In this document: positions 1-64,000 of the stretch, piece after piece | How the letters are laid out: every line of letters begins with the position of its first letter | How positions within the stretch are numbered: position 1 is the stretch's first letter | NCBI RefSeq assembly: GCF_000419605.1 | Contig: NZ_ATTI01000002.1 | Span: forward strand, 60,818 to 124,817 | Direction of reading: 5' to 3' | Origin: Sphingomonas phyllosphaerae 5.2 | GTDB taxonomy: Bacteria; Pseudomonadota; Alphaproteobacteria; Sphingomonadales; Sphingomonadaceae | DNA length: 64,000 nucleotides | Made by a program: the position numbers and the translations under genes | The notes under the pieces: generated by a model | The model's input: the letters and a program-made list of their open reading frames with translations, nothing else | Told to the model about the DNA's origin: nothing | Database searches by the model: none

Positions 1-12
1 GCCATACGCGTC

Positions 13-618
13 ATGACGCGCTCCGGCTTCGCAGCGTGGCGTCTGCTGCGTGACCGGCGCGCGGTCGCGGCGACCGAATTCGCGATCATCCTGCCGGTAA
101 TGCTGCTGCTGTATCTGGGCGGGTTCCAGCTGATGGATGCGATCGCGACCTATCGCAAGGTCACGAGCACGGTCCGCGCGCTCGCCGACCTGTCGACGCA
201 GAGCGAACAGGTCACGCCGGCGGAAATGACCGCAATTCTCGCCGGGACACGCCAGATCATGGCGCCGTATTCGATCACCGGATCGACGCTGTCGGTTGTC
301 GCGATCGATTTCGACAATCTCGGCCAACCGTCGGTCACCTGGGTCTGTGCGCAGACGGTGACCGCGTCGTGCGGCACGTCCTATCCGGGGTTGCAGGTGG
401 CCAACCTGAAGATCCCGGCCGGGTTGCGCGTGCCGAACAGCACGTTGCTCTACAGCGCGCTGTCGTTGCCGTACGTACCGATCTTCAGCGGTGCGTTCAT
501 GTTGCCGGTAACGCTCAGTGACAAGCTGTTTATGTCTCCGCGGCGTTCGCCATCGGTGTGCCTTAACAAGGGCACCCCGACAGCGCCGCTGTGCGTCGGA
601 AAAGGCGGTGTCACATGA
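13..618 (+). CDS. TadE-like pilus assembly pseudopilin
   Basis: This 201-residue protein has an arginine-rich N-terminus (residues 1-18), then the TadE signature VAATEFAIILPVMLLLYLGG at about 19-38, which combines the conserved Glu of the prepilin-like motif with a single membrane helix. The remainder is an extracytoplasmic domain with two cysteines. TadE-type pseudopilins are processed by a TadV-like peptidase and help assemble Flp/Tad pili at the inner membrane. The ATG at 13 is the only good start before the motif. The stop overlaps the next gene by 4 bp (ATGA at 615), so the pair is translationally coupled; the rest of the tad cluster probably lies left of the window. Confidence 0.85.
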   Translation: MTRSGFAAWRLLRDRRAVAATEFAIILPVMLLLYLGGFQLMDAIATYRKVTSTVRALADLSTQSEQVTPAEMTAILAGTRQIMAPYSITGSTLSVVAIDFDNLGQPSVTWVCAQTVTASCGTSYPGLQVANLKIPAGLRVPNSTLLYSALSLPYVPIFSGAFMLPVTLSDKLFMSPRRSPSVCLNKGTPTAPLCVGKGGVT

Positions 619-2150
619 TCCGGACCTTCTGCACCTTGCTGCGGCGGCTGGCATCGGAACGGCGCGGCGGCGTCCTGATGCTCTTCGCGATTTCGCTGGT
701 TCCGATGATCTTCGCCACCGGCATGGGGATCGATTACGCGCGGGCGGTGCGGCTGCGCACCAAGCTGAACGCGATCGCGGACGCTGCGGCGCTGGCGGGC
801 GTATCGCAGCCGATGATGAACGTGGTCGACGACACGCAGGTCCGTGCGGCCGCGCTGGCGATGTTCAACGGGCAATCGGCCGGGCTGGAAGGACTGGCAG
901 CGGCACCGCAGATCACGGTGGTCGTCACGCATCCCGAAGGCGCCACGTCGCGGGCGGTGGCGGTGACCTATACCGCGGGCTCGACGAACATGTTTGCCAG
1001 CATCCTCAACCTGCGCAGCATCGGAATCGGCGGCGCATCGACCGCAACTGCAACCGCAGCGCCGAACGTCGATTTCTATCTTGCGCTGGACACCTCACCG
1101 TCGATGGCGCTGGCCACCACCACCGCTGGCATGACGCTGATGGACACCGTCCTGAAGTGCACGTTCGCGTGCCATAGCAACAACATGGCGGCGGTCAGCA
1201 CCTCAAGCTTCCCGAACCTGATCGTCGACACCACCAAGTTTTCGATCAACAAGAAAAATTACGGCACCAAGACGGTCGGCGGGTTCCCGGCAACGGTCAT
1301 CGATGCCAATGGCACCTATATCTTCGACAACAAGACCACCAATGTTCCGGCGCGCTGTAATCAGGGCGGCAAGGACCTGTGCGTCTACAACAGCAACGGC
1401 ACCGCCGTCGACAGTTACTGGTATGCCCTGAACCAGGGCGTGCGGATGCGTGTCACCGACGAGCGCGCGGCGATCCGCGACCTGATGACGCTGGCGATGC
1501 AATATGCCGACCAGAACAAGCGACGCTATCACGCCTCGCTCCACACCTTCGACCACAAGTCGAACTTCAAGACGCTGGTGACGATGCCGAATCCCAGCGC
1601 GGCGGCGAACCTGACGGCGGTGTCGAATGCGGCGGACGCGATCGATCTGGTCACGGTCAACGATCTGGCCGGGGGCGGGCGCCCGCCCAACGGCGAAAGC
1701 GGCACCGAATACCTTTTCACCAGCCTGGAGTCGGTCCTCACCCAGATGGGCGCGATCATGCCGGCCAAGAGCGGGCAGGGCTCCGACCAGCCCGGCGACA
1801 CGCCGCAGGCGATGATGTTCCTCGTTACCGACGGGATGAGCGACGAGAATATCGGCTCCGGACGCACGCGCTCTGCGATGCGCGACCAGCAGGTCGCGCA
1901 ATGCAATGCGATCAAGGCGCGCGGGATCAGGCTGGCGATCCTCTATACCGAATACACGGCCGAATCGATCAAGGACGACGAGCCCAATCAGCGCGCCCTG
2001 GCACAGGCGGCAATTCCCAATATCGCGCCGCAACTGACCAAGTGCGCGTCGCCAGGGCTGCTCTATACCGTGAAGACCGACCAGAGCATGTCGACCGCGT
2101 TGCAGGCGCTGTTCGCAAAGGCGATGGTCACCGCCCGCCTGACGCAGTGA
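615..2150 (+). CDS. TadG-like pilus assembly protein with von Willebrand A-type domain
   Basis: 511 residues. The N-terminus has ERRGGVLMLFAISLVPMIFA, the TadG/TadE-like membrane anchor, followed by YARAVRLRTKLNAIADAAAL, typical of TadG. The C-terminal two thirds holds a metal-ion-site-like DTSPSM motif near residue 165 and MMFLVTDGMSDE near 405, both features of a vWA domain. TadG-type proteins are inner-membrane-anchored Tad pilus components; the vWA part is expected to face the periplasm. I chose the ATG at 615 over an in-frame ATG 24 bases upstream because it gives the 4-bp overlap with the TadE-like gene. A gap of about 450 bp follows before the rml operon. Confidence 0.87.
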   Translation: MIRTFCTLLRRLASERRGGVLMLFAISLVPMIFATGMGIDYARAVRLRTKLNAIADAAALAGVSQPMMNVVDDTQVRAAALAMFNGQSAGLEGLAAAPQITVVVTHPEGATSRAVAVTYTAGSTNMFASILNLRSIGIGGASTATATAAPNVDFYLALDTSPSMALATTTAGMTLMDTVLKCTFACHSNNMAAVSTSSFPNLIVDTTKFSINKKNYGTKTVGGFPATVIDANGTYIFDNKTTNVPARCNQGGKDLCVYNSNGTAVDSYWYALNQGVRMRVTDERAAIRDLMTLAMQYADQNKRRYHASLHTFDHKSNFKTLVTMPNPSAAANLTAVSNAADAIDLVTVNDLAGGGRPPNGESGTEYLFTSLESVLTQMGAIMPAKSGQGSDQPGDTPQAMMFLVTDGMSDENIGSGRTRSAMRDQQVAQCNAIKARGIRLAILYTEYTAESIKDDEPNQRALAQAAIPNIAPQLTKCASPGLLYTVKTDQSMSTALQALFAKAMVTARLTQ

Positions 2151-2599
2151 TCGGCGGCTGGCGGGGAGGCGGGGGATGCCGTGGATCGGTACGCCTCCAC
2201 CAGCAAAGGCAGGCATATCTCGCGCCGGTCAGGGGGAGCGTAGCCGAGAGGGCGCGACCGTGCCGCCCACGGCGTGCATCAACCCGTGGAGCCGGATGCA
2301 CGGGGTTAACCTGCCGTCGCCGATCAGCCACACCGCGCCGTGTCAAACGACCGACCGATAGGCTCGCCACGTAGAGCGGAAGCAGGAGTTATCAGAATAT
2401 CCTGTGGAACATAGGTTAAGACCTGAGCTTTAGGATATTTGGCCGATCATGACCGCAAGCAGTTGATCGTCGCTCGTTCGAAACCCCGCTGGCTCCCGGG
2501 GGCGTTCGTAACATGTCCGCGCCCAGAGCGTTCGACCGGTCAGAACGGCCAACACGGCGTGATTGCGGGGTATCGGCGCGGACGGTACGTTCGCCGGAC
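2151..2599. other. intergenic region between tad and rml genes
   Basis: About 450 bp with no convincing gene. The short open frames present are rich in Arg and Pro and resemble no family I know. An imperfect inverted repeat (CGTGCAT about 2273, ATGCACG about 2296) could fold downstream of the TadG-like gene but has no T-run. The segment around 2385-2450 is noticeably AT-richer and is the likeliest place for the rml promoter, though I see no clear consensus boxes. Confidence 0.4.
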
Positions 2600-3166
2600 A
2601 TGGCATGTTCCCCCGTGCAGCTCCTTCGCCCTCGCCGGTTCGGCGACAGCCGCGGCTGGCTCACGGAAGTCTATTCGGTACCTGCCTTCGCTGCGCTGGG
2701 TATCGACTGCACGTTCGTGCAGGACAATCACTCGCTCTCGGCCCCAGCCTTCACGCTGCGCGGCCTGCACTTCCAGACGCCCCCGCGTGCGCAGGACAAG
2801 CTGGTGCGCTGCGTCCGCGGGCGGATCTTCGATGTTTCGGTCGACGTGCGTGCGGGCTCACCGAGCTACGGCCAGTGGGTCGGCACTGAACTCAGCGCCG
2901 AGAACGGCCACCAGCTGTTCATCCCCGTCGGCTTCGCGCACGGCTTCGTCACGCTCGAGCCCGATTGCGAGGTCACGTACAAATGTTCGGACACCTACGC
3001 TCCCGCTAACGACGGCGGGATCCGCTGGGACAGCGTCGGCATCGACTGGCCGATCCCGGCCGGCACCACGCCGGAGCTGAGCGAGAAGGACAAGGTCCAG
3101 CCGACGCTCGCCGAGTTCGACAGCCCCTTCGCCTATGACGGCCGTCCGCTGACGCCGCTCGCCTGA
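2600..3166 (+). CDS. rmlC: dTDP-4-dehydrorhamnose 3,5-epimerase
   Basis: 188 residues, the usual RmlC length. The enzyme epimerises C3 and C5 of dTDP-4-keto-6-deoxyglucose in dTDP-L-rhamnose synthesis in the cytoplasm. Family marks seen: [14 protein letters not shown] near the N-terminus, the catalytic-His segment LRGLHFQ at about 52-58, the lysine in [10 protein letters not shown], the cupin strand [10 protein letters not shown], and the tail [17 protein letters not shown]. The ATG at 2600 gives the family-typical N-terminus; the longer in-frame start at 2513 adds 29 residues with no family resemblance. It is first in the rmlCBDA operon, 13 bp before rmlB. Confidence 0.93.
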
Positions 3167-3179
3167 GGACCCGACCGAC

Positions 3180-4229
3180 ATGCGCATCTTCGTCACCGGC
3201 GGGGCCGGGTTCATCGGCTCGGCGCTCGTCCGCCACCTGATCGAGCATACCGACCACGCGGTGCTCAACTTCGACAAGCTGACTTATGCCGGCACGCTGT
3301 CGACGGTCGAGCGCGTCGCGCAATCCAGCCGCTATCGCTTCGTACAGGGCGACATCTGCGACGCCGAGGCCGTCCGCGCGGCGATCGCGGCGTTCCGCCC
3401 CGACATCGTCACGCACCTCGCGGCCGAGAGCCATGTCGACCGTTCGATCGACGGGCCGGGCGCGTTCGTGCAGACCAACGTCGTCGGCACCTATACGATG
3501 CTGGCGGAGGCGCGCGCTTACTGGCTGACGCTGGACGAGGATGCAAAGGCGGCGTTCCGTTTCCACCATATCTCGACCGACGAAGTGTATGGCTCGCTCG
3601 GCGACACCGGGCTGTTCACGGAGCAGACGCCCTACGATCCGCGCTCGCCCTACTCGGCGTCGAAGGCCGGATCGGATCACCTCGTCTCGGCGTGGGGGCA
3701 TACCTACGGGCTGCCGGTGCTCATCACCAATTGCTCGAACAATTACGGGCCGTATCACTTTCCCGAAAAGCTGATCCCGCTGATGATCGTCAAGGCGCTC
3801 GCGGGCGACGCGCTGCCGGTCTACGGCGCGGGCGACCAGGTGCGCGACTGGCTGTTCGTCGAGGATCACGTCCGCGCGCTACAGGCGGTGTTCGAGCGCG
3901 GGGCGGTCGGGCGGACCTACAATGTTGGCGGGCACAACGAGAAGCAGAACATCGAGGTGGTGCGCACGGTCTGCGCGATCCTCGACCGGCTGCGCCCGCG
4001 TGGCGACGGCCAGAGCTATGCCGAACAGATCACCTCGGTCGCCGATCGTCCCGGTCACGACAAGCGCTATGCGATCGATGCCGCGCGGATCGGCGACGAA
4101 CTCGGCTGGCAGCCGCAGGAGACGTTCGAAACCGGGATCGAGAAGACGGTGCGCTGGTATCTCGACAACGAGGCGTGGTGGCGTCCGCTGGTCGACGCCA
4201 GGGCATCCGAGCGGCGCGGGATCGCGTGA
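3180..4229 (+). CDS. rmlB: dTDP-glucose 4,6-dehydratase
   Basis: 349 residues, an extended short-chain dehydrogenase of normal RmlB length. It dehydrates dTDP-glucose to dTDP-4-keto-6-deoxyglucose using bound NAD. The Rossmann motif [15 protein letters not shown] is at residues 6-20, the catalytic triad region [15 protein letters not shown] near 130, and the YxxxK pair in [13 protein letters not shown] near 160. The typical RmlB segments [17 protein letters not shown] and [15 protein letters not shown] are present. The stop overlaps rmlD by one base, indicating tight coupling. Confidence 0.96.
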
Positions 4230-5116
4230 TGCGTGAGTTGCTGGTCACCGGGGCCAACGGTCAGCTCGGACGGGAGCTGCAACGCGCGAGCCTGCCCGAG
4301 GGCTGGCGGGTGGTGGCGCTCGACCGCGCCGCGCTCGACCTCACCGATCCGCGCGCGATCGCGGCCAAGGTGGCGGAGCGGCCATGGGCGGCGGTCATCA
4401 ACGGTGCCGCCTATACCGCGGTCGACAAGGCGGAGAGCGACCAGGTCGCGGCGTGGCAGGTCAATGCGCTCGCCCCCGCCGCCTTCGCTACGGCATGCGC
4501 GACGGCGAACATCCCGCTGGTGCAGGTGTCGACCGATTACGTCTTTCCCGGCGATCGTGACGGAGCGTGGCAGGTCGGCGATGCGGTCGCGCCGCTCGGC
4601 GTCTATGGCGCATCGAAGCTGGGCGGCGAGCTGGCGGTGCGCACCAGCGGCGCGCGCCACGCGATCGTCCGTACCGCCTGGGTGGTGTCGGCGCACGGCA
4701 ACAATTTCGTCAAGACGATGCTGCACGTCGGCGCCGAGCGCGGAGCGTTGCGCGTCGTCGCCGATCAGCACGGCTCCCCCACCAGCGCCGCCGATCTCGC
4801 CGACGCCCTGATGCGCGTCGCGGTACGGCTGGCCGACGATCCGCAGGCGCCGACCGGCACCTTCCATTTCAGCAACGTCGGCGCGACGACCTGGGCGGGG
4901 TTTGCGGAAGAGATCTTCCGCCAGTCCGCCGCGCGCGGCGGCGCGACCGCGACGGTCGAGCCGATCGCGACCGCCGACTATCCGACGCCCGCGCGCCGCC
5001 CCGGCAACTCGCTGCTCGCGCACGATGCGATCGAACGCGCGTACGGCATCACGCCCCGGCCGTGGCGCGACGCGCTCGGCGACATCCTCGACGAACTGAT
5101 CGGAGCCACGAAGTGA
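4229..5116 (+). CDS. rmlD: dTDP-4-dehydrorhamnose reductase
   Basis: 295 residues. It catalyses the NAD(P)H-dependent last step giving dTDP-L-rhamnose. The N-terminal nucleotide-binding motif [15 protein letters not shown], the segment [12 protein letters not shown], the STDYVFPG motif and the YGASKLGGE YxxxK pair are all in the expected order. The ATG at 4229 overlaps the rmlB stop by one base; an open frame runs far upstream but the family N-terminus begins exactly here. Its stop overlaps the GTG start of rmlA. Confidence 0.95.
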
Positions 5117-6006
5117 AGGGTGTCATCCTGGCCGGCGGATCGAGCACCCGGCTCCACCCGGCGACGCTGGCGGTCAACAAGCAGCTGCTGCCGGTCTACG
5201 ACAAGCCGATGATCTATTATCCGCTGTCGGTGCTGATGCTCGCCGGCATCCGCGAGATCCTGATCATTTCCAGCCCCGAATATCTCGGCAATTACCAGCG
5301 CCTGTTCGGCGACGGCAGCGCGTTCGGGCTGGCGATCGCCTATGCCGAGCAGCCCGCCCCCGAGGGGCTGGCGCAGGCGTTCACGATCGGCGCGGACTTC
5401 ATCGGCACCGACAATGTCGCGCTGGTGCTGGGCGATAACATCTTCTTCGGCGCGCATCTGACCGACCTGCTGGCGAGCGCAGTCGCGCGGACGCACGGCG
5501 CGACCGTGTTCAGCTACCGCGTCGAGGATCCCGAGCGCTACGGCGTGGTGGAATTGGCGGCGGACGGCAAGGCGCTGAGCCTTGAGGAAAAGCCCGCGCA
5601 GCCGAAGTCGAATTATGCGGTGACCGGCCTGTATTTCTACGACAACCGCGTCGTGCAGATGGCGCGCGATCTGAAGCCGAGCGCGCGCGCCGAGCTGGAG
5701 ATCACCGATCTCAACCGCCTCTACATGGAAGCGGGCGATCTTCACGTCGAGCAGATGGGGCGCGGCTATGCGTGGCTCGACACCGGCACCCACGACAGCC
5801 TGCTGGAAGCCAGCGAGTTCGTCCGTACGCTCCAGCACCGCCAGGGCATCCAGATCGCCTGCCTGGAAGAGATCGCGTTCGAGATGGGCTTTATCACCGC
5901 GGAGCAGGCACGCGCGGCCGGCGAGAAGTTCGCCAAGACTGCCTACGGTCGCGCGATCCTGCGTGCCGTGGAGGAACGGGTATCGTTGTCCGGCACACCA
6001 GGATGA
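5113..6006 (+). CDS. rmlA: glucose-1-phosphate thymidylyltransferase
   Basis: 297 residues, normal RmlA length. It joins glucose-1-phosphate to dTTP to give dTDP-glucose, the committed step of the pathway. The nucleotide-binding loop reads [20 protein letters not shown] (GGxxTRL with the conserved Lys); [20 protein letters not shown], the LVLGDNIF metal site and [20 protein letters not shown] follow. The GTG start at 5113 gives a 4-bp GTGA overlap with rmlD and begins at the family N-terminus. It closes the operon, so all four enzymes for dTDP-L-rhamnose are encoded here; the product would feed surface polysaccharide or glycolipid synthesis elsewhere. Confidence 0.95.
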
Positions 6007-6496
6007 TCAACGCATAGATCTTGCCGGAAAGGCGGGCGACGCGCGCATCTCCGGTATGTCGGGGAGCGTGCAAGGAAGTCATGCGGTTACCCTTCGTCGC
6101 CCGTCAGCCCAGGCTGGTGCGGTGCTGACATCCGAACAGGTCGCGGCGTTGGTCGCCGCGTCCGGCGCAACGGCATTGCGCTGGCGATCCACCATCACAA
6201 GTCGGGCAAGACGTTCTGGTAGGTGCCATGCAACGGCAGCACCGATGGCTGTCGCATCGACGGAGAATGCCGCCGCTAACGGGTAGCGACCGCCCGGCCC
6301 GGATCGCGCCTCCGCCTCAAGGCACAAACAGTATCTTGGCTTCGACGCAGCCTGTCACCAGACCGCTGGTGTTCCGGGAAGAGTCGCTCCACTTGATGTG
6401 GATGATATTGTTTTACCGGGCTGCCGCGTCGAGCACAGCCGCGGCGTGCCTTTGTCGCTTGCGCGTGTCGGCTCGGCTGGGTCATGCTGGCCGCGG
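6007..6496. other. intergenic region between rml and carotenoid genes
   Basis: About 490 bp in which I see no supported gene. Short frames near 6160-6290 give a brief stretch (GIALAIHHHKSGKTFW then a stop) that could be decayed coding sequence, but nothing can be named. Any crtX promoter must lie here. Confidence 0.35.
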
Positions 6497-7759
6497 ATGC
6501 GCGGTCGTGGCCCTCTTCAAATCGGTACGCCGACGGCAGGGCACCTTGCCATCATCACCGCCCCGTTGCCCGGCCACCTCAACCCCCTGCAGGTCCTGGC
6601 GAGAGAGCTGAACGATCGCGGCTGGCGCGTGTCGCTGGTTCACATGGAACCGGCGCGACGTTTCGTGACGGATCCCGCCATTTCCTTTTCGGCGCTTCCC
6701 GGCGGGTTTGAGAAGATGTTCGAAGCCTATCTCGAAGCTCTGGTGGCGCCGAACGGGCCCGTTCGGCTGAACCGCATGATCCGCGCGACGGCGTCATTGA
6801 CCGCCGGCTTGCTGGAGGAAGCGCCGGTGGTGCTGGAGCGGATCGGTGCCACGGCCGTGCTGTCGGACGCGGTCGAGCCTGCCGGCCCCCTTATCGCCCA
6901 GAAGCTCAACCTGCCTTATGCCGTCGCCACGACCGGCCTGCCGCTTCTGACGGAAGCCGATGTGCCGCCTCCCTTTCTCGGCTGGCGCTACCGCTCCGAT
7001 CGATGGGGGAGGTTTCGGAACCGCGGCGGGTATGCGGTGACCGATCTGCTGATGCGGCCGGTCACCCGCGTGATCGAGACGCGCCGGCGCGAGTGGGGCC
7101 TTGCGGAAGGCTGCTTGCCGCGCGTGCAGGTCGCGCAATGTCCGCAAGGGCTGGACTATCCCCGGCGCTCCCTGCCGGCGGAGTTCCTGTACGGATCACC
7201 GTGGCGATCCCGCGAGCCGGAGAACACCGATCTGCCCGACGACGGGCCACCGCTGGTCTTCTGCTCACTCGGTACGCTCCAGGGCTCTCGTCGCGCTCTG
7301 TTCGCGACCATGTCCCAGGCGTGCGCAGCGATCGGCGCCCGGGCAGTGATCGGCCATGGCGGCGGCCTGTCGCGGGAGGAGGAGGCCGCATTGCCGGGCG
7401 ATCCGCTGGTGCGGGCCTTCTGGCCGCAGGCGGCCGTGCTGCGTCGTTGCTCGGCCGCGGTGCTGCACGGCGGGTTCAATTCGGTGCTGGATGCGCTGGC
7501 GGCCGGCGTACCGATCGTGGCGCTGCCGATCGGGTTCGAGCAACCCGCAACCGCCGCCCGGCTCGTCCGCGCCGGGGCAGGCCGGATGCTGTCCCCACGT
7601 CGCTTGAGCGTGCGTGCGCTGGCCGCCGCCTTGCGGGACGTGATGGTTCGACCAGACTACGCCCGGGCCGCGCGCGTCCTCGCCGCCGAGATCGCGGCCG
7701 GAGCCGGCGCAGCCGGCGCGGCCGCCGCCATCACCGCCGCGCTAGCGTCTCCCGCCTGA
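6497..7759 (+). CDS. crtX: carotenoid (zeaxanthin-type) glycosyltransferase
   Basis: About 420 residues of a GT-B, UDP-glycosyltransferase (GT1-like) fold. The N-terminal AIITAPLPGHLNPLQVLAREL matches the MGT/CrtX acceptor-domain start, and the C-terminal donor-site region has LVFCSLGTLQGS, VRAFWPQAAVLRRCSAAVLH and HGGFNSVLDALAAGVPIVAL followed by GFEQPATAARL. CrtX adds glucose to the hydroxyl groups of zeaxanthin or related xanthophylls. It converges on crtW with a 29-bp overlap, and that neighbourhood is the main reason for calling it CrtX rather than a macrolide-type transferase. The start is uncertain: the ATG at 6497 was chosen because upstream residues look non-coding. No strong ribosome-binding site precedes it. 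Confidence 0.75.
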   Translation: MRGRGPLQIGTPTAGHLAIITAPLPGHLNPLQVLARELNDRGWRVSLVHMEPARRFVTDPAISFSALPGGFEKMFEAYLEALVAPNGPVRLNRMIRATASLTAGLLEEAPVVLERIGATAVLSDAVEPAGPLIAQKLNLPYAVATTGLPLLTEADVPPPFLGWRYRSDRWGRFRNRGGYAVTDLLMRPVTRVIETRRREWGLAEGCLPRVQVAQCPQGLDYPRRSLPAEFLYGSPWRSREPENTDLPDDGPPLVFCSLGTLQGSRRALFATMSQACAAIGARAVIGHGGGLSREEEAALPGDPLVRAFWPQAAVLRRCSAAVLHGGFNSVLDALAAGVPIVALPIGFEQPATAARLVRAGAGRMLSPRRLSVRALAAALRDVMVRPDYARAARVLAAEIAAGAGAAGAAAAITAALASPA

Positions 7760-8480
7760 AAGCCGGGAGCCGCCACCACGGCGTGCCGGGGCTGAGATGA
7801 TGTTCATGATGATAGGCGCCGAAGTGAAAGCAGGTCATGAGTGACAGCAGTGGCCGGAGCGCGCTGCTGCGGGCATTGTGGGCGTCGGCGAAGGGGCGGT
7901 CGTCGTGACGGTGCGGCAGATAGGTGCCGAACACGAACAACTGCCCCAGCGCCAGTAGCGCCGGGACCGCCCAGAACACGACGATGTCGAGGAGCGACGC
8001 ACCCAGCAGCAGGTACACGATCGCCGCGATCGTGATGCGTCCGATTTGCCCGTGCGTATAATAATTGCGGAAGAAGGACCCGAACCACGGCAGCAAGCGG
8101 CGGGGAGCGTCGGCGTGGAAATCGGGATCGCTGGTTGTGCCGGGCGCCGCGTGATGCGCGTGGTGCTTGGGCAGCAGCTCGCCGTACGAAAGACCGGCGT
8201 AGGCGGCGAGGCAGAACGTGCCCACGATCCTGTTCAGCCGCGGCCTGCCCGGTGCCAGCGATCCGTGCATGCAATCGTGCGCGATGATGAACAGCCCGGT
8301 GCTGAGCCAGGCCTGCACGAGGATCACGACCGGCGCCAGTAACGCGGTGCCGGGGCTCCAGTGCCAGAAGAAGATGCCGCCGACATGCACACTCGTCCAG
8401 GCACCGCCGATCGCTGCCGCCAGCATCAGGCCATGCCGGCCATCGGCCCGGCCATCGGCCCTGCGCCGATCGCGGCTCAT
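7731..8480 (-). CDS. crtW: beta-carotene 4-ketolase
   Basis: 249 residues, a membrane-bound di-iron fatty-acid-desaturase-type oxygenase that adds keto groups at C4/C4' of beta-ionone rings. The three histidine clusters are present: FIIAHDCMHGSL (about residue 80), LPKHHAHHAAPGT (about 118) and GAYHHEHHLSPGTPWW (about 225). Hydrophobic stretches around residues 25-75 and 150-185 supply the membrane helices. The ATG at 8480 overlaps the crtZ stop (ATGA), so crtZ and crtW are coupled. An open frame extends further upstream but there it only overlaps crtZ. Confidence 0.92.
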   Translation of the reverse strand: MSRDRRRADGRADGRHGLMLAAAIGGAWTSVHVGGIFFWHWSPGTALLAPVVILVQAWLSTGLFIIAHDCMHGSLAPGRPRLNRIVGTFCLAAYAGLSYGELLPKHHAHHAAPGTTSDPDFHADAPRRLLPWFGSFFRNYYTHGQIGRITIAAIVYLLLGASLLDIVVFWAVPALLALGQLFVFGTYLPHRHDDRPFADAHNARSSALRPLLSLMTCFHFGAYHHEHHLSPGTPWWRLPAFRRETLARR

Positions 8481-8944
8481 TGCCCGGCACGTTCGGTCAG
8501 GCGGCGTTTCAGCCGCGCGGGATCGGGTGCGAACAGGAAGCCGAAGCTGACGCCGCCTTCCTTGCCCCTCACCGCATGGTGCAGGCGGTGGGCCTGATGC
8601 AGCCGCTTGAAATAGCCCCGCCGCGGCACCCAACGCATGCCGAACCGCTGGTGCACCAGCATGTCGTGCACGAAGGCATAGATCGCGCCATAGACGGTGA
8701 TGCCCAGGGCGATCCACCAGAGCGGTTCCCACAATGTGCCGAGGGCGAACAGCGCGATCACGATCGCGGCGAAGCTCACCGCATACAAATCGTTGCGCTC
8801 GAAGGCGCCCGCGCGCGGCTCATGATGCGAGCGGTGCCAGCCCCAGCCCCAGCCGTGCATGACATATTTGTGCGTCGCCCAGGCGAAAACCTCCATGAAC
8901 AGCACCATGGCCACGACCAGCAGCAGTTTCTCGTACCAGTTCAA
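8477..8944 (-). CDS. crtZ: beta-carotene hydroxylase
   Basis: About 155 residues of the sterol-desaturase/CrtZ type, hydroxylating C3 of beta-ionone rings. Histidine motifs: ATHKYVMHG, WHRSHHEPRAG, FVHDMLVHQRFG and LHQAHRLHHAV, in CrtZ order, with hydrophobic helices between them. I place the start at the TTG at 8944 because GAGGTG lies seven bases upstream and because the start overlaps the stop of the PAP2 gene. A GTG at 8971 is the alternative and adds nine residues. With crtW this gives the pair needed for astaxanthin-type or hydroxy-keto carotenoids. Confidence 0.92.
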   Translation of the reverse strand: MNWYEKLLLVVAMVLFMEVFAWATHKYVMHGWGWGWHRSHHEPRAGAFERNDLYAVSFAAIVIALFALGTLWEPLWWIALGITVYGAIYAFVHDMLVHQRFGMRWVPRRGYFKRLHQAHRLHHAVRGKEGGVSFGFLFAPDPARLKRRLTERAGQ

Positions 8945-9930
8945 TGGATCACCTCGGCGCCCTGCTTCCACCGAATACGGCCGGTCGTGCGCGGCATCGG
9001 TCTAGCATGACGAACGGGCCAGCGCATCCCGCTGAGATCAGGCGCCTTTGCAGCCAGACGCCGGGCGACGGCCAGCGCGAGCACCGCCAGCAGGAGACCG
9101 GCCAGCACATCAACACCGTAATGGCCGCCGAACAACGGGGTCGCCACGATCGTCAGCCCGGCCCAGATCGCCGCCGGAACGCGGAGCCGGGTGACGGGGT
9201 ACAGCCCCCAGAACAGGATCACCGGCAGCGCCGCGTGATAGCTGGGGAAGCTGACGATCCCGGTCATATGCGACAGGTCGAGCTCCCGGACGGCGCCGTC
9301 GCGCAGGCCGAGGACCAAATCACGGTCTTGCCAGGCGACGGATGGCCACAGCGTCCGGTAATGAGCGGGATCGAACAGATTGCCGACTGCCGGCAGCAAT
9401 CCCGACAGGAGGATCGTCACCGCGCCAGCCACGATCGCAGCGGCGACGGCCGTGCGCAACCGTTCCAGCCGGGCGGTTGCGGCGAGCACCACGATGCACC
9501 CCACCATCTGCACGACAAGGCTGTGATAGGCGAGGCCCGCGACCAGCAGGAGCGGCGCCGGCAGCCGGTCGGCCACCGCCAGGATCGCCGGCCAGTCCAA
9601 TCCCAGCCGTGCATCCGCCACGGCCAGCCACTCATCCCACGATGGTCCGCCAAATGCTGCCAGCAGATAGGCGAGCACCACGCCCAGAATGGTGAACAGG
9701 GTCATCTGAAGAAACGCGGTGGCTCCGGCCACCAACCGGGTGTCCGCGCGCATTCGCCCGATCGCCAGCGCTCCCGTCAGCACGGCCACCCCGAGCGCCG
9801 GGAGCGCCGCGCGCGCGAGCGCTACGCTGAAACCCAGGGCGTGGCTTAGCAGCAGGCAGGCGAGCGCCAGGCCACCGATGACCGACCACGACGCGGCGTT
9901 GGCATGGGACGTGGTCGTTGGCAGACGCAT
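8941..9930 (-). CDS. PAP2-family membrane phosphatase / lipid phosphotransferase
   Basis: About 329 residues with at least seven hydrophobic segments. The C-terminal part carries reduced PAP2 motifs: SFPSYHAALPVILFW (C2-like PSxH) and TPLFGGHYGVDVLAG (C3-like HxxxD). This arrangement is typical of the PAP2_3 or inositol-phosphorylceramide-synthase-like branch, which acts on lipid phosphates in the membrane. It is the first gene of a minus-strand operon PAP2-crtZ-crtW with overlapping ends. Why a lipid phosphatase leads a carotenoid operon is unclear; a pigment or lipid-anchor role is only inference. An in-frame GTG at 9951 is an alternative start. Confidence 0.75.
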   Translation of the reverse strand: MRLPTTTSHANAASWSVIGGLALACLLLSHALGFSVALARAALPALGVAVLTGALAIGRMRADTRLVAGATAFLQMTLFTILGVVLAYLLAAFGGPSWDEWLAVADARLGLDWPAILAVADRLPAPLLLVAGLAYHSLVVQMVGCIVVLAATARLERLRTAVAAAIVAGAVTILLSGLLPAVGNLFDPAHYRTLWPSVAWQDRDLVLGLRDGAVRELDLSHMTGIVSFPSYHAALPVILFWGLYPVTRLRVPAAIWAGLTIVATPLFGGHYGVDVLAGLLLAVLALAVARRLAAKAPDLSGMRWPVRHARPMPRTTGRIRWKQGAEVIH

Positions 9931-10591
9931 GGTCACCCAACGCGAAACCACTATGCCGGGTCCGCGTACGGCATGCAGCGTCAGGTTCCACAGCTGTTCT
10001 GCGTGGGCTTTTTCGTGAGCGGGTGACCCGACGCGGACGTGCCGCCGTTCACCGCGGCAACGTGGTAGGTGCGATAAGCAGTCTTATGTTAACTATTCGT
10101 TAGTTGCGAGCCGTGCTTTGTTACCACGCGCGCTTACCTTCCCTTGCGGTATGGCGCTGCCGCATGTTCGAAGAATTGGCGTTGCCAGCAAACTATCGCG
10201 TAACTCGTGGTTAGGTTGGCGGGAGTAGAGCCGGAATGCTCACGGTTGATCAGAGTCACTGGTCCGGCCGACCGGGGCCGCGATGGCGCTCTTTCGCGTC
10301 TGACCATCTGGCGACCAGCTCCCTCAGAAAGGAGCTTGGGTCGACCGGGAACACCCATGCTCAGCCTCGGCTCGCTCGCTTCGGAGCGGCCCCTTCGGGC
10401 CGCCCTCGCTACGCCTCGGCCGGGGAAGCACCAGTGCGGGCACCGAGCCCGCCCTGGCGCTGCTGACGCGCCCTCTAGCGAGCCTTCTTCGCCGGGGATG
10501 GAAGCAGCCGAACCACCCCGGTCGCCGGGCGGTACAACCTCGCCGGAGAAGAGGGAGAAGGGGAGACGCGGTTTCAACGAAGGAGGTCGAG
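9931..10591. other. 660-bp region with no convincing gene
   Basis: It contains the divergent promoter space of the PAP2-crt operon (an AT-rich stretch about 10075-10130) and then, from about 10340 to 10560, a GC-skewed leader-like sequence rich in CGGCC and GCCTCG repeats that precedes the 193-codon gene. The open frames on both strands here are Arg/Pro/Ser-rich and look non-coding. Confidence 0.35.
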
Positions 10592-11173
10592 ATGACCATC
10601 ACGTTCCGCGTCGACGACGGCCACAACATTCTGTCGCCCTCCCCTGCTATTATCACCCCTGACCAGCTCGGCGCGTTGCGCGATCTGCTCGGCCGCCATG
10701 TCGTGCGCAGCGGCGTCGCCTTGTTGGTTCCGATCCACGGCGATCCGGCCTCCGGGACGTTCGAGATCGAGGTCCGCGTCTGTCCGCTTGCGCTTGCGTC
10801 GATCGCGCGCTGTTTCGACTGGGATCCCGCCGTCATCACCGTCGTCGACGAGGCACAATTCCTCGGCCGTCGGGCGCGCATCTGGCAGGCTGAACCGGGC
10901 GGCGACATCAAGCTCCGCCTCGGCCTCAACCCCGACGCCGCACCCGAGCTGGAGGTCGCCAACGGCAACGCCTATGCGATCCTCGCCAGCCTCGGTCTGG
11001 ACGAGGAAAGCTGCGGTGCCGTGCCCATCTCGGAGCTGCGCGAAAGGCTCATGGACCCGCGCATCCGGCGACGGCTCGACGACGATCCGCACATGACCCG
11101 CTACGTCGAAGCCCTGATCACCATGGCAGCGCTGAAACCGGTCGATGGCGAGTACCATCTCGCATGGGCCTGA
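10592..11173 (+). CDS. conserved hypothetical protein of the integrated element
   Basis: 193 residues, no signal peptide or membrane helix. A very good ribosome-binding site (AAGGAGG at 10580-10586) lies five bases before the ATG, which supports a real gene. The sequence is mixed alpha/beta with an acidic middle (VITVVDEAQFLG; IKLRLGLNPDAAPELEVANG). I do not recognise the family. It is followed by a strong terminator. It lies on the oriT side of the traD remnant, so it may be cargo or a maintenance gene of the same element; function unknown. Confidence 0.65.
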   Translation: MTITFRVDDGHNILSPSPAIITPDQLGALRDLLGRHVVRSGVALLVPIHGDPASGTFEIEVRVCPLALASIARCFDWDPAVITVVDEAQFLGRRARIWQAEPGGDIKLRLGLNPDAAPELEVANGNAYAILASLGLDEESCGAVPISELRERLMDPRIRRRLDDDPHMTRYVEALITMAALKPVDGEYHLAWA

Positions 11174-11203
11174 CGACCCCGCTCGGCGCTGAGAAAGACC
11201 CAT

Positions 11204-11242
11204 AGGGACGCCCAGCCTCACGGCTGGCGCGTCCCTTTTTTT
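11204..11242 (+). terminator. rho-independent terminator
   Basis: A GC-rich hairpin with arms AGGGACGCCCAGCC and GGCTGGCGCGTCCCT around a TCAC loop (one extra base in the right arm), followed directly by seven T. It ends the 193-codon gene whose stop is about 30 bases upstream. Confidence 0.85.
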
Positions 11243-11351
11243 GCCTGCAAATCTCAAGCCGGCTGCGCCGCTTTTCCGACCGAAAAGAGAATGGCCGCAC
11301 AGGGTAGCAGCCCCGTGCGGCCATCGCCGTGACCATCGGTCTCGAACCGGC

Positions 11352-11576
11352 TCAGGCTGTCGCCGTGAGCCGCTTCTCCACCTCGTCGACGCCCAGCGTC
11401 TTCACCGCCTTCATCAGCCCCTCAAGTCGATCGAGCGGGAGCTTCAGCAGCCCTGCCCTCTCGACCGTCCCGACAGCCGCCTCCCGCACCTTCGCCTGAT
11501 GCGCCTGACGGCGCTCGGCGAGCTTGCGTTCATCGGCCGCGATCGCAGCCAGTTCAGCGTCTAGTGACTTCGCCAT
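11352..11576 (-). CDS. small coiled-coil protein, possibly a TraD/MobC-like mobilisation accessory protein
   Basis: 74 residues, highly charged and helical: the N-terminal half (AAIAADERKLAERRQAHQAK) would form a coiled coil, and the C-terminus is VKTLGVDEVEKRL. An AAGG precedes the ATG by about six bases. Small proteins of this build are common beside oriT in alphaproteobacterial mobilisable elements, and this one lies divergently from the RHH-like gene and TraD across an oriT-like region. The family assignment is inferred from size and place, not from a diagnostic motif. Confidence 0.5.
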   Translation of the reverse strand: MAKSLDAELAAIAADERKLAERRQAHQAKVREAAVGTVERAGLLKLPLDRLEGLMKAVKTLGVDEVEKRLTATA

Positions 11577-11867
11577 AGTCTTGCCTTTCGGTCAGGCTCA
11601 TCGGCTTCTGAACGGCGCTGTTATACCGGCCACTGTCGCTCTCTGGAAGCCACCTCGCGTCACCCCCGAGCAACCCCGGATACGATCCATGAACCAACCT
11701 AGGCAGCGCGTCAGCAACCCGGCGCGGAGCGCCCCTCAGACCCTGCCATTCCGCCTCACGGCGGTGCAGATCCCGCCGGAAAACCGGAACACGCCCACAG
11801 CCTCCTCGAAGGACCTAGGGGGGCAAAGCGGGACAGAGGAATCGGGACTTCAGTAGAGCACACCGAA

Positions 11868-11910
11868 CGCAAGCTTCGCTTGCCTTTTTCCCCGGATTTC
11901 CGGGGTTTTT
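11868..11910 (+). terminator. tandem hairpins followed by T-runs
   Basis: Two adjacent hairpins: GCAAG-cttcg-CTTGC (11869-11883) followed by CTTTTT, and CCCCGGA-tt-TCCGGGG (11890-11905) followed by five T. Together they look like a double rho-independent terminator reading rightwards. They insulate the repeat region before the RHH-like gene. Confidence 0.7.
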
Positions 11911-11925
11911 CGAGGCTTTCTAGGT

Positions 11926-12001
11926 TGTGACAACGTCCGACGCTCTGTCCGACGATGTCACAGCCCGGCTTTGCGTCGAAATCTGTCTGACGGCGTCTGA
12001 C
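11926..12001. promoter_or_regulatory. candidate oriT / relaxosome binding region
   Basis: A perfect inverted repeat TGTGACA (11926-11932) / TGTCACA (11956-11962) encloses two direct copies of GTCCGAC (11935, 11947). Two copies of GTCTGAC follow (11985, 11995). Four GTCYGAC units with 10-12 bp spacing plus an inverted repeat, directly upstream of an RHH-like protein and a TraD coupling protein, is the usual make-up of a transfer origin. No nic consensus could be identified by eye and no relaxase gene is present in the window. Confidence 0.5.
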
Positions 12002-12083
12002 TGGGAGCTTGATCGATCTCGACGACTACAGTACGATAAGCTGCTTTTCGGAGTCCCACCAGCCTCTCTGCTAGGAGGTTGAG

Positions 12084-12374
12084 TTGGACAACGGCTCTCG
12101 CCGATACACTATGCGGTTCGATCCTGTTCAGTACGAACAGATCGAGGAGATCGCGGCCAAGCTATCGATAGCGCCGGTCGACGTGGTTCGACGGGCGATC
12201 GGCCATTATCTCGCGGGTCAGAAGCTTCTCACGGACAGTGAGCTGCGCCACCTCCGCGTCGCCGAGTATACCCAGGTCGCGCTCGACGCGATCATCCGGG
12301 AAGATCATCCGGAACTGCGCGACACGCTGGTCCTCGAGACGAACCGCCGCATGGAGAAATACCATGGCGCGTGA
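12084..12374 (+). CDS. ribbon-helix-helix-like relaxosome accessory or regulatory protein
   Basis: 96 residues. The N-terminus RRYTMRFDPVQYEQIEEIAA reads as a beta strand followed by a helix, and KLSIAPVDVVRRAIGHYLAG as the second helix, the pattern of RHH DNA-binding proteins such as MobC/TraM-type accessory factors. The start is a TTG at 12084, supported by AGGAGG at 12074-12079. It overlaps the TraD gene by 11 bp. Expected to bind the adjacent repeats and help recruit a relaxase; that role is inferred from context. Confidence 0.65.
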   Translation: MDNGSRRYTMRFDPVQYEQIEEIAAKLSIAPVDVVRRAIGHYLAGQKLLTDSELRHLRVAEYTQVALDAIIREDHPELRDTLVLETNRRMEKYHGA

Positions 12375-13824
12375 CGACCCCAAGGGCATGCGGCGTGACA
12401 TCCGCAACAACCGCCTGGCGATCCCGCAGGAGCACCATTCCTCGCGCGGCGACACACCCCGCAACTCGGGCAATTTCACCCGCGGTTCGCAGCTCCTCAA
12501 CACGCAGGTGCTGATGTGGCTACAGGGGGCCAAACTGCCGGTCCTGATGTGGCTCGGTGTGTTCGCCCTCGCCTACGTCATCATCCTCTCGATCACCCTC
12601 GACGAGAACAACGTGCAGCTCATCTGCATGCGGATCCTCTCGAGCCTGTGGAACTGGGTCGCGCTCGACAATCTGAAGCAGGTCGACCTCCGCATGCCGG
12701 ACAACAGTCTGCACCGCACGATCATGGGCTATGTGCCCTACGTACCAGAGGTCGCGCGCGCCTGGGACAAGGCGGTTCGCGGCGTCATCGGATCGATGAT
12801 GATCGCCACCTGCGTGACGGTGCCGCTGGCCATCTGGTTCGTCGACTTTTCCAAGCGCCGCGGCAAGGCGATGATCCAAGAGCGCCACGAGCGCGGCGCC
12901 ATGCTGGTCGAGCGCGATCTGCTCTACGCCGAGATCGTCCAGCACAACAAAATCGAGTTCGTGAAGGAAGCTCAGACCCTCTTCCCCGGCAAGACCGCGA
13001 ACGAGGTACTGAAGCTGCCGTTCGGCGCGCGGAAAGCGGGCGGCATCCACCACCCCTATCACATCGCTGGCATCCCCTACCCCTATCACATCGCTGGCAT
13101 CCCCTACCCGCACCGCCTCGAGCAGTCGCACACGATGCTGCTCGGCACCACCGGCTCGGGCAAAACGACGGCGCTGCGCAAGCACATCCAGCAGATGCGC
13201 GAGCGCCAGGACAGCGCCGTCATCTTCGATCTCACGGGGGCCTACGTGGAGGCCTTCTACGACCCCGAGCGCGATACGATCCTAAACCCGCTCGATGCGC
13301 GCTGCCCGGCCTGGTCGATCTTCAACGACTGCACCACCTACAGCGAGTTCACCGCCGCGGCAGCGGCTCTGATCCCGTCGGATGGCGGCGCGGCCGAGCC
13401 CTTCTGGGCGCTCGCTGCACGTACCCTGTTCATCGAGATGTGCATGAAGCTCATCGAGAAGAACATGATGTCGAACCAGGCGCTGGCCGACAACCTCATG
13501 ACCGCCGACCTGAAGCAGGTTCACAAGCACCTCGCCAAGACTATTGCCGACCCCATCACTGCGCCCGAGGCAGCCAAAATGGCGGAGTCGATCCGCGCCG
13601 TGTTCAACACCAACGCGCAGGTGCTGCGCTTCCTCCCCGACACCGGCCCGAGCTACTCGATCAGGGGCTGGATGACGGGCGAGAAGAAGCCCGGCTCGAT
13701 CCTCTTCATCACCTCGAATTACACTGACCTGAAGATTGCGGCGACTGTTACGCCCGGCGCCGTACCCGTATCACGGGTCGGCCACCGGCCGCCAGTTTGT
13801 AGGTTCCCAGCGCGGCATGCTTGA
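12364..13824 (+). pseudogene. traD: truncated TraD-type conjugative coupling ATPase
   Basis: The first about 460 residues read as a type IV coupling protein: two membrane helices (LPVLMWLGVFALAYVIILSI; MMIATCVTVPLAIWFV), Walker A LGTTGSGKTTALRKH at about 260, and a Walker B-like SAVIFDLTG near 280. TraD hexamers pump DNA at the inner membrane. The family sequence stops at SILFITSNYTDLKIAAT (about 13740), and the frame then runs antisense into the neighbouring gene to a stop at 13824. The last portion of the motor domain is therefore missing, and the junction marks a deletion or recombination point. An in-frame 27-bp duplication lies at 13054-13107. Confidence 0.8.
13054..13107 (+). repeat. 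27-bp tandem duplication inside traD
   Basis: Two identical 27-bp copies (13054-13080 and 13081-13107) encode PYHIAGIPY twice in a row, shortly before the Walker A loop. The duplication is in frame and so exact that it is probably recent. Confidence 0.9.
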
Positions 13825-14467
13825 TGACGATCTTCTCGCCGGCACGCGGCGCCACCACGAAACGCTGGCCTTCGGTCTGTAGCCAGTGCGAACCCTCCGC
13901 CAGCGTGAGGGCCCAATTTCCATCACCGGTCTGCACCGCCTGCGCCAACTGGCTAGCCAGCGAATTCAGCTTGTTGCCATCGGCGCCCGGCACGCCCGGC
14001 ACGCCCGGCATGCCCGGTAGATCGGCGGCGCGGCGCCGTTCGCCGAAACGCGCGCGGCGTTCCTCCTTGCTCCAGGCACGGTGGACCACCACCACCTCGC
14101 GTGCGGTGATAGCGCCATCGAAGGCCCACGCGGCGGCGTCGAAGCAGCGCAGCCGTTCCTTGTCGCTGCCGATCGTCCGGCACCGGATCACCGCATCGGC
14201 GACTGTGCTGCGATCGGGCATCGCTGCGTCAGCGGCCGCTGTACTTGGCGTAAATATCATTACGATCGTGCCCAAAACTGTCGCAGACCTGACGGCGAGC
14301 GGCGCGTAGTGGAAGTTGTGCGGATCATACCGAACGGCGGGCCTATGCTTGTTGACGCCGTCGCCAGCGGAATAGATCCGGCGCGACTGCCGAACGGAGT
14401 GTTGTGGGAGGACAACTAGAACAGAACCGGATGTTTTCTGGCCGTAATGCGGAGTTGTCGAGCGCAA
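13748..14467 (-). CDS. predicted secreted protein of unknown function with collagen-like PGxPG run
   Basis: The frame is open for 239 codons, but the convincing part starts near residue 66 (GTIVMIFTPSTAAADA, a short export-signal-like segment). The true start may be the TTG at 14275 or ATG at 14260. Features seen: a pair of Cys (VIRCR, RLRCFDAAA), VVVHRAWSKEERRARFG, then PGMPGVPGVPGADG, and a C-terminal beta-rich segment GNWALTLAEGSHWL to RPVIRVRRRA. The layout matches the protein at 35295-35795, so the two are likely paralogues. No known function. Its stop lies at the traD truncation junction. Confidence 0.6.
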   Translation of the reverse strand: MRSTTPHYGQKTSGSVLVVLPQHSVRQSRRIYSAGDGVNKHRPAVRYDPHNFHYAPLAVRSATVLGTIVMIFTPSTAAADAAMPDRSTVADAVIRCRTIGSDKERLRCFDAAAWAFDGAITAREVVVVHRAWSKEERRARFGERRRAADLPGMPGVPGVPGADGNKLNSLASQLAQAVQTGDGNWALTLAEGSHWLQTEGQRFVVAPRAGEKIVIKHAALGTYKLAAGGRPVIRVRRRA

Positions 14468-14523
14468 AGCTTTTTATCACGCACCTTTGCGCGCACGCGC
14501 GTTCGTCGTTGCACCGCGCCGGC

Positions 14524-14892
14524 TCACTGCCGCAGCACCCAGCACTCCGCCTCTTCGAGGCTCGTGAAATACTCCGCTGCGCGCTCCGCTGCGGCGCGTT
14601 TGATCTGCAGGCGCGATAGCGAGCGGGCGACGACGAACGCCAGCCGGCGCGATACCATGCGCGGGTCGGACAGCACCTGCTGGAACGCGGCGACCGTTTC
14701 CTGCGCCTGGATCTGCATCGCGCGCATGTCGACGATCGTGGCGTGCGCGTTCGGGGCGCAGCGCAACTGGCGGTGCGCGGCGTCGCGCGCGGCGACGAAA
14801 CGGTCGACGTCGTCGGGGCTGAAGAAGCCGGTCAGCGTGATCCGGACCAGGTCGCGCGCCGGATCGACGTCGAAGGACATGCGAGGGTTCAT
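14524..14892 (-). CDS. STAS/SpoIIAA-like small cytoplasmic protein
   Basis: 122 residues: MSFDVDPARDLVRITLTGFF at the start, then FSPDDVDRFVAARDAAHRQL, a strand ATIVDMRAMQIQ, and a helical tail ending EYFTSLEEAECWVLRQ. The alternating strand-helix pattern, and the recurring 'value of a step, then DAEEALAWL-like end', resemble SpoIIAA/STAS-like domains found alone in sphingomonads. The protein encoded at 25854-26321 has the same plan. Function unknown. Confidence 0.65.
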   Translation of the reverse strand: MNPRMSFDVDPARDLVRITLTGFFSPDDVDRFVAARDAAHRQLRCAPNAHATIVDMRAMQIQAQETVAAFQQVLSDPRMVSRRLAFVVARSLSRLQIKRAAAERAAEYFTSLEEAECWVLRQ

Positions 14893-14930
14893 GCCCCGGC
14901 TGTAGCAGCCGAAGGTACAGAATCATTTAC

Positions 14931-16406
14931 CTATGTCGGCGACAGCCATCCGCCTGCGAACCCGGCGCGCTCCAGCCCGGCGCGCACATAGCGGTTCTTC
15001 TGCATCGTCTTCCAGATCAGCCCGCTGCGCCAATTCTCGATCATGCACGCGATCGGCCCCTGGTCGATGCCCAGGAAATCGCTTGCGACCCAGCCGATGT
15101 CGGGCACCACCTTGCCGTGCTGCAGCTTCACGTCGGTCAGCGTCAGCGTCGGGTTGAAGCTGTCGCGGAAGCCGTAGCGGTCGTAAATCGCCGTACCGTA
15201 AGTGGAATACATCGCGCGGGCGGCGGGCAGCACGATCTCCGGCGCGAACGCGACCGAGCCGAGCGCGGCGGTCGGCGCGATCGTGCCGTCGTCGCGGTCG
15301 CCGGGGCCGCGCGCCGAATAGGAGAAGAACTCGCGGTTGCGCCCGTCGATCTCGCGCACGAAATCGCCCGGCCCGTCGCACGCGGTCAGCCCCCAGACGT
15401 TCTCGCCATAGCCGCGCCAGCGCGGCGGATTGTTGATCGCATAGCGGCGCTGCGCATAGGTGGCGCGGCGGCTGTTCTCGAAATAGTCGAACCCGCGGCG
15501 CTTCGAATAACCGTCCATCAGCCCGCGGAAATCGATCCACACCTGGCTGTACTGATGCCCGAACAACGGCGGGAAGGCAGTGAAAGGATTGGCGTAATTC
15601 TCGTCCCACGACGGGTCGAAGCGCGCAGTCCATTCGTCCCAGGTCGTCGGCGGCAGCGCGTGGGTCGGCGATCCCAGCGCCAGCACGTACAGGATCAGGC
15701 TTTCGTTGTAGATGTTCCAGTCGGAGCCGATGAAGCCGCTTTCGGGGTGCCAGCCCATCGCCACGAACGGCGCGCGCGGCGTGATCCAGTCCCATTCGAC
15801 CGCGCGGTAGAGCTGGTCGGCGAGCGCGCGGATCTCGCGTTCGGCGGGATCGGTTTCGTCGTCGAACCACGTCTGTGCGAACAGCACGCCGCCCAGCAGC
15901 AGCGCGGTGTCGATCGTCGACAGCTCGGTCTTGGCGAAACGGTGCCCCTTGGTGACGCCCAGGAAGTGATAGAAGAAGCCTTTGTGCCCGCTGGTGCCGT
16001 CTTTCGCGGGTCCTTGCGGCGCGTCCGCGAAGAAGCGCAGCGTCGCCAGCGTGCGTTGCGCGGCGGCCGCGCGCGTGACCCAGCCGCGCGTCGCCGCGAT
16101 CGGATAGGTGGTGAGCGCGAAGCCGACCGCGGCGATCGACGCGAAGCTGGGCGTCGGCCAGCGATCGGGGGCCAGCCCGGTCAGCTGGTCGGTGGTGTTC
16201 CAGAAATAGCTGACCGTCCGGCGCTGGATATCGTCCATCAACGGATCGCTGGCGCTGGCCGGCGTGGTGCCGATCGCGGGCAGCACGCCGGGGAAGGCGA
16301 GCCGCGGCGCGCGGGCCGGTGCGAGCGGGCCGGCGGTGCATCCCGCCAGCCACCCCGCCCCGCCCAGCGCCGCGGTACGCAGCAGATCACGCCGGTCGAT
16401 CGTCAT
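14931..16406 (-). CDS. GH144-type (glycoamylase-like) endo-beta-1,2-glucanase, exported
   Basis: About 491 residues. The N-terminus has RRDLLRTAALGGAGWLAGC, a twin-Arg/lipoprotein-like signal with a lipobox Cys. The body matches the glycoamylase family (PF10091/GH144): RRTVSYFWNTTDQLTGLAPD, GFFYHFLGVTKGHRF, ELSTIDTALLLGGVLFAQTW, GSDWNIYNESLILYVLALGS, then GENVWGLTACDGPG and DDGTIAPTAALGSVAFAPE. Characterised members cut beta-1,2-glucan. It follows the TonB receptor by about 60 bp on the same strand, with a GC-rich palindrome between. I preferred the ATG at 16406 (GGAGG upstream) to the in-frame GTG at 16418. Confidence 0.85.
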   Translation of the reverse strand: MTIDRRDLLRTAALGGAGWLAGCTAGPLAPARAPRLAFPGVLPAIGTTPASASDPLMDDIQRRTVSYFWNTTDQLTGLAPDRWPTPSFASIAAVGFALTTYPIAATRGWVTRAAAAQRTLATLRFFADAPQGPAKDGTSGHKGFFYHFLGVTKGHRFAKTELSTIDTALLLGGVLFAQTWFDDETDPAEREIRALADQLYRAVEWDWITPRAPFVAMGWHPESGFIGSDWNIYNESLILYVLALGSPTHALPPTTWDEWTARFDPSWDENYANPFTAFPPLFGHQYSQVWIDFRGLMDGYSKRRGFDYFENSRRATYAQRRYAINNPPRWRGYGENVWGLTACDGPGDFVREIDGRNREFFSYSARGPGDRDDGTIAPTAALGSVAFAPEIVLPAARAMYSTYGTAIYDRYGFRDSFNPTLTLTDVKLQHGKVVPDIGWVASDFLGIDQGPIACMIENWRSGLIWKTMQKNRYVRAGLERAGFAGGWLSPT

Positions 16407-16427
16407 TCGGTAAGGCACCTCCGTCGC

Positions 16428-16455
16428 GTCACCCCGGCCACGCGGCCGGGGTGAC
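16428..16455. repeat. extragenic palindrome GTCACCCCGGCC / GGCCGGGGTGAC
   Basis: A perfect 12-bp inverted repeat with a 4-base ACGC loop between the TonB receptor gene and the GH144 gene. The same core occurs at 20823-20845 and 60545-60571, each time beside a TonB receptor or glycosidase gene. It could stabilise the upstream transcript. There is no T-run, so it is not a classical terminator. Confidence 0.75.
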
Positions 16456-16467
16456 GGTTGACCCTCA

Positions 16468-19400
16468 TCAGAAGTTGAACCCCGCCGACAGCTTCACGGT
16501 GCGCGGCGGGTTGCCGCCGATGCTGTTGGTCGATTGCTCGCGGTACACGCTGGGCGAATCCGCCGGACGCGTGTTGTCGTTGGGGTTGTTGTTATAGTCG
16601 ACGTAGTTGCGGTCGTTCATCGCGTTGATGATGTCGACGCGGAAGCGGATCCGCGTCTCGTCGCCGATGAACTTCAGCGGCACGTACTTCGTGAACGCCA
16701 GGTCGAGCTGGCGGCGCCCCCAGCGATCGCCGAGCCCGAACACCTCGGACCCCACGATCGTGCGCTGGAACGGCTCCGCCGTGTCGAGCAACGCGCGCTG
16801 GAAGGTCGGGCTCTCGATCTGGAACTTCGCCGACAGCGTGATGCCCAGCGGCGTGTCGGTGCTGCCCGCCACCACGAAGCGGTGGCGCGGCACCACGCCC
16901 GAGCGCAGGAACGGGTAATCCGACACCTTCGGGAAATCGAGCAGGAAGTAGCCCGCCTGGTCGTTGCCCGGCCGGTTATCCTCCGCCGCGGTGAAGGTGT
17001 AGGTGGCGTCGATGCTCCACGGCGACGCCGCCGAATACGCCTTGGTCAGCTTGGCATAGGCCGAGTCCGCGCGCGTCTCCAGCCCGTTGTCGCCGATGAT
17101 GATCGCACCGAAACCGGCCGGCGCGAAGCTGGTGTCCGGTCCCTGCGGCGCACCGGTGGTCGGCGACGGCGCAAAGAACGATCCGTCGGGGCGACGCGTG
17201 CCGAGCAGGTAGACGAAGCCGTCCTTGCTGACGATCCGGGTATAGCCGACCTCCAGCTCGACCGGGTTGAACCGCCCGCGCACGCCGAGGCTGAACTGGT
17301 CCGAATACGGCACCTTCAGGTCGTTGTTGATGAAGCGGAACTCGCGCCCGCCCGGCGCGCTGCCGGTGCCGACCAGCTGCTGGCGGCCCGCTTCGGTGAG
17401 GTAGACGTCGTTCCACGGGATGCAGGTCGCGCTGGGCGTGCACGGATTGACCGTGTCCGCGCCCTGGAACAGGAACTGCCGCCGCTGGAAGCGCCCGTTG
17501 GCCAGTTCCTGCTGGAGGAAGTCGAACTGGTTGCGGTCGTACGAGCGGCCATAGCCGCCGAACACCGTGAACCGCCCGGCCTCGTCGAGGCGATAGGTGA
17601 AGCCGAGCCGCGGCTGCCACGCGCCCTTGAACGCCTTCCGGTTGTTGCCGTTCGAGATATAGTCGTTGATGTCGTAATCGGCGCCGACGAGGTTCGGGTA
17701 GTTCGCGGGCGACACCGCGTTGATGTCCACCGCCGACGTCACGTAGTTCAGGAACGCCGGCGTGCGCTCGTAATCCCAGCGCAGCCCCAGGTTCAGCGTC
17801 AGCCGGTCGGTCACGTCCCAATCGTCCTGCGCATACAGGCCGAGCTGGAAGTTGTTCGAACGGATGCGCGGATCCAGCCCGCCCTGCGCGCCGAATTCCA
17901 GGCTGTACGGGATCTCGTCGTTGAACCCGTCGGCGACCGGCAGCGTCGTATCGTAGCGATACAGCGGGTTGATCAGGTTCTGCTCCAGCGAGTTGAGCCG
18001 CACCCACTTCGCCTTCGCGCCGACCTTGATCGTGTGGTTCTCGAACCCGGTCCAGGTGAAGTCGTCCTGGACGGTCCAGCCCTTCTGGCCCTTGTCCTGG
18101 AAGCCGAGCCCGGCGCCGGTGCGGAACAGGTCGAAGCTCGACACGCTGCCGCCGATCCGCGTCGTCGTGCGGAACTGCTGGCCGATGCCGTTGGTGGCGG
18201 GCTGCGGCGACCAGGCCACGTCCTCGTAGGACACGCGCAGGTCGTTGATCCACTTCTCCTCGCTGTGCTGCCAGCGCAGCATCCCGCGCTTTTCCTCGAC
18301 CTTGGTCAGCGTCGCGGTGGAGACGGCGGCGATGCCGTTGCCGATCTGCCGGCCGCTTTCGTTGCGGTACTTGGCCGTCAGCTCGAACAGGTCCTTGTCG
18401 GTCGGCTCGACGTCGATCTTGCCGAAATACAGGTCCTGCGTGAAGTCCGAATTATACGACCCGAAGATGTCGCGATATTGCGCGGGCAGGCTGTCGACCG
18501 CGATGCCGTTGCCCGGCAGGATGTCGATCGGCACCTGCCGGCGCTTGCCCTCGTAGCTGGCGAAGAAGTGCGCGACGTCCTTCACGATCGGCCCGCCCAG
18601 CGCGACGCCGAACTGCTTGTCCTCCGACGCGACCTTGGCGATCCTGTTCGGGAAGATCTCGGTCGGGCGGCGCTCGCGCAGGCTCTGGTCGGTATAGTCG
18701 AAGAAACCTTCGCCGTGGAATTCGTTGGTGCCCGACTTGGTGCCCGCGATGATCGCGACCGAGCCGACCTGGTCGAGCTCCGCCTTGTAGTTCGACGACA
18801 GCACCTGATACTCGCCGATCGCGAGCTGCGGGAACGGGTTGCCGGGCGAGCTGTCCTGCCCGGTCAGTCCGCCGCGCAGCACGTAATCCTTCTGGCTGAC
18901 GCCGTCGATGAACACGTTGACCGAGTTCGATCCTTGCGCGCCGCCCTGGATGCGCGAGCTGCCGTCGGCGCTCTCGATGAAGCGCACGCCCGGTGCGAGA
19001 TCGGCGAAGGCGAGGAAGTTGCGGCTGTTCTGCGGCAGCTGCTCGATCAACCGCGGCGTGATGTTGATGCCGACCTGCCCGCCCGACAGCGAACGGATGC
19101 GGCTGCCGGTGACGATGATATCGCCTTCCTGCGCTTCGGCGGGCGGGGGGGCGGTCTCGCCGGCGGTGTTGTCGGCCGGGGCCGGCTGCGCGGGCGCCGG
19201 CGCGGTGGTCAGGTCGAGGTCGAGCCCGGCGTTCTGGCCGACGCGCAACGTGAACTGGTCGGAATTGCGCGTGCCCTTCTGCAGGCGGATCTCCAGCCGG
19301 TACGCGCCCGCGCGCAGCGACGGGAAATTGTAGCTGCCGTCCGCGCCCGGCGCGACGGTGCGGCGGAAGCCGCTGCCGACCTCGACCAGCGCGATCTCCT

Positions 19401-19551
19401 GCACCGGATTGTCGGGCGTGCTGCGGATCACGCCGCGCAACGCCGCCTGCCCGGCCTGCGCCGCGGCGGGGGCGGCCCAGGTCGCCGCGATCGCGGTGCC
19501 GGCCAGCATCGTGGCGCCGGCCAGTGCCAGCCGCAAGGTCCTGTTCTTCAT
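16468..19551 (-). CDS. TonB-dependent receptor with carboxypeptidase-like N-terminal domain
   Basis: 1027 residues. Signal peptide LRLALAGATMLAGTAIAATW ending AAAQA; then a carboxypeptidase-regulatory-like domain (ALRGVIRSTPDNPVQEIALV to GAYRLEIRLQKG, about 38-105); a plug opening with GDIIVTGSRIRSLSGGQVGI; and a beta-barrel ending in VKLSAGFNF with a terminal Phe. This Oar/SusC-like architecture imports oligosaccharides across the outer membrane. The start at 19551 overlaps the stop of the LacI gene (ATGA) and has GGGGAAA just upstream. With the GH144 glucanase downstream and GH3 and LacI upstream, the substrate is probably a beta-1,2-glucan fragment (inference). Confidence 0.9.
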   Translation of the reverse strand: MKNRTLRLALAGATMLAGTAIAATWAAPAAAQAGQAALRGVIRSTPDNPVQEIALVEVGSGFRRTVAPGADGSYNFPSLRAGAYRLEIRLQKGTRNSDQFTLRVGQNAGLDLDLTTAPAPAQPAPADNTAGETAPPPAEAQEGDIIVTGSRIRSLSGGQVGINITPRLIEQLPQNSRNFLAFADLAPGVRFIESADGSSRIQGGAQGSNSVNVFIDGVSQKDYVLRGGLTGQDSSPGNPFPQLAIGEYQVLSSNYKAELDQVGSVAIIAGTKSGTNEFHGEGFFDYTDQSLRERRPTEIFPNRIAKVASEDKQFGVALGGPIVKDVAHFFASYEGKRRQVPIDILPGNGIAVDSLPAQYRDIFGSYNSDFTQDLYFGKIDVEPTDKDLFELTAKYRNESGRQIGNGIAAVSTATLTKVEEKRGMLRWQHSEEKWINDLRVSYEDVAWSPQPATNGIGQQFRTTTRIGGSVSSFDLFRTGAGLGFQDKGQKGWTVQDDFTWTGFENHTIKVGAKAKWVRLNSLEQNLINPLYRYDTTLPVADGFNDEIPYSLEFGAQGGLDPRIRSNNFQLGLYAQDDWDVTDRLTLNLGLRWDYERTPAFLNYVTSAVDINAVSPANYPNLVGADYDINDYISNGNNRKAFKGAWQPRLGFTYRLDEAGRFTVFGGYGRSYDRNQFDFLQQELANGRFQRRQFLFQGADTVNPCTPSATCIPWNDVYLTEAGRQQLVGTGSAPGGREFRFINNDLKVPYSDQFSLGVRGRFNPVELEVGYTRIVSKDGFVYLLGTRRPDGSFFAPSPTTGAPQGPDTSFAPAGFGAIIIGDNGLETRADSAYAKLTKAYSAASPWSIDATYTFTAAEDNRPGNDQAGYFLLDFPKVSDYPFLRSGVVPRHRFVVAGSTDTPLGITLSAKFQIESPTFQRALLDTAEPFQRTIVGSEVFGLGDRWGRRQLDLAFTKYVPLKFIGDETRIRFRVDIINAMNDRNYVDYNNNPNDNTRPADSPSVYREQSTNSIGGNPPRTVKLSAGFNF

Positions 19552-20609
19552 CGATCGTTTCCCCATATCGTTTCTGTCGTTGTCGTCGCCCGCGCCACCA
19601 GGTGCGGGACGACCTCCTCCGTGCCGGTTCCGTCGTCGGAATCCTGTTCGCCGGAACCTTCCTGAACAAACGCCGCGCGCGTGCCCGCGATCCTCGCGGC
19701 GAGCCGCGCGACCGCGCGCGCGCCCAGCGCGGCGATGTCGATGCGCATCGTCGTCAGCGCCGGGCTGACCAGCCGCGCCAGCGGGATGTCGTCGAACCCG
19801 GCGACCAGCACCTGCCCCGGCACGTCGACGCCGGCGCGGCGCAGCGCCATCAGCGCGCCGATCGCCATCATGTCGTTCGCCGCGAAGATCGCATCCGCCT
19901 CCAGCGTGCCGGCCGCGACGCACTCCGCGACGATGGCGCCGCTGCGCTCGCGGAAGTCGCCGCCCTCCACGTGCAGCGCGACGCCCGCCGCGGCCGCCGC
20001 CTGCTCGGCGCCGGCGCGACGCTCGTCGGCGTCGACGTTGCCGGCCGGGCCGGACACATGCACGATCCGCCGCGCGCCGCGTTCGACCAGATGCGCGACC
20101 ATCGCCGCCGCACCGGTGCGATTGTCGATGCGCAGCGTCGCCGCCGCGTCATCCGGCGCGCAATTCAGGAACAGCGCCGCCAGCCCGCGCGGCATGTGCT
20201 GCGCCAGCACGTCGGCGCGCAGGTGCGGCGCCATCACCACCAGCCCGTCGACCTGCCCGCGCAGGTTCGCCAGCGTGTCCAGCCCACGCCCGTCGTGGAG
20301 CATCGTCAGCAACAGCCCCAGCCCGCGCGCGCTCGCCTCGCGGTCCATGCCGCGCAGCAATTCGGAGAAGAACTCGCCATGCAGGTCGGGCAGCACCACC
20401 CCGATCGCGCCGGTCCGCGCCAGGCTGAGGCTGCGGGCGCCGGCATGCGGGACATAGCCGAGCCGCGCCGCCGCTTCCTCGACGCGCGCGCGCATCTCCG
20501 GGCGGACGTTGTCGTGCCGGTTCAGCACCCGCGACACCGACGCCACGGACACGCCGGCATCGCGCGCGACGTCGTGGATCGTGGCATGAACGGTACGCGC
20601 GAACGGCAT
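19548..20609 (-). CDS. LacI-family transcriptional regulator
   Basis: 353 residues. The N-terminal helix-turn-helix ATIHDVARDAGVSVASVSRV followed by LNRHDNVRPEMRARVEEAAA is diagnostic of LacI. The periplasmic-binding-like effector domain follows (GAIGVVLPDLHGEFFSELLR; DAIFAANDMMAIGALMALRR; VAGFDDIPLARLVSPALTTM). It probably represses the glucan locus and responds to a sugar. Candidate operators lie 45-75 bp upstream of its start. Its stop overlaps the receptor start, so regulator and receptor share a transcript. Confidence 0.93.
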   Translation of the reverse strand: MPFARTVHATIHDVARDAGVSVASVSRVLNRHDNVRPEMRARVEEAAARLGYVPHAGARSLSLARTGAIGVVLPDLHGEFFSELLRGMDREASARGLGLLLTMLHDGRGLDTLANLRGQVDGLVVMAPHLRADVLAQHMPRGLAALFLNCAPDDAAATLRIDNRTGAAAMVAHLVERGARRIVHVSGPAGNVDADERRAGAEQAAAAAGVALHVEGGDFRERSGAIVAECVAAGTLEADAIFAANDMMAIGALMALRRAGVDVPGQVLVAGFDDIPLARLVSPALTTMRIDIAALGARAVARLAARIAGTRAAFVQEGSGEQDSDDGTGTEEVVPHLVARATTTTETIWGNDR

Positions 20610-20654
20610 GGCCGGCGGGACATCCTCTCCGAGACGCGGGCCAAGTCCGAGGCT

Positions 20655-20681
20655 TGTAACCGCTTACAGAAACCGCTTACA
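20655..20681. promoter_or_regulatory. LacI-type operator pair
   Basis: TGTAACCGCTTACA at 20655-20668 fits the palindrome TGTAAnCGnTTACA typical of LacI-family operators with the central CG. A second copy sharing AACCGCTTACA follows at 20671-20681, about 15 bp on. It lies between the divergent lacI-like gene and the GH3 gene, so it could control both directions. Confidence 0.75.
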
Positions 20682-20739
20682 TGAGCGTCGAGTGATAATC
20701 AATCGGGGCTAACTCCCCGTCATTGCGGGGCTTGGCCTC

Positions 20740-20845
20740 GTCATTGCGAGCGCAGCAAAGCAATGACGAAGGGACGGCGGTCGGGGATGTGTCCTGGAAC
20801 ATCCCTTCCCGGCCGCCGCTCGCCCCGGATCACATCCGGGGTGAC
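20740..20845. repeat. composite extragenic palindromic repeat
   Basis: First unit: GTCATTGCGAGCGCAGC followed by AAAGCAATGAC (20740-20767), an imperfect inverted repeat. Second unit: CCCCGGAT-cac-ATCCGGGG then TGAC (20823-20845). A region with the same two units in the same order is found at 60425-60571. These resemble REP elements, which accumulate between genes. Confidence 0.7.
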
Positions 20846-20892
20846 GGCGTAGTCGGCCGCGGCGGACGATACGGAAGCGGAAAGGGAGCAGG

Positions 20893-23160
20893 ATGAACGG
20901 ACACGATCGCCACGCGGGGCAACGCATCTCACGCCGCGCGATGCTGGCGGGCGCGGGCGCGACGCTCGCGTGGTCGGCCAGCCCGGCGCGCGCGCTGCTC
21001 GCTGCGGCCGGCGCGCGCCCGCTCCCGCCGGCGGTAGAGGCGTTGCTCGCGCGGATGACCGTCACCGAAAAGGCCGGGCAGCTCAACCTGCTCGCCGCCG
21101 CCTGGGCGGGCGGCGCGGCGGTGTCGCTCAATCCGGCGGGCGGCACGGCCAGCTTCGACGCGCAATTGCGCATGGTCCGCCGCGGCGAGCTGACCGGCGT
21201 GTTCAACGGCAATGGCGCGGGCATGGCGCGGCGGATGCAGACGGAGGCGATGCGCCGCTCGCGGCTGAAGATTCCGCTGCTGTTCGCGGCCGATGTCATC
21301 CACGGCCTGCGCACCGTCTTCCCGGTCCCGCTTGCCGAGGCGGCCAGCTTCGATCCCGAGCTGGCGCGGCGCACCGCGCGCGCCGCCGCGATCGAGGCGT
21401 CGGCATCCGGCATCGACTGGACCTTCGCGCCGATGGTCGACATCGCGCGCGACGCGCGCTGGGGGCGCGGCGTGGAGGGCGCGGGCGAGGACGTGTTGCT
21501 CGGGCGCATGATGGCGGCGGCGCGCGTGCGCGGCTTCCAGGGCGACGGGCTGTCCGCGCCGGATGCGGTCGCCGCCTGCGCCAAGCATTTCGTCGCTTAT
21601 GGCGCCGGCGAGGCCGGGCTCGACTACAATAGCGTCGACGTGTCGGAACGGACGTTGCGCGACATCTATTTCCCGCCGTTCCAGGCGGCGTTCGCGGCCG
21701 GCGCGCCGACCGTGATGGCGTCGTTCAACGACCTGTCCGGCGTGCCGGCGACCGCCAATCCGTGGCTGCTCGATACGATCCTGCGCCGCGAATGGGGGTT
21801 CGGCGGGCTGGTCGTCTCCGATTACACCGGCGACGAGGAACTGATCGCGCACGGGCTGGCCACGGATGCGCGCGACGCGACGAAGCTCGCCTTCCTCGCC
21901 GGTGTCGACATGTCGATGCAGAGCGGCTTCTACCTGCAGCACCTGCCCGACCTCGTCGCCAAGGGCGAGGTGCCGATGGCGCGGCTGGACGAGGCGGTGC
22001 GCCGCGTGCTCGCGCTCAAGGTCGCGCTCGGGCTGTTCGACGATCCGTTCCGGCGCATCGACCCCGCGCGCGAGAAGGCGCGGATCCGCACGCCGGAGAT
22101 GCTGGCGCTCGCACGCGAGGCCGGCGCGCGCAGCATCGTGATGCTCCGCAACGACGGCGGGCTGCTCCCCCTGCCCCGCACCGGCCGCAGGATCGCGCTG
22201 ATCGGACCGTTCGCCGGCGGGGGGCACGACCTGATCGGGCCGTGGAACGTCTATGGCACCGATCGCGAGGCGGTGGATCTGGCGACGGCGGTCCGCGCGA
22301 TCGTCCCCGATGTCACCGTCGACGATGGCAGCGACGTGGGCGCGGCGGTCGCGGCGGCGCGCGCGGCCGATGTCGTCGTGCTCGCGATCGGCGAGACGCA
22401 GGACATGTCGGGCGAGGCGCAGTCGCGCTCCGCCGTGGTCGTGCCGCCTGCGCAGCAGGCGCTGGCCGAGGCGATCGCCGCGACCGGCAAGCCCGTGGTG
22501 GTGCTGTTGCGCACCGGCCGTGCGCTCGCGCTGGCGGGCGCGGTGCGGGATGCGCCCGCGCTCCTGGTCACGTGGTTCCTCGGTTCGCAGGACGGCCCGG
22601 CGATCGCCGACGTGCTGTTCGGCGCGGTGTCGCCGTCGGCGCGGCTGCCGGTGTCCTTCCCGCGCGCGACCGGGCAGGTGCCTTATTATTACGCGCACCG
22701 CAGCACCGGCCGCCCCAACCCGCCCGGTGCGCTGCAACCCTACAAGACGCACTTCCGCGAACTTCCGAACAGCGCATTGTTCGCATTCGGGCACGGTCTG
22801 ACGTACGGAAAGATCGCCTATTCCGACCTTTCGCTCAGTAGCCGGACGCTCGGCGACGCGCCGCTCACGATCCGCGCCACCATCGCCAACAACGGCGCGG
22901 TCGCGGCGACCGAGGTGGTGCAGCTGTACGTCCACGACGTCGCCGCCAGCGTGACGCAGCCGGTGCGCGTCCTGAAGGCGTTCACCCGCGTCACGCTCGC
23001 GCCCGGCGAGCGGCAGGAGGTGCGCTTCACGCTCACCCGCGCCGATTTGTCCTTCACGGGTCGCGACTTGCGGCCGACCGTCGAACCCGGCGCCTTCCGC
23101 CTGTGGGTGGCGCCGTCCGCGGAGGCGGAGGGGCTGGCGGGGACGTTCATGCTGGCGTGA
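20893..23160 (+). CDS. GH3 beta-glucosidase, exported
   Basis: 755 residues. A twin-Arg-like signal ISRRAMLAGAGATLAWSAS starts the protein. Then the GH3 N-terminal barrel: LLARMTVTEKAGQLNLLAAA, PLLFAADVIHGLRTVFPVPL, WTFAPMVDIARDARWGRGVE, CAKHFVAYGAGEAG, and the nucleophile Asp in LVVSDYTGDEEL (about residue 312). The GH3 C-terminal domain follows (GARSIVMLRNDGGLLPLP) with an Fn3-like end (ATEVVQLYVHDVAASVTQPV). It releases glucose from beta-linked oligosaccharides in the periplasm. It is divergent from the LacI gene across a LacI-type operator and would finish degradation of GH144 products (inference). Confidence 0.93.
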   Translation: MNGHDRHAGQRISRRAMLAGAGATLAWSASPARALLAAAGARPLPPAVEALLARMTVTEKAGQLNLLAAAWAGGAAVSLNPAGGTASFDAQLRMVRRGELTGVFNGNGAGMARRMQTEAMRRSRLKIPLLFAADVIHGLRTVFPVPLAEAASFDPELARRTARAAAIEASASGIDWTFAPMVDIARDARWGRGVEGAGEDVLLGRMMAAARVRGFQGDGLSAPDAVAACAKHFVAYGAGEAGLDYNSVDVSERTLRDIYFPPFQAAFAAGAPTVMASFNDLSGVPATANPWLLDTILRREWGFGGLVVSDYTGDEELIAHGLATDARDATKLAFLAGVDMSMQSGFYLQHLPDLVAKGEVPMARLDEAVRRVLALKVALGLFDDPFRRIDPAREKARIRTPEMLALAREAGARSIVMLRNDGGLLPLPRTGRRIALIGPFAGGGHDLIGPWNVYGTDREAVDLATAVRAIVPDVTVDDGSDVGAAVAAARAADVVVLAIGETQDMSGEAQSRSAVVVPPAQQALAEAIAATGKPVVVLLRTGRALALAGAVRDAPALLVTWFLGSQDGPAIADVLFGAVSPSARLPVSFPRATGQVPYYYAHRSTGRPNPPGALQPYKTHFRELPNSALFAFGHGLTYGKIAYSDLSLSSRTLGDAPLTIRATIANNGAVAATEVVQLYVHDVAASVTQPVRVLKAFTRVTLAPGERQEVRFTLTRADLSFTGRDLRPTVEPGAFRLWVAPSAEAEGLAGTFMLA

Positions 23161-23263
23161 CGGCGCGGGTGCCGCAGCGGTCCGCGATTGCGACGCCGCG
23201 CCGCTGCGCTAGGATGTGCGGCCACGCAAAGCGGCGCGGGTCCGCAGGCAGGGCGCTACGACG

Positions 23264-23788
23264 ATGATCGACACTTCAGCCCGCCTGAGCTTGCGGCCGC
23301 GGCAGGAAGCCGATGCCGAGGCGCTGTTCACGACCATGGCGGATCGCCGGGCGATGCGGTGGTGGTCGTGCGCCCCGTTCGGCAGCATCCCGGAATTACG
23401 CGACTATTTCTCTCCGCGCGCGGGATCGGGGTGGCAATCGTGGGCGATCGTCCGGCACGGCGCGCAGCAGGCGATCGGTTTCGTGTCGGCGGGGCGGAAA
23501 AGGGACGGCGTCTCGGAGATCGGTTATCTGCTCGCCCGCGACGCACATGGGCAAGGCTATGGCCGCGAAGCCGTTTCACTGTTGATCGACCATCTTCTGG
23601 CGCACGGGGACCGACGGATCTTCGCCGACGTCGATCCGGACAACCGGGCGTCGATCGCGCTGCTGACGGCGCTCGGCTTCACGCTCGAGGGCCGGCTTCG
23701 CGCCGAGTGGCAGACCCATATCGGCGTGCGCGATTCATTGATCTACGGCCTGCTGGCCGAGGAATGGCCAGCGCGGTCCGCGGCCTGA
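23264..23788 (+). CDS. GNAT-family N-acetyltransferase
   Basis: 174 residues of the RimJ/RimL-like branch: ARLSLRPRQEADAEALFTTM at the start, AIGFVSAGRKRDGVSEIGYL in the middle, and the acetyl-CoA loop ARDAHGQGYGREAVSLLIDH, followed by DVDPDNRASIALLTALGFTL. It transfers an acetyl group from acetyl-CoA to an unknown amine. I chose the ATG at 23264; the upstream extension is not family-like. The gene stands alone. Confidence 0.88.
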   Translation: MIDTSARLSLRPRQEADAEALFTTMADRRAMRWWSCAPFGSIPELRDYFSPRAGSGWQSWAIVRHGAQQAIGFVSAGRKRDGVSEIGYLLARDAHGQGYGREAVSLLIDHLLAHGDRRIFADVDPDNRASIALLTALGFTLEGRLRAEWQTHIGVRDSLIYGLLAEEWPARSAA

Positions 23789-24036
23789 GACGACCGGGTA
23801 CGGGCGGCAGCGCCCGGCCACATGCGCCTCGTCCGCCACGACGATCGGGCGCTGGCGTGCGGGCCGGCGGGGCTTACCAGTCGACCGGACCGCATACGAT
23901 CGCGACAACGGCACCCCCTGGCGAATTCCGGCCCGTGGCGAGCGGCGCATCGCTGGCGATATCACAAACATCGGTTAACCCCCGGAAAAGCCATGGCCGG
24001 TATACACGCCGGCAGGAATGGCGGTGGAGAGATCGA

Positions 24037-24276
24037 TTGCGTATTGACGAACTGGAGCCGACGCCGACGAATGCAGCTCCGCTCGAAATCCCCGACGACC
24101 TGCTGGAAAGCGTGCGGCGGCACCAGACCAACCTCGCCACGCTGGTCGCGAGCCTGCGCGCGGCCGGCATCGACGAGGCGGTGGTGGAAGCGAGCATCCG
24201 CAGCCTGGTGGACAGCTACGCCGACGAACTGACCCGCGCCGTCCAGCAGATGCTCAGGGCCGATGCGCGTGGTTGA
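24037..24276 (+). CDS. small hypothetical protein upstream of the diguanylate cyclase
   Basis: 79 residues, helical and acidic: EIPDDLLESVRRHQTNLATL, VASLRAAGIDEAVVEASIRS and a tail RAVQQMLRADARG. Start at a TTG with GGAGAG about six bases upstream; a much longer open frame exists but its upstream part is not protein-like. It overlaps the GAF-GGDEF gene by 14 bp, so the two are coupled and it may be its partner or regulator (inference from position only). Confidence 0.6.
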   Translation: MRIDELEPTPTNAAPLEIPDDLLESVRRHQTNLATLVASLRAAGIDEAVVEASIRSLVDSYADELTRAVQQMLRADARG

Positions 24277-25246
24277 TCAGCTGCTTCTGGACGACGAGGG
24301 CCGGCTTGCCGCCCTGCACCGGCTGAACGTGCTGGATTCCCCGGTCGAACAGCCCTTCGAAAAGATCGTCACCCTGGTGAGGACGGTGCTGGCCGTGCCG
24401 ATCGCCACCGTGTCGCTGGTCGACCGGGATCGGCAATGGTTCAAGGCCAGGCACGGCCTCGAGGCGACCGAGACGCCGCGCTCCGTCTCCTTCTGCACGC
24501 ATACGATCCAGCAACGCGAGCCGTTGATCGTCGAGGACGCCGCGGCCGATCCGCGTTTCGCGGGAAGTCCGCTGGTCGTCGGCCCGCCGTATATCCGGAG
24601 CTATGCGGGCGTGCCGTTGCGCACCCCCGAGGGGTACAATGTCGGCTCGCTCTGCGCCATGGACACGCGGCCACGGCGGTTCAGCCCGGCGGATATCGGC
24701 ATCCTGTCGAACTTCGCAAACATCGTCTGCGACGAGCTCCAGCTGCGACTGATCGCGCAAAGTGACCATCTTACGGGCGCGTTGACGCGGCGCGGCTTCG
24801 CCGAGCAGGCCGAACGCGAGATCAACCGTTCCGGGCGCTACGATCGTCCCAGCTCGCTGATCATGCTGGATCTCGACCATTTCAAGTCGATCAACGATAG
24901 CCATGGCCACGGCGTCGGTGACGACGTGCTCAGGCACGTGGCCGAGATCATCAAGGCGACGATCAGGCCCAGCGACGTCCTGGGCCGGCTGGGCGGGGAG
25001 GAGTTCGGCATCCTGCTGACCGAGACCGGAGCGGAGGACGCCAGGATCGCCGCGGAGCGCATCCGCCACGCGATCGCGACATCGCCGCTGGTCGTGTCGC
25101 CCGCACTTTCCATACCCGTCACCGCAAGCCTGGGGGTGGCCAGCATCACGGAGGACGTGAGCGCGTTCGCGGACTGGCTCAAGGCGGCGGATGAGCTGCT
25201 GTATTCGGCAAAGCACGCCGGCCGGAACACCGTGCGGCCGCTGTAG
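24263..25246 (+). CDS. GAF-GGDEF diguanylate cyclase
   Basis: 327 residues. An N-terminal GAF domain (RLAALHRLNVLDSPVEQPFE through GVPLRTPEGYNVGSLCAMDT, about 12-140), then GGDEF (about 165-325) with HLTGALTRRGFAEQAERE, LIMLDLDHFKSINDSHGHGV and the active-site loop LGRLGGEEFGILL. An RPSD lies five residues before GGEEF, matching the product-binding I-site, so feedback inhibition by c-di-GMP is likely. It makes c-di-GMP in the cytoplasm. GAF domains of this build are typical of 'GAF sensor' stand-alone cyclases; the ligand is unknown. Confidence 0.93.
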   Translation: MRVVDQLLLDDEGRLAALHRLNVLDSPVEQPFEKIVTLVRTVLAVPIATVSLVDRDRQWFKARHGLEATETPRSVSFCTHTIQQREPLIVEDAAADPRFAGSPLVVGPPYIRSYAGVPLRTPEGYNVGSLCAMDTRPRRFSPADIGILSNFANIVCDELQLRLIAQSDHLTGALTRRGFAEQAEREINRSGRYDRPSSLIMLDLDHFKSINDSHGHGVGDDVLRHVAEIIKATIRPSDVLGRLGGEEFGILLTETGAEDARIAAERIRHAIATSPLVVSPALSIPVTASLGVASITEDVSAFADWLKAADELLYSAKHAGRNTVRPL

Positions 25247-25350
25247 GTCGCAGCACGGGTCCGGCATTACTGCGGCGGAGCGGCGCTCCGCCGTGGTGAT
25301 CGTGATCTCGTGGCCGGGCGACAGGCCGAACCGCGCCGGCGCGAGCCAGC

Positions 25351-25644
25351 CTAGAATACGCCCACCGCGGCGTCGGCCCAGATCAGCGTGATTGTCGCCA
25401 CCGAAACGGCGATCGCGATCATGCGCGCTCGCCGATGCCGGATCAGCCGGTGAGCGAGCTCCACCGCGATGCCGAGCGCCGTCAACAGCACCGCGCCGGC
25501 AGCGAAGTCGCTCCGCTCCCAGCGCACTTCGTCGGTGAACCGCATAGCGAGAAGCGGGCAGGCCAGCAGAATGGCCATTCCGCCCCAAAGCGCCAGCCGC
25601 CACGTTGCGAACGGACCGCCGGCTCGCCGCCGCTGCGCACTCAT
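25351..25644 (-). CDS. small integral membrane protein
   Basis: 97 residues with three hydrophobic segments: WRLALWGGMAILLACPLLAM, FAAGAVLLTALGIAVELAHR and MIAIAVSVATITLIWADAAV, with arginine-rich loops. The ATG at 25644 has GGAG eight bases upstream; another ATG lies at 25674. No family recognised; proteins of this kind are frequent single genes in sphingomonads. Confidence 0.65.
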   Translation of the reverse strand: MSAQRRRAGGPFATWRLALWGGMAILLACPLLAMRFTDEVRWERSDFAAGAVLLTALGIAVELAHRLIRHRRARMIAIAVSVATITLIWADAAVGVF

Positions 25645-25853
25645 CGCGATAGCTCCGTCATGACGCATCATCATAGCGCGGCGCCTCGCGGGCCGGCAAT
25701 CGCGGGCGGTCGCCGGCAACCGGCACGGCGGACGGGCGCAGCCGTTGAACGTCACGGGTCGCGCCTCGTCACGGCATCGCGGCTGCCGTGGGGTGCCGGG
25801 CGTGCTGCGCTGCGCCGCCCGATCGTTCCCCCTCCCCTGCCCGGGCGTGCTTA

Positions 25854-26321
25854 ATGCTTCGGCGACAACTCGCGGCTAAATGTACGGAAACCAACCGGAA
25901 AAGGCTGCCTGCCCTGTACACGATCGACCATGACGCCGCGACGCGGACGCTGACCATCGTGACCGAGGGCTTCTGGACCGCGGGGGTCACCGCCGCCTTC
26001 ACCACCGAGCTGCTGGCGCGCGGCACCGCGGCGCGGCTGCGGCATGGACCGTTCGTGGTGCTCGCCGATCTGCGCCGCGCCGCGATCCAGCCGACGCAGG
26101 TCGTCGACGCGCTCGCCGCGATGATGCCGCGCGCGCTGAAGGTCACCACGCTGCCGATCGCCGCAGTCGCCGCCAGCAACCTGGCCAAGCTCCAGACCGA
26201 ACGTTACCTGAAGGGCGCGAACTGCCGCACCTTCCTCGACGTCGACGAGGCGCGGCGCTGGCTTGCCGCCGCGCGGCCAGCCGCGCGTGAGGCCGCGGCG
26301 CCCCCTGCCGCGACGATGTAG
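25854..26321 (+). CDS. STAS/SpoIIAA-like protein
   Basis: 155 residues: LYTIDHDAATRTLTIVTEGF, WTAGVTAAFTTELLARG, FVVLADLRRAAIQPTQVVDA, an alpha helix and FLDVDEARRWLAAA. Same order of elements as the protein at 14524-14892 and about the same length of core, so I call them members of one family. The first about 20 residues may be mis-started. Function unknown; no neighbour explains it. Confidence 0.6.
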   Translation: MLRRQLAAKCTETNRKRLPALYTIDHDAATRTLTIVTEGFWTAGVTAAFTTELLARGTAARLRHGPFVVLADLRRAAIQPTQVVDALAAMMPRALKVTTLPIAAVAASNLAKLQTERYLKGANCRTFLDVDEARRWLAAARPAAREAAAPPAATM

Positions 26322-26385
26322 GTCACCGACCTACGCCGCCCCCGCCCCGCACCGTTATGGGCGCCGCGACATCAAGGGGGATCCG

Positions 26386-27012
26386 ATGAAGACGTTGATA
26401 TGCGCGATGCTGGCCGTGACTGCCGCGCCGGGGCCGGCACACGCCGCGACCTTCGCGTTCACCGAGACGTTCGGCATCGGGCGCGACGCAGCGACCGGCA
26501 GCGGGGCGCCGGTGGTCGCGACGGGGACGTTCGACGGTGATGTGGCGGGGAACGTCATCACGAACCTGCGCAACGTCTCGGTCTTTCTCGACGGCACCGC
26601 CTTCGCCGGCAACGGCGCGCTGTTCGCGGGGCGGTTCGACCGCGATCTCGCGCAGTTCGTCGCCGGCGGCGCGACCGCCTCGCTTGACGGCAGCGCGAAC
26701 GACTTCTTCTTCTCGGACGCGCTGCTCGGCACCGCGGTGGCCCCGCGCAACTATTATTATGCGAATGGCATCGACGGCCTGTCGGGCGCGGTATCGGGCA
26801 TCACCGACGATGGGATCACCGGGCTGTTCGGCGCGTCGACCGCGCTGTCTCCCGGCACGCCGCTGACGATCACCCGCGTCGAGACGTCGCCATCCGTACA
26901 GCCCGGCGCGGTGCCCGAGCCCGCCAGCTGGGCGCTGATGCTGCTCGGCTTCGGCACCGTCGGCTATGCGATGCGGCGGCGCGCAACGGTGCGTGTGGCG
27001 CAGGCGGTCTGA
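26386..27012 (+). CDS. PEP-CTERM sorting-signal protein
   Basis: 208 residues. Signal peptide MKTLICAMLAVTAAPGPAHA; a beta-rich extracellular body; and the terminal sorting signal VPEPASWALMLLGFGTVGYA followed by MRRRATVR. This PEP-CTERM/PxxWA-type tail is the substrate of an exosortase-like system that processes proteins at the inner membrane for export to the surface. AAGGGGG lies six bases before the ATG. A second such protein is at 49010-49666. No exosortase gene is in the window. Confidence 0.9.
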   Translation: MKTLICAMLAVTAAPGPAHAATFAFTETFGIGRDAATGSGAPVVATGTFDGDVAGNVITNLRNVSVFLDGTAFAGNGALFAGRFDRDLAQFVAGGATASLDGSANDFFFSDALLGTAVAPRNYYYANGIDGLSGAVSGITDDGITGLFGASTALSPGTPLTITRVETSPSVQPGAVPEPASWALMLLGFGTVGYAMRRRATVRVAQAV

Positions 27013-27073
27013 TCGGCACGGCGCGCGGCACGCCGGCGTTGGCGCCGCGCGCCGCGCGCCCTACATGGCGGTC

Positions 27074-27253
27074 ATGACCGAGCGCTTCGAGAGACACCGC
27101 CAGCCCTGGCGCCCCGATGAAATCCAGAAGCTGCACCAGCTGGCCAAGAAGGGCATGGCGCTGAAAGCGATCGCCAAGGCGCTGACGCGCAGCGAGGAAT
27201 CGGTGAAGGACCGCGCCAAGGAAGACGGGCTGGCGATCGCGAAGCTGCGCTAA
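27074..27253 (+). CDS. small SANT/HTH-like DNA-binding protein
   Basis: 59 residues, basic: RHRQPWRPDEIQKLHQLAKK, GMALKAIAKALTRSEESVKD, RAKEDGLAIAKLR. The tri-helical pattern W..DE...L......G....IA..L.R...SV..RA. is that of a Myb/SANT-like domain, common as a lone small gene in sphingomonads. An upstream ATG at 27065 is also possible. Role unknown. Confidence 0.65.
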   Translation: MTERFERHRQPWRPDEIQKLHQLAKKGMALKAIAKALTRSEESVKDRAKEDGLAIAKLR

Positions 27254-27286
27254 GGCGTTGATGATACGGTGCGGAACGCGCCCTTA

Positions 27287-28333
27287 GAGCGTGATGACGT
27301 GGATCTGAATCGCTGAGGATTCCCATTGGGCTGGCGATCTGATTCACTGTGCTGGCTGGCGAAGGAGGCCAGCCAGCATGTCAAAGCCGTATTCGATGGA
27401 CCTGCGGGAACGGGTGGTCAGGGCGGTAATCGCCGATGGCATGTCGTGCCACGCGGCTGCTTCACGCTTCGGGGTGGCGCCGAGTTCGGCGATCAAATGG
27501 GTGCGGCGCTTTCGCGATACGGGCAGCGCCGCGCCGAGCCGGATGGGTGGTCGCCGATCCAACATCCTGTCCGGCGCGACACGTGACTGGCTGCTGGAGC
27601 GGATGACCCGCGACTTCACCTTGCGTGGACTGGTAGCGGAGTTGGCGGGCCGCGACGTGAAGGTCGACTATGTTCAGGTCTGGCGGTTCGCCCATGTCGA
27701 GGGGCTGAGCTTCAAAAAAAAGCGTGCTGCCCGCCGAACAACTCCGTCCCGCAATTGCCCGGCGTCGCGCGCAGTGGAAGAAATACCAGGGTCGGCTTGA
27801 TCCGGCGCGTCTCGTCTTCATCGATGAGACGTGGGTGAAGACGAACATGGCCCCCTTGCGCGGTTGGGCACCGGTCGGCCAGCGGCTCCATGCCAAGGTG
27901 CCCTACGGCCACTGGCGCACGATGACGTTCCTGGCGGCGCTGCGCTGCGACCGGATCGACGCGCCGTGCGTGCTGGACCAGCCGGTCAACGCGCAAAGCT
28001 TCACCGACTATATCGAGCAGTGCCTCGTGCCGACGCTGTCGCCCGGCGACGTCGTCATCATGGACAACCTCTCCAGCCACAAGAAACCCGCCATCCGCAA
28101 CGCTATCCGTGCGGTCGGTGCCAGGCTGCTGTTCCTGCCGCCCTACAGCCCGGACCTGAACCCGATCGAGCAGGTCTTCGCCAAGCTCAAGCACCTCATG
28201 CGCAAGGCCGCCGAGCGATCCCACGAGGCGACATGGAGACGCGTCGGCACGCTTCTCGATGCCTTCTCCCCCGCAGAATGCCGCAACTACCTCGTCAACT
28301 CAGGATATGGGTCAGCTTGATGTCATCCGACTC
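27287..28333 (+). mobile_element. IS630-family insertion sequence
   Basis: A 1047-bp element bounded by TA dinucleotides (27285-27286 and 28334-28335), the IS630 target duplication. Ends are imperfect inverted repeats: GAGcgtGATGACgT on the left and, read inward, GAGtcgGATGACaT on the right. It contains one transposase gene in two frames. Confidence 0.85.
27378..28320 (+). CDS. IS630-family transposase in two frames
   Basis: Two overlapping frames. The first (27378-27800) has the paired-like HTH: LRERVVRAVIADGMSCHAAA, RFGVAPSSAIKWVRRFRDTG. The second (to 28320) has the catalytic DDE core: RLVFIDETWVKTNM, DVVIMDNLSSHKKPAI, and LPPYSPDLNPIEQVFAKLKH. They must be joined near 27714-27721, where eight A follow TTC. 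Reading the second frame needs loss of one A (net +1), so transcriptional slippage on the A-run is plausible, as in other IS630 elements; otherwise it is an inactivating indel. Confidence 0.85.
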
Positions 28334-28435
28334 TAGTCGACTGCGGCGCGCTCGACGCGCTTGATGATTCCCTGCCGCTGCATGTCGGGTGTCAGCTCGT
28401 GGCCGACCGCGCAGAGCGCTTTGCCTAGTGCTTTG

Positions 28436-28675
28436 TCAAAAATCGGTCAGGCGCGTGGCTGCCGGCCGCCCGGCGGTGCGATCGTCGAACAACGACAGGA
28501 TCGTTGTGTTCGCCGGGTAAGCAGTGTCCATCTGTGCGTTGGATAACGCTGCCATAGCCACGATGTCGCCAACGCTGTTCCAGTCTATGCCTTCCATTTT
28601 GGTGAGATAAGCGCGACGTAAATGGCCATCTTTGTAGTTTGGGCCTACGATTGCAACCGCCACATGCCTGTTGTT
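28436..28675 (-). pseudogene. C-terminal fragment of an interrupted gene of unknown function
   Basis: About 79 codons on the minus strand, RHVAVAIVGPNYKDGHLRRA, YLTKMEGIDWNSVGDIVAMA, ending in TRLTDF and a stop. The composition is protein-like and different from the flanks. It starts exactly where the IS2-like element ends (28676), so the upstream part of the gene was cut off by the insertion. A matching N-terminal piece may lie beyond the element at 31320-31670. Family not recognised. Confidence 0.5.
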
Positions 28676-28680
28676 GCCCC

Positions 28681-29625
28681 CTAAAGGCGTGACGGGGCCT
28701 CGCGGGTTTGTGCGATGTAATCGCGGGGTGAACGATAGCCCAAGGCGCGATGCGGATGCACCTCATTGTAGTGCGCCAGCCATCCTGGCAGTTGCTTGAT
28801 GACCGTCTGAGCGTCCGGCCTGGGGTTCACGCGGACATAGTCGCGTTTGAGGGTTCGGGCGAACGCCTCGGCCATGCCGTTCGACTGCGGGCTGCTGACC
28901 GGAGTGGTGCGCGGCAGCAGGCCGATATCGCGGGCGAAGGTGCGGGTGTCACGGGCGGTGTAGCAGCTGCCGTTGTCGGTCAGCCACTCGATGGGTTTGG
29001 GTAGGCGGTTCACGGGTCCGTAGCGGTGCTCGACGGTGGCGACCATCAGGTCCTGCACGTCTTCGGCGGTGATGCCGCCCGCCGTTGCCACATGCCCCAT
29101 CGCTTCCCGGTCGCAGCAGTCGAGCGCGAAGGCGACGCGGACCTTCTCGCCATTGTCGCATGCGATCTCCAGCCCGTCGGAGCACCAACGCGTGTTGCGC
29201 TGGTCGACGGCGATGCGGCCGTCGTGACGCCGTTCCTCGTGATGTTCGCCATCTCGCCGGAGCAGCAGCCCATGCACCTTCATGACGCGGTAGACGCGCT
29301 TTGGATTGGGCGCTGCGCGCCCGGTCTTTTCGGCCTGCCGGCGCAGCAAGGCATGCACGCGACGATAGCCGTAGGTCGGCAGATCGGCGACGAGCAACCG
29401 GATGTCGGCGACCAGTTCCGCGTCCGGCAGCGGCGGCCGTCCACACGGTCGCGGAGGCGGTCTGTTGCGCATCGGGGACAGATGCTGGCGGGTAATGCCG
29501 AGCGCGTCGGCTGCCTTGGTCACAGACCAACCCCCGGCAACGAGGTCGAGCGCAGCAGCAGTTGTGGGATGGTCCGCCCCCTTACGGAGCGACACGGTCA
29601 GACGCATACTGGCCGTCTTCATCAA
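28681..29625 (-). CDS. IS2-like transposase OrfB (DDE integrase)
   Basis: 314 residues. LPTYGYRRVHALLRRQAEKT, then RWCSDGLEIACDNGEKVRVA with the first catalytic Asp, WLTDNGSCYTARDTRTFARD with the second, and SNGMAEAFARTLKRDYVRVN with the Glu. It ends HYNEVHPHRALGYRSPRDYI. This matches the catalytic domain of IS2-type elements. Its partner orfA is displaced about 1.3 kb upstream by the nested IS110, so frameshifted OrfAB cannot be made now. Confidence 0.85.
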   Translation of the reverse strand: MMKTASMRLTVSLRKGADHPTTAAALDLVAGGWSVTKAADALGITRQHLSPMRNRPPPRPCGRPPLPDAELVADIRLLVADLPTYGYRRVHALLRRQAEKTGRAAPNPKRVYRVMKVHGLLLRRDGEHHEERRHDGRIAVDQRNTRWCSDGLEIACDNGEKVRVAFALDCCDREAMGHVATAGGITAEDVQDLMVATVEHRYGPVNRLPKPIEWLTDNGSCYTARDTRTFARDIGLLPRTTPVSSPQSNGMAEAFARTLKRDYVRVNPRPDAQTVIKQLPGWLAHYNEVHPHRALGYRSPRDYIAQTREAPSRL

Positions 29626-29636
29626 GGAGGACCGTC

Positions 29637-30664
29637 ATGACAGAGGTAGCGGTAATCGGCATCGACATCGGCAAGACGTCATTCCATCTGGTTGCGCTAG
29701 ACGCGACAGGTGCGATCCAGTGGAAGAAGAAGGCCAGCCGTGCCCAGCTAATGCGGCACATGGATGCGCTGCCCCGCTGCCCGGTCGGTATGGAGGCATG
29801 CTGCGGTGCTCACCACCTCGCGCGCGAGCTGACGGCGCTCGACCACGACGTCCGGCTAATGGCGCCTCAGTTCGTGAAGCCGTTCCTTAAATTGAACAAG
29901 AACGACTACCTCGATGCCGAGGCGATTGCCGAAGCAGTACAGAGGCCGACCATGCGCTTTGTGCCGGCCAAGTCAGTTGAGCAGCTTGATCTGCAGGCAC
30001 TGCACCGCGTGCGCGAACGTCTCGTGAGCCGCAGGAACGCCGTCATCAACCAAATCCGCGCCTTCCTGTTGGAGCGCGGCATCGTGTTCCGCGCTGGTCG
30101 GCGCCACATGGCGCGCGAGATGCCAATGCTGTTCACCGACGACCGCTCCACTCTGTCGCCACGAATGCGCACGATCCTGCAGCAGCGGTGGGACGAGTGG
30201 CGCAGCCTTGAGTCCGACATCGACGCGGTTACCAAGGAGGTCGAGACGATTGCCGCTACAGACGATGGTTGTCGGCGGCTGCTCGCGATACCCGGGGTCG
30301 GACCGATAGTTGCCACAGCGCTGGTCGCGGCCGTCGCGGACGGCACGGGCTTCAAGCGAGGGCGTGACCTTGCCGCATGGCTGGGCCTCGTCCCCCGTCA
30401 ACATTCCACCGGTGGTAAATCGACGCTTCTGGGCAAGTCCAAGCGCGGCAATAGCACCTGCGCCGACTGTTCATCCACGGCGCAAGGTCGGCAAGCATGC
30501 ACATGAAACGTGAGCAGGGTCTCGGCCTGTGGCTTGATCAGCTTGAGATGCGAACGCACAAGAACGTCGCGGTCGTCGCACTGGCGAACAAGATCGTACG
30601 GATAAGTTGGGCGGTGCTCGCCCGGCAAGAGGAGTATCGGCCACCCGTGCCGATCGCTGCCTGA
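29637..30664 (+). pseudogene. IS110-family transposase, frameshifted
   Basis: The N-terminal RuvC-like part has VIGIDIGKTSFHLVALDATG and NKNDYLDAEAIAEAV (DEDD residues); the C-terminal part has LLAIPGVGPIVATALVAAVA and GRDLAAWLGLVPRQHSTGGK. The frame breaks near 30455, where GNSTCAD replaces the family GNTYLR. Reading on in a different frame restores RRLFIHGARSASMHM and MRTHKNVAVVALANKIVRIS to a stop at 30662-30664. A single-base loss therefore inactivates it. IS110 enzymes cut DNA under the guidance of an element-encoded bridge RNA. Confidence 0.85.
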
Positions 30665-30892
30665 CGCCGGACACCCGCACGAAGAAGTCTGCAAGCAGAG
30701 GAGTGATGGCAAGCAGTCGATGGTGACATGGTTGAAGCCTGGCCAAAAATGCAGCCGTCAAAAGGCTGGAGCAGTTTGAAAGGACAACCGTGGCGCGTAT
30801 CCCATCATGGCCAGGGGCCGAGATGCCCCACAAACAGGACGGATACATTTACGCAGACTGTGCTGCCAATCGCATCTCACGCTTGCCAGACG
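30665..30892. other. non-coding flank of the IS110 element, candidate bridge-RNA region
   Basis: About 230 bp between the IS110 stop and the start of the resumed orfA homology. It carries no gene. In some IS110-family members the bridge RNA is encoded in a long non-coding end; here only 12 bp lie before the transposase start, so this 3' flank is the only place it could be. No structure was computed. Confidence 0.35.
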
Positions 30893-31276
30893 GGGGCGGA
30901 CCATACATTTCTTGGGCCCTGCGGCCCGGGACACGGCTTCGCGGAGCAGTTCGTTCTCCATGGCCTTCTTGCCCAGCAGCCGCTGCAGTTCGCGCACTTG
31001 CGCCTCCAGCGCCCGGTACTCTGACGCCGGCACCACTTCCTCGCCGGCTGCCGCGGCGGTCAACGCGCCCTGGTTCATCAGCCTGCGCCACGTGAAGACC
31101 TGGCTGCCGCTGATGCCGTGCTGGCGGGCAACAAGCGACACGCTCATCCCCGGCAGATACGTCTCCTCGACGATCCGGATCTTCTCATCCGGTGTCCACC
31201 GCCTCCGGCGCTGCACACCGGAAAGGACCTCGCCGTCATTGTAACGCATGGTCGTACCGTCAGTCATATGCCTCAC
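30893..31276 (-). CDS. IS2-like transposase OrfA (HTH)
   Basis: The conserved part (about 128 residues) contains [60 protein letters not shown], then the leucine-zipper segment [20 protein letters not shown] and [16 protein letters not shown]. This is the DNA-binding OrfA of IS2-type elements. The frame continues past the end of homology to 30758 inside the nested IS110 sequence. Confidence 0.8.
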
Positions 31277-31319
31277 TCTTATCCAAGAGCGAGATCCTGT
31301 CAGGTCAATTAGGGGGCCA

Positions 31320-31670
31320 CCTCAATGCCGCTGTAACGGCCCATAACAGTGGTCGAGCTGAACCAGCGCACGGCATGCGGACGGCGTAGTATCGCCTCAA
31401 GTCGTGGACTTGGCCAACATCGGCAGGATCGCCGAAAAGCATGAAGTTTAAGTTTACGAGACTTGCTGCAGCCTTGTCCGCTTCCACAGGTGCCAAGGCC
31501 AGCAGGTTGGCGCGCAGCTGCCAGTGCGGACGCGCAACCGGACCTCTCTTGCAGCCGTATCAATGCGGGTGCGCAGCATGTCGCCATAACGCTGCTGCAA
31601 TCCCTGTACTCTGACACACAGGCTTCCTCGAAACGTGGGAATGAAGCGGCCGTGCGAGGGGGCGATCATG
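31320..31670 (-). pseudogene. decayed or interrupted gene remnant
   Basis: On the minus strand, protein-like stretches appear in shifting frames: QGLQQRYGDMLRTRIDTAAR in one, then WQLRANLLALAPVEADKAAA and SLVNLNFMLFGDPADVGQVH in another. A frameshift near 31525 separates them. It ends at the IS2-like element and may be the front of the gene whose back is at 28436-28675. The family is not recognised, so the link is an inference from strand and position. Confidence 0.4.
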
Positions 31671-31860
31671 CTTTGTACCAGCGTGCGGGTCTGTTCGCGA
31701 ATGCGCGACTTGACCGTGATAGTATTGTTAGCCGCTGCGGGAGCGCCGGTGTGGGGAGGCGGAGCGTCAGGCGTCGTCTGGGCGCAAGTACCGTGGCTAT
31801 TATCTCAGCTAGTGCCATTGCGATACCTACGACTATCCTCACCATTAGGTATGGCCCCGC

Positions 31861-31890
31861 AAAAAAAAGGCGGCTTCCAAGGAAGCCGCC
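31861..31890 (-). terminator. rho-independent terminator of the TonB receptor
   Basis: Hairpin GGCGGCTTCC-aa-GGAAGCCGCC (31869-31890) followed, in the minus-strand direction, by a run of eight T (31861-31868). It lies 24 bases beyond the receptor stop. Confidence 0.9.
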
Positions 31891-31914
31891 GTGAATTAGT
31901 AAGATGCCTAGCGC

Positions 31915-34900
31915 TTAGAAGCGGAATCGGATTCCCGCATAGTAGCGGCGACCAAAAACATCATAAACGCCGGCATTTGTATCGGTACCGGTCGTGTTGA
32001 AGTTCGAGAGCGAGAGAATATTTGGAGCTTTGGTGTCCAGAAGGTTGTCGGCGCCGAGATAAAATTCAAACTGATCCGACGCCTTGAACGACATCTGGCT
32101 GTCTAGATAGAACTTAGCCGGGACGCTGATAGCGCCTGGTTCCAGATCGAACCCAGACAGCGTCTGATCATCCTCGTTCGACCGGCCGAAGTAGGTGCCG
32201 GTGAAGTTCAGGTTGAAGCGCTGGTTGGTGTAGCCCAAATTTGCTGTGAAGCGATCCTTGGCTGCTCCGATCTCACCAGCGAAATTGTCGCGCGCCGCCC
32301 CCGGTAGCGGAATCGTGTAGCCGTCGAATACGTGCGTGTAAGCGACGCGCACGTTGACCGCGCCACCCAAACCGACGCCGTCCAGCGGCAGTCGCTGGGT
32401 GAGGGTCACGTCCAGACCCGATGTTGCCAGCCGCCCGGCATTAACCGACCCCGCGTTGACGAACTCCAGCGTACCCGCGCTATTAACTGCCGTGGCAGTG
32501 GCCCGGCGCTGGATGAACGCGCAATAGGTCGGGTTGCCCTGATTATAGCATTGGTCGAGGATGAACTGCCGCGGCGGCGGGGTGATCGCGTTGGCGATCT
32601 TGATGTTGAAATAATCAACACGCAGCACGGTATTGCGCAGAAAGTTGATCGAGCGCGGATTAATTGTGATGCTGCCGGTGTAGGAGTCCGACGTTTCTTC
32701 TTTCAGGTTCGGGTTGCCGCTATTGAAGCCGCTGACGCCCTGACGATCAAGCAGCGTGATAGCGAAGGCGCCGTTGGCAGCGATATTGGCCGACACGCCC
32801 GGTGCTGCGCGGCAGATATCGCCCAAGGTGCCCCCGCCCGTTGCCGTCACGCCAACGCAGGGGTCGGTAACCGAAGGAAAGGTCTGCGACGGACCGGTGA
32901 ATAATTCGCCGACGTTTGGCGCACGCACCGCGCGCGCGTAGGTGCCGGTGAAACGGATATCCTCGATCGGCGCCCACTCTACGCCTCCGCTGTAGCTGTA
33001 AACGGTCCCGACGGTCGAATAGTCGGAAATACGGCCCGAGCCACGGACGCTGAGTTGCTGGAAGAACGGCGTGTCAGCGAGCAGCGGGATGTTGATCTCG
33101 CCGTAAGCTTCCTTCACGTCGAACGAGCCAGCGGTGTCAGGAAGCGCATTGCCACCGTTCAGGCCTGCGTTGGTCAGAGCGTCATTGTTCTCCGAACTGC
33201 GCTCGCGGCGGTACTCGCCGCCGATAGCGACCCCGACCGGACCAGCTGGCAGGTCAAAGATCGAGCCGGAAATGTTGCCCTGTACGACCTGCTGCGTCAC
33301 GCGGGTTTGGAAGGTCTGTTCGGCGTTGAGATACGCCAGCGCTTGCGACGAGATCGTATTCTGGCCGAAGATATTTACCGGCGCGCAGCCCTGCGCCCGT
33401 GCATTGGCGTCGGCACAAACCGGGGTGACGCCACCGGCGAGACCTACGCTCTGCGCAGTGACCACGGCGAAGGCATTGCGGAAGTTGACGGTGTTGATTT
33501 GGCCGTTGCCGCTCTGATTCTCGGTCGTCTGCCCGAAATTGTACGTCAGGTCCCAATGAAACTTGTCGTTGATGAAGTCGCCTTCGAGCCCCGCAACGAA
33601 GCGGTAAAAGTCGCGCGACGTGGTGCTGCGGCGAGTACCAAACTCGAGCAGGCGACGCGAGAAACCGATGTCCTTCAGGCCGTCCCCGTTAGTATCGGTC
33701 GCGGCATTATAGATTGCGTCCGGCACAAACGGATTGCGCACGATGTCGAAAGCGCCAGCCGTTGCTCCGGGCACGCGCGTCTCGATCGGCGCCTGACCGC
33801 CGGTGCCCGGATAGGCGCCGGTGGAGCCAGCCGAGGAGAAGCCAAACGGCTCGATGTTACGGCTCGAAGTGGTCTTGGCGTAGGTTGCCTCGCCGATAAA
33901 GCGGATCGAATCGCTGATATCGTAATGCGCGCGCGATGCGAAAAGGTAGCGCTCGACCGGGACTGCAATCGTGCGGAAGTTCTGACGATTGAATCCGCGC
34001 GCCGGCAGCGCAGTGCCGGCGGGTACGCCGCAGGCGCGTGCCGAGTTCCCGCTGATGGGGCCGCCGTTCGAGCTGAAGCCACGCTCCAGCGCGTTGTTCG
34101 TAGGGTTGAAAGTGAACTGACAAGCGTTTGCGCCCGTGCCCGTGGTGAACACGCCCTGCGACGGAATGCCGGAGAAGGTCGGCGAGATCGACGTGCCATA
34201 ATCGGCCGGGTTGTCGCTGTTCCCGCTGAAGAAGGCGTCCGTATCGTCGACCTGCGTATTGGCGCGTTGGCGCGACAGCAACTGACCCTGGCTGGTGTAA
34301 CCAACGTGCATCATGATGTTGCCGCGGTCCTCAGCGAAGTTGCCGCCGACTGTCACGTTGGCCTGATAGTCGGGCGTGTCACCGCGCTGTGTGAAGCCAT
34401 ATTGCGCGTTGGCCTCAATGCCCTGGAAGTTGTCCTTATAAACCAGGTTCACGACACCGGCGACAGCGTCCGAGCCGTACAGCGACGAGGCGCCGCCGGT
34501 AAGGATATCAATCCGCTGTAGGAACTGCGCTGGTACAACGTTGATATCGACCGTTGCCGTACCAGGAATACCAGCCACGACCCGGCGACCATTAAACAGC
34601 ACCAGCGTACGGTCAGTGCCGAGATTGCGCAGGTCGACCGTCGCCGCGCCAGTGCCCGAAGTCAAGAAGGCGGAATTAGTGCGGCTGTACGCGGGCGAAC
34701 CGAACACCGGGTTTTCGAGTAACACGTCCTGCACGTTGGCAACGCCCGACTGGGCGATCTGCACGTCGCTGATCACCTGCACCGGCGACACCGAAGTGAT
34801 CGTTGCTGAAACGATGCGCGATCCGGTAACGACGACGTCTTGGTTCTCGGTCGTGGCGGTGCCGCGGCCGGCTGCGGCCTTCGCCTCGTTTGTCTCGCCG

Positions 34901-35046
34901 TTGGCATCTTCCTTGCTCGACTGCGCGCCGAGCGTGTCTTCTTGGCCCTGGGTCTGTGCCAGCACCGGCGTGGAGATCAGTGCGATCCCTAGGACGATCG
35001 GCGCGACGCCTGCCCGCAGGCCGGCGATACGGCTGAAAGTGGTCAA
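31915..35046 (-). CDS. TonB-dependent outer-membrane receptor
   Basis: 1043 residues. Signal peptide TTFSRIAGLRAGVAPIVLGI ending PVLAQ; TonB-box-like QDVVVTGSRIVSATITSVSP; plug with NLGTDRTLVLFNGRRVVAGI and GGASSLYGSDAVAGVVNLVY; barrel ending RRYYAGIRFRF. The start is the TTG at 35046, because GGAGG is seven bases upstream; an in-frame ATG at 35073 precedes that site. GC content is lower than in the other receptors here, and it lies beside IS elements, which suggests acquisition. The ligand is unknown; the plug resembles large receptors for peptides, sugars or siderophores. Confidence 0.88.
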   Translation of the reverse strand: MTTFSRIAGLRAGVAPIVLGIALISTPVLAQTQGQEDTLGAQSSKEDANGETNEAKAAAGRGTATTENQDVVVTGSRIVSATITSVSPVQVISDVQIAQSGVANVQDVLLENPVFGSPAYSRTNSAFLTSGTGAATVDLRNLGTDRTLVLFNGRRVVAGIPGTATVDINVVPAQFLQRIDILTGGASSLYGSDAVAGVVNLVYKDNFQGIEANAQYGFTQRGDTPDYQANVTVGGNFAEDRGNIMMHVGYTSQGQLLSRQRANTQVDDTDAFFSGNSDNPADYGTSISPTFSGIPSQGVFTTGTGANACQFTFNPTNNALERGFSSNGGPISGNSARACGVPAGTALPARGFNRQNFRTIAVPVERYLFASRAHYDISDSIRFIGEATYAKTTSSRNIEPFGFSSAGSTGAYPGTGGQAPIETRVPGATAGAFDIVRNPFVPDAIYNAATDTNGDGLKDIGFSRRLLEFGTRRSTTSRDFYRFVAGLEGDFINDKFHWDLTYNFGQTTENQSGNGQINTVNFRNAFAVVTAQSVGLAGGVTPVCADANARAQGCAPVNIFGQNTISSQALAYLNAEQTFQTRVTQQVVQGNISGSIFDLPAGPVGVAIGGEYRRERSSENNDALTNAGLNGGNALPDTAGSFDVKEAYGEINIPLLADTPFFQQLSVRGSGRISDYSTVGTVYSYSGGVEWAPIEDIRFTGTYARAVRAPNVGELFTGPSQTFPSVTDPCVGVTATGGGTLGDICRAAPGVSANIAANGAFAITLLDRQGVSGFNSGNPNLKEETSDSYTGSITINPRSINFLRNTVLRVDYFNIKIANAITPPPRQFILDQCYNQGNPTYCAFIQRRATATAVNSAGTLEFVNAGSVNAGRLATSGLDVTLTQRLPLDGVGLGGAVNVRVAYTHVFDGYTIPLPGAARDNFAGEIGAAKDRFTANLGYTNQRFNLNFTGTYFGRSNEDDQTLSGFDLEPGAISVPAKFYLDSQMSFKASDQFEFYLGADNLLDTKAPNILSLSNFNTTGTDTNAGVYDVFGRRYYAGIRFRF

Positions 35047-35294
35047 GATAGTTCCTCCGGAATGAGCATCCATTCAGAGCCCCTGTTTTAGCTCTCTTCG
35101 AGGACGAAGCCTGCGCTGCCGCCTTCGATTAGCAAAACATGCCCCACCAGATTTTGCATTGTAAGCTCCGTGTAGTGCGATCGTCACAAATGCGATCGTG
35201 TGTGGCGGCAGTGCCACAGTAAGTCGATCTTCGCTTGATACGTTACGCCCTGCGGCATAGCTTCCCTCTACGACACCGGGGCAAAAGGAAGACG

Positions 35295-35795
35295 ATGCTC
35301 GCAACTCGATCGATAATCGTCATTGGGCTGACCGCCGGGGTCATCGTTTCAGGGGCATCATCCGCCGCGGCCGAGCGTCGTCCGCTCGCTGGCTTGTTTG
35401 CTTGTCTGAAACAGTCGGACGCAGGGAGACGCGCGTCTTGTCTGGAGGTGGAAGCGCAGCGCCTTCAGGCGGCCGAGGGTAGCCGGGACATCGTGGTCAT
35501 GGATCGAGCGCAAGCTGCCGAGCTACGGAAGAGTGCCAAGGGTCGTGCGAACCCAGCTAAACAAGAGCGAACAGCGTTCGTGCCGATAGATACGACGCTT
35601 ACCGGCGCGCAACTCGTCGGTGCTAAGTGGCTGTTCAAGACGCAGGGGAATGGCGATTGGATTCAGGCCGAGGTGGGCGAACTTGGTCGCATGCCGCGCA
35701 CCGGGGATCGTTTCCGTGTACGGCGCGGAACGATAGGTGGCTTTCTGGCAAATATTGGCACCGGTCCGGCGGTCCGAGTGCGCAGCGTGCAGTGA
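35295..35795 (+). CDS. predicted secreted protein, paralogue of 13748-14467
   Basis: 166 residues with a signal peptide SIIVIGLTAGVIVSGASSAA. Then CLKQSDAGRRASCLEVEAQR, DIVVMDRAQAAELRKSAKG, and a C-terminal beta-rich part KTQGNGDWIQAEVGELGRMP, GDRFRVRRGTIGGFLANIGT ending PAVRVRSVQ. The order Cys pair, 'IVV..RA' helix, GNGDW, RF.V and a final RVR matches the gene at 13748. AAAGGAAG precedes the ATG. It is divergent from the receptor at 31915-35046. Function unknown. Confidence 0.7.
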   Translation: MLATRSIIVIGLTAGVIVSGASSAAAERRPLAGLFACLKQSDAGRRASCLEVEAQRLQAAEGSRDIVVMDRAQAAELRKSAKGRANPAKQERTAFVPIDTTLTGAQLVGAKWLFKTQGNGDWIQAEVGELGRMPRTGDRFRVRRGTIGGFLANIGTGPAVRVRSVQ

Positions 35796-35987
35796 TATGC
35801 GACCATCGACCGCTGGGATGGCGGCCTTGCACGATGCGTAATCGGTCTACTTCGACGGAGCCGTCAGTCGCTTGCTATTCGCCGGCGGTCGGGCAGATGC
35901 TCACGGAGGTTCGGCTACTGACTAAGTAAGTGCACCGAAGGTAACATCCGGGGTGACACCCGCCCTCTTCCATGCCAAGGGCCGCGC

Positions 35988-36131
35988 ATGATCGAGCTTT
36001 CCCGCGAACTGGTCGCCTATGCGATCATCGGCGTGCTGGTTGCCGTGGCGGTGCCTACCGCCATCGTCGTCATGCGTCGCCGCAAGCGCGAGAAGTTGCG
36101 GCGGCGTGGCATCAAGACCTACGGGCATTGA
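35988..36131 (+). CDS. short single-span membrane protein
   Basis: 47 residues: MIELSRELVAYAIIGVLVAV, then AVPTAIVVMRRRKREKLRRR, ending GIKTYGH. One hydrophobic helix with a strongly basic cytoplasmic tail, the classic layout of small bacterial membrane proteins. No clear ribosome-binding site. It lies in the same direction as and just before the 89-residue gene. Confidence 0.5.
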   Translation: MIELSRELVAYAIIGVLVAVAVPTAIVVMRRRKREKLRRRGIKTYGH

Positions 36132-36165
36132 TCGCCGGGCGCCTGGCGCGACCTGACGTCCCGCA

Positions 36166-36435
36166 ATGGCGAAGCGCCGCCTGTATCTGACCGCCCGACT
36201 TCCGGATGGCTATGTGAAGACGATCGGGCCGACGGCGGCACCGTTCACGCACTACTGGCGCATCGTCGCGACGCTGGCGAACGGCGCGACGGAGGTGTTC
36301 TGGGGCCATACCGCCTCGCTGGCCGAGGCGAAGCGCAAGCGGGTGGCGCTGGACGATGCCGCGCGGCAACGCGGCTGGCGCGACCATCGCTTCGAGATCG
36401 TCGAACTCGAACGCACGGACGCCCCGCCCGCCTAG
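36166..36435 (+). CDS. conserved hypothetical protein
   Basis: 89 residues, soluble: AKRRLYLTARLPDGYVKTIG, PFTHYWRIVATLANGATEVF, WGHTASLAEAKRKRVALDDA, then RGWRDHRFEIVELE. Codon use is normal for the genome and the strand order (beta, beta, helix, beta) is coherent. I do not know the family. Confidence 0.6.
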   Translation: MAKRRLYLTARLPDGYVKTIGPTAAPFTHYWRIVATLANGATEVFWGHTASLAEAKRKRVALDDAARQRGWRDHRFEIVELERTDAPPA

Positions 36436-36543
36436 CCCGGTGGAGCGGGATCGCGACCGGCCGGCGGTTTCTTGCGCGCATGCCCGGCGGGCGATCGATG
36501 ATGGAAGCGTGGAACCACGGTTCGGGCCGGATATCAATCGACG

Positions 36544-36700
36544 TTAGAACAGCTTGCGGATACCGAGCCGGATCGAGCGGCCGAGCGGATCGAGGTACGC
36601 CGGCTGGAAGCGGTTCGGCACCGCGCCGGTCGCCTCGCGGACGTCGATGCGGTCGTTCAGGATGTTCTCGACCGTGACGTTGATCGTCATCGCGACCGTG
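36544..36700 (-). pseudogene. C-terminal remnant of a TonB-dependent receptor
   Basis: About 48 codons on the minus strand: TINVTVENILNDRIDVREAT, then GAVPNRFQPAYLDPLGRSIR and LGIRKLF with a stop. The last strands of a receptor barrel end exactly this way (…DPLGRxxxLGxRKxF). Upstream sequence shows no more receptor, so only this tail survives. Confidence 0.75.
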
Positions 36701-36885
36701 CACGCCCATCACCGGTCCGCGGATCGCGGCCGCCGTTGCCGACAGGTGGTCGGGCCGGCGCGACACTGTCAAGCGGACCGGCGACCCGGATCGGGCACTC
36801 TCGCGCCGCTCGATCGTTGAGCGCACGCGATCCCGCCGTCACGGCGTGCCGATCGCGTTTCTTCCGATTGCCACGAGGGTTCTTC

Positions 36886-37947
36886 ATGACCACCACCGCC
36901 CACGGCTACGCCGCGCCGTCCGCCGATGCGCCGCTCGCCCCCTTCTCCTTCGAACGCCGCGACTGCCAAGCCGACGACGTCGCGATCGACATCCTGTTCT
37001 GCGGCGTCTGCCATTCCGACCTGCACACCGCGCGCGGCGAGTGGGACGGCACGCTCTATCCGTGCGTGCCCGGGCACGAGATCGTCGGGCGGGTCCGCGC
37101 GGTCGGCAGCGACGTGACCGGGTTCGCGATCGGCGACGTGGTCGGCGTCGGCTGCATGGTCGACAGTTGCGGACATTGCCCGTCGTGCAGCGAGGGCGAG
37201 GAGCAATATTGCGAGACCACCGGCTTCACCGGCACCTACAACGGGCCGGACCCGGTGCTGGGCGGGCATACCTTCGGCGGCTATTCCGACCAGATCGTCG
37301 TCAAGGAAAGCTTCGTCCTGAAGATCGGCCATGACGAGAAGGACCTCGCCGCGGTCGCGCCGCTGCTCTGCGCGGGCATCACCACCTATTCCCCGCTCAA
37401 GCACTGGAAGGTCGGGCCGGGCCAGAAGGTCGGCATTGTCGGGCTGGGCGGGCTCGGCCATATGGGCGTCAAGATCGCGGCGGCGATGGGCGCGGAGGTG
37501 CACGTCTTCTCGACCTCGCCGAACAAGCGCGAGGACGCCAGGCGGCTGGGCGCGACCGACCTGATCGTGTCGAAGGACGCCGACGCGATGGCCGCGCACG
37601 CGGGCACGTTCGACTTCATCCTGAACACCGTCGCCGCCAGCCACGACCTCGACGCGTTCCTGGTGCTGCTCAAGCGCGACGGGACGATGACGCTGGTCGG
37701 CGTGCCCGAGGAACCGCACCCCTCGCCGTCGGTCGGCAACCTCGTCTTCAAGCGCCGTGCGCTGGCCGGCTCGCTGATCGGCGGGATCGCCGAGACGCAG
37801 GAGATGCTCGACTTCTGCCGCGATCACGGGCTGGTCGCCGACATCGAGATGCTGGCGATGAAGGACATCGAGACCGGCTACGAGCGGATGCAGAAGAGCG
37901 ACGTGAAGTACCGCTTCGTCATCGACATGGCGACGCTCGACAAGTGA
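36886..37947 (+). CDS. NAD(P)-dependent zinc alcohol dehydrogenase
   Basis: 353 residues of the medium-chain, cinnamyl-alcohol-type family (YahK-like). The catalytic zinc ligands are Cys in FCGVCHSDLH (about 42), the PGHEIVGRV His-Glu pair (about 64) and a later Cys in LLCAGITTYSPL. The structural-zinc cysteines lie in DSCGHCPSCSEGEEQYC. The Rossmann motif is VGIVGLGGLGHMGVKIAAAM. It reduces aldehydes to alcohols or the reverse with NADP(H). ATG at 36886 with a weak CGAGGG site. It stands alone. Confidence 0.94.
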   Translation: MTTTAHGYAAPSADAPLAPFSFERRDCQADDVAIDILFCGVCHSDLHTARGEWDGTLYPCVPGHEIVGRVRAVGSDVTGFAIGDVVGVGCMVDSCGHCPSCSEGEEQYCETTGFTGTYNGPDPVLGGHTFGGYSDQIVVKESFVLKIGHDEKDLAAVAPLLCAGITTYSPLKHWKVGPGQKVGIVGLGGLGHMGVKIAAAMGAEVHVFSTSPNKREDARRLGATDLIVSKDADAMAAHAGTFDFILNTVAASHDLDAFLVLLKRDGTMTLVGVPEEPHPSPSVGNLVFKRRALAGSLIGGIAETQEMLDFCRDHGLVADIEMLAMKDIETGYERMQKSDVKYRFVIDMATLDK

Positions 37948-37992
37948 GAAACCGGGTCGGCGTGTCGCGATGTCGACACGTCGACCCTGTGC

Positions 37993-38691
37993 TTACAGCC
38001 GCACGCTCAGTGTCGCGCTGAGCACGTGGTTGACGCGGTCGTCGCCGGGGCGGACGACGCGCTGGTTGAGATAGCCCGGCTCCAGCCGCGCGTTCGGCAG
38101 CACCGGAAAGCCGACGCCGACGAACGTCCGCCACTGGTCCACCCCGTCGCGGACGCCCCAGCGGGTGGTGTTGAGGTTGAAGAACCCCTCGGTGGTCGCG
38201 ATCGCCTGTATCCCGCCGGGACGCCCGAGCGGCACCTGCACGCGCACGAACTGCCGCAGCCGCCACACGGTGCCGTCGCGGCCTTCCACCATGCGTTGTT
38301 CCAGCCGGGTGCGGCTGATGAGCAGCGGCGTGCCGTTCGCCAGCCGCAGCGGTGCGAACTGCACCTGTTGCCACGGGCGATGTTCGTTGCTGGGCGCGCC
38401 GCCGCGCGGATCGGTGCGGACATAGGCATAGCCGGCAACGACATGCGCATCGCGGCCGATCCGCGCGCCGATCGCCGGGCGCAGCAGGAATTGCGTGCCG
38501 CCGCCCAGATCGTCGGTGAAGCGCGCCTGCCCCTCCAGCCACAGGAACAGGTCGCCGCGCACCGCGCCCGAGGCCGTCACCGCCGCCCAGCCTTGCGCAT
38601 CGTCCTCGGCGAGCGCCGGCGATGCGGCGAGCGACGCCGCCATGCCCAGCGTCATGGCAAGTGAATGGCGAAGGTGGTGGATCGGGATCAC
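37993..38691 (-). CDS. DUF2490-family outer-membrane-like protein
   Basis: 232 residues: signal HHLRHSLAMTLGMAASLAAS ending PALA, then repeated beta strands with RGDLFLWLEGQARFTDDLGG, GYAYVRTDPRGG, RTRLEQRMVEGRDGTVWRLR, and the terminal VNHVLSATLSVRL. This is the DUF2490 pattern, a small outer-membrane barrel of unknown role. The GTG start at 38691 has GGAG seven bases before it. Confidence 0.8.
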   Translation of the reverse strand: MIPIHHLRHSLAMTLGMAASLAASPALAEDDAQGWAAVTASGAVRGDLFLWLEGQARFTDDLGGGTQFLLRPAIGARIGRDAHVVAGYAYVRTDPRGGAPSNEHRPWQQVQFAPLRLANGTPLLISRTRLEQRMVEGRDGTVWRLRQFVRVQVPLGRPGGIQAIATTEGFFNLNTTRWGVRDGVDQWRTFVGVGFPVLPNARLEPGYLNQRVVRPGDDRVNHVLSATLSVRL

Positions 38692-38795
38692 TCGAATACT
38701 CCGGGATGGGGGCGGCGGCGCGGCATCTTGCGCCCGCTCATCGCGATCGCCCCGCCTACTTTCAAGTCGCGTGGCAGGGGGACGGCCGAAGCCGG

Positions 38796-38983
38796 TCACG
38801 CCAGCAAGTTTTCGATGCGCAGCCCCTCGACCCGCTCGAACGCCCCGACGTCGGCGGTGACGAGCGTCACGTCGGCGGCGACGGCATGGGCAGCGATCAG
38901 CAGGCCGTTCGGCGCGATCGGCGTGCCCGCCACGTCCAGCGCGGCACGGATCGCGGCATAGCGGGCGTCCGCGGGAGGTCGAG
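38796..38983 (-). pseudogene. vapC: C-terminal fragment of VapC toxin
   Basis: About 60 codons: PPADARYAAIRAALDVAGTP, IAPNGLLIAAHAVAADVTLV and TADVGAFERVEGLRIENLLA. This is the PIN-domain C-terminus. The acidic residue usual in the GPNDxLIAAHA motif is Gly here, so the active site is lost. It stops abruptly at 38983, the left edge of the 1400-bp element; the N-terminal part is at 40384-40606. Confidence 0.8.
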
Positions 38984-40383
38984 GGGGTCAGGACACGGAA
39001 GTGAGCTTTGCGTATGCCAGGTGCGAACAGAAGGTGTCCGCCAACCCATCGCAATGCCAATTTGGCCGGCGATCCGTAGAAATCGGCACGTTGCCGGACA
39101 TCTCAAGGGTGACCGCCATACCAGCATTTGGCGGGCAGGCATCCGGCAAAGCTGCCCTTCCGCAATCGCCCAATTGCCGCTGTTCGCCAAAGAGTTGCAA
39201 GCCGTCCGAACAGCCGGCTGATGCGGCCAATGATCGGAATGCGGTAGCGGCTAACGATCGTGTGATGACGCATCGCCACCGTCGGTCGTCACCTCTGGTG
39301 TGATGGCAGCCCAAGTCAGACCTGTTAGCGCTGCGAGGATTAACGTCTCGATGAAGAACTGCCCTTCGGCAGCAAAGGCCAATGCCCAACTATCCTTAAT
39401 CCAGAAACTGAACAGGCCTGTTGCGATTACCCGGCCCCTCATCAGCAGCATAAGAAAGACGAATATCGCGATGCGACGGGGTTTCGACCCATTGAGAGCG
39501 GGCCACAGCAAATAGATCAAAGCAAATGAGGAGATCGTCGGCTCGATAAACATGCCGTAGATATATTTGTAGACGTAAATGCCGTACGGCATCGTGTGCA
39601 CTTCGGGGACCTCGGTCAGTTGCAGCGCAGCGGTTATCAGGTCCGAGACCGCCGTCAGCGCCGGCAGTAGCCCGAAATAGCCGATTGCGCTTGCGACCGC
39701 GATCGCGATCAGCAGCCGGACATGCCGATCTGATCCGATCTTGCGAGCGATGACAACTGCGATTGCGCCACTGTAAAACGAGAGCAGCGCGTTTGGCAGT
39801 CGATTCATCAGCAGGTGGACCCAGCGCAGGTCGATCCACCCGTCGGAAACGATGTTATCCACGACGATGACGCGCAGCGTTTCTTGCAGGAGAACGATCA
39901 GTAGTCCGAAGATCGTAGCAGCGAGCACGGTACTGCGCTTATCCAGATACCACCTTGCCAGACGGCAGACGTACACCATCGCACCAAGCCGCACGACTTG
40001 CCCGAGAAACCTTGCCCAAGGAGGGACGTCGCCGTCGCTCGGATAGGGTATGCCGAGGTGGGCGATGGCGAGATCATGTGATCCCAATGCAAGAAACGCC
40101 GTGATGACCAACCCGACCGCGAGAATGACCAGGTTTCTTGCGGTAAGCTCCACTTGCTGGGCTGTCTGCGAGTTTGTCACGGATTTCCTTTATTGGAGCG
40201 GTGTATTGCTTCTATAACACAGATGCCGGCTGGGCGATACGGTATCAATTTGGCCTGCTTGAACACACGGTTGCACTGGCCACTATCTCCACTAAAGCTG
40301 CCTGTCGCTAATCTACCACTTCCGGGCGTTCATGGTCCGTTCGCTTTTAGCGTACGCAAGGCTCACCATCGTGTCGTGACCCT
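38984..40383. mobile_element. 1400-bp terminal-inverted-repeat element without a transposase
   Basis: Read inward, both ends align over about 48 bp at about 75% identity: left GGGGTCAGGACACGGAAGTG, right AGGGTCACGACACGATGGTG, continuing with a shared AGCyTTGCGTAyGC and GCGAAC. Flanks show TCGAG / TCGAA, a 5-bp duplication with one mismatch. The insertion splits vapC between 38983 and 40384. The long repeats starting GGGG and 5-bp duplication recall Tn3-family ends. The only gene inside encodes a membrane protein. Confidence 0.75.
39251..40180 (-). CDS. polytopic membrane protein of unknown function, cargo of the inverted-repeat element
   Basis: 309 residues with about eight hydrophobic helices (for example LVILAVGLVITAFLALGSHD, VLAATIFGLLIVLLQETLRV, LLIAIAVASAIGYFGLLPAL, ALIYLLWPALNGSKPRRIAI). 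No signal peptide, no catalytic motif seen. GC content is lower than in flanking genes. GTG start with AAGGAA four bases upstream. It is the sole gene between the terminal repeats, so it may be a passenger; no family recognised. Confidence 0.7.
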   Translation of the reverse strand: MTNSQTAQQVELTARNLVILAVGLVITAFLALGSHDLAIAHLGIPYPSDGDVPPWARFLGQVVRLGAMVYVCRLARWYLDKRSTVLAATIFGLLIVLLQETLRVIVVDNIVSDGWIDLRWVHLLMNRLPNALLSFYSGAIAVVIARKIGSDRHVRLLIAIAVASAIGYFGLLPALTAVSDLITAALQLTEVPEVHTMPYGIYVYKYIYGMFIEPTISSFALIYLLWPALNGSKPRRIAIFVFLMLLMRGRVIATGLFSFWIKDSWALAFAAEGQFFIETLILAALTGLTWAAITPEVTTDGGDASSHDR

Positions 40384-40606
40384 TCGAAGGGAAGCACGTC
40401 GATGCTGGCCAGGACGGCATCGACGTGCGCCGCCAGCCGCGCAGAGCCTTCCCGATGCAGCCATGACGCAGCTTGGCGGCAGTGATGATGCTGACGCACA
40501 CGGCCGCGCCGCCGTGCATGGCGATCCGATCGAACACCCGGCCCTGCGGACGGTGGACCGGATTGGACACGATGCTGGCGTCCAGCATGTAGCGGTCCCG
40601 GCTCAC
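40384..40606 (-). pseudogene. vapC: N-terminal fragment of VapC toxin with a frameshift
   Basis: Begins GTG at 40606, overlapping the vapB stop, with SRDRYMLDASIVSNPVHRPQ and GRVFDRIAMHGGAAVCVSII, the PIN-domain front with its first Asp. After LRHGC (about 40455) a one-base loss shifts the frame; the continuation SARLAAHVDAVLASIDVLPF is readable in another frame up to the element edge at 40384. Both the insertion and this frameshift inactivate it. Confidence 0.8.
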
Positions 40607-40868
40607 AGCGCGACGGGTTTATAGGCGAGCAACGGTGCGTCCCGATCGTCCGGAAAGGCGTCCTCGGGGCCAAGCGCCGGCAGCGACCGGAGCACATCAA
40701 GCAACCCGCGGCGCGGCTCGGGCTCGATGACGAGCCGCTTGCCGTCCTTGTGGATCAGGACGCGATTGCCGGGGAACTCGAACCGGCCGGGATGCGGACC
40801 GCCTGGCTGCGGTAGGTGCGAAAGAGTTTCGCGGCGCGAACGTCGCTGTTCGGGGCCCGGTCGGCCAT
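40603..40868 (-). pseudogene. vapB: VapB-type antitoxin with a frameshift
   Basis: From the ATG at 40868 it reads ADRAPNSDVRAAKLFRTYRS, QAVRIPAG and, after a one-base loss near 40788, FEFPGNRVLIHKDGKRLVIE and PEPRRGLLDVLRSLPALGPE. This is the AbrB/SpoVT-like DNA-binding start plus toxin-binding tail typical of VapB. Because its partner is also broken, the whole operon looks dead. Confidence 0.75.
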
Positions 40869-40982
40869 CGCGGGGTACGCCGTGGGATATGCCACGCTCG
40901 ACAGCATCGTTCAACGCCGGGGGTGGCGCAGGTCACATACCGGTGCGATGACGCTGCAACGATAGACGGGGAGAGGATGAGC

Positions 40983-43082
40983 ATGACCGGCGTGGCGACG
41001 ACACCCCCGACACTCCCGACACGCCTCGCACCGCGAACGCCACGCGAATGGTTGCTGTGGGGCACGATCACGCTGCTGGGCGCCGGCGCGCTCGGCGTCG
41101 TGGCGCTCAGCCGCGGCGAGCCGGTCAACGCATTGTGGATCGTCACCGCGGCGCTGTGCACCTATCTCGTCGCCTATCGCTTCTACGGGCTGTTCATCGC
41201 CACGCGCGTGGCGCAGGTCGACCCGGCCCGCGCCACCCCGGCGGTGCGGCGCGCCGACGGGCTGGATTTCGTGCCGACCGACCGCAACGTGCTGTTCGGG
41301 CACCATTTCGCCGCGATCGCCGGTGCCGGCCCGCTGGTCGGCCCGGTGCTGGCGGCGCAGATGGGCTATCTGCCCGGCACCTTGTGGCTGCTGGTCGGGG
41401 TGGTGTTCGCGGGCGCGGTGCAGGATTTCCTGATCCTGTTCTTCTCGACGCGGCGCGATGCGCGCTCGCTGGGGGACATGATCCGCACCGAGATGGGGCG
41501 CGTGCCCGGCACGATCGCGCTGGTCGGCGTGCTCGCGATCATGGTCATCCTGCTCGCGGTGCTGGCGCTGGTGGTGGTGAAGGCGCTGGCCGACAGCCCG
41601 TGGGGCACGTTCACCGTCGCCGCGACGATCCCGATCGCGCTGCTGATGGGCGTCTACGGCCGCTTCGTCCGGCCCGGGCGGATCGCCGAAATGTCCGGCA
41701 TCGGCTTCGTGCTGTTGATGGCGGCGATCATGGGCGGGCAGCATGTCGCCGCCTCCCCTGCCCTCGCCCCGGTCTTCACGCTGACCGGGCCGACGCTGGC
41801 GCTGGCGTTGATGGCCTATGGGTTCATCGCCTCAGTGGTGCCGGTGTGGCTGCTGCTCGCGCCGCGCGATTACCTGTCAACCTTCCTGAAGGTGGGCGTG
41901 ATCGCGGGGCTGGCGCTGGGCATCCTGATCGTCCGGCCGGAGCTGAACATGCCGGCGGTCACGCGCTTCGTCGACGGCAGCGGACCGGCGTTCGCGGGCG
42001 CGCTGTTCCCGTTCCTGTTCATCACGATCGCGTGCGGCGCGGTATCGGGGTTCCACGCGCTGATCTCCAGCGGCACCACCCCCAAGATGATCGCGACCGA
42101 GGGCGACCTGCGCTTCATCGGCTATGGCGCGATGCTGACCGAGAGCTTCGTCGCGATCATGGCGCTGATCGCGGCGTGCGTGCTCGACCCGGCGGTCTAT
42201 TTCGCGATGAACGCGCCGGCTGCGCTGATCGGCACCGACGTGGCGAGCGCGGCGAAGGCGATCGGCGACTGGGGCTTCGCGATCCAGCCCGAGGCACTGT
42301 CGCAGATCGCGCGCGATGTCGGCGAGCGTACGATCCTGAGCCGTGCCGGGGGCGCGCCGACGCTGGCGGTGGGCATGGCGCACATCCTGAGCCGCGTGAT
42401 CGGCGGGCAGGCGTTGATGGCGTTCTGGTACCATTTCGCGATCCTGTTCGAGGCGCTGTTCATCCTGACCACCGTCGATGCCGGCACGCGCGTGGCGCGC
42501 TTCATGATCCAGGACCTGCTCGGCAGCGTGATCCCGGCGATGCGCGCGACCGAGAAACTGGCGCCGAACCTGATCGCGACCGCGCTGGCGGTGGGGGCGT
42601 GGGGCTGGTTCCTCTACCAGGGCGTCACCGACCCGCTGGGCGGGATCAACACGCTGTGGCCGCTGTTCGGCATCTCCAACCAGATGCTGGCCGCGATCGC
42701 GCTGGTGCTGGCGACCGTCATCCTGTTCCGCATGAAGCGGCAGCGTTATGCGTGGGTGACGATCGCACCGACGGTGTGGCTGCTGATCTGCACGCTGGTG
42801 GCGGGCTGGCAGAAGCTGTTCCACGCCGACCCGCGCATCGGCTTCCTGGCGCATGCCGACACCTTCGCGACCGCCATGGCGGAGGGGCGGCTGCTCGCCC
42901 CCGCGAAGACGCCGGCCGACATGGCGCGGATCGTGTTCAACGACCGCGTCGACGCCGCGGTGTGCGCGTTCTTCGTCGTGCTGGTGCTGGCGATCGTCGG
43001 CTACGGCGTGACGGTGGCGCGGCGCGCGCTGGCGAGCGAGCGCCCGACGGCGCAGGAGGTCGGCGATGTCGTGGTGGCGTAA
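40983..43082 (+). CDS. cstA: carbon-starvation protein A / BtsT-like pyruvate or peptide transporter
   Basis: 699 residues with about 16-18 membrane helices. CstA signatures: TYLVAYRFYGLFIATRVAQV, FGHHFAAIAGAGPLVGPVLA, AQMGYLPGTLWLLVGVVFAG, VQDFLILFFSTRRDARSLGD and GTTPKMIATEGDLRFIGYGA, plus LWPLFGISNQMLAAIALVLA. Family members import pyruvate or peptides in the inner membrane. The ATG at 40983 lies six bases after GAGAGG; the ATG at 40977 is nearly as good. It overlaps the ybdD gene by 17 bp, the conserved cstA-ybdD pair. Confidence 0.93.
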   Translation: MTGVATTPPTLPTRLAPRTPREWLLWGTITLLGAGALGVVALSRGEPVNALWIVTAALCTYLVAYRFYGLFIATRVAQVDPARATPAVRRADGLDFVPTDRNVLFGHHFAAIAGAGPLVGPVLAAQMGYLPGTLWLLVGVVFAGAVQDFLILFFSTRRDARSLGDMIRTEMGRVPGTIALVGVLAIMVILLAVLALVVVKALADSPWGTFTVAATIPIALLMGVYGRFVRPGRIAEMSGIGFVLLMAAIMGGQHVAASPALAPVFTLTGPTLALALMAYGFIASVVPVWLLLAPRDYLSTFLKVGVIAGLALGILIVRPELNMPAVTRFVDGSGPAFAGALFPFLFITIACGAVSGFHALISSGTTPKMIATEGDLRFIGYGAMLTESFVAIMALIAACVLDPAVYFAMNAPAALIGTDVASAAKAIGDWGFAIQPEALSQIARDVGERTILSRAGGAPTLAVGMAHILSRVIGGQALMAFWYHFAILFEALFILTTVDAGTRVARFMIQDLLGSVIPAMRATEKLAPNLIATALAVGAWGWFLYQGVTDPLGGINTLWPLFGISNQMLAAIALVLATVILFRMKRQRYAWVTIAPTVWLLICTLVAGWQKLFHADPRIGFLAHADTFATAMAEGRLLAPAKTPADMARIVFNDRVDAAVCAFFVVLVLAIVGYGVTVARRALASERPTAQEVGDVVVA

Positions 43083-43266
43083 TGTGGCGCACCGCGCCGT
43101 ACAGACCGCGCGGCTGATGGTGGGCGTGCCCGATTACGACGCCTATGTCGCGCATTGCACGACGCATCACCCCGATGCGCCGGTGCTGACGCGCGCCGAC
43201 TTCCACCGCAACCGCATCGAGCGCCGCTACGGCACCGGCAAGGACGCACCGCCGCGCTGTTGCTGA
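43066..43266 (+). CDS. ybdD: YbdD/YjiX-family (DUF466) small protein
   Basis: 66 residues: RAVQTARLMVGVPDYDAYVA, HCTTHHPDAPVLTRADFHRN and RIERRYGTGKDAPPRCC. The MVGVPDYDxYVxH and RxxxRYG parts are the DUF466 signature. These proteins always accompany CstA/BtsT transporters; the exact role is not established. Start overlaps the cstA end. Confidence 0.92.
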   Translation: MSWWRNVAHRAVQTARLMVGVPDYDAYVAHCTTHHPDAPVLTRADFHRNRIERRYGTGKDAPPRCC

Positions 43267-43271
43267 GGGGG

Positions 43272-43314
43272 CGCCCTGCCCTGCCCTGCCCTGCCCTGCC
43301 TTGCATTGCATTGC
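43272..43314 (+). repeat. pentanucleotide tandem repeat
   Basis: About five to six copies of CCTGC in a row, passing through TTGC into CATTG copies, just after ybdD. It is a simple-sequence tract that could change length by slippage; no coding role. Confidence 0.85.
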
Positions 43315-44896
43315 GATCTCCGGCCGCGGCGTCGGGCGGTTGCCGGGATGCTCTTGGGGAGGATCGATGTGTCGGCGCATGCTGCCGTGGTGTCGGCCGG
43401 GTGGCAAATCTTGCCGGCCGCGCGCTGGCCGCCCGGATGCGGCAGCGTCGCCGCGCTGGTGGTGCGCGACGGCGTTGCGCTCGGTGTCGCCTGGCGCGCG
43501 GATGGTGCGGCAGCGGCACGGGTGGCACGCCCCTCCCCTGCCCGCTTCGTCGGAGATACGCCGCAGCATCATCCCCGCGTGTGCCGACGTTCAGGACTTC
43601 CCCGCGATCTTGACGCCGCCTGCGCCATATTCCGCAGCCGTTCGGGTCGATCGATCCGGCGGTGGCTACGGCGCGGCGGCACGCATCGACGCGGCGCTGG
43701 TCAAGGCTCCCGATCTCGACCGCAGCGAGCTACGCGGCCGCATCGCGACGACCCCGTGTGCCCTGCTTCGGCGATTGCTGCGGGGCATCGGCATGGACGC
43801 TCCAAAGGCCGGATTGGAGGCGCTGCGAGGCGCGTCGACATCCACCACGCGGGACGGCGCGTACGGAGCCGCGGGGCTTACGTCCTGCACGAACCGCCGT
43901 CAGCCTGGTCACCGTCATGTCGTAGTGTCGAGATGTCTACGCCCCGACATGTATGCTCGACGTGGGCGTGCTGCTTGAACGCAACGTACGTGCCAGCCCG
44001 GACCTCGCCGCGCGTCTGTAAGCCCCCCGAGATCATGTCTGCATGTCGACACCTCGACAACGCGGCGCGTGTCCCCTGCCCTTCGGTCGCTTTATACGGC
44101 AGCATGGGAGCTCGCCGCCGCACGCGTTCGATGCGGAGCCCTGCTTCTTCATCGTCATTCGCTAGCGGGACCGCGGATCAGGTCGGGACGCCGGAGATCG
44201 GGGCGTCCGCGTCGCCTGGTCCGATGTGCTGATCTGAACGTTCCCGCCACAGGTTGTCTCGGTCGGTTGCGGCGGGGGTTCGCCACGAACAATCAGCGAC
44301 GTCCACATGTCTATATGTCGACCAGATCAGTGTCGACATATAGACATCCCGACAGGCTACCCCGAGGCGTCAGGGCGAGCGGCGGCCGTTCATGGCGCCG
44401 CCTGCACACGCGATCGGCACTTCCGCCTGCAAGGAGCCGGCGTCGACATACCGACGTGTCGGCGTGTCGACATGTTGGGCCGGCAGAGATCCCTCGCGGT
44501 GAGAGTGGCGGTTCGGATCGTCGTGGCCATGCGGGTGATGGGCTGTAGGAATGTCTGCATGTCGACACGCGTACAGGTCGGCAAGACGACACTTCGACAA
44601 GCCGTCCGCTTATGCCCGCGCATGGAGGCTGGTTGAGCGCCCGCGCTTATGCCCACGCCGACTTGAGGTAGACATGTCGAAATGCCGGCCTATCGACAAC
44701 GCGACACGTCGATATGTCGACATATTTGTGTTTGTTCGCGACCCCGATCCTGACGACGACATCGCGGCGGGCCCGCGTTCGCCGGCTGCGCTGCGCGTTT
44801 GACAGCGATAAGCCGCGCCCGGTAAAACGCCGGCCATGCGTATGCGATGGTCCGGGATGCTCAAGACGACCGCGCGATCCCGCCGCGCCACCGGCT
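43315..44896. other. gene-free region rich in TGTCGACA palindromes, candidate partition site
   Basis: About 1.6 kb in which the open frames are Arg/Ser-rich and carry no domain. It holds five exact TGTCGACA sites (about 44044, 44331, 44465, 44560, 44715) with many near-matches (TGTCGAGA, TGTCGAAA, CGTCGACA). TGTCGACA recurs at 47735 before parA, at 48369 and at 37971. Placed upstream of repA and tied to the parA region, this is most simply a centromere or operator array; see the 16-bp inverted repeat at 44307-44347. Confidence 0.55.
44307..44347. repeat. perfect 16-bp inverted repeat with TGTCGAC cores
   Basis: Left arm ATGTCTATATGTCGAC (44307-44322), spacer CAGATCAGT, right arm GTCGACATATAGACAT (44332-44347), the exact reverse complement. 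It is the longest palindrome noticed in the replicon core and contains the recurring TGTCGAC unit. It may be the main binding site of a partition or replication control protein. Confidence 0.85.
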
Positions 44897-44918
44897 TTTC
44901 CGCCCGAAAGCACGAAGA
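44897..44918 (+). repeat. iteron upstream of repA
   Basis: TTTTCCGCCCGAAAGCACGA then AG, one of about seven copies in the replicon. It lies 30 bp before the repA start, the usual place for autoregulatory Rep binding. Confidence 0.75.
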
Positions 44919-44948
44919 TCGCGCCGCGCGCAGGGCAGGGGCGCGCGC

Positions 44949-45839
44949 ATGACCAAGGTGATCCCGCCGCAGGGCGATCTGTTCCGGCTCGACAGCCCGT
45001 TGCTCGGCGACATCCAGGGCGAGCGCACCGTCGCCGAATTCCCGTTCTTCGCGCTGACCAAACGCGCGCAGATGGAGCCGATGACCTTCGAGAGCGAGAG
45101 CGCGCGGATCGATATCAACCCCAGCAAGACCGGGGTCGCGACGATCTACGACAAGGAAATCCTGCTCTATATCGCCAGCATCATGGTCGGGCGGCTGGAA
45201 GCGGGCGAGACGATCGACCGCACGCTCAGCTTCACCGCCAACGACCTGTTCCGCATGACCGGCACCAATGCCTCGGCGCGCTCCTATGCGTCGCTCAAGG
45301 CATCGCTGGCGCGATTGCAGGGCACGCAGATCATCACCAATATCGAGACGGGCGGGGAGGGGTCCGACAGCGCCTTCTCGTGGTTGCTCAAGGCCGACAT
45401 CAAATACACCAAGCTGCCGAACGGCGAGCGGCGGGTGAAGCACGTCGAGGTGATGCTGTGCGACTGGCTGCACCGCGCGATCCTGACCGACCGGCGGATC
45501 GCGGCCTATCACGACGATTTCTTCAAGCTGGGGCCGATCGAGCGGCGGCTCTACGAACTGGCCAAATTCAACTGCATCGACGGCACGCGCTTCGAGATCG
45601 ACGCGGTGGAGCTGGCGGGCAGGGTAGGGTGCTCGCTCGAACCGCGCTCGCTGGAGAACTTCCGCCGCACGCTGCGCGAGGTCGCACGGACGCAGTCGAT
45701 CCCGGAGTATTGGCTGACGCTGACCGACAGCAAGGAGCCGGCGCCGACCGGTGGGCGGCCCAAGCTGACCACGATGGTGACGATCGCGCCCGACGCGGCG
45801 TTGCAGTTCATCGGCCCGCCGACGCCGGCCGCGCACTGA
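44949..45839 (+). CDS. repA: plasmid replication initiator protein (RPA/RepA family)
   Basis: 296 residues. MTKVIPPQGDLFRLDSPLLG, then VAEFPFFALTKRAQMEPMTF and SARIDINPSKTGVATIYDKE with ILLYIASIMVGRLEAGETID. A winged-helix-like middle is ASARSYASLKASLARLQGTQ, and a later one LIERRLYELAKFN-like region GPIERRLYELAKFNCIDG. This is the PF10134-type initiator common on alphaproteobacterial plasmids. Iterons flank it on both sides (44897 and 45875-46170). ATG at 44949 was chosen because longer starts run through the iteron. It should bind the iterons and start replication. Confidence 0.88.
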   Translation: MTKVIPPQGDLFRLDSPLLGDIQGERTVAEFPFFALTKRAQMEPMTFESESARIDINPSKTGVATIYDKEILLYIASIMVGRLEAGETIDRTLSFTANDLFRMTGTNASARSYASLKASLARLQGTQIITNIETGGEGSDSAFSWLLKADIKYTKLPNGERRVKHVEVMLCDWLHRAILTDRRIAAYHDDFFKLGPIERRLYELAKFNCIDGTRFEIDAVELAGRVGCSLEPRSLENFRRTLREVARTQSIPEYWLTLTDSKEPAPTGGRPKLTTMVTIAPDAALQFIGPPTPAAH

Positions 45840-45874
45840 CGCCGCGATCGGCGCCGAACGGCGCCGTGCCGGGG

Positions 45875-46170
45875 TTTTCCGCCTGAAAGCACGAGGGAAT
45901 TCGGTTTCCCGCGCGATAGCACGAGCGGGCCGGCACGCCCCGAGTCGCAAGCGTGCGAGCAGTGTCGCCGGGCGCTGCAACGGCCAAACGGCGTCCGAAA
46001 TGACTTTCCCGCGCGATAATCGGCGCGGCGACCGCCGCTGCGGCGAGGTTTTCCGCCCGAAAGCACGAACGAAACGCGGTCTGACACTTGTCGCGCGGTG
46101 GCGCTGCGGCGGGTTTCCCGCCCGAAAGCACGAACATTGGTGAGATTTCCCGCCCGAAAGCACGAACATT
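45875..46170. repeat. iteron array, candidate origin of vegetative replication
   Basis: About six copies of a 22-bp unit with consensus TTTCCCGCCCGAAAGCACGA: near 45875, 45905, 46005 (partial), 46049, 46113 and 46146. The last two agree over 25 bp and continue ACATT. They sit between repA and repC with irregular spacing. This is the typical make-up of an iteron-regulated plasmid origin. Confidence 0.8.
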
Positions 46171-46270
46171 CGCGCTTTCCTACATCGGAACCGTCCGACA
46201 CAAACGATGCGATACGGCGATTGCGCTTTCGCAGACGCCCAGGGAAATGGCTGTGAGCACATAAACGAAT

Positions 46271-46290
46271 GCCCGGCACGAAGGCCGGGC
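46271..46290. repeat. GC hairpin GCCCGGC / GCCGGGC
   Basis: A 7-bp perfect stem with a 6-base loop, in the 275 bp between the iterons and repC. It has no clear T-run on either strand. Together with the hairpin at 46424-46439 it suggests structured RNA upstream of repC. Confidence 0.6.
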
Positions 46291-46423
46291 ACCCTTGAGA
46301 TTGTTATGTGGCAGCGTCGCCAAACGCTGACCGGTCACTAACGACGACCTCCACGTAGCGGTTTCCGAGCCTTGGTTCAAGGGAGCGCACTTCGCGCCAC
46401 GCTCTAGTTTTGCCTGCTGACGG

Positions 46424-46439
46424 CCCCTTCGCAAAGGGG
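46424..46439 (+). promoter_or_regulatory. hairpin covering the repC ribosome-binding site
   Basis: CCCCTT-cgca-AAGGGG; the right arm AAGGGG is the Shine-Dalgarno site seven bases before the repC ATG. Pairing would hide it, so repC translation is probably controlled, for instance by an antisense RNA or by upstream transcript length. Confidence 0.55.
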
Positions 46440-46446
46440 ACGAACG

Positions 46447-47688
46447 ATGAACTATGCCCAAACGGCCTTCACCGGCGCGACGGGGGCACGGCCGATCACC
46501 GCATGGTCGCGGCGGATCGTGCGCGATCTGGAGGCGCGGGCGCCGGACGCGGCCGATGTCGAGCGCAACCGGCTCTATGCCGTACTCGACGGCGCGCGGC
46601 TCGCGCTGCGGCTCGGCACGCCCGCGCTCGAGACGCTCAAGCATCTGATCGGCTATACGCGCCCCGACGACTGGAAGGGCGAGCGCCGGCCGCTGGCGTG
46701 GCCCAGCAACTATACGCTCGCCGAGCGCGCCGGCGTGACGGAGAGCGCGATCAAGGCGCGGCTGCGGCAATTGCGTGCGCTGGGGCTGGTCGCGGCGCAC
46801 GACAGCGCGCACGGACGGCGCACGGGTCGCCGCGACGCGGACGGCACGATCACCAGCGGCTACGGCCTCGATTTGTCGCCGCTGCGGATCCGCTTCGACG
46901 AATTGTGCGCGCTGGCCGATGCGCAGACCGCGCAATCCCGGCTGTTCCGCGAAGGGCGGCAGGCGATCGCGCGCGGACGGCGGCTGGTCGGTCAGGTGCT
47001 CGCGCAGGCTGCCGACCTGCGGTTGACCGGCGCGCACTGGATGGCGCTGCAGGACACGCTCGACCGGATCGCGGACGATGCGGCGCAGGCGCGGGCCGCG
47101 CGGGACAGCGCGGCGTTTCGGCAGGCGCTGGAATGCCTGCCGGCGCTGGAGCGGGCGGTTGGCGCGACGATCGATACCTTTATGTTTCAATCTGAAAATG
47201 ACGGGTCGGGGTCAAAATATGCGCCCGACATACATATACAAACCAACCCCTATCCTGACTCCGTACCATGCGATCGGGAGCGTAGTTCTGTGCCGCGCCC
47301 GGACGATCCCGCCGCAGCGACGCTTCCGGCATCGCCGTCGCGCAGCGTCTTCAAGGCTCATGCGGTCGACATGATCGCGATGTTCCCGGCCGCGGCGATG
47401 TATGTGACTGCAAGCCCGCCGCGCTGGCCCGATCTCCACGCCGCGGCCGCGCGGCTCCGTCACGATCTCGGGGTGCGCACCGCGACGTGGGTGGATGCCG
47501 TCGAGCGACTGGGGCGCGACGGGGCGACGGTGGCGATGCTGATCACCGCCGAGCGGCAGGCACGCCACGAGATCCGGCAGACCGCCGGCGCCTATTTCGC
47601 CGGCATGATCGCCAAGGCGGCGCGCGACGAGCTCGATCTCGGGCGCAGCCTGTGGGGATTCCGGACCGAAGCGAGCGCCGATCATTGA
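46447..47688 (+). CDS. repC: RepC-like plasmid replication protein
   Basis: 413 residues. The N-terminal domain has PITAWSRRIVRDLEARAPDA, GTPALETLKHLIGYTRPDDW and a winged-helix AWPSNYTLAERAGVTESAIK, RLRQLRALGLVAAHDSAHGR, as in RepC/replication protein C. A variable linker (about 225-290) precedes the C-terminal helical domain PPRWPDLHAAAARLRHDLGV, TWVDAVERLGRDGATVAMLI, QTAGAYFAGMIAKAARDELD, also found in RepC. It is expected to act at the origin. SD in a hairpin. Follows the iterons; parA is 77 bp downstream. Confidence 0.85.
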   Translation: MNYAQTAFTGATGARPITAWSRRIVRDLEARAPDAADVERNRLYAVLDGARLALRLGTPALETLKHLIGYTRPDDWKGERRPLAWPSNYTLAERAGVTESAIKARLRQLRALGLVAAHDSAHGRRTGRRDADGTITSGYGLDLSPLRIRFDELCALADAQTAQSRLFREGRQAIARGRRLVGQVLAQAADLRLTGAHWMALQDTLDRIADDAAQARAARDSAAFRQALECLPALERAVGATIDTFMFQSENDGSGSKYAPDIHIQTNPYPDSVPCDRERSSVPRPDDPAAATLPASPSRSVFKAHAVDMIAMFPAAAMYVTASPPRWPDLHAAAARLRHDLGVRTATWVDAVERLGRDGATVAMLITAERQARHEIRQTAGAYFAGMIAKAARDELDLGRSLWGFRTEASADH

Positions 47689-47708
47689 ACGATCCGCGGG
47701 GAAAACGC

Positions 47709-47760
47709 CGTGTCGACGCGCATTCATGTTGCCATGTCGACATCGCGACATGTAGGGAAT
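47709..47760. promoter_or_regulatory. TGTCGAC-type sites in front of parA
   Basis: TGTCGACG at 47711, TGTCGACA at 47735 and GCGACATGT just after lie within 55 bp of the parA start; the ATG itself is inside a CGACATG repeat. The pattern suits autoregulation of the par operon by its own DNA-binding protein. Confidence 0.6.
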
Positions 47761-47765
47761 GCGAC

Positions 47766-48422
47766 ATGCCGACGATCGCGATCATCAGCCAGAAGGGCGG
47801 AGCGGGGAAGACCACGGTGGCGCTGCACCTCGCCGCCGCGGCGCAGGATGCCGGGCGCGTGTCGCTCGTCATCGACACCGACCCGCAGGCCACCGCCAGC
47901 CAATGGGCCGCGTGGCGCCAGGACCAGCCGCCGGAGGTGATCGACAGCCCGCCGCCCCGGCTCGCCGCCAAGATCGCCCAGGCCACCGAGCAGGGCGCGG
48001 AAGTGATCGTGATCGACACGCCGCCACACGCCGACAGCGCCGCGCGCGCCGCGGTCGAGGTCGCCGATCTGGTGCTGATCCCGTGCCGTCCCAGCGCCTT
48101 CGATCTCGCCGCGATCCAGACCAGTGCCAAGCTGGTGCAGCTGCTGCGCAAACCGGCCTTCGTGGTGTTCAGCGCCGGCAGCCCCAATGCGCCGCGCATC
48201 TATGCCGAGGCCGGCGAACTGGTCGAAAGCTATGGCACGCCGGCCTGCCCGGTGCTGCTGCCGGATCGTGCCGCGTTCCGCCACGCCAGCGCCGAGGGCC
48301 GCACCGTCATGGAGACCGAGCCGTCGGGCCGCGCCGCGCAGGACGTCCGCGAATTGTACAAATGGGTGTGTCGACAGCTCGACATGCCGACACCGCGTTT
48401 CCGCAAGAAGGTCGCCGCATGA
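47766..48422 (+). CDS. parA: ParA-type partition ATPase
   Basis: 218 residues. Deviant Walker A KGGAGKTTVALHLAAAA at 12-28 with PTIAIISQ in front, Walker A' region VSLVIDTDPQATASQWAAWR, and AEVIVIDTPPHADSAARAAV. There is no N-terminal DNA-binding domain, so it is the small (type Ib) ParA that works with a small centromere-binding protein. Starts ATG 47766, AGGGA upstream. Its end overlaps the RHH-like gene by 4 bp. It powers plasmid segregation on the nucleoid. Confidence 0.93.
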   Translation: MPTIAIISQKGGAGKTTVALHLAAAAQDAGRVSLVIDTDPQATASQWAAWRQDQPPEVIDSPPPRLAAKIAQATEQGAEVIVIDTPPHADSAARAAVEVADLVLIPCRPSAFDLAAIQTSAKLVQLLRKPAFVVFSAGSPNAPRIYAEAGELVESYGTPACPVLLPDRAAFRHASAEGRTVMETEPSGRAAQDVRELYKWVCRQLDMPTPRFRKKVAA

Positions 48423-48769
48423 GCCGCAAGCCCAGTTTCGCCAATTTGCGCGGCGCAGCGACCCCGTCGCCCGCCGCTGCGCCGGCACCACGCGTCAAGG
48501 CGACGCCAGCTCCGACCTCGGCCCCGGCCCCGGCCGCGGCGCCGACCTCGCCCGCGGTTGCGGCGCCGCCGCCCGCACCCGCGCCGGTCGCCGCGACGCG
48601 CCCGGTCAGCCGCGAGGGTCGCAAGCAGATCGCGGGCTTCTTCTCGCCCGACATGTCGCTGGCGATGCACATGCTCGCGCGGCGACAGGGGCGCAGCCTC
48701 CAGGCGTTGATGGCCGAGGCGTTCAACGACGTGCTGCGCAAGCACGGTGAAAGCCCGATCGGCGATTGA
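48419..48769 (+). CDS. ribbon-helix-helix-like ParB-type partition protein
   Basis: 116 residues. The first about 60 are almost all Ala and Pro (SPAAAPAPRVKATPAPTSAP and more), a disordered arm. The C-terminal half GRKQIAGFFSPDMSLAMHML, ARRQGRSLQALMAEAFNDVL, RKHGE is a beta-helix-helix ribbon fold, and the position after a type Ib parA makes it the centromere-binding partner. The arm could stimulate ParA or link sites. The TGTCGACA palindromes are candidate targets (inference). Confidence 0.75.
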   Translation: MSRKPSFANLRGAATPSPAAAPAPRVKATPAPTSAPAPAAAPTSPAVAAPPPAPAPVAATRPVSREGRKQIAGFFSPDMSLAMHMLARRQGRSLQALMAEAFNDVLRKHGESPIGD

Positions 48770-48837
48770 ACCGCGCGGGCAGGGGCCCCGATCGCGGTAC
48801 GCTGCGTTGACAGTGGCACCAGCAACCGGAGCCCGCC

Positions 48838-48933
48838 ATGACCGATCCCGACGACCTGCCGCGCGACGACGAGCACGAAATGCCCGCCGATCTTCCCGAC
48901 GACCCCGCCGAGGAGCTGGGCGATTTCGCCTGA
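48838..48933 (+). CDS. very small acidic protein
   Basis: 31 residues: MTDPDDLPRDDEHEMPADLP, DDPAEELGDFA. CCGGAG lies six bases before the ATG. Nearly half of the residues are Asp or Glu. It is too short for certainty and has no known relatives in my memory, but the site and codon use suit a real gene. Confidence 0.4.
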   Translation: MTDPDDLPRDDEHEMPADLPDDPAEELGDFA

Positions 48934-49009
48934 TATCGGCGCCTGATACTGGAGACCGATAACGGTCCGGTCGGCAGGGCAGGGGGCGTAGTGACGCTCC
49001 CCCGTGTCC

Positions 49010-49666
49010 TCAAACCAGCCGGCGCGCCCGCCGGGTGCCGCGCGCCCGGCGCAGCGCATGGCCGATCGCGCCGAAGCCGAGCGTCAGCAGCGCCCAGCTC
49101 GCCGGTTCGGGCACCGCGCCGATCGGGCCGGTGCCGGTGCTGGTGAAGCGGAAGTTGGCATCGCACAGTCCGGCGGTGCAGCTGCGGTTGCTGGTCGGCA
49201 GCGCGGTGCCGGTCAGCAACCGGCCGTCGGCATAGGCATCGACGGTGCCGGTGGTGCCCGGCCCGTACCGCACCGCCAGCCGCGTCGTGCCGGTGCCGAG
49301 CGCCGCGGTGTAGATCCGCCCGTCGGTGAGCGACAGCCCGCCAAGGTCGACATCCTGCCAGAACACGGTGCGCAGCGCGTTGTCGGGTGCGGAGATGCTG
49401 ATCTGCTTCAGGGCGATACCGCCAAAGCCTTCGCCATCGTACAGCGTGAAGCTGAGCGGGTCGTTGCCGGTCGGATTGACGGTCTGCAACTCGAAGCCGA
49501 ACGACGACAGCGTCGTGCCGATCATCGCGAACGACTGGCCGATCGGCCCGGTGCCGGCGATCCCCACCGAACGCGCGCCATCGTCGTAGCTATAGGTCGC
49601 CGCCTGCGCCGGAGCCGACGCCGTGCCCGCGACGGCCAGCGCCGCCGCCATCATCATCCGCTTCAT
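49010..49666 (-). CDS. PEP-CTERM sorting-signal protein
   Basis: 218 residues: signal RMMMAAALAVAGTASAPAQA, a beta-sandwich body (TYSYDDGARSVGIAGTGPIG; LTDGRIYTAALGTGTTRLAV), and the sorting tail VPEPASWALLTLGFGAIGHA followed by LRRARGTRRARR. As for the protein at 26386, an exosortase-type enzyme should process it. Start at 49666, where the signal begins; the longer frame adds nothing signal-like. Confidence 0.9.
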   Translation of the reverse strand: MKRMMMAAALAVAGTASAPAQAATYSYDDGARSVGIAGTGPIGQSFAMIGTTLSSFGFELQTVNPTGNDPLSFTLYDGEGFGGIALKQISISAPDNALRTVFWQDVDLGGLSLTDGRIYTAALGTGTTRLAVRYGPGTTGTVDAYADGRLLTGTALPTSNRSCTAGLCDANFRFTSTGTGPIGAVPEPASWALLTLGFGAIGHALRRARGTRRARRLV

Positions 49667-49832
49667 GATCCGCAAACCCCCGTTGATTCTGGTAAACGCC
49701 GGGCGCGTATCAGCGCGATGTTGCAGGCGCGCGACAGGTCCGATCACCGGACATACCATTGATCTGCAACCGCTCTGTCATGATCGCTGACTAGGCACTT
49801 CGCTAACGGAACGGGTTAACGGGGGATGCGAC

Positions 49833-52553
49833 GTGAGCACGCAATATTGGAATCTCGGCGCCGGCGACCTGGTCCAGGACTGGAGCGACGCATCGCTCAT
49901 CTCGCAGGATGACGACTGGAGCCGCGTGCCCGGCATCATGGGCTTCCGCGGCGACGACCTGACGACGCGCACCGGCACCGATCCGCGCACGATCGCCGGC
50001 AGCAGCGACGTGGTCGACGTGATCGCGAACCAGACCAGCACCGCGATCACCAACGGCGGCATCGCCGAATTCCAGATCGCCGACCCGGTCGTGGCATTGC
50101 AGGGCTCGGGCACCGCCGATGCGCCGTATCTCGCTTTCTATCTCGACGCGCGCGCGCGCAGCGACGTGCGCTTCACCGCCACGGTGCGCGATATCGATGG
50201 CGGCGCCGACAATGCGGTCCAGCAGGTCGCGGTCCAGTATCGCCTGTCCGACACCGCGGCGTGGATCGACCTGCCCTCCGCCTATATCGCCGATGCGACC
50301 ACCGCCGGCACCGCGACGCAGGAAAGCCGCATCGACGTCACGCTGCCCGACGCGGCGAACGGCGTGGCGACGTTGCAGGTGCGCGTCATCACCACCAATG
50401 CGGTGGGCAGCGACGAATGGGTGGGGATCGACGATATCCGCGTCACCAGCAGCGGCGCGGGCGCGCCGCAGCCGGGCGTGCTTTCAATCGCCGACGCCAC
50501 CACCACCGAGGGCGACGCCGGCACGCACGACATCGCCTTCACCGTGTCGCGGGTCGGCGGCAGCAGCGGCGCGGTCGAGGCCGGCTGGAGCGTGACGCTG
50601 CCGGGCGGCGTGGACGGTGCGGATGCGGGCGACTTCGCCGCCGGTACCGCCTTTACGGGCACGGTGGCGTTCGCCGACGGGCAGACCAGCGCGACGATCC
50701 GCCTGGCCGTGGCCGGCGACATGCTGGCCGAGCGCAACGAGACGTTCGCCGTCACGCTGTCGAACGCCAGCGGCGGCGCGACTCTCGACCGTGCGGTCGC
50801 GACCGGCACGATCCGCAACGACGATATCGCGCAGCTGTCGATCGGCGAGATCCAGGGCAGCGCCGCGCGATCGGCGTACGAGGGGCAGACGGTGCACACC
50901 GGCGGCATCGTGACCGCGATCGACAGCAACGGCTTCTATATCCAGGATGACGGCGACGGCGACGCCGCCACCTCGGACGGCATCTTCGTCTTCACGTCCG
51001 CGGCGCCGCAGAACGTGTTCCTGGGCGACACGCTGTCGATCGAGGGCCGGGTAAGCGAATTCCGCGCCGGCACCGGCGGGCTGACCGTGACGCAGCTCAC
51101 CCCGACGTCGATCACCGTCGAGACCACGGGTGACGACCTGCCGGAGGCGACGCTGGTCGGGCCGGGTGGGCTGACCCCGCCGACGCAGGCGATCACCGAC
51201 GGCATCGCATTCTGGGAAGCGCTGGAGGGGATGCGCGTCACGCTCGATACCCCGAACGTCGTGTCGAACACCACCGCCGACCAGTGGCGCGAAACCGACG
51301 TGGTCGTCGCGGGCGGGGAGGGCGCGACCGGCGTCAACGCGCGCGGCGGGATCACGATCGCGCCGGGCGACTACAATCCCGAGAAGATCCAGATCCAGCG
51401 CGACGCGGCGGTCTTCGACGGTTTCGAGCCCGCCTACAGCATCGGCGACCGGCTCTCGGGCGTGACGGGCGTCGTCAATTACGCCAACGCCACCTACGAG
51501 GTGATCGTGACCGAGGCGGTGTCGGTGACGAAGGACGTCACGCTGGCGAAGGAAGTGACCGCGCTGAAGGGCGACGCGACGCACCTGTCGATCGCGACCT
51601 ACAATGTCGAAAACCTCGACAGCAGCGACGGCAAGTTCGACGTGCTGGCCGGCAACATCGTCTACAATCTGCAGGCGCCCGACATCGTCGCGTTGCAGGA
51701 GATCCAGGACGCCGACGGCGCCGGCAACGGCGGCGACCTGTCGGGACAGGCGACCGCACAGGGGCTGATCGATGCGATCGCGGCCATCAACGGCGGGCGC
51801 TACGGTTATGTCGAGGTCGCGCCGGCAAGCGCGGGCACCAGCGGCGGCGAGCCGGGCGGCAACATCCGCAACGGTTACCTCTACAATCTCGACCGCGTGG
51901 ATTACGTCGCGGGCAGCGCGACGCTGATCGCCGGCGACGCCTATGCCAACAGCCGCAAGCCGCTCGCGGCCACGTTCGATTTCAACGGCGAGCAGGTGAC
52001 GACGATCAACGTCCACTTCACCTCGCGCGGCGGCAGCGATCCGTTGTGGGGCGCCACCCAGCCGCCGTTCGATGCCGGCGACACGTCGCGCACCGCGCAG
52101 GCCGCGGGGGTGAAGGCATGGGTGCACGACCGGCTGGCCGCCGACCCGTCGCTCAACGTCGCGATCATGGGCGACTGGAACGGCTTTTATTTCGAGCAGG
52201 CGCAGACCCAGCTCACCGATCCGGCGCAGGGCGGCAAGTTCACCAACCTGAATTCGCTGCTGCCCGAGGAGGAGCGCTACAGCTACATGTTCCAGGGCAA
52301 TGCGCAGGCGCTGGACAACATGCTGGTCACCGGCGGCTTGCTGGACGGCGCATCGTTCGACGCAGTGCACCTCAACGCCGAATTCGGCGGCGACCGCCCG
52401 ACCGACCACGATCCGCAACTGGCGTTGCTGCAGCTCGGCTTCGGCGCGGACGCGAACGCGCTCGGGGATTCGTGGAGCGACGATGGGCAGCCCGGCTGGA
52501 TGACGGGCCAGCAGGCGCAGTTCGTCGGGATGGAACTGCTCCACATCGCCTGA
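49833..52553 (+). CDS. ExeM/NucH-like extracellular nuclease with Calx-beta domain
   Basis: 906 residues, GTG start. No classical signal peptide. A lectin-like or beta-sandwich N-terminus (about 1-210), a Calx-beta repeat (AGTHDIAFTVSRVGGSSGAV to VTLSNASGGATLDRAVATGT, about 215-335), an OB-like region (GIVTAIDSNGFYIQDDGDGD), and a C-terminal endonuclease/exonuclease/phosphatase domain with LSIATYNVENLD, DIVALQEIQDADG, TTINVHFTSRGG, AIMGDWNGFYFEQ and PTDHDPQLALLQL. It probably degrades extracellular DNA or phosphodiesters. Export is probably by a type I system (no signal, Gly/Asp-rich), which is inferred. Confidence 0.85.
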   Translation: MSTQYWNLGAGDLVQDWSDASLISQDDDWSRVPGIMGFRGDDLTTRTGTDPRTIAGSSDVVDVIANQTSTAITNGGIAEFQIADPVVALQGSGTADAPYLAFYLDARARSDVRFTATVRDIDGGADNAVQQVAVQYRLSDTAAWIDLPSAYIADATTAGTATQESRIDVTLPDAANGVATLQVRVITTNAVGSDEWVGIDDIRVTSSGAGAPQPGVLSIADATTTEGDAGTHDIAFTVSRVGGSSGAVEAGWSVTLPGGVDGADAGDFAAGTAFTGTVAFADGQTSATIRLAVAGDMLAERNETFAVTLSNASGGATLDRAVATGTIRNDDIAQLSIGEIQGSAARSAYEGQTVHTGGIVTAIDSNGFYIQDDGDGDAATSDGIFVFTSAAPQNVFLGDTLSIEGRVSEFRAGTGGLTVTQLTPTSITVETTGDDLPEATLVGPGGLTPPTQAITDGIAFWEALEGMRVTLDTPNVVSNTTADQWRETDVVVAGGEGATGVNARGGITIAPGDYNPEKIQIQRDAAVFDGFEPAYSIGDRLSGVTGVVNYANATYEVIVTEAVSVTKDVTLAKEVTALKGDATHLSIATYNVENLDSSDGKFDVLAGNIVYNLQAPDIVALQEIQDADGAGNGGDLSGQATAQGLIDAIAAINGGRYGYVEVAPASAGTSGGEPGGNIRNGYLYNLDRVDYVAGSATLIAGDAYANSRKPLAATFDFNGEQVTTINVHFTSRGGSDPLWGATQPPFDAGDTSRTAQAAGVKAWVHDRLAADPSLNVAIMGDWNGFYFEQAQTQLTDPAQGGKFTNLNSLLPEEERYSYMFQGNAQALDNMLVTGGLLDGASFDAVHLNAEFGGDRPTDHDPQLALLQLGFGADANALGDSWSDDGQPGWMTGQQAQFVGMELLHIA

Positions 52554-52592
52554 GGCGTGGCGCGGGATCGGGGGGCGACAGGCGCGCTCTCC

Positions 52593-52650
52593 GGTCGCTG
52601 CCCCCGGTCGCTCCCCCCCCCGGTCGCTCCCCCCCGGGCGCTCTCTGGCT
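52593..52650 (+). repeat. C-rich short repeats
   Basis: Three to four imperfect copies of GGTCGCT plus a C-run (CCCCCGGTCGCTCCCCCCCC) lie directly behind the nuclease gene. Slippage-prone; no coding role seen. Confidence 0.75.
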
Positions 52651-52707
52651 CCTGGACCGACCCCGCATGGCCGGACCCGTCCGGCGCCGCCCGGTCGTCG
52701 GGTTCGA

Positions 52708-53931
52708 TTACCGTGCGGGTGCGGGTGCGGGCGTCGGGATCGCGCTGCGCGCGGCCATCCGCTGGCGCTGCATGGCGCTCATCGCCTCGGTCTCGGTCAG
52801 GTCGATGACGTGCACCGACAGCTTGCCCATGCGCTGCCGGATGCGGGTGCCGATCGGCACGTCCATATCGCCACGCACCGTGAAGCGGTCGATCCGGTAC
52901 CGGCCGGGCTGCCCGTCGCTCGCCCGCAACGGGACGTAGCGACGCGCGCCGACGTGGTGCAGGATCCCCGGCGCCCACTGCCCGAGCCCGTTGCTGCGCA
53001 GCAATTCCGCATCGGCGACCGTACCGTCCGGGCGGATCCAATAGCCGACATCGGCGAAGTGGATCGCATCGTCGCGTAGCGGCGGCAACGCATCTATCCG
53101 TCCCCGTGGCGGATTGATGTCTTCGATCGGCGGCGCGTACAGTAACACCGGGTGCGCCTCGGTCGATTGCCGCAGCCGTGCCGCCAGCGCGTCGACCGCG
53201 GTGTCGTCGCCCTTGCGGATCGCCACGCGCGTGCGCAGGATTTCGCGCAGCTCGGCCATCGTCGAATCCGCACCGCCCGCCAGCGTCACCGCTGTATCGG
53301 CAAAGCGCTCCGCCTCGCGAAAGCGGTTCCGTTGCAGTGCCAGCCACCCGCGCCGGAACGCGGCGCTCGCCGCCAGCGCCGGCTGGCCGTTCGCCGCGGC
53401 GCGGCGCTGGATCTTGCCGTAGATGTTGTCGGCCATGATGATCGCGCCTTGCCCGACCATGTCGTCCGCGAACGACAGCTCCTCGGTCATCGTAGCGACG
53501 TCCATCGCGCCGAGCTGCTGTCGCAGCACCGACACGTTGTTGCGCGATGCCGTGCGCCATAGGTTGGTGTCGCCCTCATGCTCGGCGACGGTCGCGAGCG
53601 TCGCGTACAGGCTGGACACCGGCCCCGGCAGCGTGGCGGCATAGCGCTTGTTGCGGCGGATCGCGGCCTGCAACGTCTGCCGTGCATCGACATAGCGCCC
53701 GTCGGCGAACTGTTCGACCGACGCCTGCAATGACGCCTCGACCTCCTGCACGGGCGGGCAATGCCGCGCCACGCACGCCGCGAGATCCTTCTCGGCACGA
53801 TGCCCGACGACGATGACGTCGGCGGGTGCCGGGGCGGGCGGGGCAGCAGCAACGGGCGCGGACGCGGGCGCGGGTGCGGGCGTGGCGGGCGTGGCGACTT
53901 GCGCCAGCAGGAGCAGCAGCGGACCGGGCAT
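52708..53931 (-). CDS. periplasmic protein with repeat-like helices and TonB-C-like end, function unknown
   Basis: 407 residues. A hydrophobic N-terminus (PGPLLLLLAQVATPATPAPA) and a Pro/Ala linker, then helical repeats: SVEQFADGRYVDARQTLQAA, AAFRRGWLALQRNRFREAER, suggesting a TPR-like superhelix. Near the C-terminus FADVGYWIRPDGTVADAELL and RRYVPLRASDGQPGRYRIDR resemble the TonB C-terminal strand pattern. No catalytic motif. It faces the nuclease gene tail to tail. Family unrecognised. Confidence 0.65.
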   Translation of the reverse strand: MPGPLLLLLAQVATPATPAPAPASAPVAAAPPAPAPADVIVVGHRAEKDLAACVARHCPPVQEVEASLQASVEQFADGRYVDARQTLQAAIRRNKRYAATLPGPVSSLYATLATVAEHEGDTNLWRTASRNNVSVLRQQLGAMDVATMTEELSFADDMVGQGAIIMADNIYGKIQRRAAANGQPALAASAAFRRGWLALQRNRFREAERFADTAVTLAGGADSTMAELREILRTRVAIRKGDDTAVDALAARLRQSTEAHPVLLYAPPIEDINPPRGRIDALPPLRDDAIHFADVGYWIRPDGTVADAELLRSNGLGQWAPGILHHVGARRYVPLRASDGQPGRYRIDRFTVRGDMDVPIGTRIRQRMGKLSVHVIDLTETEAMSAMQRQRMAARSAIPTPAPAPAR

Positions 53932-53996
53932 GTCGGATGCTCACCCGTGCACCTGCGGCTGTCAAGCAGCCGCCGGCAGGCGGCGCGCGCCGATGG

Positions 53997-54120
53997 TCAC
54001 CGCAATCGCGGCGCCTTCGCCACCTTCGCCCGGCTAACATATTCGAAGTTCTGCGCATCCGGCGCATCGTCGCCATCCTGCGCCACGAACAGCCCGGCGG
54101 GATATCCGGGCCCGAAAAAT
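53997..54120 (-). pseudogene. C-terminal remnant of a beta-propeller phytase
   Basis: About 40 codons: RFFGPGYPAGLFVAQDGDDA, then PDAQNFEYVSRAKVAKAPRL. The order YPxGLxVxQDGxxxxxxQNF is the last blade of beta-propeller (3-)phytases. No further phytase sequence is seen upstream, so only this tail survives. It lies next to a TonB receptor gene, a common pairing for such phytases. Confidence 0.6.
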
Positions 54121-54242
54121 CGCTGAGCCCCCGTCGGTGATCGAGCGCGTGACTCAATCGCGCTGCGGTGAGTCAGCAAATCCGTCGGACACTTCCGCGC
54201 GCCGGCGCTAGAGCGCTGGAACGCTCGCGAAGGAGGTCGCCG

Positions 54243-54512
54243 GTGACGTTCGATCCGCTCCCCTACGATCCCGTCGAACTGGTCGCGTGCAACCCGGCGC
54301 GCGGCGTCCACCGCCGCTGGCGGCTGCAGGCGATGCGCGACCTGTTCGGGCGCGTGGTGGTGGAGACGGCGTGGGGGCGGATCGGTGCGCCGGGTCGCAC
54401 GCTGATGCGCAGTTTCGCGCACGAGGACGATGCGCGGCGCTATGTCCGCGCGCTCCTGCGGCGTCGCGCAGGCGCACCGCGCCGGATCGGTACCGACTAT
54501 CGGCAGGCCTGA
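54243..54512 (+). CDS. WGR-domain protein
   Basis: 89 residues. RRWRLQAMRDLFGRVVVETA, WGRIGAPGRTLMRSFAHEDD and ARRYVRALLRRRAGAP: this is the WGR domain named after its Trp-Gly-Arg and found in PARPs and in bacterial stand-alone proteins, possibly nucleic-acid binding. GTG start at 54243 after AAGGAGG (54229-54235). An upstream extension exists but lacks the site. Confidence 0.88.
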   Translation: MTFDPLPYDPVELVACNPARGVHRRWRLQAMRDLFGRVVVETAWGRIGAPGRTLMRSFAHEDDARRYVRALLRRRAGAPRRIGTDYRQA

Positions 54513-54702
54513 TTAGGTAAGCATCACTGTCGTTGAAGCGTGCCGTTGGTGCGACGGACCGATGTCGTACAATGATTTACAATCGTAAGAAAAAGTCGTC
54601 TCTTTGCAACATTCTAGTCGTGCCTGTCGGGAGGCGCGGCATCGACGACACATAACGGCCGCCGGTGGTCCGATGCCGCGCGGGTCGTACAGGGAGATCA
54701 TC

Positions 54703-57700
54703 GTGACCCATAACGCTTCGACGCGCGCAGCCTTGCGCCACGGGGTCGGCTGTTCCGCGCTCGCGCTCGCCGTCCTGTTCGCCACCCCCGCGTTCGCGCA
54801 GGGGCAGACGGCAGGCCAGACCCCGGCGCAATCGACGACGCAGCCGCCCGCGCCGGTCGAGCAAAGCCCGGTCGAGCCGGTCGCTGACGGCGCCGACGAT
54901 ACCCGGGGCAACACCGGCGGCGACATCGTCGTCACCGGCTCGATCCTGCGCACCACCGACCGCGCGACGCCGTCGCCGGTGACGACCGTCAGCGCCGAGG
55001 CGCTCGACCAGCGCGGCGTGCAGACCGCGCAGGAGGGCATCCAGCAACTGACCTTCAACAACGGCCCGGCGCTCACCAATTCGTTCAGCGCCAATGGCGC
55101 GTTCGCGGGCGGTGCGTCGGCGGTGTCGCTGCGCGGGTTGTCGACCAACTCGACGCTGGTGCTGTTCGACGGCCTGCGCGCCGCTTATTACCCGCTGTCC
55201 GACGACGGCACGCGCAACTTCGTCGACCTGAACACGATCCCCGACGAACTGGTCGACCGGATCGAGGTGCTGCGCGACGGCGCATCGTCCAGCTACGGCG
55301 CGGATGCGATCGCGGGCGTCGTCAACATCATCACCAAGCGCCAGTACAAGGGCATCGGCGGGCGCGTCGAGGCGGGCATCACCGAGCGCGGCGACGGCGC
55401 GAACCAGCGGCTCAGCCTGATCGCGGGCACCGGCGATCTCGATGATAACGGCTACAACGCCTATGTCAGCGGCTTCTACCTGAACCAGAACCCGCTCTAT
55501 AACCGCGACCGCGGCTATCCCTACAACACCAGCGACCAGCGCCGGATCTGCAACGACGGCAATTGCGGGCCGAACAACGTCGTCAACGGGCTGGACGGCA
55601 ACGGCGGCTACACCTTCTCCGAAGGCGTGTTCAACACCGGCGGCACGCTGTACGTCCGCCCGTTCGACGGCACCAACACCGACGCGCAGGGCCGCTACCA
55701 GCAGCTGAACCCCGCGCTCGGCTGCACGCGCGGTCCCGGCTACACGCTGTCCGCCGCGGACCTCGCGCGCACCGACGAGGACGGCAACCTCGTCAACGCC
55801 GCCGCGCCGAACAGCGTGTGCCAGGACGACCTGGTCAACAACGACGGCGTGATCGCGCCGAAGATCGAGCGCTTCGGCGGCTCGGCGCGCTTCACCGCGC
55901 GCGTCGGCGACAATGCCGAGGCCTATGCGATGTTCAATTTCCAGCAGAGCCGCGTCGGCTACACCGGCGGACTGGGGATCATCCGCGCCAATGCCAATGC
56001 CGGGATCGACTTCCCGCGCTTCAGCACCGGCGGCACCGGCCCGTCGTTCGCGCCGGGCTCGTTCCAGCTCACGTTGCCGGTCTATACCTGCGCGGGCGGC
56101 GTCGGCTCGGCCAACGGGCTCGGCACCGGCTGCACCGCGGCGAACGGCACGCTCAACCCCAACAATCCGTTCGCGGCGCAGGGCCAGGTCGCGCGGATCG
56201 TCGGGCGCCTGCCCAGCATCCGCCAATATGACGAGACGCGCAGCCGCGTGTACCGCGCCGCGGTCGGCATCAAGGGCAGTGTCGCGGATACCTGGGACTA
56301 TGCGGTCGACGCCACCGCGATGCACACCGACCTGCGCCGGCTCCAGCAGGGCTATGTCCGCATCGACAACCTGCTGACCGCGATCGCGCAGGGCAGCTAC
56401 AATTTCGTCGATCCGTTCGCGAACACCGATCGCCAGAACAGCTTCCTGTCGCCGGACAACGTCAACAACGCCGAGTCCGACCTGATGCAGGTGCAGGCGA
56501 CGGTCGGGCGCTCGCTGGCGCAATTGCCGGGTGGTCCGCTCCAGCTCGGGCTGGGGCTCGCCTATCGCTACGAATCGATCAACGCGCCCAGCGCCAACCC
56601 CGATTTCAACGGGCCGACCGATCGTTACTTCGTGCTCAACGGCTTCGGCGTGAACGGCAATCGCTCGGTCTATTCGGCGTTCGGCGAGCTGAACGCGCCG
56701 GTCTTCGACCAGCTCGTGCTCAACGCCTCGGGCCGCTACGACAAATATTCGAGCGGGCAGCAGGCGTTCTCGCCGAAGTTCGGCGCGAAGTTCACGCCGT
56801 TCCGGCAGTTCGCGGTGCGCGGCACCTATTCGCGCGGCTTCCGCATCCCCAGCTTCGGCGAGGCCAATTCGTTGCCGACCAGCGGGTTCGTCAACGCCGC
56901 GCCGACCACCTATTCGGACGGCTTCCTCGCGCAATACGGCTGTACGCAGGAAACGTTCACGTCGTGCCCGGCCTATATCCGTAACTCGTCCTACGGGCAG
57001 ACGACGCGCGCCACCCCGAACCTCGATCCCGAGAAGTCGCGCAGCTTCACCGCCGGCGTCATCTTCGAGCCGACGCGCGCCTTCACCTTCACGGTCGACT
57101 ATTTCAACATCAAGAAGACCAACGCGATCGCCGCGGCGGACAACCAGGCCGCGATCGACGCCTATAATGCCGGCGGTGCGATCCCGGCCGGTTTCGAGGT
57201 GATCCCGGATGCGATCGACCCCAGCTTCGCCGGCGCGCGCCCGCGCATCGCGTTCGTCGAGGCCAGCTACGTCAACGCCAACACGATCCGCTCGCAGGGC
57301 ATCGATTTCAGCGCGACCGGCACCTTCGACGTCGCCGAGAACGTCAGCTTCACCTCCTCGGCGCAGGCCAGCCTGATCCTGGAGCTGTCGACCGAATTCG
57401 CCGACGGATCGAAGCAGGAATATCAGGGCACGATCGGCAATTACGACCTGACCGCCGGGTCGGGCACGCCGCGCTGGCGCGGTACGTGGCAGAACACCCT
57501 GAACCTGCGCGATTTCTCGCTGACCGCGACCGCGCAATATTTCGACGGCTACAATCTGTCGGCCGAGGACCAGGGCGGCGTGCGCGGCGATTGCAAGATG
57601 AACCCCGGCTACGTGCCGTGCGACGTCGACAGCTACATCACGCTCGACCTGACCGGCAGCGTGAAGGTCACCGACCGCGCCAGCTTCTACGTCAACGTCC

Positions 57701-57828
57701 TGAACCTGTTCGACAGCATGCCGCCGATCGACCCGGTGACGTACGGCGCCAACCTGTACAACCCGGTGCAGGGCGGCAGCGGCATCTACGGCCGCATGTT
57801 CCGCGCCGGCTTCAAGCTGAGGCTGTAA
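54703..57828 (+). CDS. TonB-dependent outer-membrane receptor
   Basis: 1041 residues. Signal RHGVGCSALALAVLFATPAF ending AFAQ; TonB-box-like GDIVVTGSILRTTDRATPSP; plug LRGLSTNSTLVLFDGLRAAY and DGASSSYGADAIAGVVNIIT; barrel ending YGRMFRAGFKLRL. The GTG at 54703 has AGGGAG six bases upstream and gives a normal signal; an ATG at 54604 is less likely. The beta-propeller phytase remnant and a phosphatase gene near it suggest organic-phosphate or phytate-type ligands, but that is inference. Confidence 0.87.
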   Translation: MTHNASTRAALRHGVGCSALALAVLFATPAFAQGQTAGQTPAQSTTQPPAPVEQSPVEPVADGADDTRGNTGGDIVVTGSILRTTDRATPSPVTTVSAEALDQRGVQTAQEGIQQLTFNNGPALTNSFSANGAFAGGASAVSLRGLSTNSTLVLFDGLRAAYYPLSDDGTRNFVDLNTIPDELVDRIEVLRDGASSSYGADAIAGVVNIITKRQYKGIGGRVEAGITERGDGANQRLSLIAGTGDLDDNGYNAYVSGFYLNQNPLYNRDRGYPYNTSDQRRICNDGNCGPNNVVNGLDGNGGYTFSEGVFNTGGTLYVRPFDGTNTDAQGRYQQLNPALGCTRGPGYTLSAADLARTDEDGNLVNAAAPNSVCQDDLVNNDGVIAPKIERFGGSARFTARVGDNAEAYAMFNFQQSRVGYTGGLGIIRANANAGIDFPRFSTGGTGPSFAPGSFQLTLPVYTCAGGVGSANGLGTGCTAANGTLNPNNPFAAQGQVARIVGRLPSIRQYDETRSRVYRAAVGIKGSVADTWDYAVDATAMHTDLRRLQQGYVRIDNLLTAIAQGSYNFVDPFANTDRQNSFLSPDNVNNAESDLMQVQATVGRSLAQLPGGPLQLGLGLAYRYESINAPSANPDFNGPTDRYFVLNGFGVNGNRSVYSAFGELNAPVFDQLVLNASGRYDKYSSGQQAFSPKFGAKFTPFRQFAVRGTYSRGFRIPSFGEANSLPTSGFVNAAPTTYSDGFLAQYGCTQETFTSCPAYIRNSSYGQTTRATPNLDPEKSRSFTAGVIFEPTRAFTFTVDYFNIKKTNAIAAADNQAAIDAYNAGGAIPAGFEVIPDAIDPSFAGARPRIAFVEASYVNANTIRSQGIDFSATGTFDVAENVSFTSSAQASLILELSTEFADGSKQEYQGTIGNYDLTAGSGTPRWRGTWQNTLNLRDFSLTATAQYFDGYNLSAEDQGGVRGDCKMNPGYVPCDVDSYITLDLTGSVKVTDRASFYVNVLNLFDSMPPIDPVTYGANLYNPVQGGSGIYGRMFRAGFKLRL

Positions 57829-57839
57829 GGGGCTATATC

Positions 57840-57885
57840 TTGTCCTTCCTGTCCGATTGATCTATATCCCGGACAGGAAGGACAA
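57840..57885. promoter_or_regulatory. perfect 16-bp inverted repeat, likely operator of the RES toxin-antitoxin operon
   Basis: TTGTCCTTCCTGTCCG (57840-57855), a 14-base spacer containing TCTATATC, then CGGACAGGAAGGACAA (57870-57885), just two bases before the antitoxin ATG at 57888. Each arm contains a direct repeat of TGTCC. Antitoxins usually repress their own operon through such sites. Confidence 0.8.
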
Positions 57886-57887
57886 TC

Positions 57888-58487
57888 ATGGCCACGCTTG
57901 CGCAACCCATCTCCGCTCCCGATACGCTGCGGCGCCGTGCGATGCAGGCGTTGACCGATGCGATCGCGCGGGCGCTCGACAGTGCGAGCGAGGAGACGCT
58001 GGCCGCGATCGTCGGGGCGCAGGATCCGCGCGAGGCGCTGGCGATCGCGCCGCGTGATCTCGCGCCGGTGCCGCCCGAGCGGCTGGCTGCCGAGCGGGCA
58101 GCGCGGGCACGGACCGCGGGGTTCCGGGCCGAACTGGCCGAGCGCGCGGGGGGCGTGTACGGACGCGCGGATGTCGCGGAATTGCTCGGCGTGACGCCCG
58201 CGGCGATCGACAAGCAGCGGCAGCGGCGGCAGATTCTGGGTGTGCCGTACGGCAATGAGATCCGCTATCCCGCGGCGCAGTTCCGCGACGGGGCGGCGGT
58301 GCCGGGGCTGAAGCCGATCCTCGACGCGCTGGACGACATGAACCCGTGGGGGCAGCTGCAATTGCTCGCCGCGCCGCTCGACGGGTTCGGGGACGCGCCG
58401 GCCTCGGTGTTCGAGCTGCTGGGGCGCGGGGCGGACGCCGGGACGCGCGCGCGGCTGGCGCAGCTGGCGGCGGGCTGGGCGGGCTGA
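57888..58487 (+). CDS. antitoxin of RES-type toxin-antitoxin system
   Basis: 199 residues: ALTDAIARALDSASEETLAA, then a helix-turn-helix-like DVAELLGVTPAAIDKQRQRR followed by QILGVPYGNEIRYPAAQF, and a C-terminal helical part with LKPILDALDDMNPWGQLQLL. This is the DNA-binding antitoxin arrangement seen beside RES toxins (Xre/MbcA-like in role, different in detail). It precedes the toxin by 12 bp, and the palindrome at its start suits autoregulation. Confidence 0.8.
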   Translation: MATLAQPISAPDTLRRRAMQALTDAIARALDSASEETLAAIVGAQDPREALAIAPRDLAPVPPERLAAERAARARTAGFRAELAERAGGVYGRADVAELLGVTPAAIDKQRQRRQILGVPYGNEIRYPAAQFRDGAAVPGLKPILDALDDMNPWGQLQLLAAPLDGFGDAPASVFELLGRGADAGTRARLAQLAAGWAG

Positions 58488-58498
58488 GCACCGCGGCG

Positions 58499-59053
58499 AT
58501 GCTGCGCCTGCGACGGCTGCGCGAGGGCAGCATCTTCCATCGCATCCACCGCAAGTCCTTGTCGCCGCTGTTCTTCGGTCCGGCCGGCGTGGTGCCGCTG
58601 CAGCGCTACGACGATCCGGCCGGCGGGTATAAGATGCTGTACCTCGCGCTCGATCTCGAGACCGCGTTCGGCGAAACAATGGTGCGCGTTCCGACGGTTA
58701 GCGACGTGCTGTCGAGCGATGTCGCGATGCGCGCGCGGAGCGAGCTGGTCGCCACGCGCGCGCTGAAACTCTATCCGCTGGTCGATGCCGGCGTGTCGGC
58801 GCACGGGCTGTCGTTCACCGAATTGCACGGCAGCGATTACCGGCGGACACAGGCGATCGGCGCGGAAATTCACGCGAAAACCCAGGCAGATGGCGTGCTC
58901 TACACGTCGCGGTTCAACGACCGCCGCTGCGTCGCGCTGTTCGACCGCGCGCGCGACGCGGTCGCGATCGGGGCGGTCGACGGCGCGGCGCTGCTGGCCG
59001 AGGAAGCGCTGACGCTCGCGGCGCGGTTCGGAAAGACCTACGTCGATCCGTGA
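58499..59053 (+). CDS. RES-domain toxin (NAD-degrading type)
   Basis: 184 residues. GSIFHRIHRKSLSPLFFGPA has the Arg and following residues of the family; MLYLALDLETAFGETMVRVP gives the Glu-containing RES core and DGVLYTSRFNDRRCVALFD the Arg/Ser region. RES toxins (as in Xre-RES and MbcTA) consume NAD in the cytoplasm. I chose the ATG at 58499; an open frame reaches upstream into the antitoxin gene but that part is not RES-like. Confidence 0.87.
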   Translation: MLRLRRLREGSIFHRIHRKSLSPLFFGPAGVVPLQRYDDPAGGYKMLYLALDLETAFGETMVRVPTVSDVLSSDVAMRARSELVATRALKLYPLVDAGVSAHGLSFTELHGSDYRRTQAIGAEIHAKTQADGVLYTSRFNDRRCVALFDRARDAVAIGAVDGAALLAEEALTLAARFGKTYVDP

Positions 59054-59158
59054 CATCCGGTGCATCGCGGTACCGCGCGGTCCGTCGTTTCCAGCCATAT
59101 CCGGCACGCCGGTGCCGGATCAGGACCCGCCGGAGCGCTTCGGTGCGCGCGCGGGACG

Positions 59159-60355
59159 CTATGACGCCGGCGCGAGGTGCGCGGACAGCAGCGCCGCGAA
59201 ACGATCGAGCGGGCAGAGCTGCACGCAGCCGGGGATCGTCATCGGCGTGGTCGTCACGCGGCTGCCGAGCCGGCCCAGTTCGGCGGGCGTCTGCGTACGA
59301 TAGGACAGGCGGACCACTGCCGCGCCGCGATCGTCGCGGAGCCGTTCGAGCACCAGCGTGCCGGCCGGCGCGGTGTCGCCCCGCGCATAGCCGGGCGAGA
59401 CGAGGTCGACGCGCAGCGCGGCCGCCAGCGCGGTGACGTTGGTGTCATGCCCGACCAGCAGGTCGAGCGCGGGGCCGTTCGGGGCGGTCAGCGACGCGAT
59501 CACGCGGCGGCCGAGCGGCCCGGCCTGATGCGCGGCCATATAGGGCGAGCGCGTGAAGACGTCGAACAGCGCGGCGTGGAGGCGGCCGAGCCGTTCGAGC
59601 GTCGCGGGCGTCACGCGGCCCCAGCCGACGACCGGCATGCCCTCCGCCGTTTCGAGCAACAGCACCTGCGCGATCCCGGAGGTGCGGCGGATCGGGCCGT
59701 CCAGTTCGATGCCATGGCCGTCGGCGCTTGCGCGCAGCGCAGGCGGCGCACCGGGGCTGCACGTCGGCTGCGCGCACCCCAGCACGCGGTCGAGCAGCCG
59801 CAGTTCGGCGCGGTGCTTCGCGGCGAGACGGTCCATCCCGCCCGTGAAGCGTTCGATCGCGGCAATGGCCGTTTGCGGCACGAAATCGGTGGTGCCGGCA
59901 CGCAACGCCTCGAACAGCGGATCGACCGCGCCGGCCGCGCGGTGGCCGACCGCGATGTCGCAGCCGGGCGCGAAGCCGGCGACGAAGCCGGTGCCGCTGT
60001 CGATCGTCCGGCGGCTGACGTTGGTCCAGACGCCGACCGTGCCGCGCGCCGGGCAACCGGCCGCGGGGACGACGCCGCGTGCCGCCAGCCACGCGCGATC
60101 GGCCGCGCCGCGGATCGCCATCGCGCGCATGCCGTGCGGGGTCATCTGCTCGGCGGCGACCGGCCACGTCGGCCACGGCGCGGCGGTGCGCGTGCCGACC
60201 GGGACCTCGCCGTCGATCGGCGCGCGGACGCCGTGGCGCATGACCATCACCACGCGCTCGACCTTGAGCGCGGGTGCGGGGCGTGGCGCGGCGAAGGTGG
60301 GTGTGGCGAGCGTAACCGCCGTTGCGATGGCCAGCAGCGTGCGTCGGATCGTCAT
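59159..60355 (-). CDS. histidine-acid phosphatase, phytase-type
   Basis: 398 residues with signal peptide RRTLLAIATAVTLATPTFAA. The active-site motif VMVMRHGVRAPID (RHGxRxP, about 37-48) and the proton-donor motif LLVGHDTNVTALA (HD, about 305) are both present. The AppA/Agp-type segments TPHGMRAMAIRG and WTNVSRRTIDSGTGFVAGF agree. It removes phosphate from phytate or sugar phosphates in the periplasm. It is on the same strand as the TonB receptor at 60635-63427 and lies downstream of it (about 280 bp), so the pair may be one transcription unit. Confidence 0.9.
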   Translation of the reverse strand: MTIRRTLLAIATAVTLATPTFAAPRPAPALKVERVVMVMRHGVRAPIDGEVPVGTRTAAPWPTWPVAAEQMTPHGMRAMAIRGAADRAWLAARGVVPAAGCPARGTVGVWTNVSRRTIDSGTGFVAGFAPGCDIAVGHRAAGAVDPLFEALRAGTTDFVPQTAIAAIERFTGGMDRLAAKHRAELRLLDRVLGCAQPTCSPGAPPALRASADGHGIELDGPIRRTSGIAQVLLLETAEGMPVVGWGRVTPATLERLGRLHAALFDVFTRSPYMAAHQAGPLGRRVIASLTAPNGPALDLLVGHDTNVTALAAALRVDLVSPGYARGDTAPAGTLVLERLRDDRGAAVVRLSYRTQTPAELGRLGSRVTTTPMTIPGCVQLCPLDRFAALLSAHLAPAS

Positions 60356-60424
60356 GGCATCATCCTTGGTGGGGGTGCGTCGTTGCGGGCATAACGCAGC
60401 GATCGTGGGCGTTGCGGGCCGGCG

Positions 60425-60571
60425 CTGGATTGCTTCGCTGCGCTTGCGATGACGGGTTGCTCCGCGGTTCGCGGCGGGGCTGGACTGCGGACGGACAGGC
60501 CGGCGGGTTTCGATCCTGCCGCTTGCTTCCCGCAGCGAGGAAGCGTCACCCCGGGTCGTGCCCGGGGTGAC
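60425..60571. repeat. composite extragenic palindromic repeat
   Basis: ATTGCTTCGCTGCGCTTGCG then ATGAC (the reverse-strand counterpart of the unit at 20740) followed by GTCACCCCGGG-tcgtg-CCCGGGGTGAC (60545-60571, a perfect 11-bp stem). It lies between the TonB receptor gene and the phosphatase gene. The same pair of units occurs at 20740-20845. Confidence 0.7.
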
Positions 60572-60634
60572 GGGTGCGGGGTGACGGGCGCGGGCGCGGG
60601 GTCGCCGGTCGGTGACCGCATCCGCCGCAGCGCC

Positions 60635-63427
60635 CTACCGCGTCATCGTCAGGCTGAGCTGGAAGACGCGGCCGGTCTTCATGTAGCCGCCGTTGCGGTC
60701 GGGCGCGATGTAGCGTTGCGACGAGCCCGCGGTGGTCCAATAGGCCGCCTGGTCGAGCAGGTTGCGCGCCGATACGCCGATCTCGAGATGGTCGGTCGCG
60801 GCGAAGGCGATGCCGGCGTTCAGCTCCTTCAGCGGCTGGACGTAGATGTCGGGCTGGCTGTCCTGCACCGTCGTCAGCAGCTTGCCGGTGTAATTGTACC
60901 ACAGGTTCGCGCGCACCGGCCCGGCGGCATAGAACAGCTCGGCGTTGTAGATCAGGTTCGGCGCCTGCGGCAGCCGCGTGGTGCGCAGGTCGTCGGCCGC
61001 GATCTGGTACGTCGCCGCGGTCTTCTGCCAGGTGACGTTGCCGCCCACGCCGATCCCGCTGAGCAACCGCGAGGCGACCATGTCGCCGAGCGTGAAGCGC
61101 CCGGACGCCTCGATGCCGGTCACCGTGCCGCCGCGCCCGTTGGCGGGGCGCACCAGCACGACGGTCTGCCCGCCCACCTGCTGCGATCCTTGCGCGAACG
61201 AGCGCGTTCCGGTCGGCACGAGGATGTTCTTCAGGTCCTTGTGATAGACGGCGAGCTGCGCATAGCGCCCGGTGCCGCCGTAATATTCGACGCCCAGGTC
61301 GTAGCTCCACGCCTCGACCGGCTTCAGGTCCGGGTTCGGCGCGGTGATCGTGACCTGCGTGTCGGTCGCCTCGCCGGTGCGCCGCGTCGGGCCGGCCAGC
61401 TGGTCGAACGCCGGGCGTGCGTAGCTGGAGCGCGCCGCGCCGCGCACCACGAAGCGCGCGTTCGGGCGCCACGCCGCGAGCAGGCTGGGATCGAGATGGT
61501 CGTAATCGCGCCCGCCGTCGACGAAGCGCGCGGCGGCATCCTGCCCCTGCCAGAAACGCGCATCGTAGCTGTTGGCCTCGTAACGGATGCCGGGGACCAG
61601 TTCGAACGTCCCGGCCGTGAGCGTCGCGGTGGCGTAGAGCGCCTTGCGCTGCTCGTCGCCGGTCAGCAGCCCCTGGTTGATCGTCGCCTGCGGCACGACG
61701 ATCGACGGCACCAGCAGCCGCGCCTGGCTGTCGAGCTGCGCGCGCGACAGTACCTTCAGCGGGCGCACCGGATAGTAATCCAGGAAGTCCTTCAGCACAT
61801 AGCCGAGATATTCGTTGATCGTCGGCCCGGTGACGGTGCCGGCCTGGAGCGCGGTGCGGAACCGGTAGCGGGTGACGTCGGGCGCGAGCGAGCGTCCGGT
61901 GCGATCCGCATCCTCGTACAGTCCGCCGATCTCGATGCGGCGCAGCACGCCGTCGCCGTCGTGCCGGATGCTGGCGCGCAGCGTCTTCTTCTTCTCGCCG
62001 AGAAAATCGAAACCCTGCTGGACGTAGAGCTGCGTCGGGCGATCGAGCGACGCGACATAATTCTGCGCGCCTTGCGAGATCACCGGGCGCGGCGAGCGCG
62101 GGTTCGACAGGTCGACGCCCCACGCCTCGGTCGCGGTGCCGCTTTGCGCGGCGTTGCCGTAGGAGACGCCGCGGAACGCCGCCTCGATCCGGCTCGGCTG
62201 GTCGAAGCGGCCGTCGGCATATGCCCCCTCCAGCGCGGCGGTGAAACCGTTCCAGTGCGCCTTCGCGCCGAGCTGTGCGGAGAACAGCTCCTGCTCGACA
62301 TCCTCGGTGCGGAAATAGCTCGCCGGGTTGACGCCGACGGGCGTGTAGACCCCCGCCGCATCATAGTTGCGGTTGCCGGCGCGGTTCGGGTTGGGGCTGG
62401 TCTGGCCGCTGGTCAGCTCGTTGCGCAACCCGGTCTGGTTCATCGTGTTGGTGTTGCGATAGGTGGCGTAATTGACGCGCGCGTACAGGTCTACGGACGC
62501 GGTGCGCATGTCGAGCGCGCCGCTGGCGCCGTAGCGCTTGATGCGGTTGTTGTAGAAGTTCCACTGCACGCCGTCCGCGGACAGCGCATCGCCATTGGCG
62601 CGCGCGGTGCCGACGCCGAAGCGCGTCGTCTTGTAATCGTTCTGCACCGCGGTCGATTCCGCGGCGTTGGCGCGCTCCTCGTAATAGCCGGCGATGTAGA
62701 CGCCGAACTGCTGCGCGCTGCCGAAGCGGCGCGCGGCGTCGATGCCGAGCGCGCCGCCCCATGCCTCCTGATCGCGATCGAGCGCGAGCCCGGCGCCCTG
62801 TGCAAGCACGCGGCCGCGCGTGAAGTCGGTGCTGAAGTCGAACGCGCTGGGCGTGCGCAGGTCGACGATGCCGGCGATCGCATCGGCGTCCCGCGCCGCG
62901 CCCGGCGTCTTGTCGACCACCAGCCCGCCGATCGCGAACGGCGAGAACAGGTTGAGCGAGATCGCGCGCGCGGTGCCGGCGGTCTGCGGCAGGCGCACGC
63001 CGTCCAGCGTATAGGCGTTGAACGCGGCGTCGAGCCCGCGGATCGTGGCATATTGCGTCTCGCCGGTCGCGCTCTGGTTGCGGCCCTGATCGCGCGCGAC
63101 CGACACGCCCGGCAGGCGGCGGGCGAGATCGGTGATGTTGGTCTGCGAATTGATCGCGACGTCGCCGGTGGTGACGATGTCGACGACGCCGGGGGCGTTG
63201 CGCTCCTCGGCCAGCGCGCTGCGATCGCGGCGACCGTTGACGACGATGTCGCCGGTCAGCACCTCGCTGGTGGTGCGGCCGGTCGTGTCGACGTCGGCCG
63301 CGGGCGCGCGGTCCTGCGCGACGGCGGGCGCGGCGAGCGCGAGCGCGGAGCAGCCCAGCAGCCGGGCGACGATGGACGAACGAAGCCGACGCCGCCGGAC
63401 GCCCGGCAGCGGATGATGCGAGAACAT
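60635..63427 (-). CDS. TonB-dependent outer-membrane receptor
   Basis: 930 residues. Signal LRSSIVARLLGCSALALAAP ending AVAQ; TonB-box-like TGDIVVNGRRDRSALAEERN; plug with INSQTNITDLARRLPGVSVA and YATIRGLDAAFNAYTLDGVR; a barrel with many Tyr/Trp girdle residues ending GRVFQLSLTMTR. Start at the ATG at 63427, GGGGAAAAA upstream. It precedes the phytase-type phosphatase gene. The ligand is unknown; the context makes a phosphorylated compound plausible. Confidence 0.88.
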   Translation of the reverse strand: MFSHHPLPGVRRRRLRSSIVARLLGCSALALAAPAVAQDRAPAADVDTTGRTTSEVLTGDIVVNGRRDRSALAEERNAPGVVDIVTTGDVAINSQTNITDLARRLPGVSVARDQGRNQSATGETQYATIRGLDAAFNAYTLDGVRLPQTAGTARAISLNLFSPFAIGGLVVDKTPGAARDADAIAGIVDLRTPSAFDFSTDFTRGRVLAQGAGLALDRDQEAWGGALGIDAARRFGSAQQFGVYIAGYYEERANAAESTAVQNDYKTTRFGVGTARANGDALSADGVQWNFYNNRIKRYGASGALDMRTASVDLYARVNYATYRNTNTMNQTGLRNELTSGQTSPNPNRAGNRNYDAAGVYTPVGVNPASYFRTEDVEQELFSAQLGAKAHWNGFTAALEGAYADGRFDQPSRIEAAFRGVSYGNAAQSGTATEAWGVDLSNPRSPRPVISQGAQNYVASLDRPTQLYVQQGFDFLGEKKKTLRASIRHDGDGVLRRIEIGGLYEDADRTGRSLAPDVTRYRFRTALQAGTVTGPTINEYLGYVLKDFLDYYPVRPLKVLSRAQLDSQARLLVPSIVVPQATINQGLLTGDEQRKALYATATLTAGTFELVPGIRYEANSYDARFWQGQDAAARFVDGGRDYDHLDPSLLAAWRPNARFVVRGAARSSYARPAFDQLAGPTRRTGEATDTQVTITAPNPDLKPVEAWSYDLGVEYYGGTGRYAQLAVYHKDLKNILVPTGTRSFAQGSQQVGGQTVVLVRPANGRGGTVTGIEASGRFTLGDMVASRLLSGIGVGGNVTWQKTAATYQIAADDLRTTRLPQAPNLIYNAELFYAAGPVRANLWYNYTGKLLTTVQDSQPDIYVQPLKELNAGIAFAATDHLEIGVSARNLLDQAAYWTTAGSSQRYIAPDRNGGYMKTGRVFQLSLTMTR

Positions 63428-63659
63428 GTTTTTCCCCGATGACCTGATTTTGCCTGTGGGCGACCGCGGCCGCGCCGTCCCGTTAGGCACGGCGCGCGAC
63501 TGTTTCATGACACCAATCTATATCATTTACCGGTGCCCGAGCGCCGGTGAGCGATCATCGGGGCGGGTCGTTGGTGCCCGATCAACAGCGCGTCGTGGCG
63601 GGCGCGACGGGGCGCGTGACCGGGGCCCGGGCCGCGCCCGCCCGCCCGCCACGGCCGGC

Positions 63660-63749
63660 TCAGGGCTTCCGGCGCATCGACCAGATCACATTCGCGAGCG
63701 CCGACAGGATCGCGGCAATCGCCAGCAACAGCGGCGTGTCGATCGTCAT
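63660..63749 (-). CDS. 29-residue single-span membrane protein
   Basis: MTIDTPLLLAIAAILSALAN, VIWSMRRKP: one hydrophobic helix then a basic end. AAGGAG lies six to seven bases before the ATG. Similar tiny proteins occur alone in sphingomonads. No function can be assigned. Confidence 0.55.
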   Translation of the reverse strand: MTIDTPLLLAIAAILSALANVIWSMRRKP

Positions 63750-63866
63750 GACTCGACTCCTTTCCTGCCGCTGTTTCAGCATGTTATCGCGATGTAGGAC
63801 AGAACAAAGGCGGAACATATGGCGTTTGCGCGGATGTCGACGCCGGTCAGGCCTCGCGCAGCTTCG

Positions 63867-64000
63867 TCATTGCGCGCGACGCGCCTGATCGCACGCCGCC
63901 ACCAGTGCGACGACGCGGGCGGCGTCGATGCCGCCGCCACGCGTCGCGCAGACGCGGCCGCGCGCGTCGGTGGCGATCCCGAACGGCAGCCCGGCGGTGC
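63867..64000 (-). CDS. C-terminal part of a gene cut by the window edge
   Basis: 43 residues visible: TAGLPFGIATDARGRVCATR, GGGIDAARVVALVAACDQAR, RAQ. The last stretch of helix and the strand FGIATDARGRVCA have the look of a thioredoxin-like or TlpA-type C-terminus, but too little is present to name it. The stop is at 63867-63869; the start lies outside. Confidence 0.5.
   Translation of the reverse strand, partial: TAGLPFGIATDARGRVCATRGGGIDAARVVALVAACDQARRAQ

Follow-up and report, generated by a model that had tools for sequence, protein, structure and literature searches.

The ribbon-helix-helix (RHH) proteins that bind plasmid centromeres are small and diverse, and to our knowledge their target repeats are established in only a few systems. 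MetJ, the methionine repressor, is likewise an RHH protein. As described in the available parts of the sources cited here, the type Ib delta-omega-parS system of pSM19035 pairs a ParA with an RHH ParB, and its several sites, each of 7–10 contiguous, non-palindromic 7-bp repeats (WATCACW), overlap the promoters of copS and the par genes, with at least four contiguous repeats required for ParA activation (PMC9499535). The RHH centromere binders of TP228 ParFG and pCXC100 ParAB have an unstructured N-terminal domain, act at a site upstream of the par operon and double as repressors, and pCXC100 has, in the review's description, direct repeats only (PMC5016525). MetJ dimers occupy 8-bp palindromic boxes and need at least two adjacent sites (PMC3228920). 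Among alphaproteobacterial modules, the par genes of pMARC3 (Paracoccus) were assigned by their authors to type Ib, three non-identical 13-bp repeats in the parA promoter being the predicted site, with no occurrence of the word "ribbon" in the accessible text (PMC3832669), and repABC replicons, in which a RepC protein adjoins the partition genes, have as parS the palindrome GTTNNNNGCNNNNAAC (PMC9040568). pYAN-2 is a different case: a 37-bp cis region stabilises it, and its genes, as listed in the available part of its description, include neither parA nor parB (PMC4041236).

Here, we analysed a 64-kb stretch of DNA (the window) in which a replication and partition block carries repeats of the palindrome TGTCGACA. 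The locus resembles pSM19035 in its ParA and RHH ParB and in its several sites of contiguous short repeats, but the unit is not the omega heptad (contiguous 7-bp WATCACW): it is the 8-bp palindromic TGTCGACA, mostly 3–7 per array, and one array lies, unlike in pSM19035, within the parA coding sequence. With TP228 and pCXC100 it shares the predicted kind of binder, including its N-terminal domain, and a site upstream of the par operon, though not the direct repeats of pCXC100; with pMARC3 it shares the alphaproteobacterial setting, the type Ib class and a predicted site at the parA promoter. MetJ differs in its role, in its box and in having no ParA partner, and the analogy is one of box architecture only. 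The repABC likeness is that of an alphaproteobacterial replicon with RepC beside the partition genes; the parS consensus has no exact match in the window (0.69 expected by chance), in keeping with the original prediction that the repeats are not of this type. A literature search, with most subscription journals outside its coverage, returned no paper joining ribbon-helix-helix, partition, centromere, plasmid and Sphingo-, and TGTCGACA searched as text gave no partition title among the matches listed.

Genes of the replication and partition block

The block comprises four genes on the forward strand: repA (44949..45839), a replication initiator (RPA, PF10134); a repC-like replication gene (46447..47688; RP-C PF03428, RP-C_C PF11800); parA (47766..48422), encoding a 218-aa ParA-family partition ATPase (NF041546 equivalog, 203.3 bits against a cut-off of 180, match 3–200); and parB (48419..48769), whose start overlaps the parA end by 4 bp. 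The ParA carries KGGAGKTT at its N-terminus and is 218 aa long, so that there is no space for an extra N-terminal DNA-binding domain. ParB has a conserved N-terminal MSRK, a variable linker and a C-terminal RHH domain (PF20605, residues 65–114 of 116, 78.9 bits against 27.2), and at E up to 0.1 it matched no further Pfam family, in line with the earlier suggestion of an RHH-like partner; a search of solved structures with the ParB profile gave no matches up to E = 1. Its beta strand reads R68-K-Q-I-A-G-F-F75, of which we take residues 70, 72 and 74 to be DNA-facing from the usual RHH pattern. The locus has three features expected of type Ib: a short Walker-type ParA lacking an N-terminal DNA-binding domain, a small downstream partner with divergent N-terminus and C-terminal RHH, and repeats upstream of the par operon.

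Two sets of repeats read from the sequence around repA are distinct from the boxes. The stretch 44893..44926 (forward strand), just before repA, holds one RepA-type iteron and is matched in four relatives (L017, L018, L054 and L076), and iterons of the type TTTCCCGCCCGAAAGCACGAA and its variants occupy 45870..46180; RepA would be expected to bind this type. A promoter scan of 43800–49000 found no promoter-like sites (0.6 in shuffles), and Rfam gave no matches up to E = 1 on 43000–49000.

Abundance and architecture of the boxes

Exact TGTCGACA occurs nine times in the window (positions 21903, 37971, 44044, 44331, 44465, 44560, 44715, 47735 and 48369), compared with a mean of 0.94 and a maximum of 3 in shuffled windows (nine or more in 0 of 100 shuffles). 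At a GC content of 67.4%, this agrees with the earlier estimate of less than one chance occurrence per 64 kb at about 67% GC. Seven of the nine lie in 44044–48376, five upstream of repA, one before parA and one in parA, so the cluster proposed at 43900..48380 is real; the original list of sites was right on these and on 37971, but it overlooked 21903. Near-matches are in excess across the window as well, with 50 sites at up to one mismatch against 25.7 expected.

The frequency elsewhere, which the original prediction had named as decisive, was counted across the 3.92-Mb genome: 78 exact copies, 11 of them on the window's own replicon (contig C2, 124,817 bp) and 67 on the 3.80-Mb contig C1. The latter amounts to approximately one per 57 kb, against seven in 4.5 kb at the rep/par block, and the motif is therefore not equally common elsewhere. 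Two adjacent boxes discriminate further: of the 13 double-box sites in the whole genome at up to two mismatches, every one is on the 125-kb C2 and none on C1, while at three mismatches C1 has 19 and C2 has 4.

The 8-mer itself was correctly recognised, but the actual unit is larger, and the architecture had been overlooked: exact TGTCGACA copies are the best members of contiguous arrays that keep strictly to an 8-bp period, located upstream of repA, across the parA start and within the 3' end of parA. Between 43900 and 44760 there are 13 adjacent box pairs, against a mean of 0.04 and a maximum of 1 in 2000 shuffles preserving dinucleotide counts. Seven arrays (given, like those below, without strand) precede repA. 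By match count these are four weak in-phase boxes at 43918..43949 (TGTCGTAG TGTCGAGA TGTCTACG CCCCGACA; array score 23.4), three boxes at 44036..44059 (exact at 44044), three at 44300..44323 (CGTCCACA TGTCTATA TGTCGACC; found by match count only and absent from the array-score set), three at 44331..44354 (exact at 44331) and four at 44441..44472 (exact at 44465). Match count and array score both support the seven in-phase boxes at 44544..44599 (exact at 44560) and the seven at 44667..44722 (exact at 44715), which end 226 bp upstream of the repA ATG; in the former the fourth box (44568) matches at only 4 of 8 positions, so match count gives two 3-box arrays where array score gives one. Four of the seven have no more than three clear boxes or two runs of three, whereas pSM19035 requires four or more contiguous repeats for ParA activation. 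A candidate operator array of in-phase boxes spans the parA start (47711..47774), its exact box at 47735 lying 31 bp 5' of the ATG (47766), which itself falls within the array, and three in-phase boxes lie inside the parA 3' coding end (48369..48392; parA+603), 26 bp before the parB ATG. Two outliers are an array TGTCGCGA TGTCGACA CGTCGACC (37963..37986), just 3' of an ORF ending at 37947, and a pair TGTCGACA TGTCGATG (21903..21918) within overlapping ORFs of up to 755 aa (20893–23160). A further outlying site on this replicon is at C2:54419.

Boxes and ParB classes across related loci

A parA–parB pair was present in 92 of 93 stretches compared, window included (L082 has none). Across these pairs tandem 8-bp boxes flank parA, and their sequence tracks the RHH class of ParB. 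Exact TGTCGACA was found in the flanks of parA (the 120 bp preceding it and its last 75 bp) in 61 of the 65 class I loci, leaving four with no exact box in either flank, and in 0/9 of class II, 0/16 of class III and 0/2 unclassed loci (L062 and L067, where the script found no ParB start); in a larger set with identical ParAs removed the counts were 60/63 for class I, 0/13 for II, 2/23 for III, 0/4 for IV and 0/6 for others. In each of the three ParB classes, a motif-free 3-mer autocorrelation of the flanks peaked at 8, 16 and 24 bp. Positions are conserved as well: the exact box stands at parA+603 in 53 of the 65 class I loci, at parA −23 or −31 in 33, and at either in 55. Rare CGA arginine codons accompany the box in the parA 3' end. 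Among the 60 class I parA genes scored (L041, L045 and L047 were excluded because of the start codon, L052 because of both its start codon and its length, and L027 for a 624-bp parA below the 627-bp minimum), 57 have Arg at codon 203, written as CGA in 54 of them, whereas CGA accounts for 59 of 775 Arg codons elsewhere; the other three of the 60 genes have Leu CTA at this position, yielding TGTCTACA.

The region upstream of repA is barely alignable among close relatives, and each relative still has several arrays there. Array runs outside parAB were seen in the 65 class I loci with model I in 34, model III in 19 and model II in 5; only class I yielded arrays farther out than the parA flanks, with 1/9 in class II (also 1/9 when shuffled by permuting non-overlapping dinucleotides) and 0/16 in class III.

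ParB residues 70, 72 and 74 appear to vary with the box: Q-A-F goes with TGTCGACA, A-T-Y with TGYRARCA-like and A-(A/S)-Y with TGTSNACA-like boxes. When 42 further loci (L098–L139) were held out, three (L100, L104 and L137) had no pair, and the 39 pairs were reduced to 17 by removing 15 that had 300 bp of parA in common with a training locus, one duplicate (L124) and six left unclassed by the rule (L098 and L105–L109); the box model predicted from the ParB strand scored best in 17 of 17, with the caveat that held-out loci and training clades are not independent. The two plasmids of Sphingomonas taxi ATCC 55669 differ in ParB class and also in the box model that fits them best, with summed scores for models I and III of 47.9 and 26.1 on STP1 and of 0.6 and 38.9 on STP2. 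Models I and III are close, and in 5 of the 65 class I training loci a model other than I scores higher; for the parA-end boxes alone, model III exceeds model I on STP1 (20.0 versus 14.3) and at L115 (20.6 versus 14.3). The classes are nearly clades, with five label changes on a ParA tree that left out identical and oddly sized ParAs, so few independent changes lie behind the residue rule. Classes III and IV, which are only about 44–48% identical in the RHH core and are not sisters on that tree (support 90/74, long branch), share A-(A/S)-Y and the same best box model, and L075 has a class III ParB with a core 83% identical to that of the window, yet another box.

Discussion

The locus is most likely a type Ib partition system with met-box-like 8-bp arrays serving as parS and operator, and TGTCGACA is, with high probability, the binding unit of the RHH ParB (48419–48769), a judgement that includes the case of an operator alone. 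The original proposal that the repeats are a centromere or operator family linked to ParA's RHH partner gains support, by inference from sequence, because boxes at parA persist in the 20 class I loci (of 65) without a similar repA in the fetched stretch and because box sequence tracks RHH class. We envisage one ParB dimer per palindromic box, with dimers packing along contiguous boxes by analogy with MetJ at met boxes and omega at 7-bp heptads. Through the array across the parA start ParB would repress parAB, and the boxes in the parA end stand immediately 5' of parB. The centromere, where ParB captures ParA, would be formed by the seven short arrays spread over 0.8 kb in front of repA, which perhaps are also a control site for repA. 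Binding, repression and partition by ParB are thus predictions from the arrays, their 8-bp register, their concentration on C2, their conservation and their link with ParB class.

A possible, though less probable, reading is that the boxes are only transcriptional operators for ParB at parAB and repA, with the centromere elsewhere: the arrays overlap the parA start, precede parB and stand upstream of repA, and two of the three ParB classes have clear arrays only at the parAB operon. However, class I relatives retain several arrays before repA despite turnover between them, which exceeds the need of one promoter, and the promoter-overlapping repeats of pSM19035 double as the centromere in the available account (PMC9499535).

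That the boxes are instead RepA or RepC binding sites belonging to the origin is improbable. Five exact boxes and seven arrays do lie within approximately 1 kb upstream of repA, but iterons of different sequence surround that gene, one stretch of them matched in the four relatives, the boxes track ParB class, and all 20 class I loci without a similar repA in the fetched stretch (it may lie farther off on the replicon) have an exact box near parA. Still more improbable is a host-encoded regulator acting on several plasmids, for which the 67 single copies on C1 might speak, since C1 has no double box at up to two mismatches and since the two plasmids of one strain (L006 and L102) differ in their boxes, and on each plasmid the best-scoring model is that of the resident ParB. 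Chance or a functionless low-complexity repeat, for which we saw no supporting point, is negligible given the TGTCGACA excess, the restriction of double boxes to C2, the 8-bp period, the fixed positions, the codon bias, the class link and the held-out pairs.

The class link suggests a natural RHH–centromere code, a proposal to which we give even odds, in which beta-strand residues 70, 72 and 74 set the tandem 8-bp box and so may sort plasmids into compatible partition groups, while in each class part of the site is locked into the parA coding end; its proposed range is the plasmids of sphingomonads and acetic-acid bacteria. In about 100 natural pairs the class of the protein can be set beside the sequence of its box, which offers a direct and cheap test of how RHH proteins choose their centromeres and of the compatibility of same-family plasmids in one cell. 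If true, the rule would help to locate partition sites on unannotated sphingomonad and acetic-acid-bacterial plasmids.

Results

Box arrays in the replication and partition block

The TGTCGACA 8-mer represents the best-matching version of a box repeated head to tail without spacers. Nine exact sites lie in the 64-kb window (shuffle mean 0.94, maximum 3), seven of them at 44044-48376; the original prediction, which had counted at least seven within about 4.5 kb and one more at 37971, was correct except for an overlooked site at 21903. Genome-wide there are 78 exact sites, 11 on the window's own 124,817-bp contig and therefore 67 on the 3.80-Mb contig. A two-box pattern with at most 2 mismatches occurred 13 times in this genome, all 13 on the 124,817-bp contig, and at 3 mismatches gave a further 19 occurrences on the 3.80-Mb contig and 4 on the window's own; its reversed control occurred once at up to 3 mismatches.

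At 43900-44760, 26 sites match TGTCGACA in at least 6 of 8 positions, with 13 pairs spaced at 8 bp, 8 at 16, 5 at 24, and 3 at 32, compared with 0-3 pairs at each remaining spacing up to 32 (3 at 31, 2 at 23) and with no more than a single 8-bp-spaced pair in any of 2000 shuffled copies. Arrays of 3-7 boxes (at least 5/8 matches, counting weak boxes at 44568 and between 47711 and 47734) start upstream of repA at 43918, 44036, 44300, 44331, 44441, 44544, and 44667, lie across the parA start codon (47711-47774), and recur within the parA 3′ end, immediately before parB (48369-48392).

The gene order is repA (an RPA-type initiator), iterons, a RepC-like protein gene, parA (218 aa, NF041546), and parB (116 aa, C-terminal RHH domain PF20605). 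As read from the window, the iterons (TTTCCCGCCCGAAAGCACGAA; 45870-46180, 3′ of repA) differ in sequence from the boxes and would be bound by RepA; a single RepA-type copy also precedes repA (44893-44926). Before repC, a conserved non-coding leader (46216-46460) recurs in similar form in 40 of 93 stretches, counting the window, is free of annotated features in several plasmids, and had no match in an Rfam search. Its minus strand folds at -63.1 kcal/mol over 161 bases, a value with no shuffle control, and holds a terminator-like hairpin (46294-46267) of a kind no commoner than in shuffles. Antisense copy-control RNA is found in repABC plasmids, and this strand is perhaps such an RNA.

ParB classes and their boxes

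Our comparison set comprised 12 plasmid stretches, 80 genome loci (the best 80 of 145), and the window, with a parA-parB pair obtained from 92 of the 93. By ParB beta strand, 65 pairs, the window's among them, were class I (R-K-Q-I/V-A-G-F-F), 9 class II (K-K-A-M/I-T-G-Y-F), and 16 class III (R-K-A-I-(A/S)-(A/G)-Y-F), leaving 2 of the 92 unclassed. Motif-free 3-mer repetition in the parA flanks (120 bp before parA and its last 75 bp) revealed 8-, 16-, and 24-bp periods in each class, with matches at 8 bp numbering 873 vs 121-216 at the other distances of 4-23 except 16 in class I, 150 vs 2-35 in class II, and 248 vs 7-60 in class III.

Exact TGTCGACA occurred in the flanks of 61/65 class I pairs and in none of the class II (0/9), class III (0/16), or unclassed (0/2) pairs, at parA+603 in 53/65 class I loci, at -23 in 27/65, and at -31 in 6/65. 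Class II flanks carried TGCAAACA (8/9), absent from every other class, and TGTGAACA was found in class III (13/16) and class II (3/9) and not in class I (0/65). When the set was enlarged for the tree, TGTCGACA did occur in the flanks of 2 of its 23 class III pairs, so the boxes are graded rather than absolute.

Several side observations accompany this survey. The same par module sits on chromosome-size contigs at L049 (1.76 Mb), L076 (3.66 Mb), L131 (G677:C1, ~1.31 Mb), and L132 (G460:C1, ~1.86 Mb), and may therefore belong to integrated plasmids there. Sphingobium amiense pSAMIE_4 encodes a second small RHH protein soon after parB (L099:6288-6479). A Novacetimonas ParB (L098) has residues A-V-Y and, by eye, other, AT-richer boxes at 8-bp spacing around parA (summed flank scores 28.0 for model II, 22.6 for model III), a possible further letter of a putative ParB-box code.

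A box within the parA coding sequence

Class I parA codons 202-204 read TGT CGA CAG or CAA in 50 of 60 genes. Arg codon 203 is CGA in 54/57 genes, compared with 59 of 775 Arg codons elsewhere in them, and in three genes Leu CTA replaces Arg while the box-like TGTCTACA is retained. This bias points to DNA-level selection within the coding sequence, although all of these counts are inflated by common descent. Class II parA likewise has boxes of its own at the equivalent in-frame place (TGCGAGCA TGTAAACA TGCAAGCA in loci L010 and L011).

Arrays upstream of repA in relatives

Four close relatives (L017, L018, L054, and L076; repA 91-95% identical to the window's) are barely alignable to it over the 1.1-2 kb before repA. 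The iteron stretch 44893-44935 matched in all four, and L017 alone had two further matches, both array-bearing; each relative nonetheless holds 3-8 arrays there (1.1-2.5 kb fetched). Across the 65 class I loci, runs of at least 3 boxes outside the parA-parB block were found in 34 with the class I model vs 0/65 shuffled copies, in 19 with the related class III model, and in 5 with the class II model. No outlying arrays above control were found in class II (1/9) or III (0/16).

Box identity and ParB residues

Box models trained on 90 classed pairs were applied to pairs fetched afterwards, scores being summed over both parA flanks; dropping training-set repeats, one duplicate, and unclassed pairs left 17. 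Class IV (K-K-A-V-S-A-Y-F) was assigned the class III model by its A-S-Y residues. The predicted model scored highest in 17/17 (1 class I, 5 II, 7 III, 4 IV), narrowly in the sole class I pair, L115 (36.4 vs 32.4). In training, the own model was best in 60/65 class I, 9/9 class II, and 16/16 class III pairs; the five class I misses went to model III (four) or II (one), four by at most 1.1 and L020 by 9.8 (48.6 vs 38.8); at L052, parA was misread.

In the RHH core, class IV ParBs share 44-48% identity with the others, yet for them the class III model scores best; the ParB of L075, a class III locus with class III boxes, is 83% identical to the window's in its core; and the ParA tree groups class IV with class I, not class III (moderate support, 90/74, on a long branch). 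The box therefore appears to track residues 70, 72, and 74, predicted to face DNA, better than overall similarity, a sequence-based hypothesis drawn from few independent events (five label changes on the ParA tree).

Discussion

A short ParA, an RHH partner, and contiguous repeats at the par promoter region and near rep fit the type Ib plan, a kind of system already known. In pSM19035, a single omega dimer binds each 7-bp repeat, and ParA activation requires at least 4 contiguous repeats; promoters of the par genes and of copy-control genes lie partly within these sites (PMC9499535). The window's unit is instead an 8-bp palindrome, as in the 8-bp met boxes, where one MetJ dimer occupies each box and at least two adjacent sites are required (PMC3228920). 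In the proposed cycle, ParB would coat the arrays and its N-terminal tail would activate ParA, after which plasmid copies would separate; ParB would also repress parAB and possibly repA. In the literature searched, largely outside subscription journals, we found no ParA-RHH system built on an 8-bp palindrome, no partition site locked in a parA coding sequence, and no box-residue link.

Sphingomonas taxi ATCC 55669 carries two such plasmids: STP1 (L006) belongs to class I, and STP2 (L102) to class IV. Before parA and at its end, respectively, STP1 scores 33.6 and 14.3 with model I and 6.1 and 20.0 with model III, and STP2 scores 0 and 0.6 with model I and 18.7 and 20.2 with model III. The summed scores favour the predicted model for both plasmids, but the STP1 parA-end boxes alone do not (14.3 vs 20.0). 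Several ParB relatives also share single genomes elsewhere, with five in genome G708 and two on one contig, 38 kb apart, in G602, which raises the question of how interference among them is avoided.
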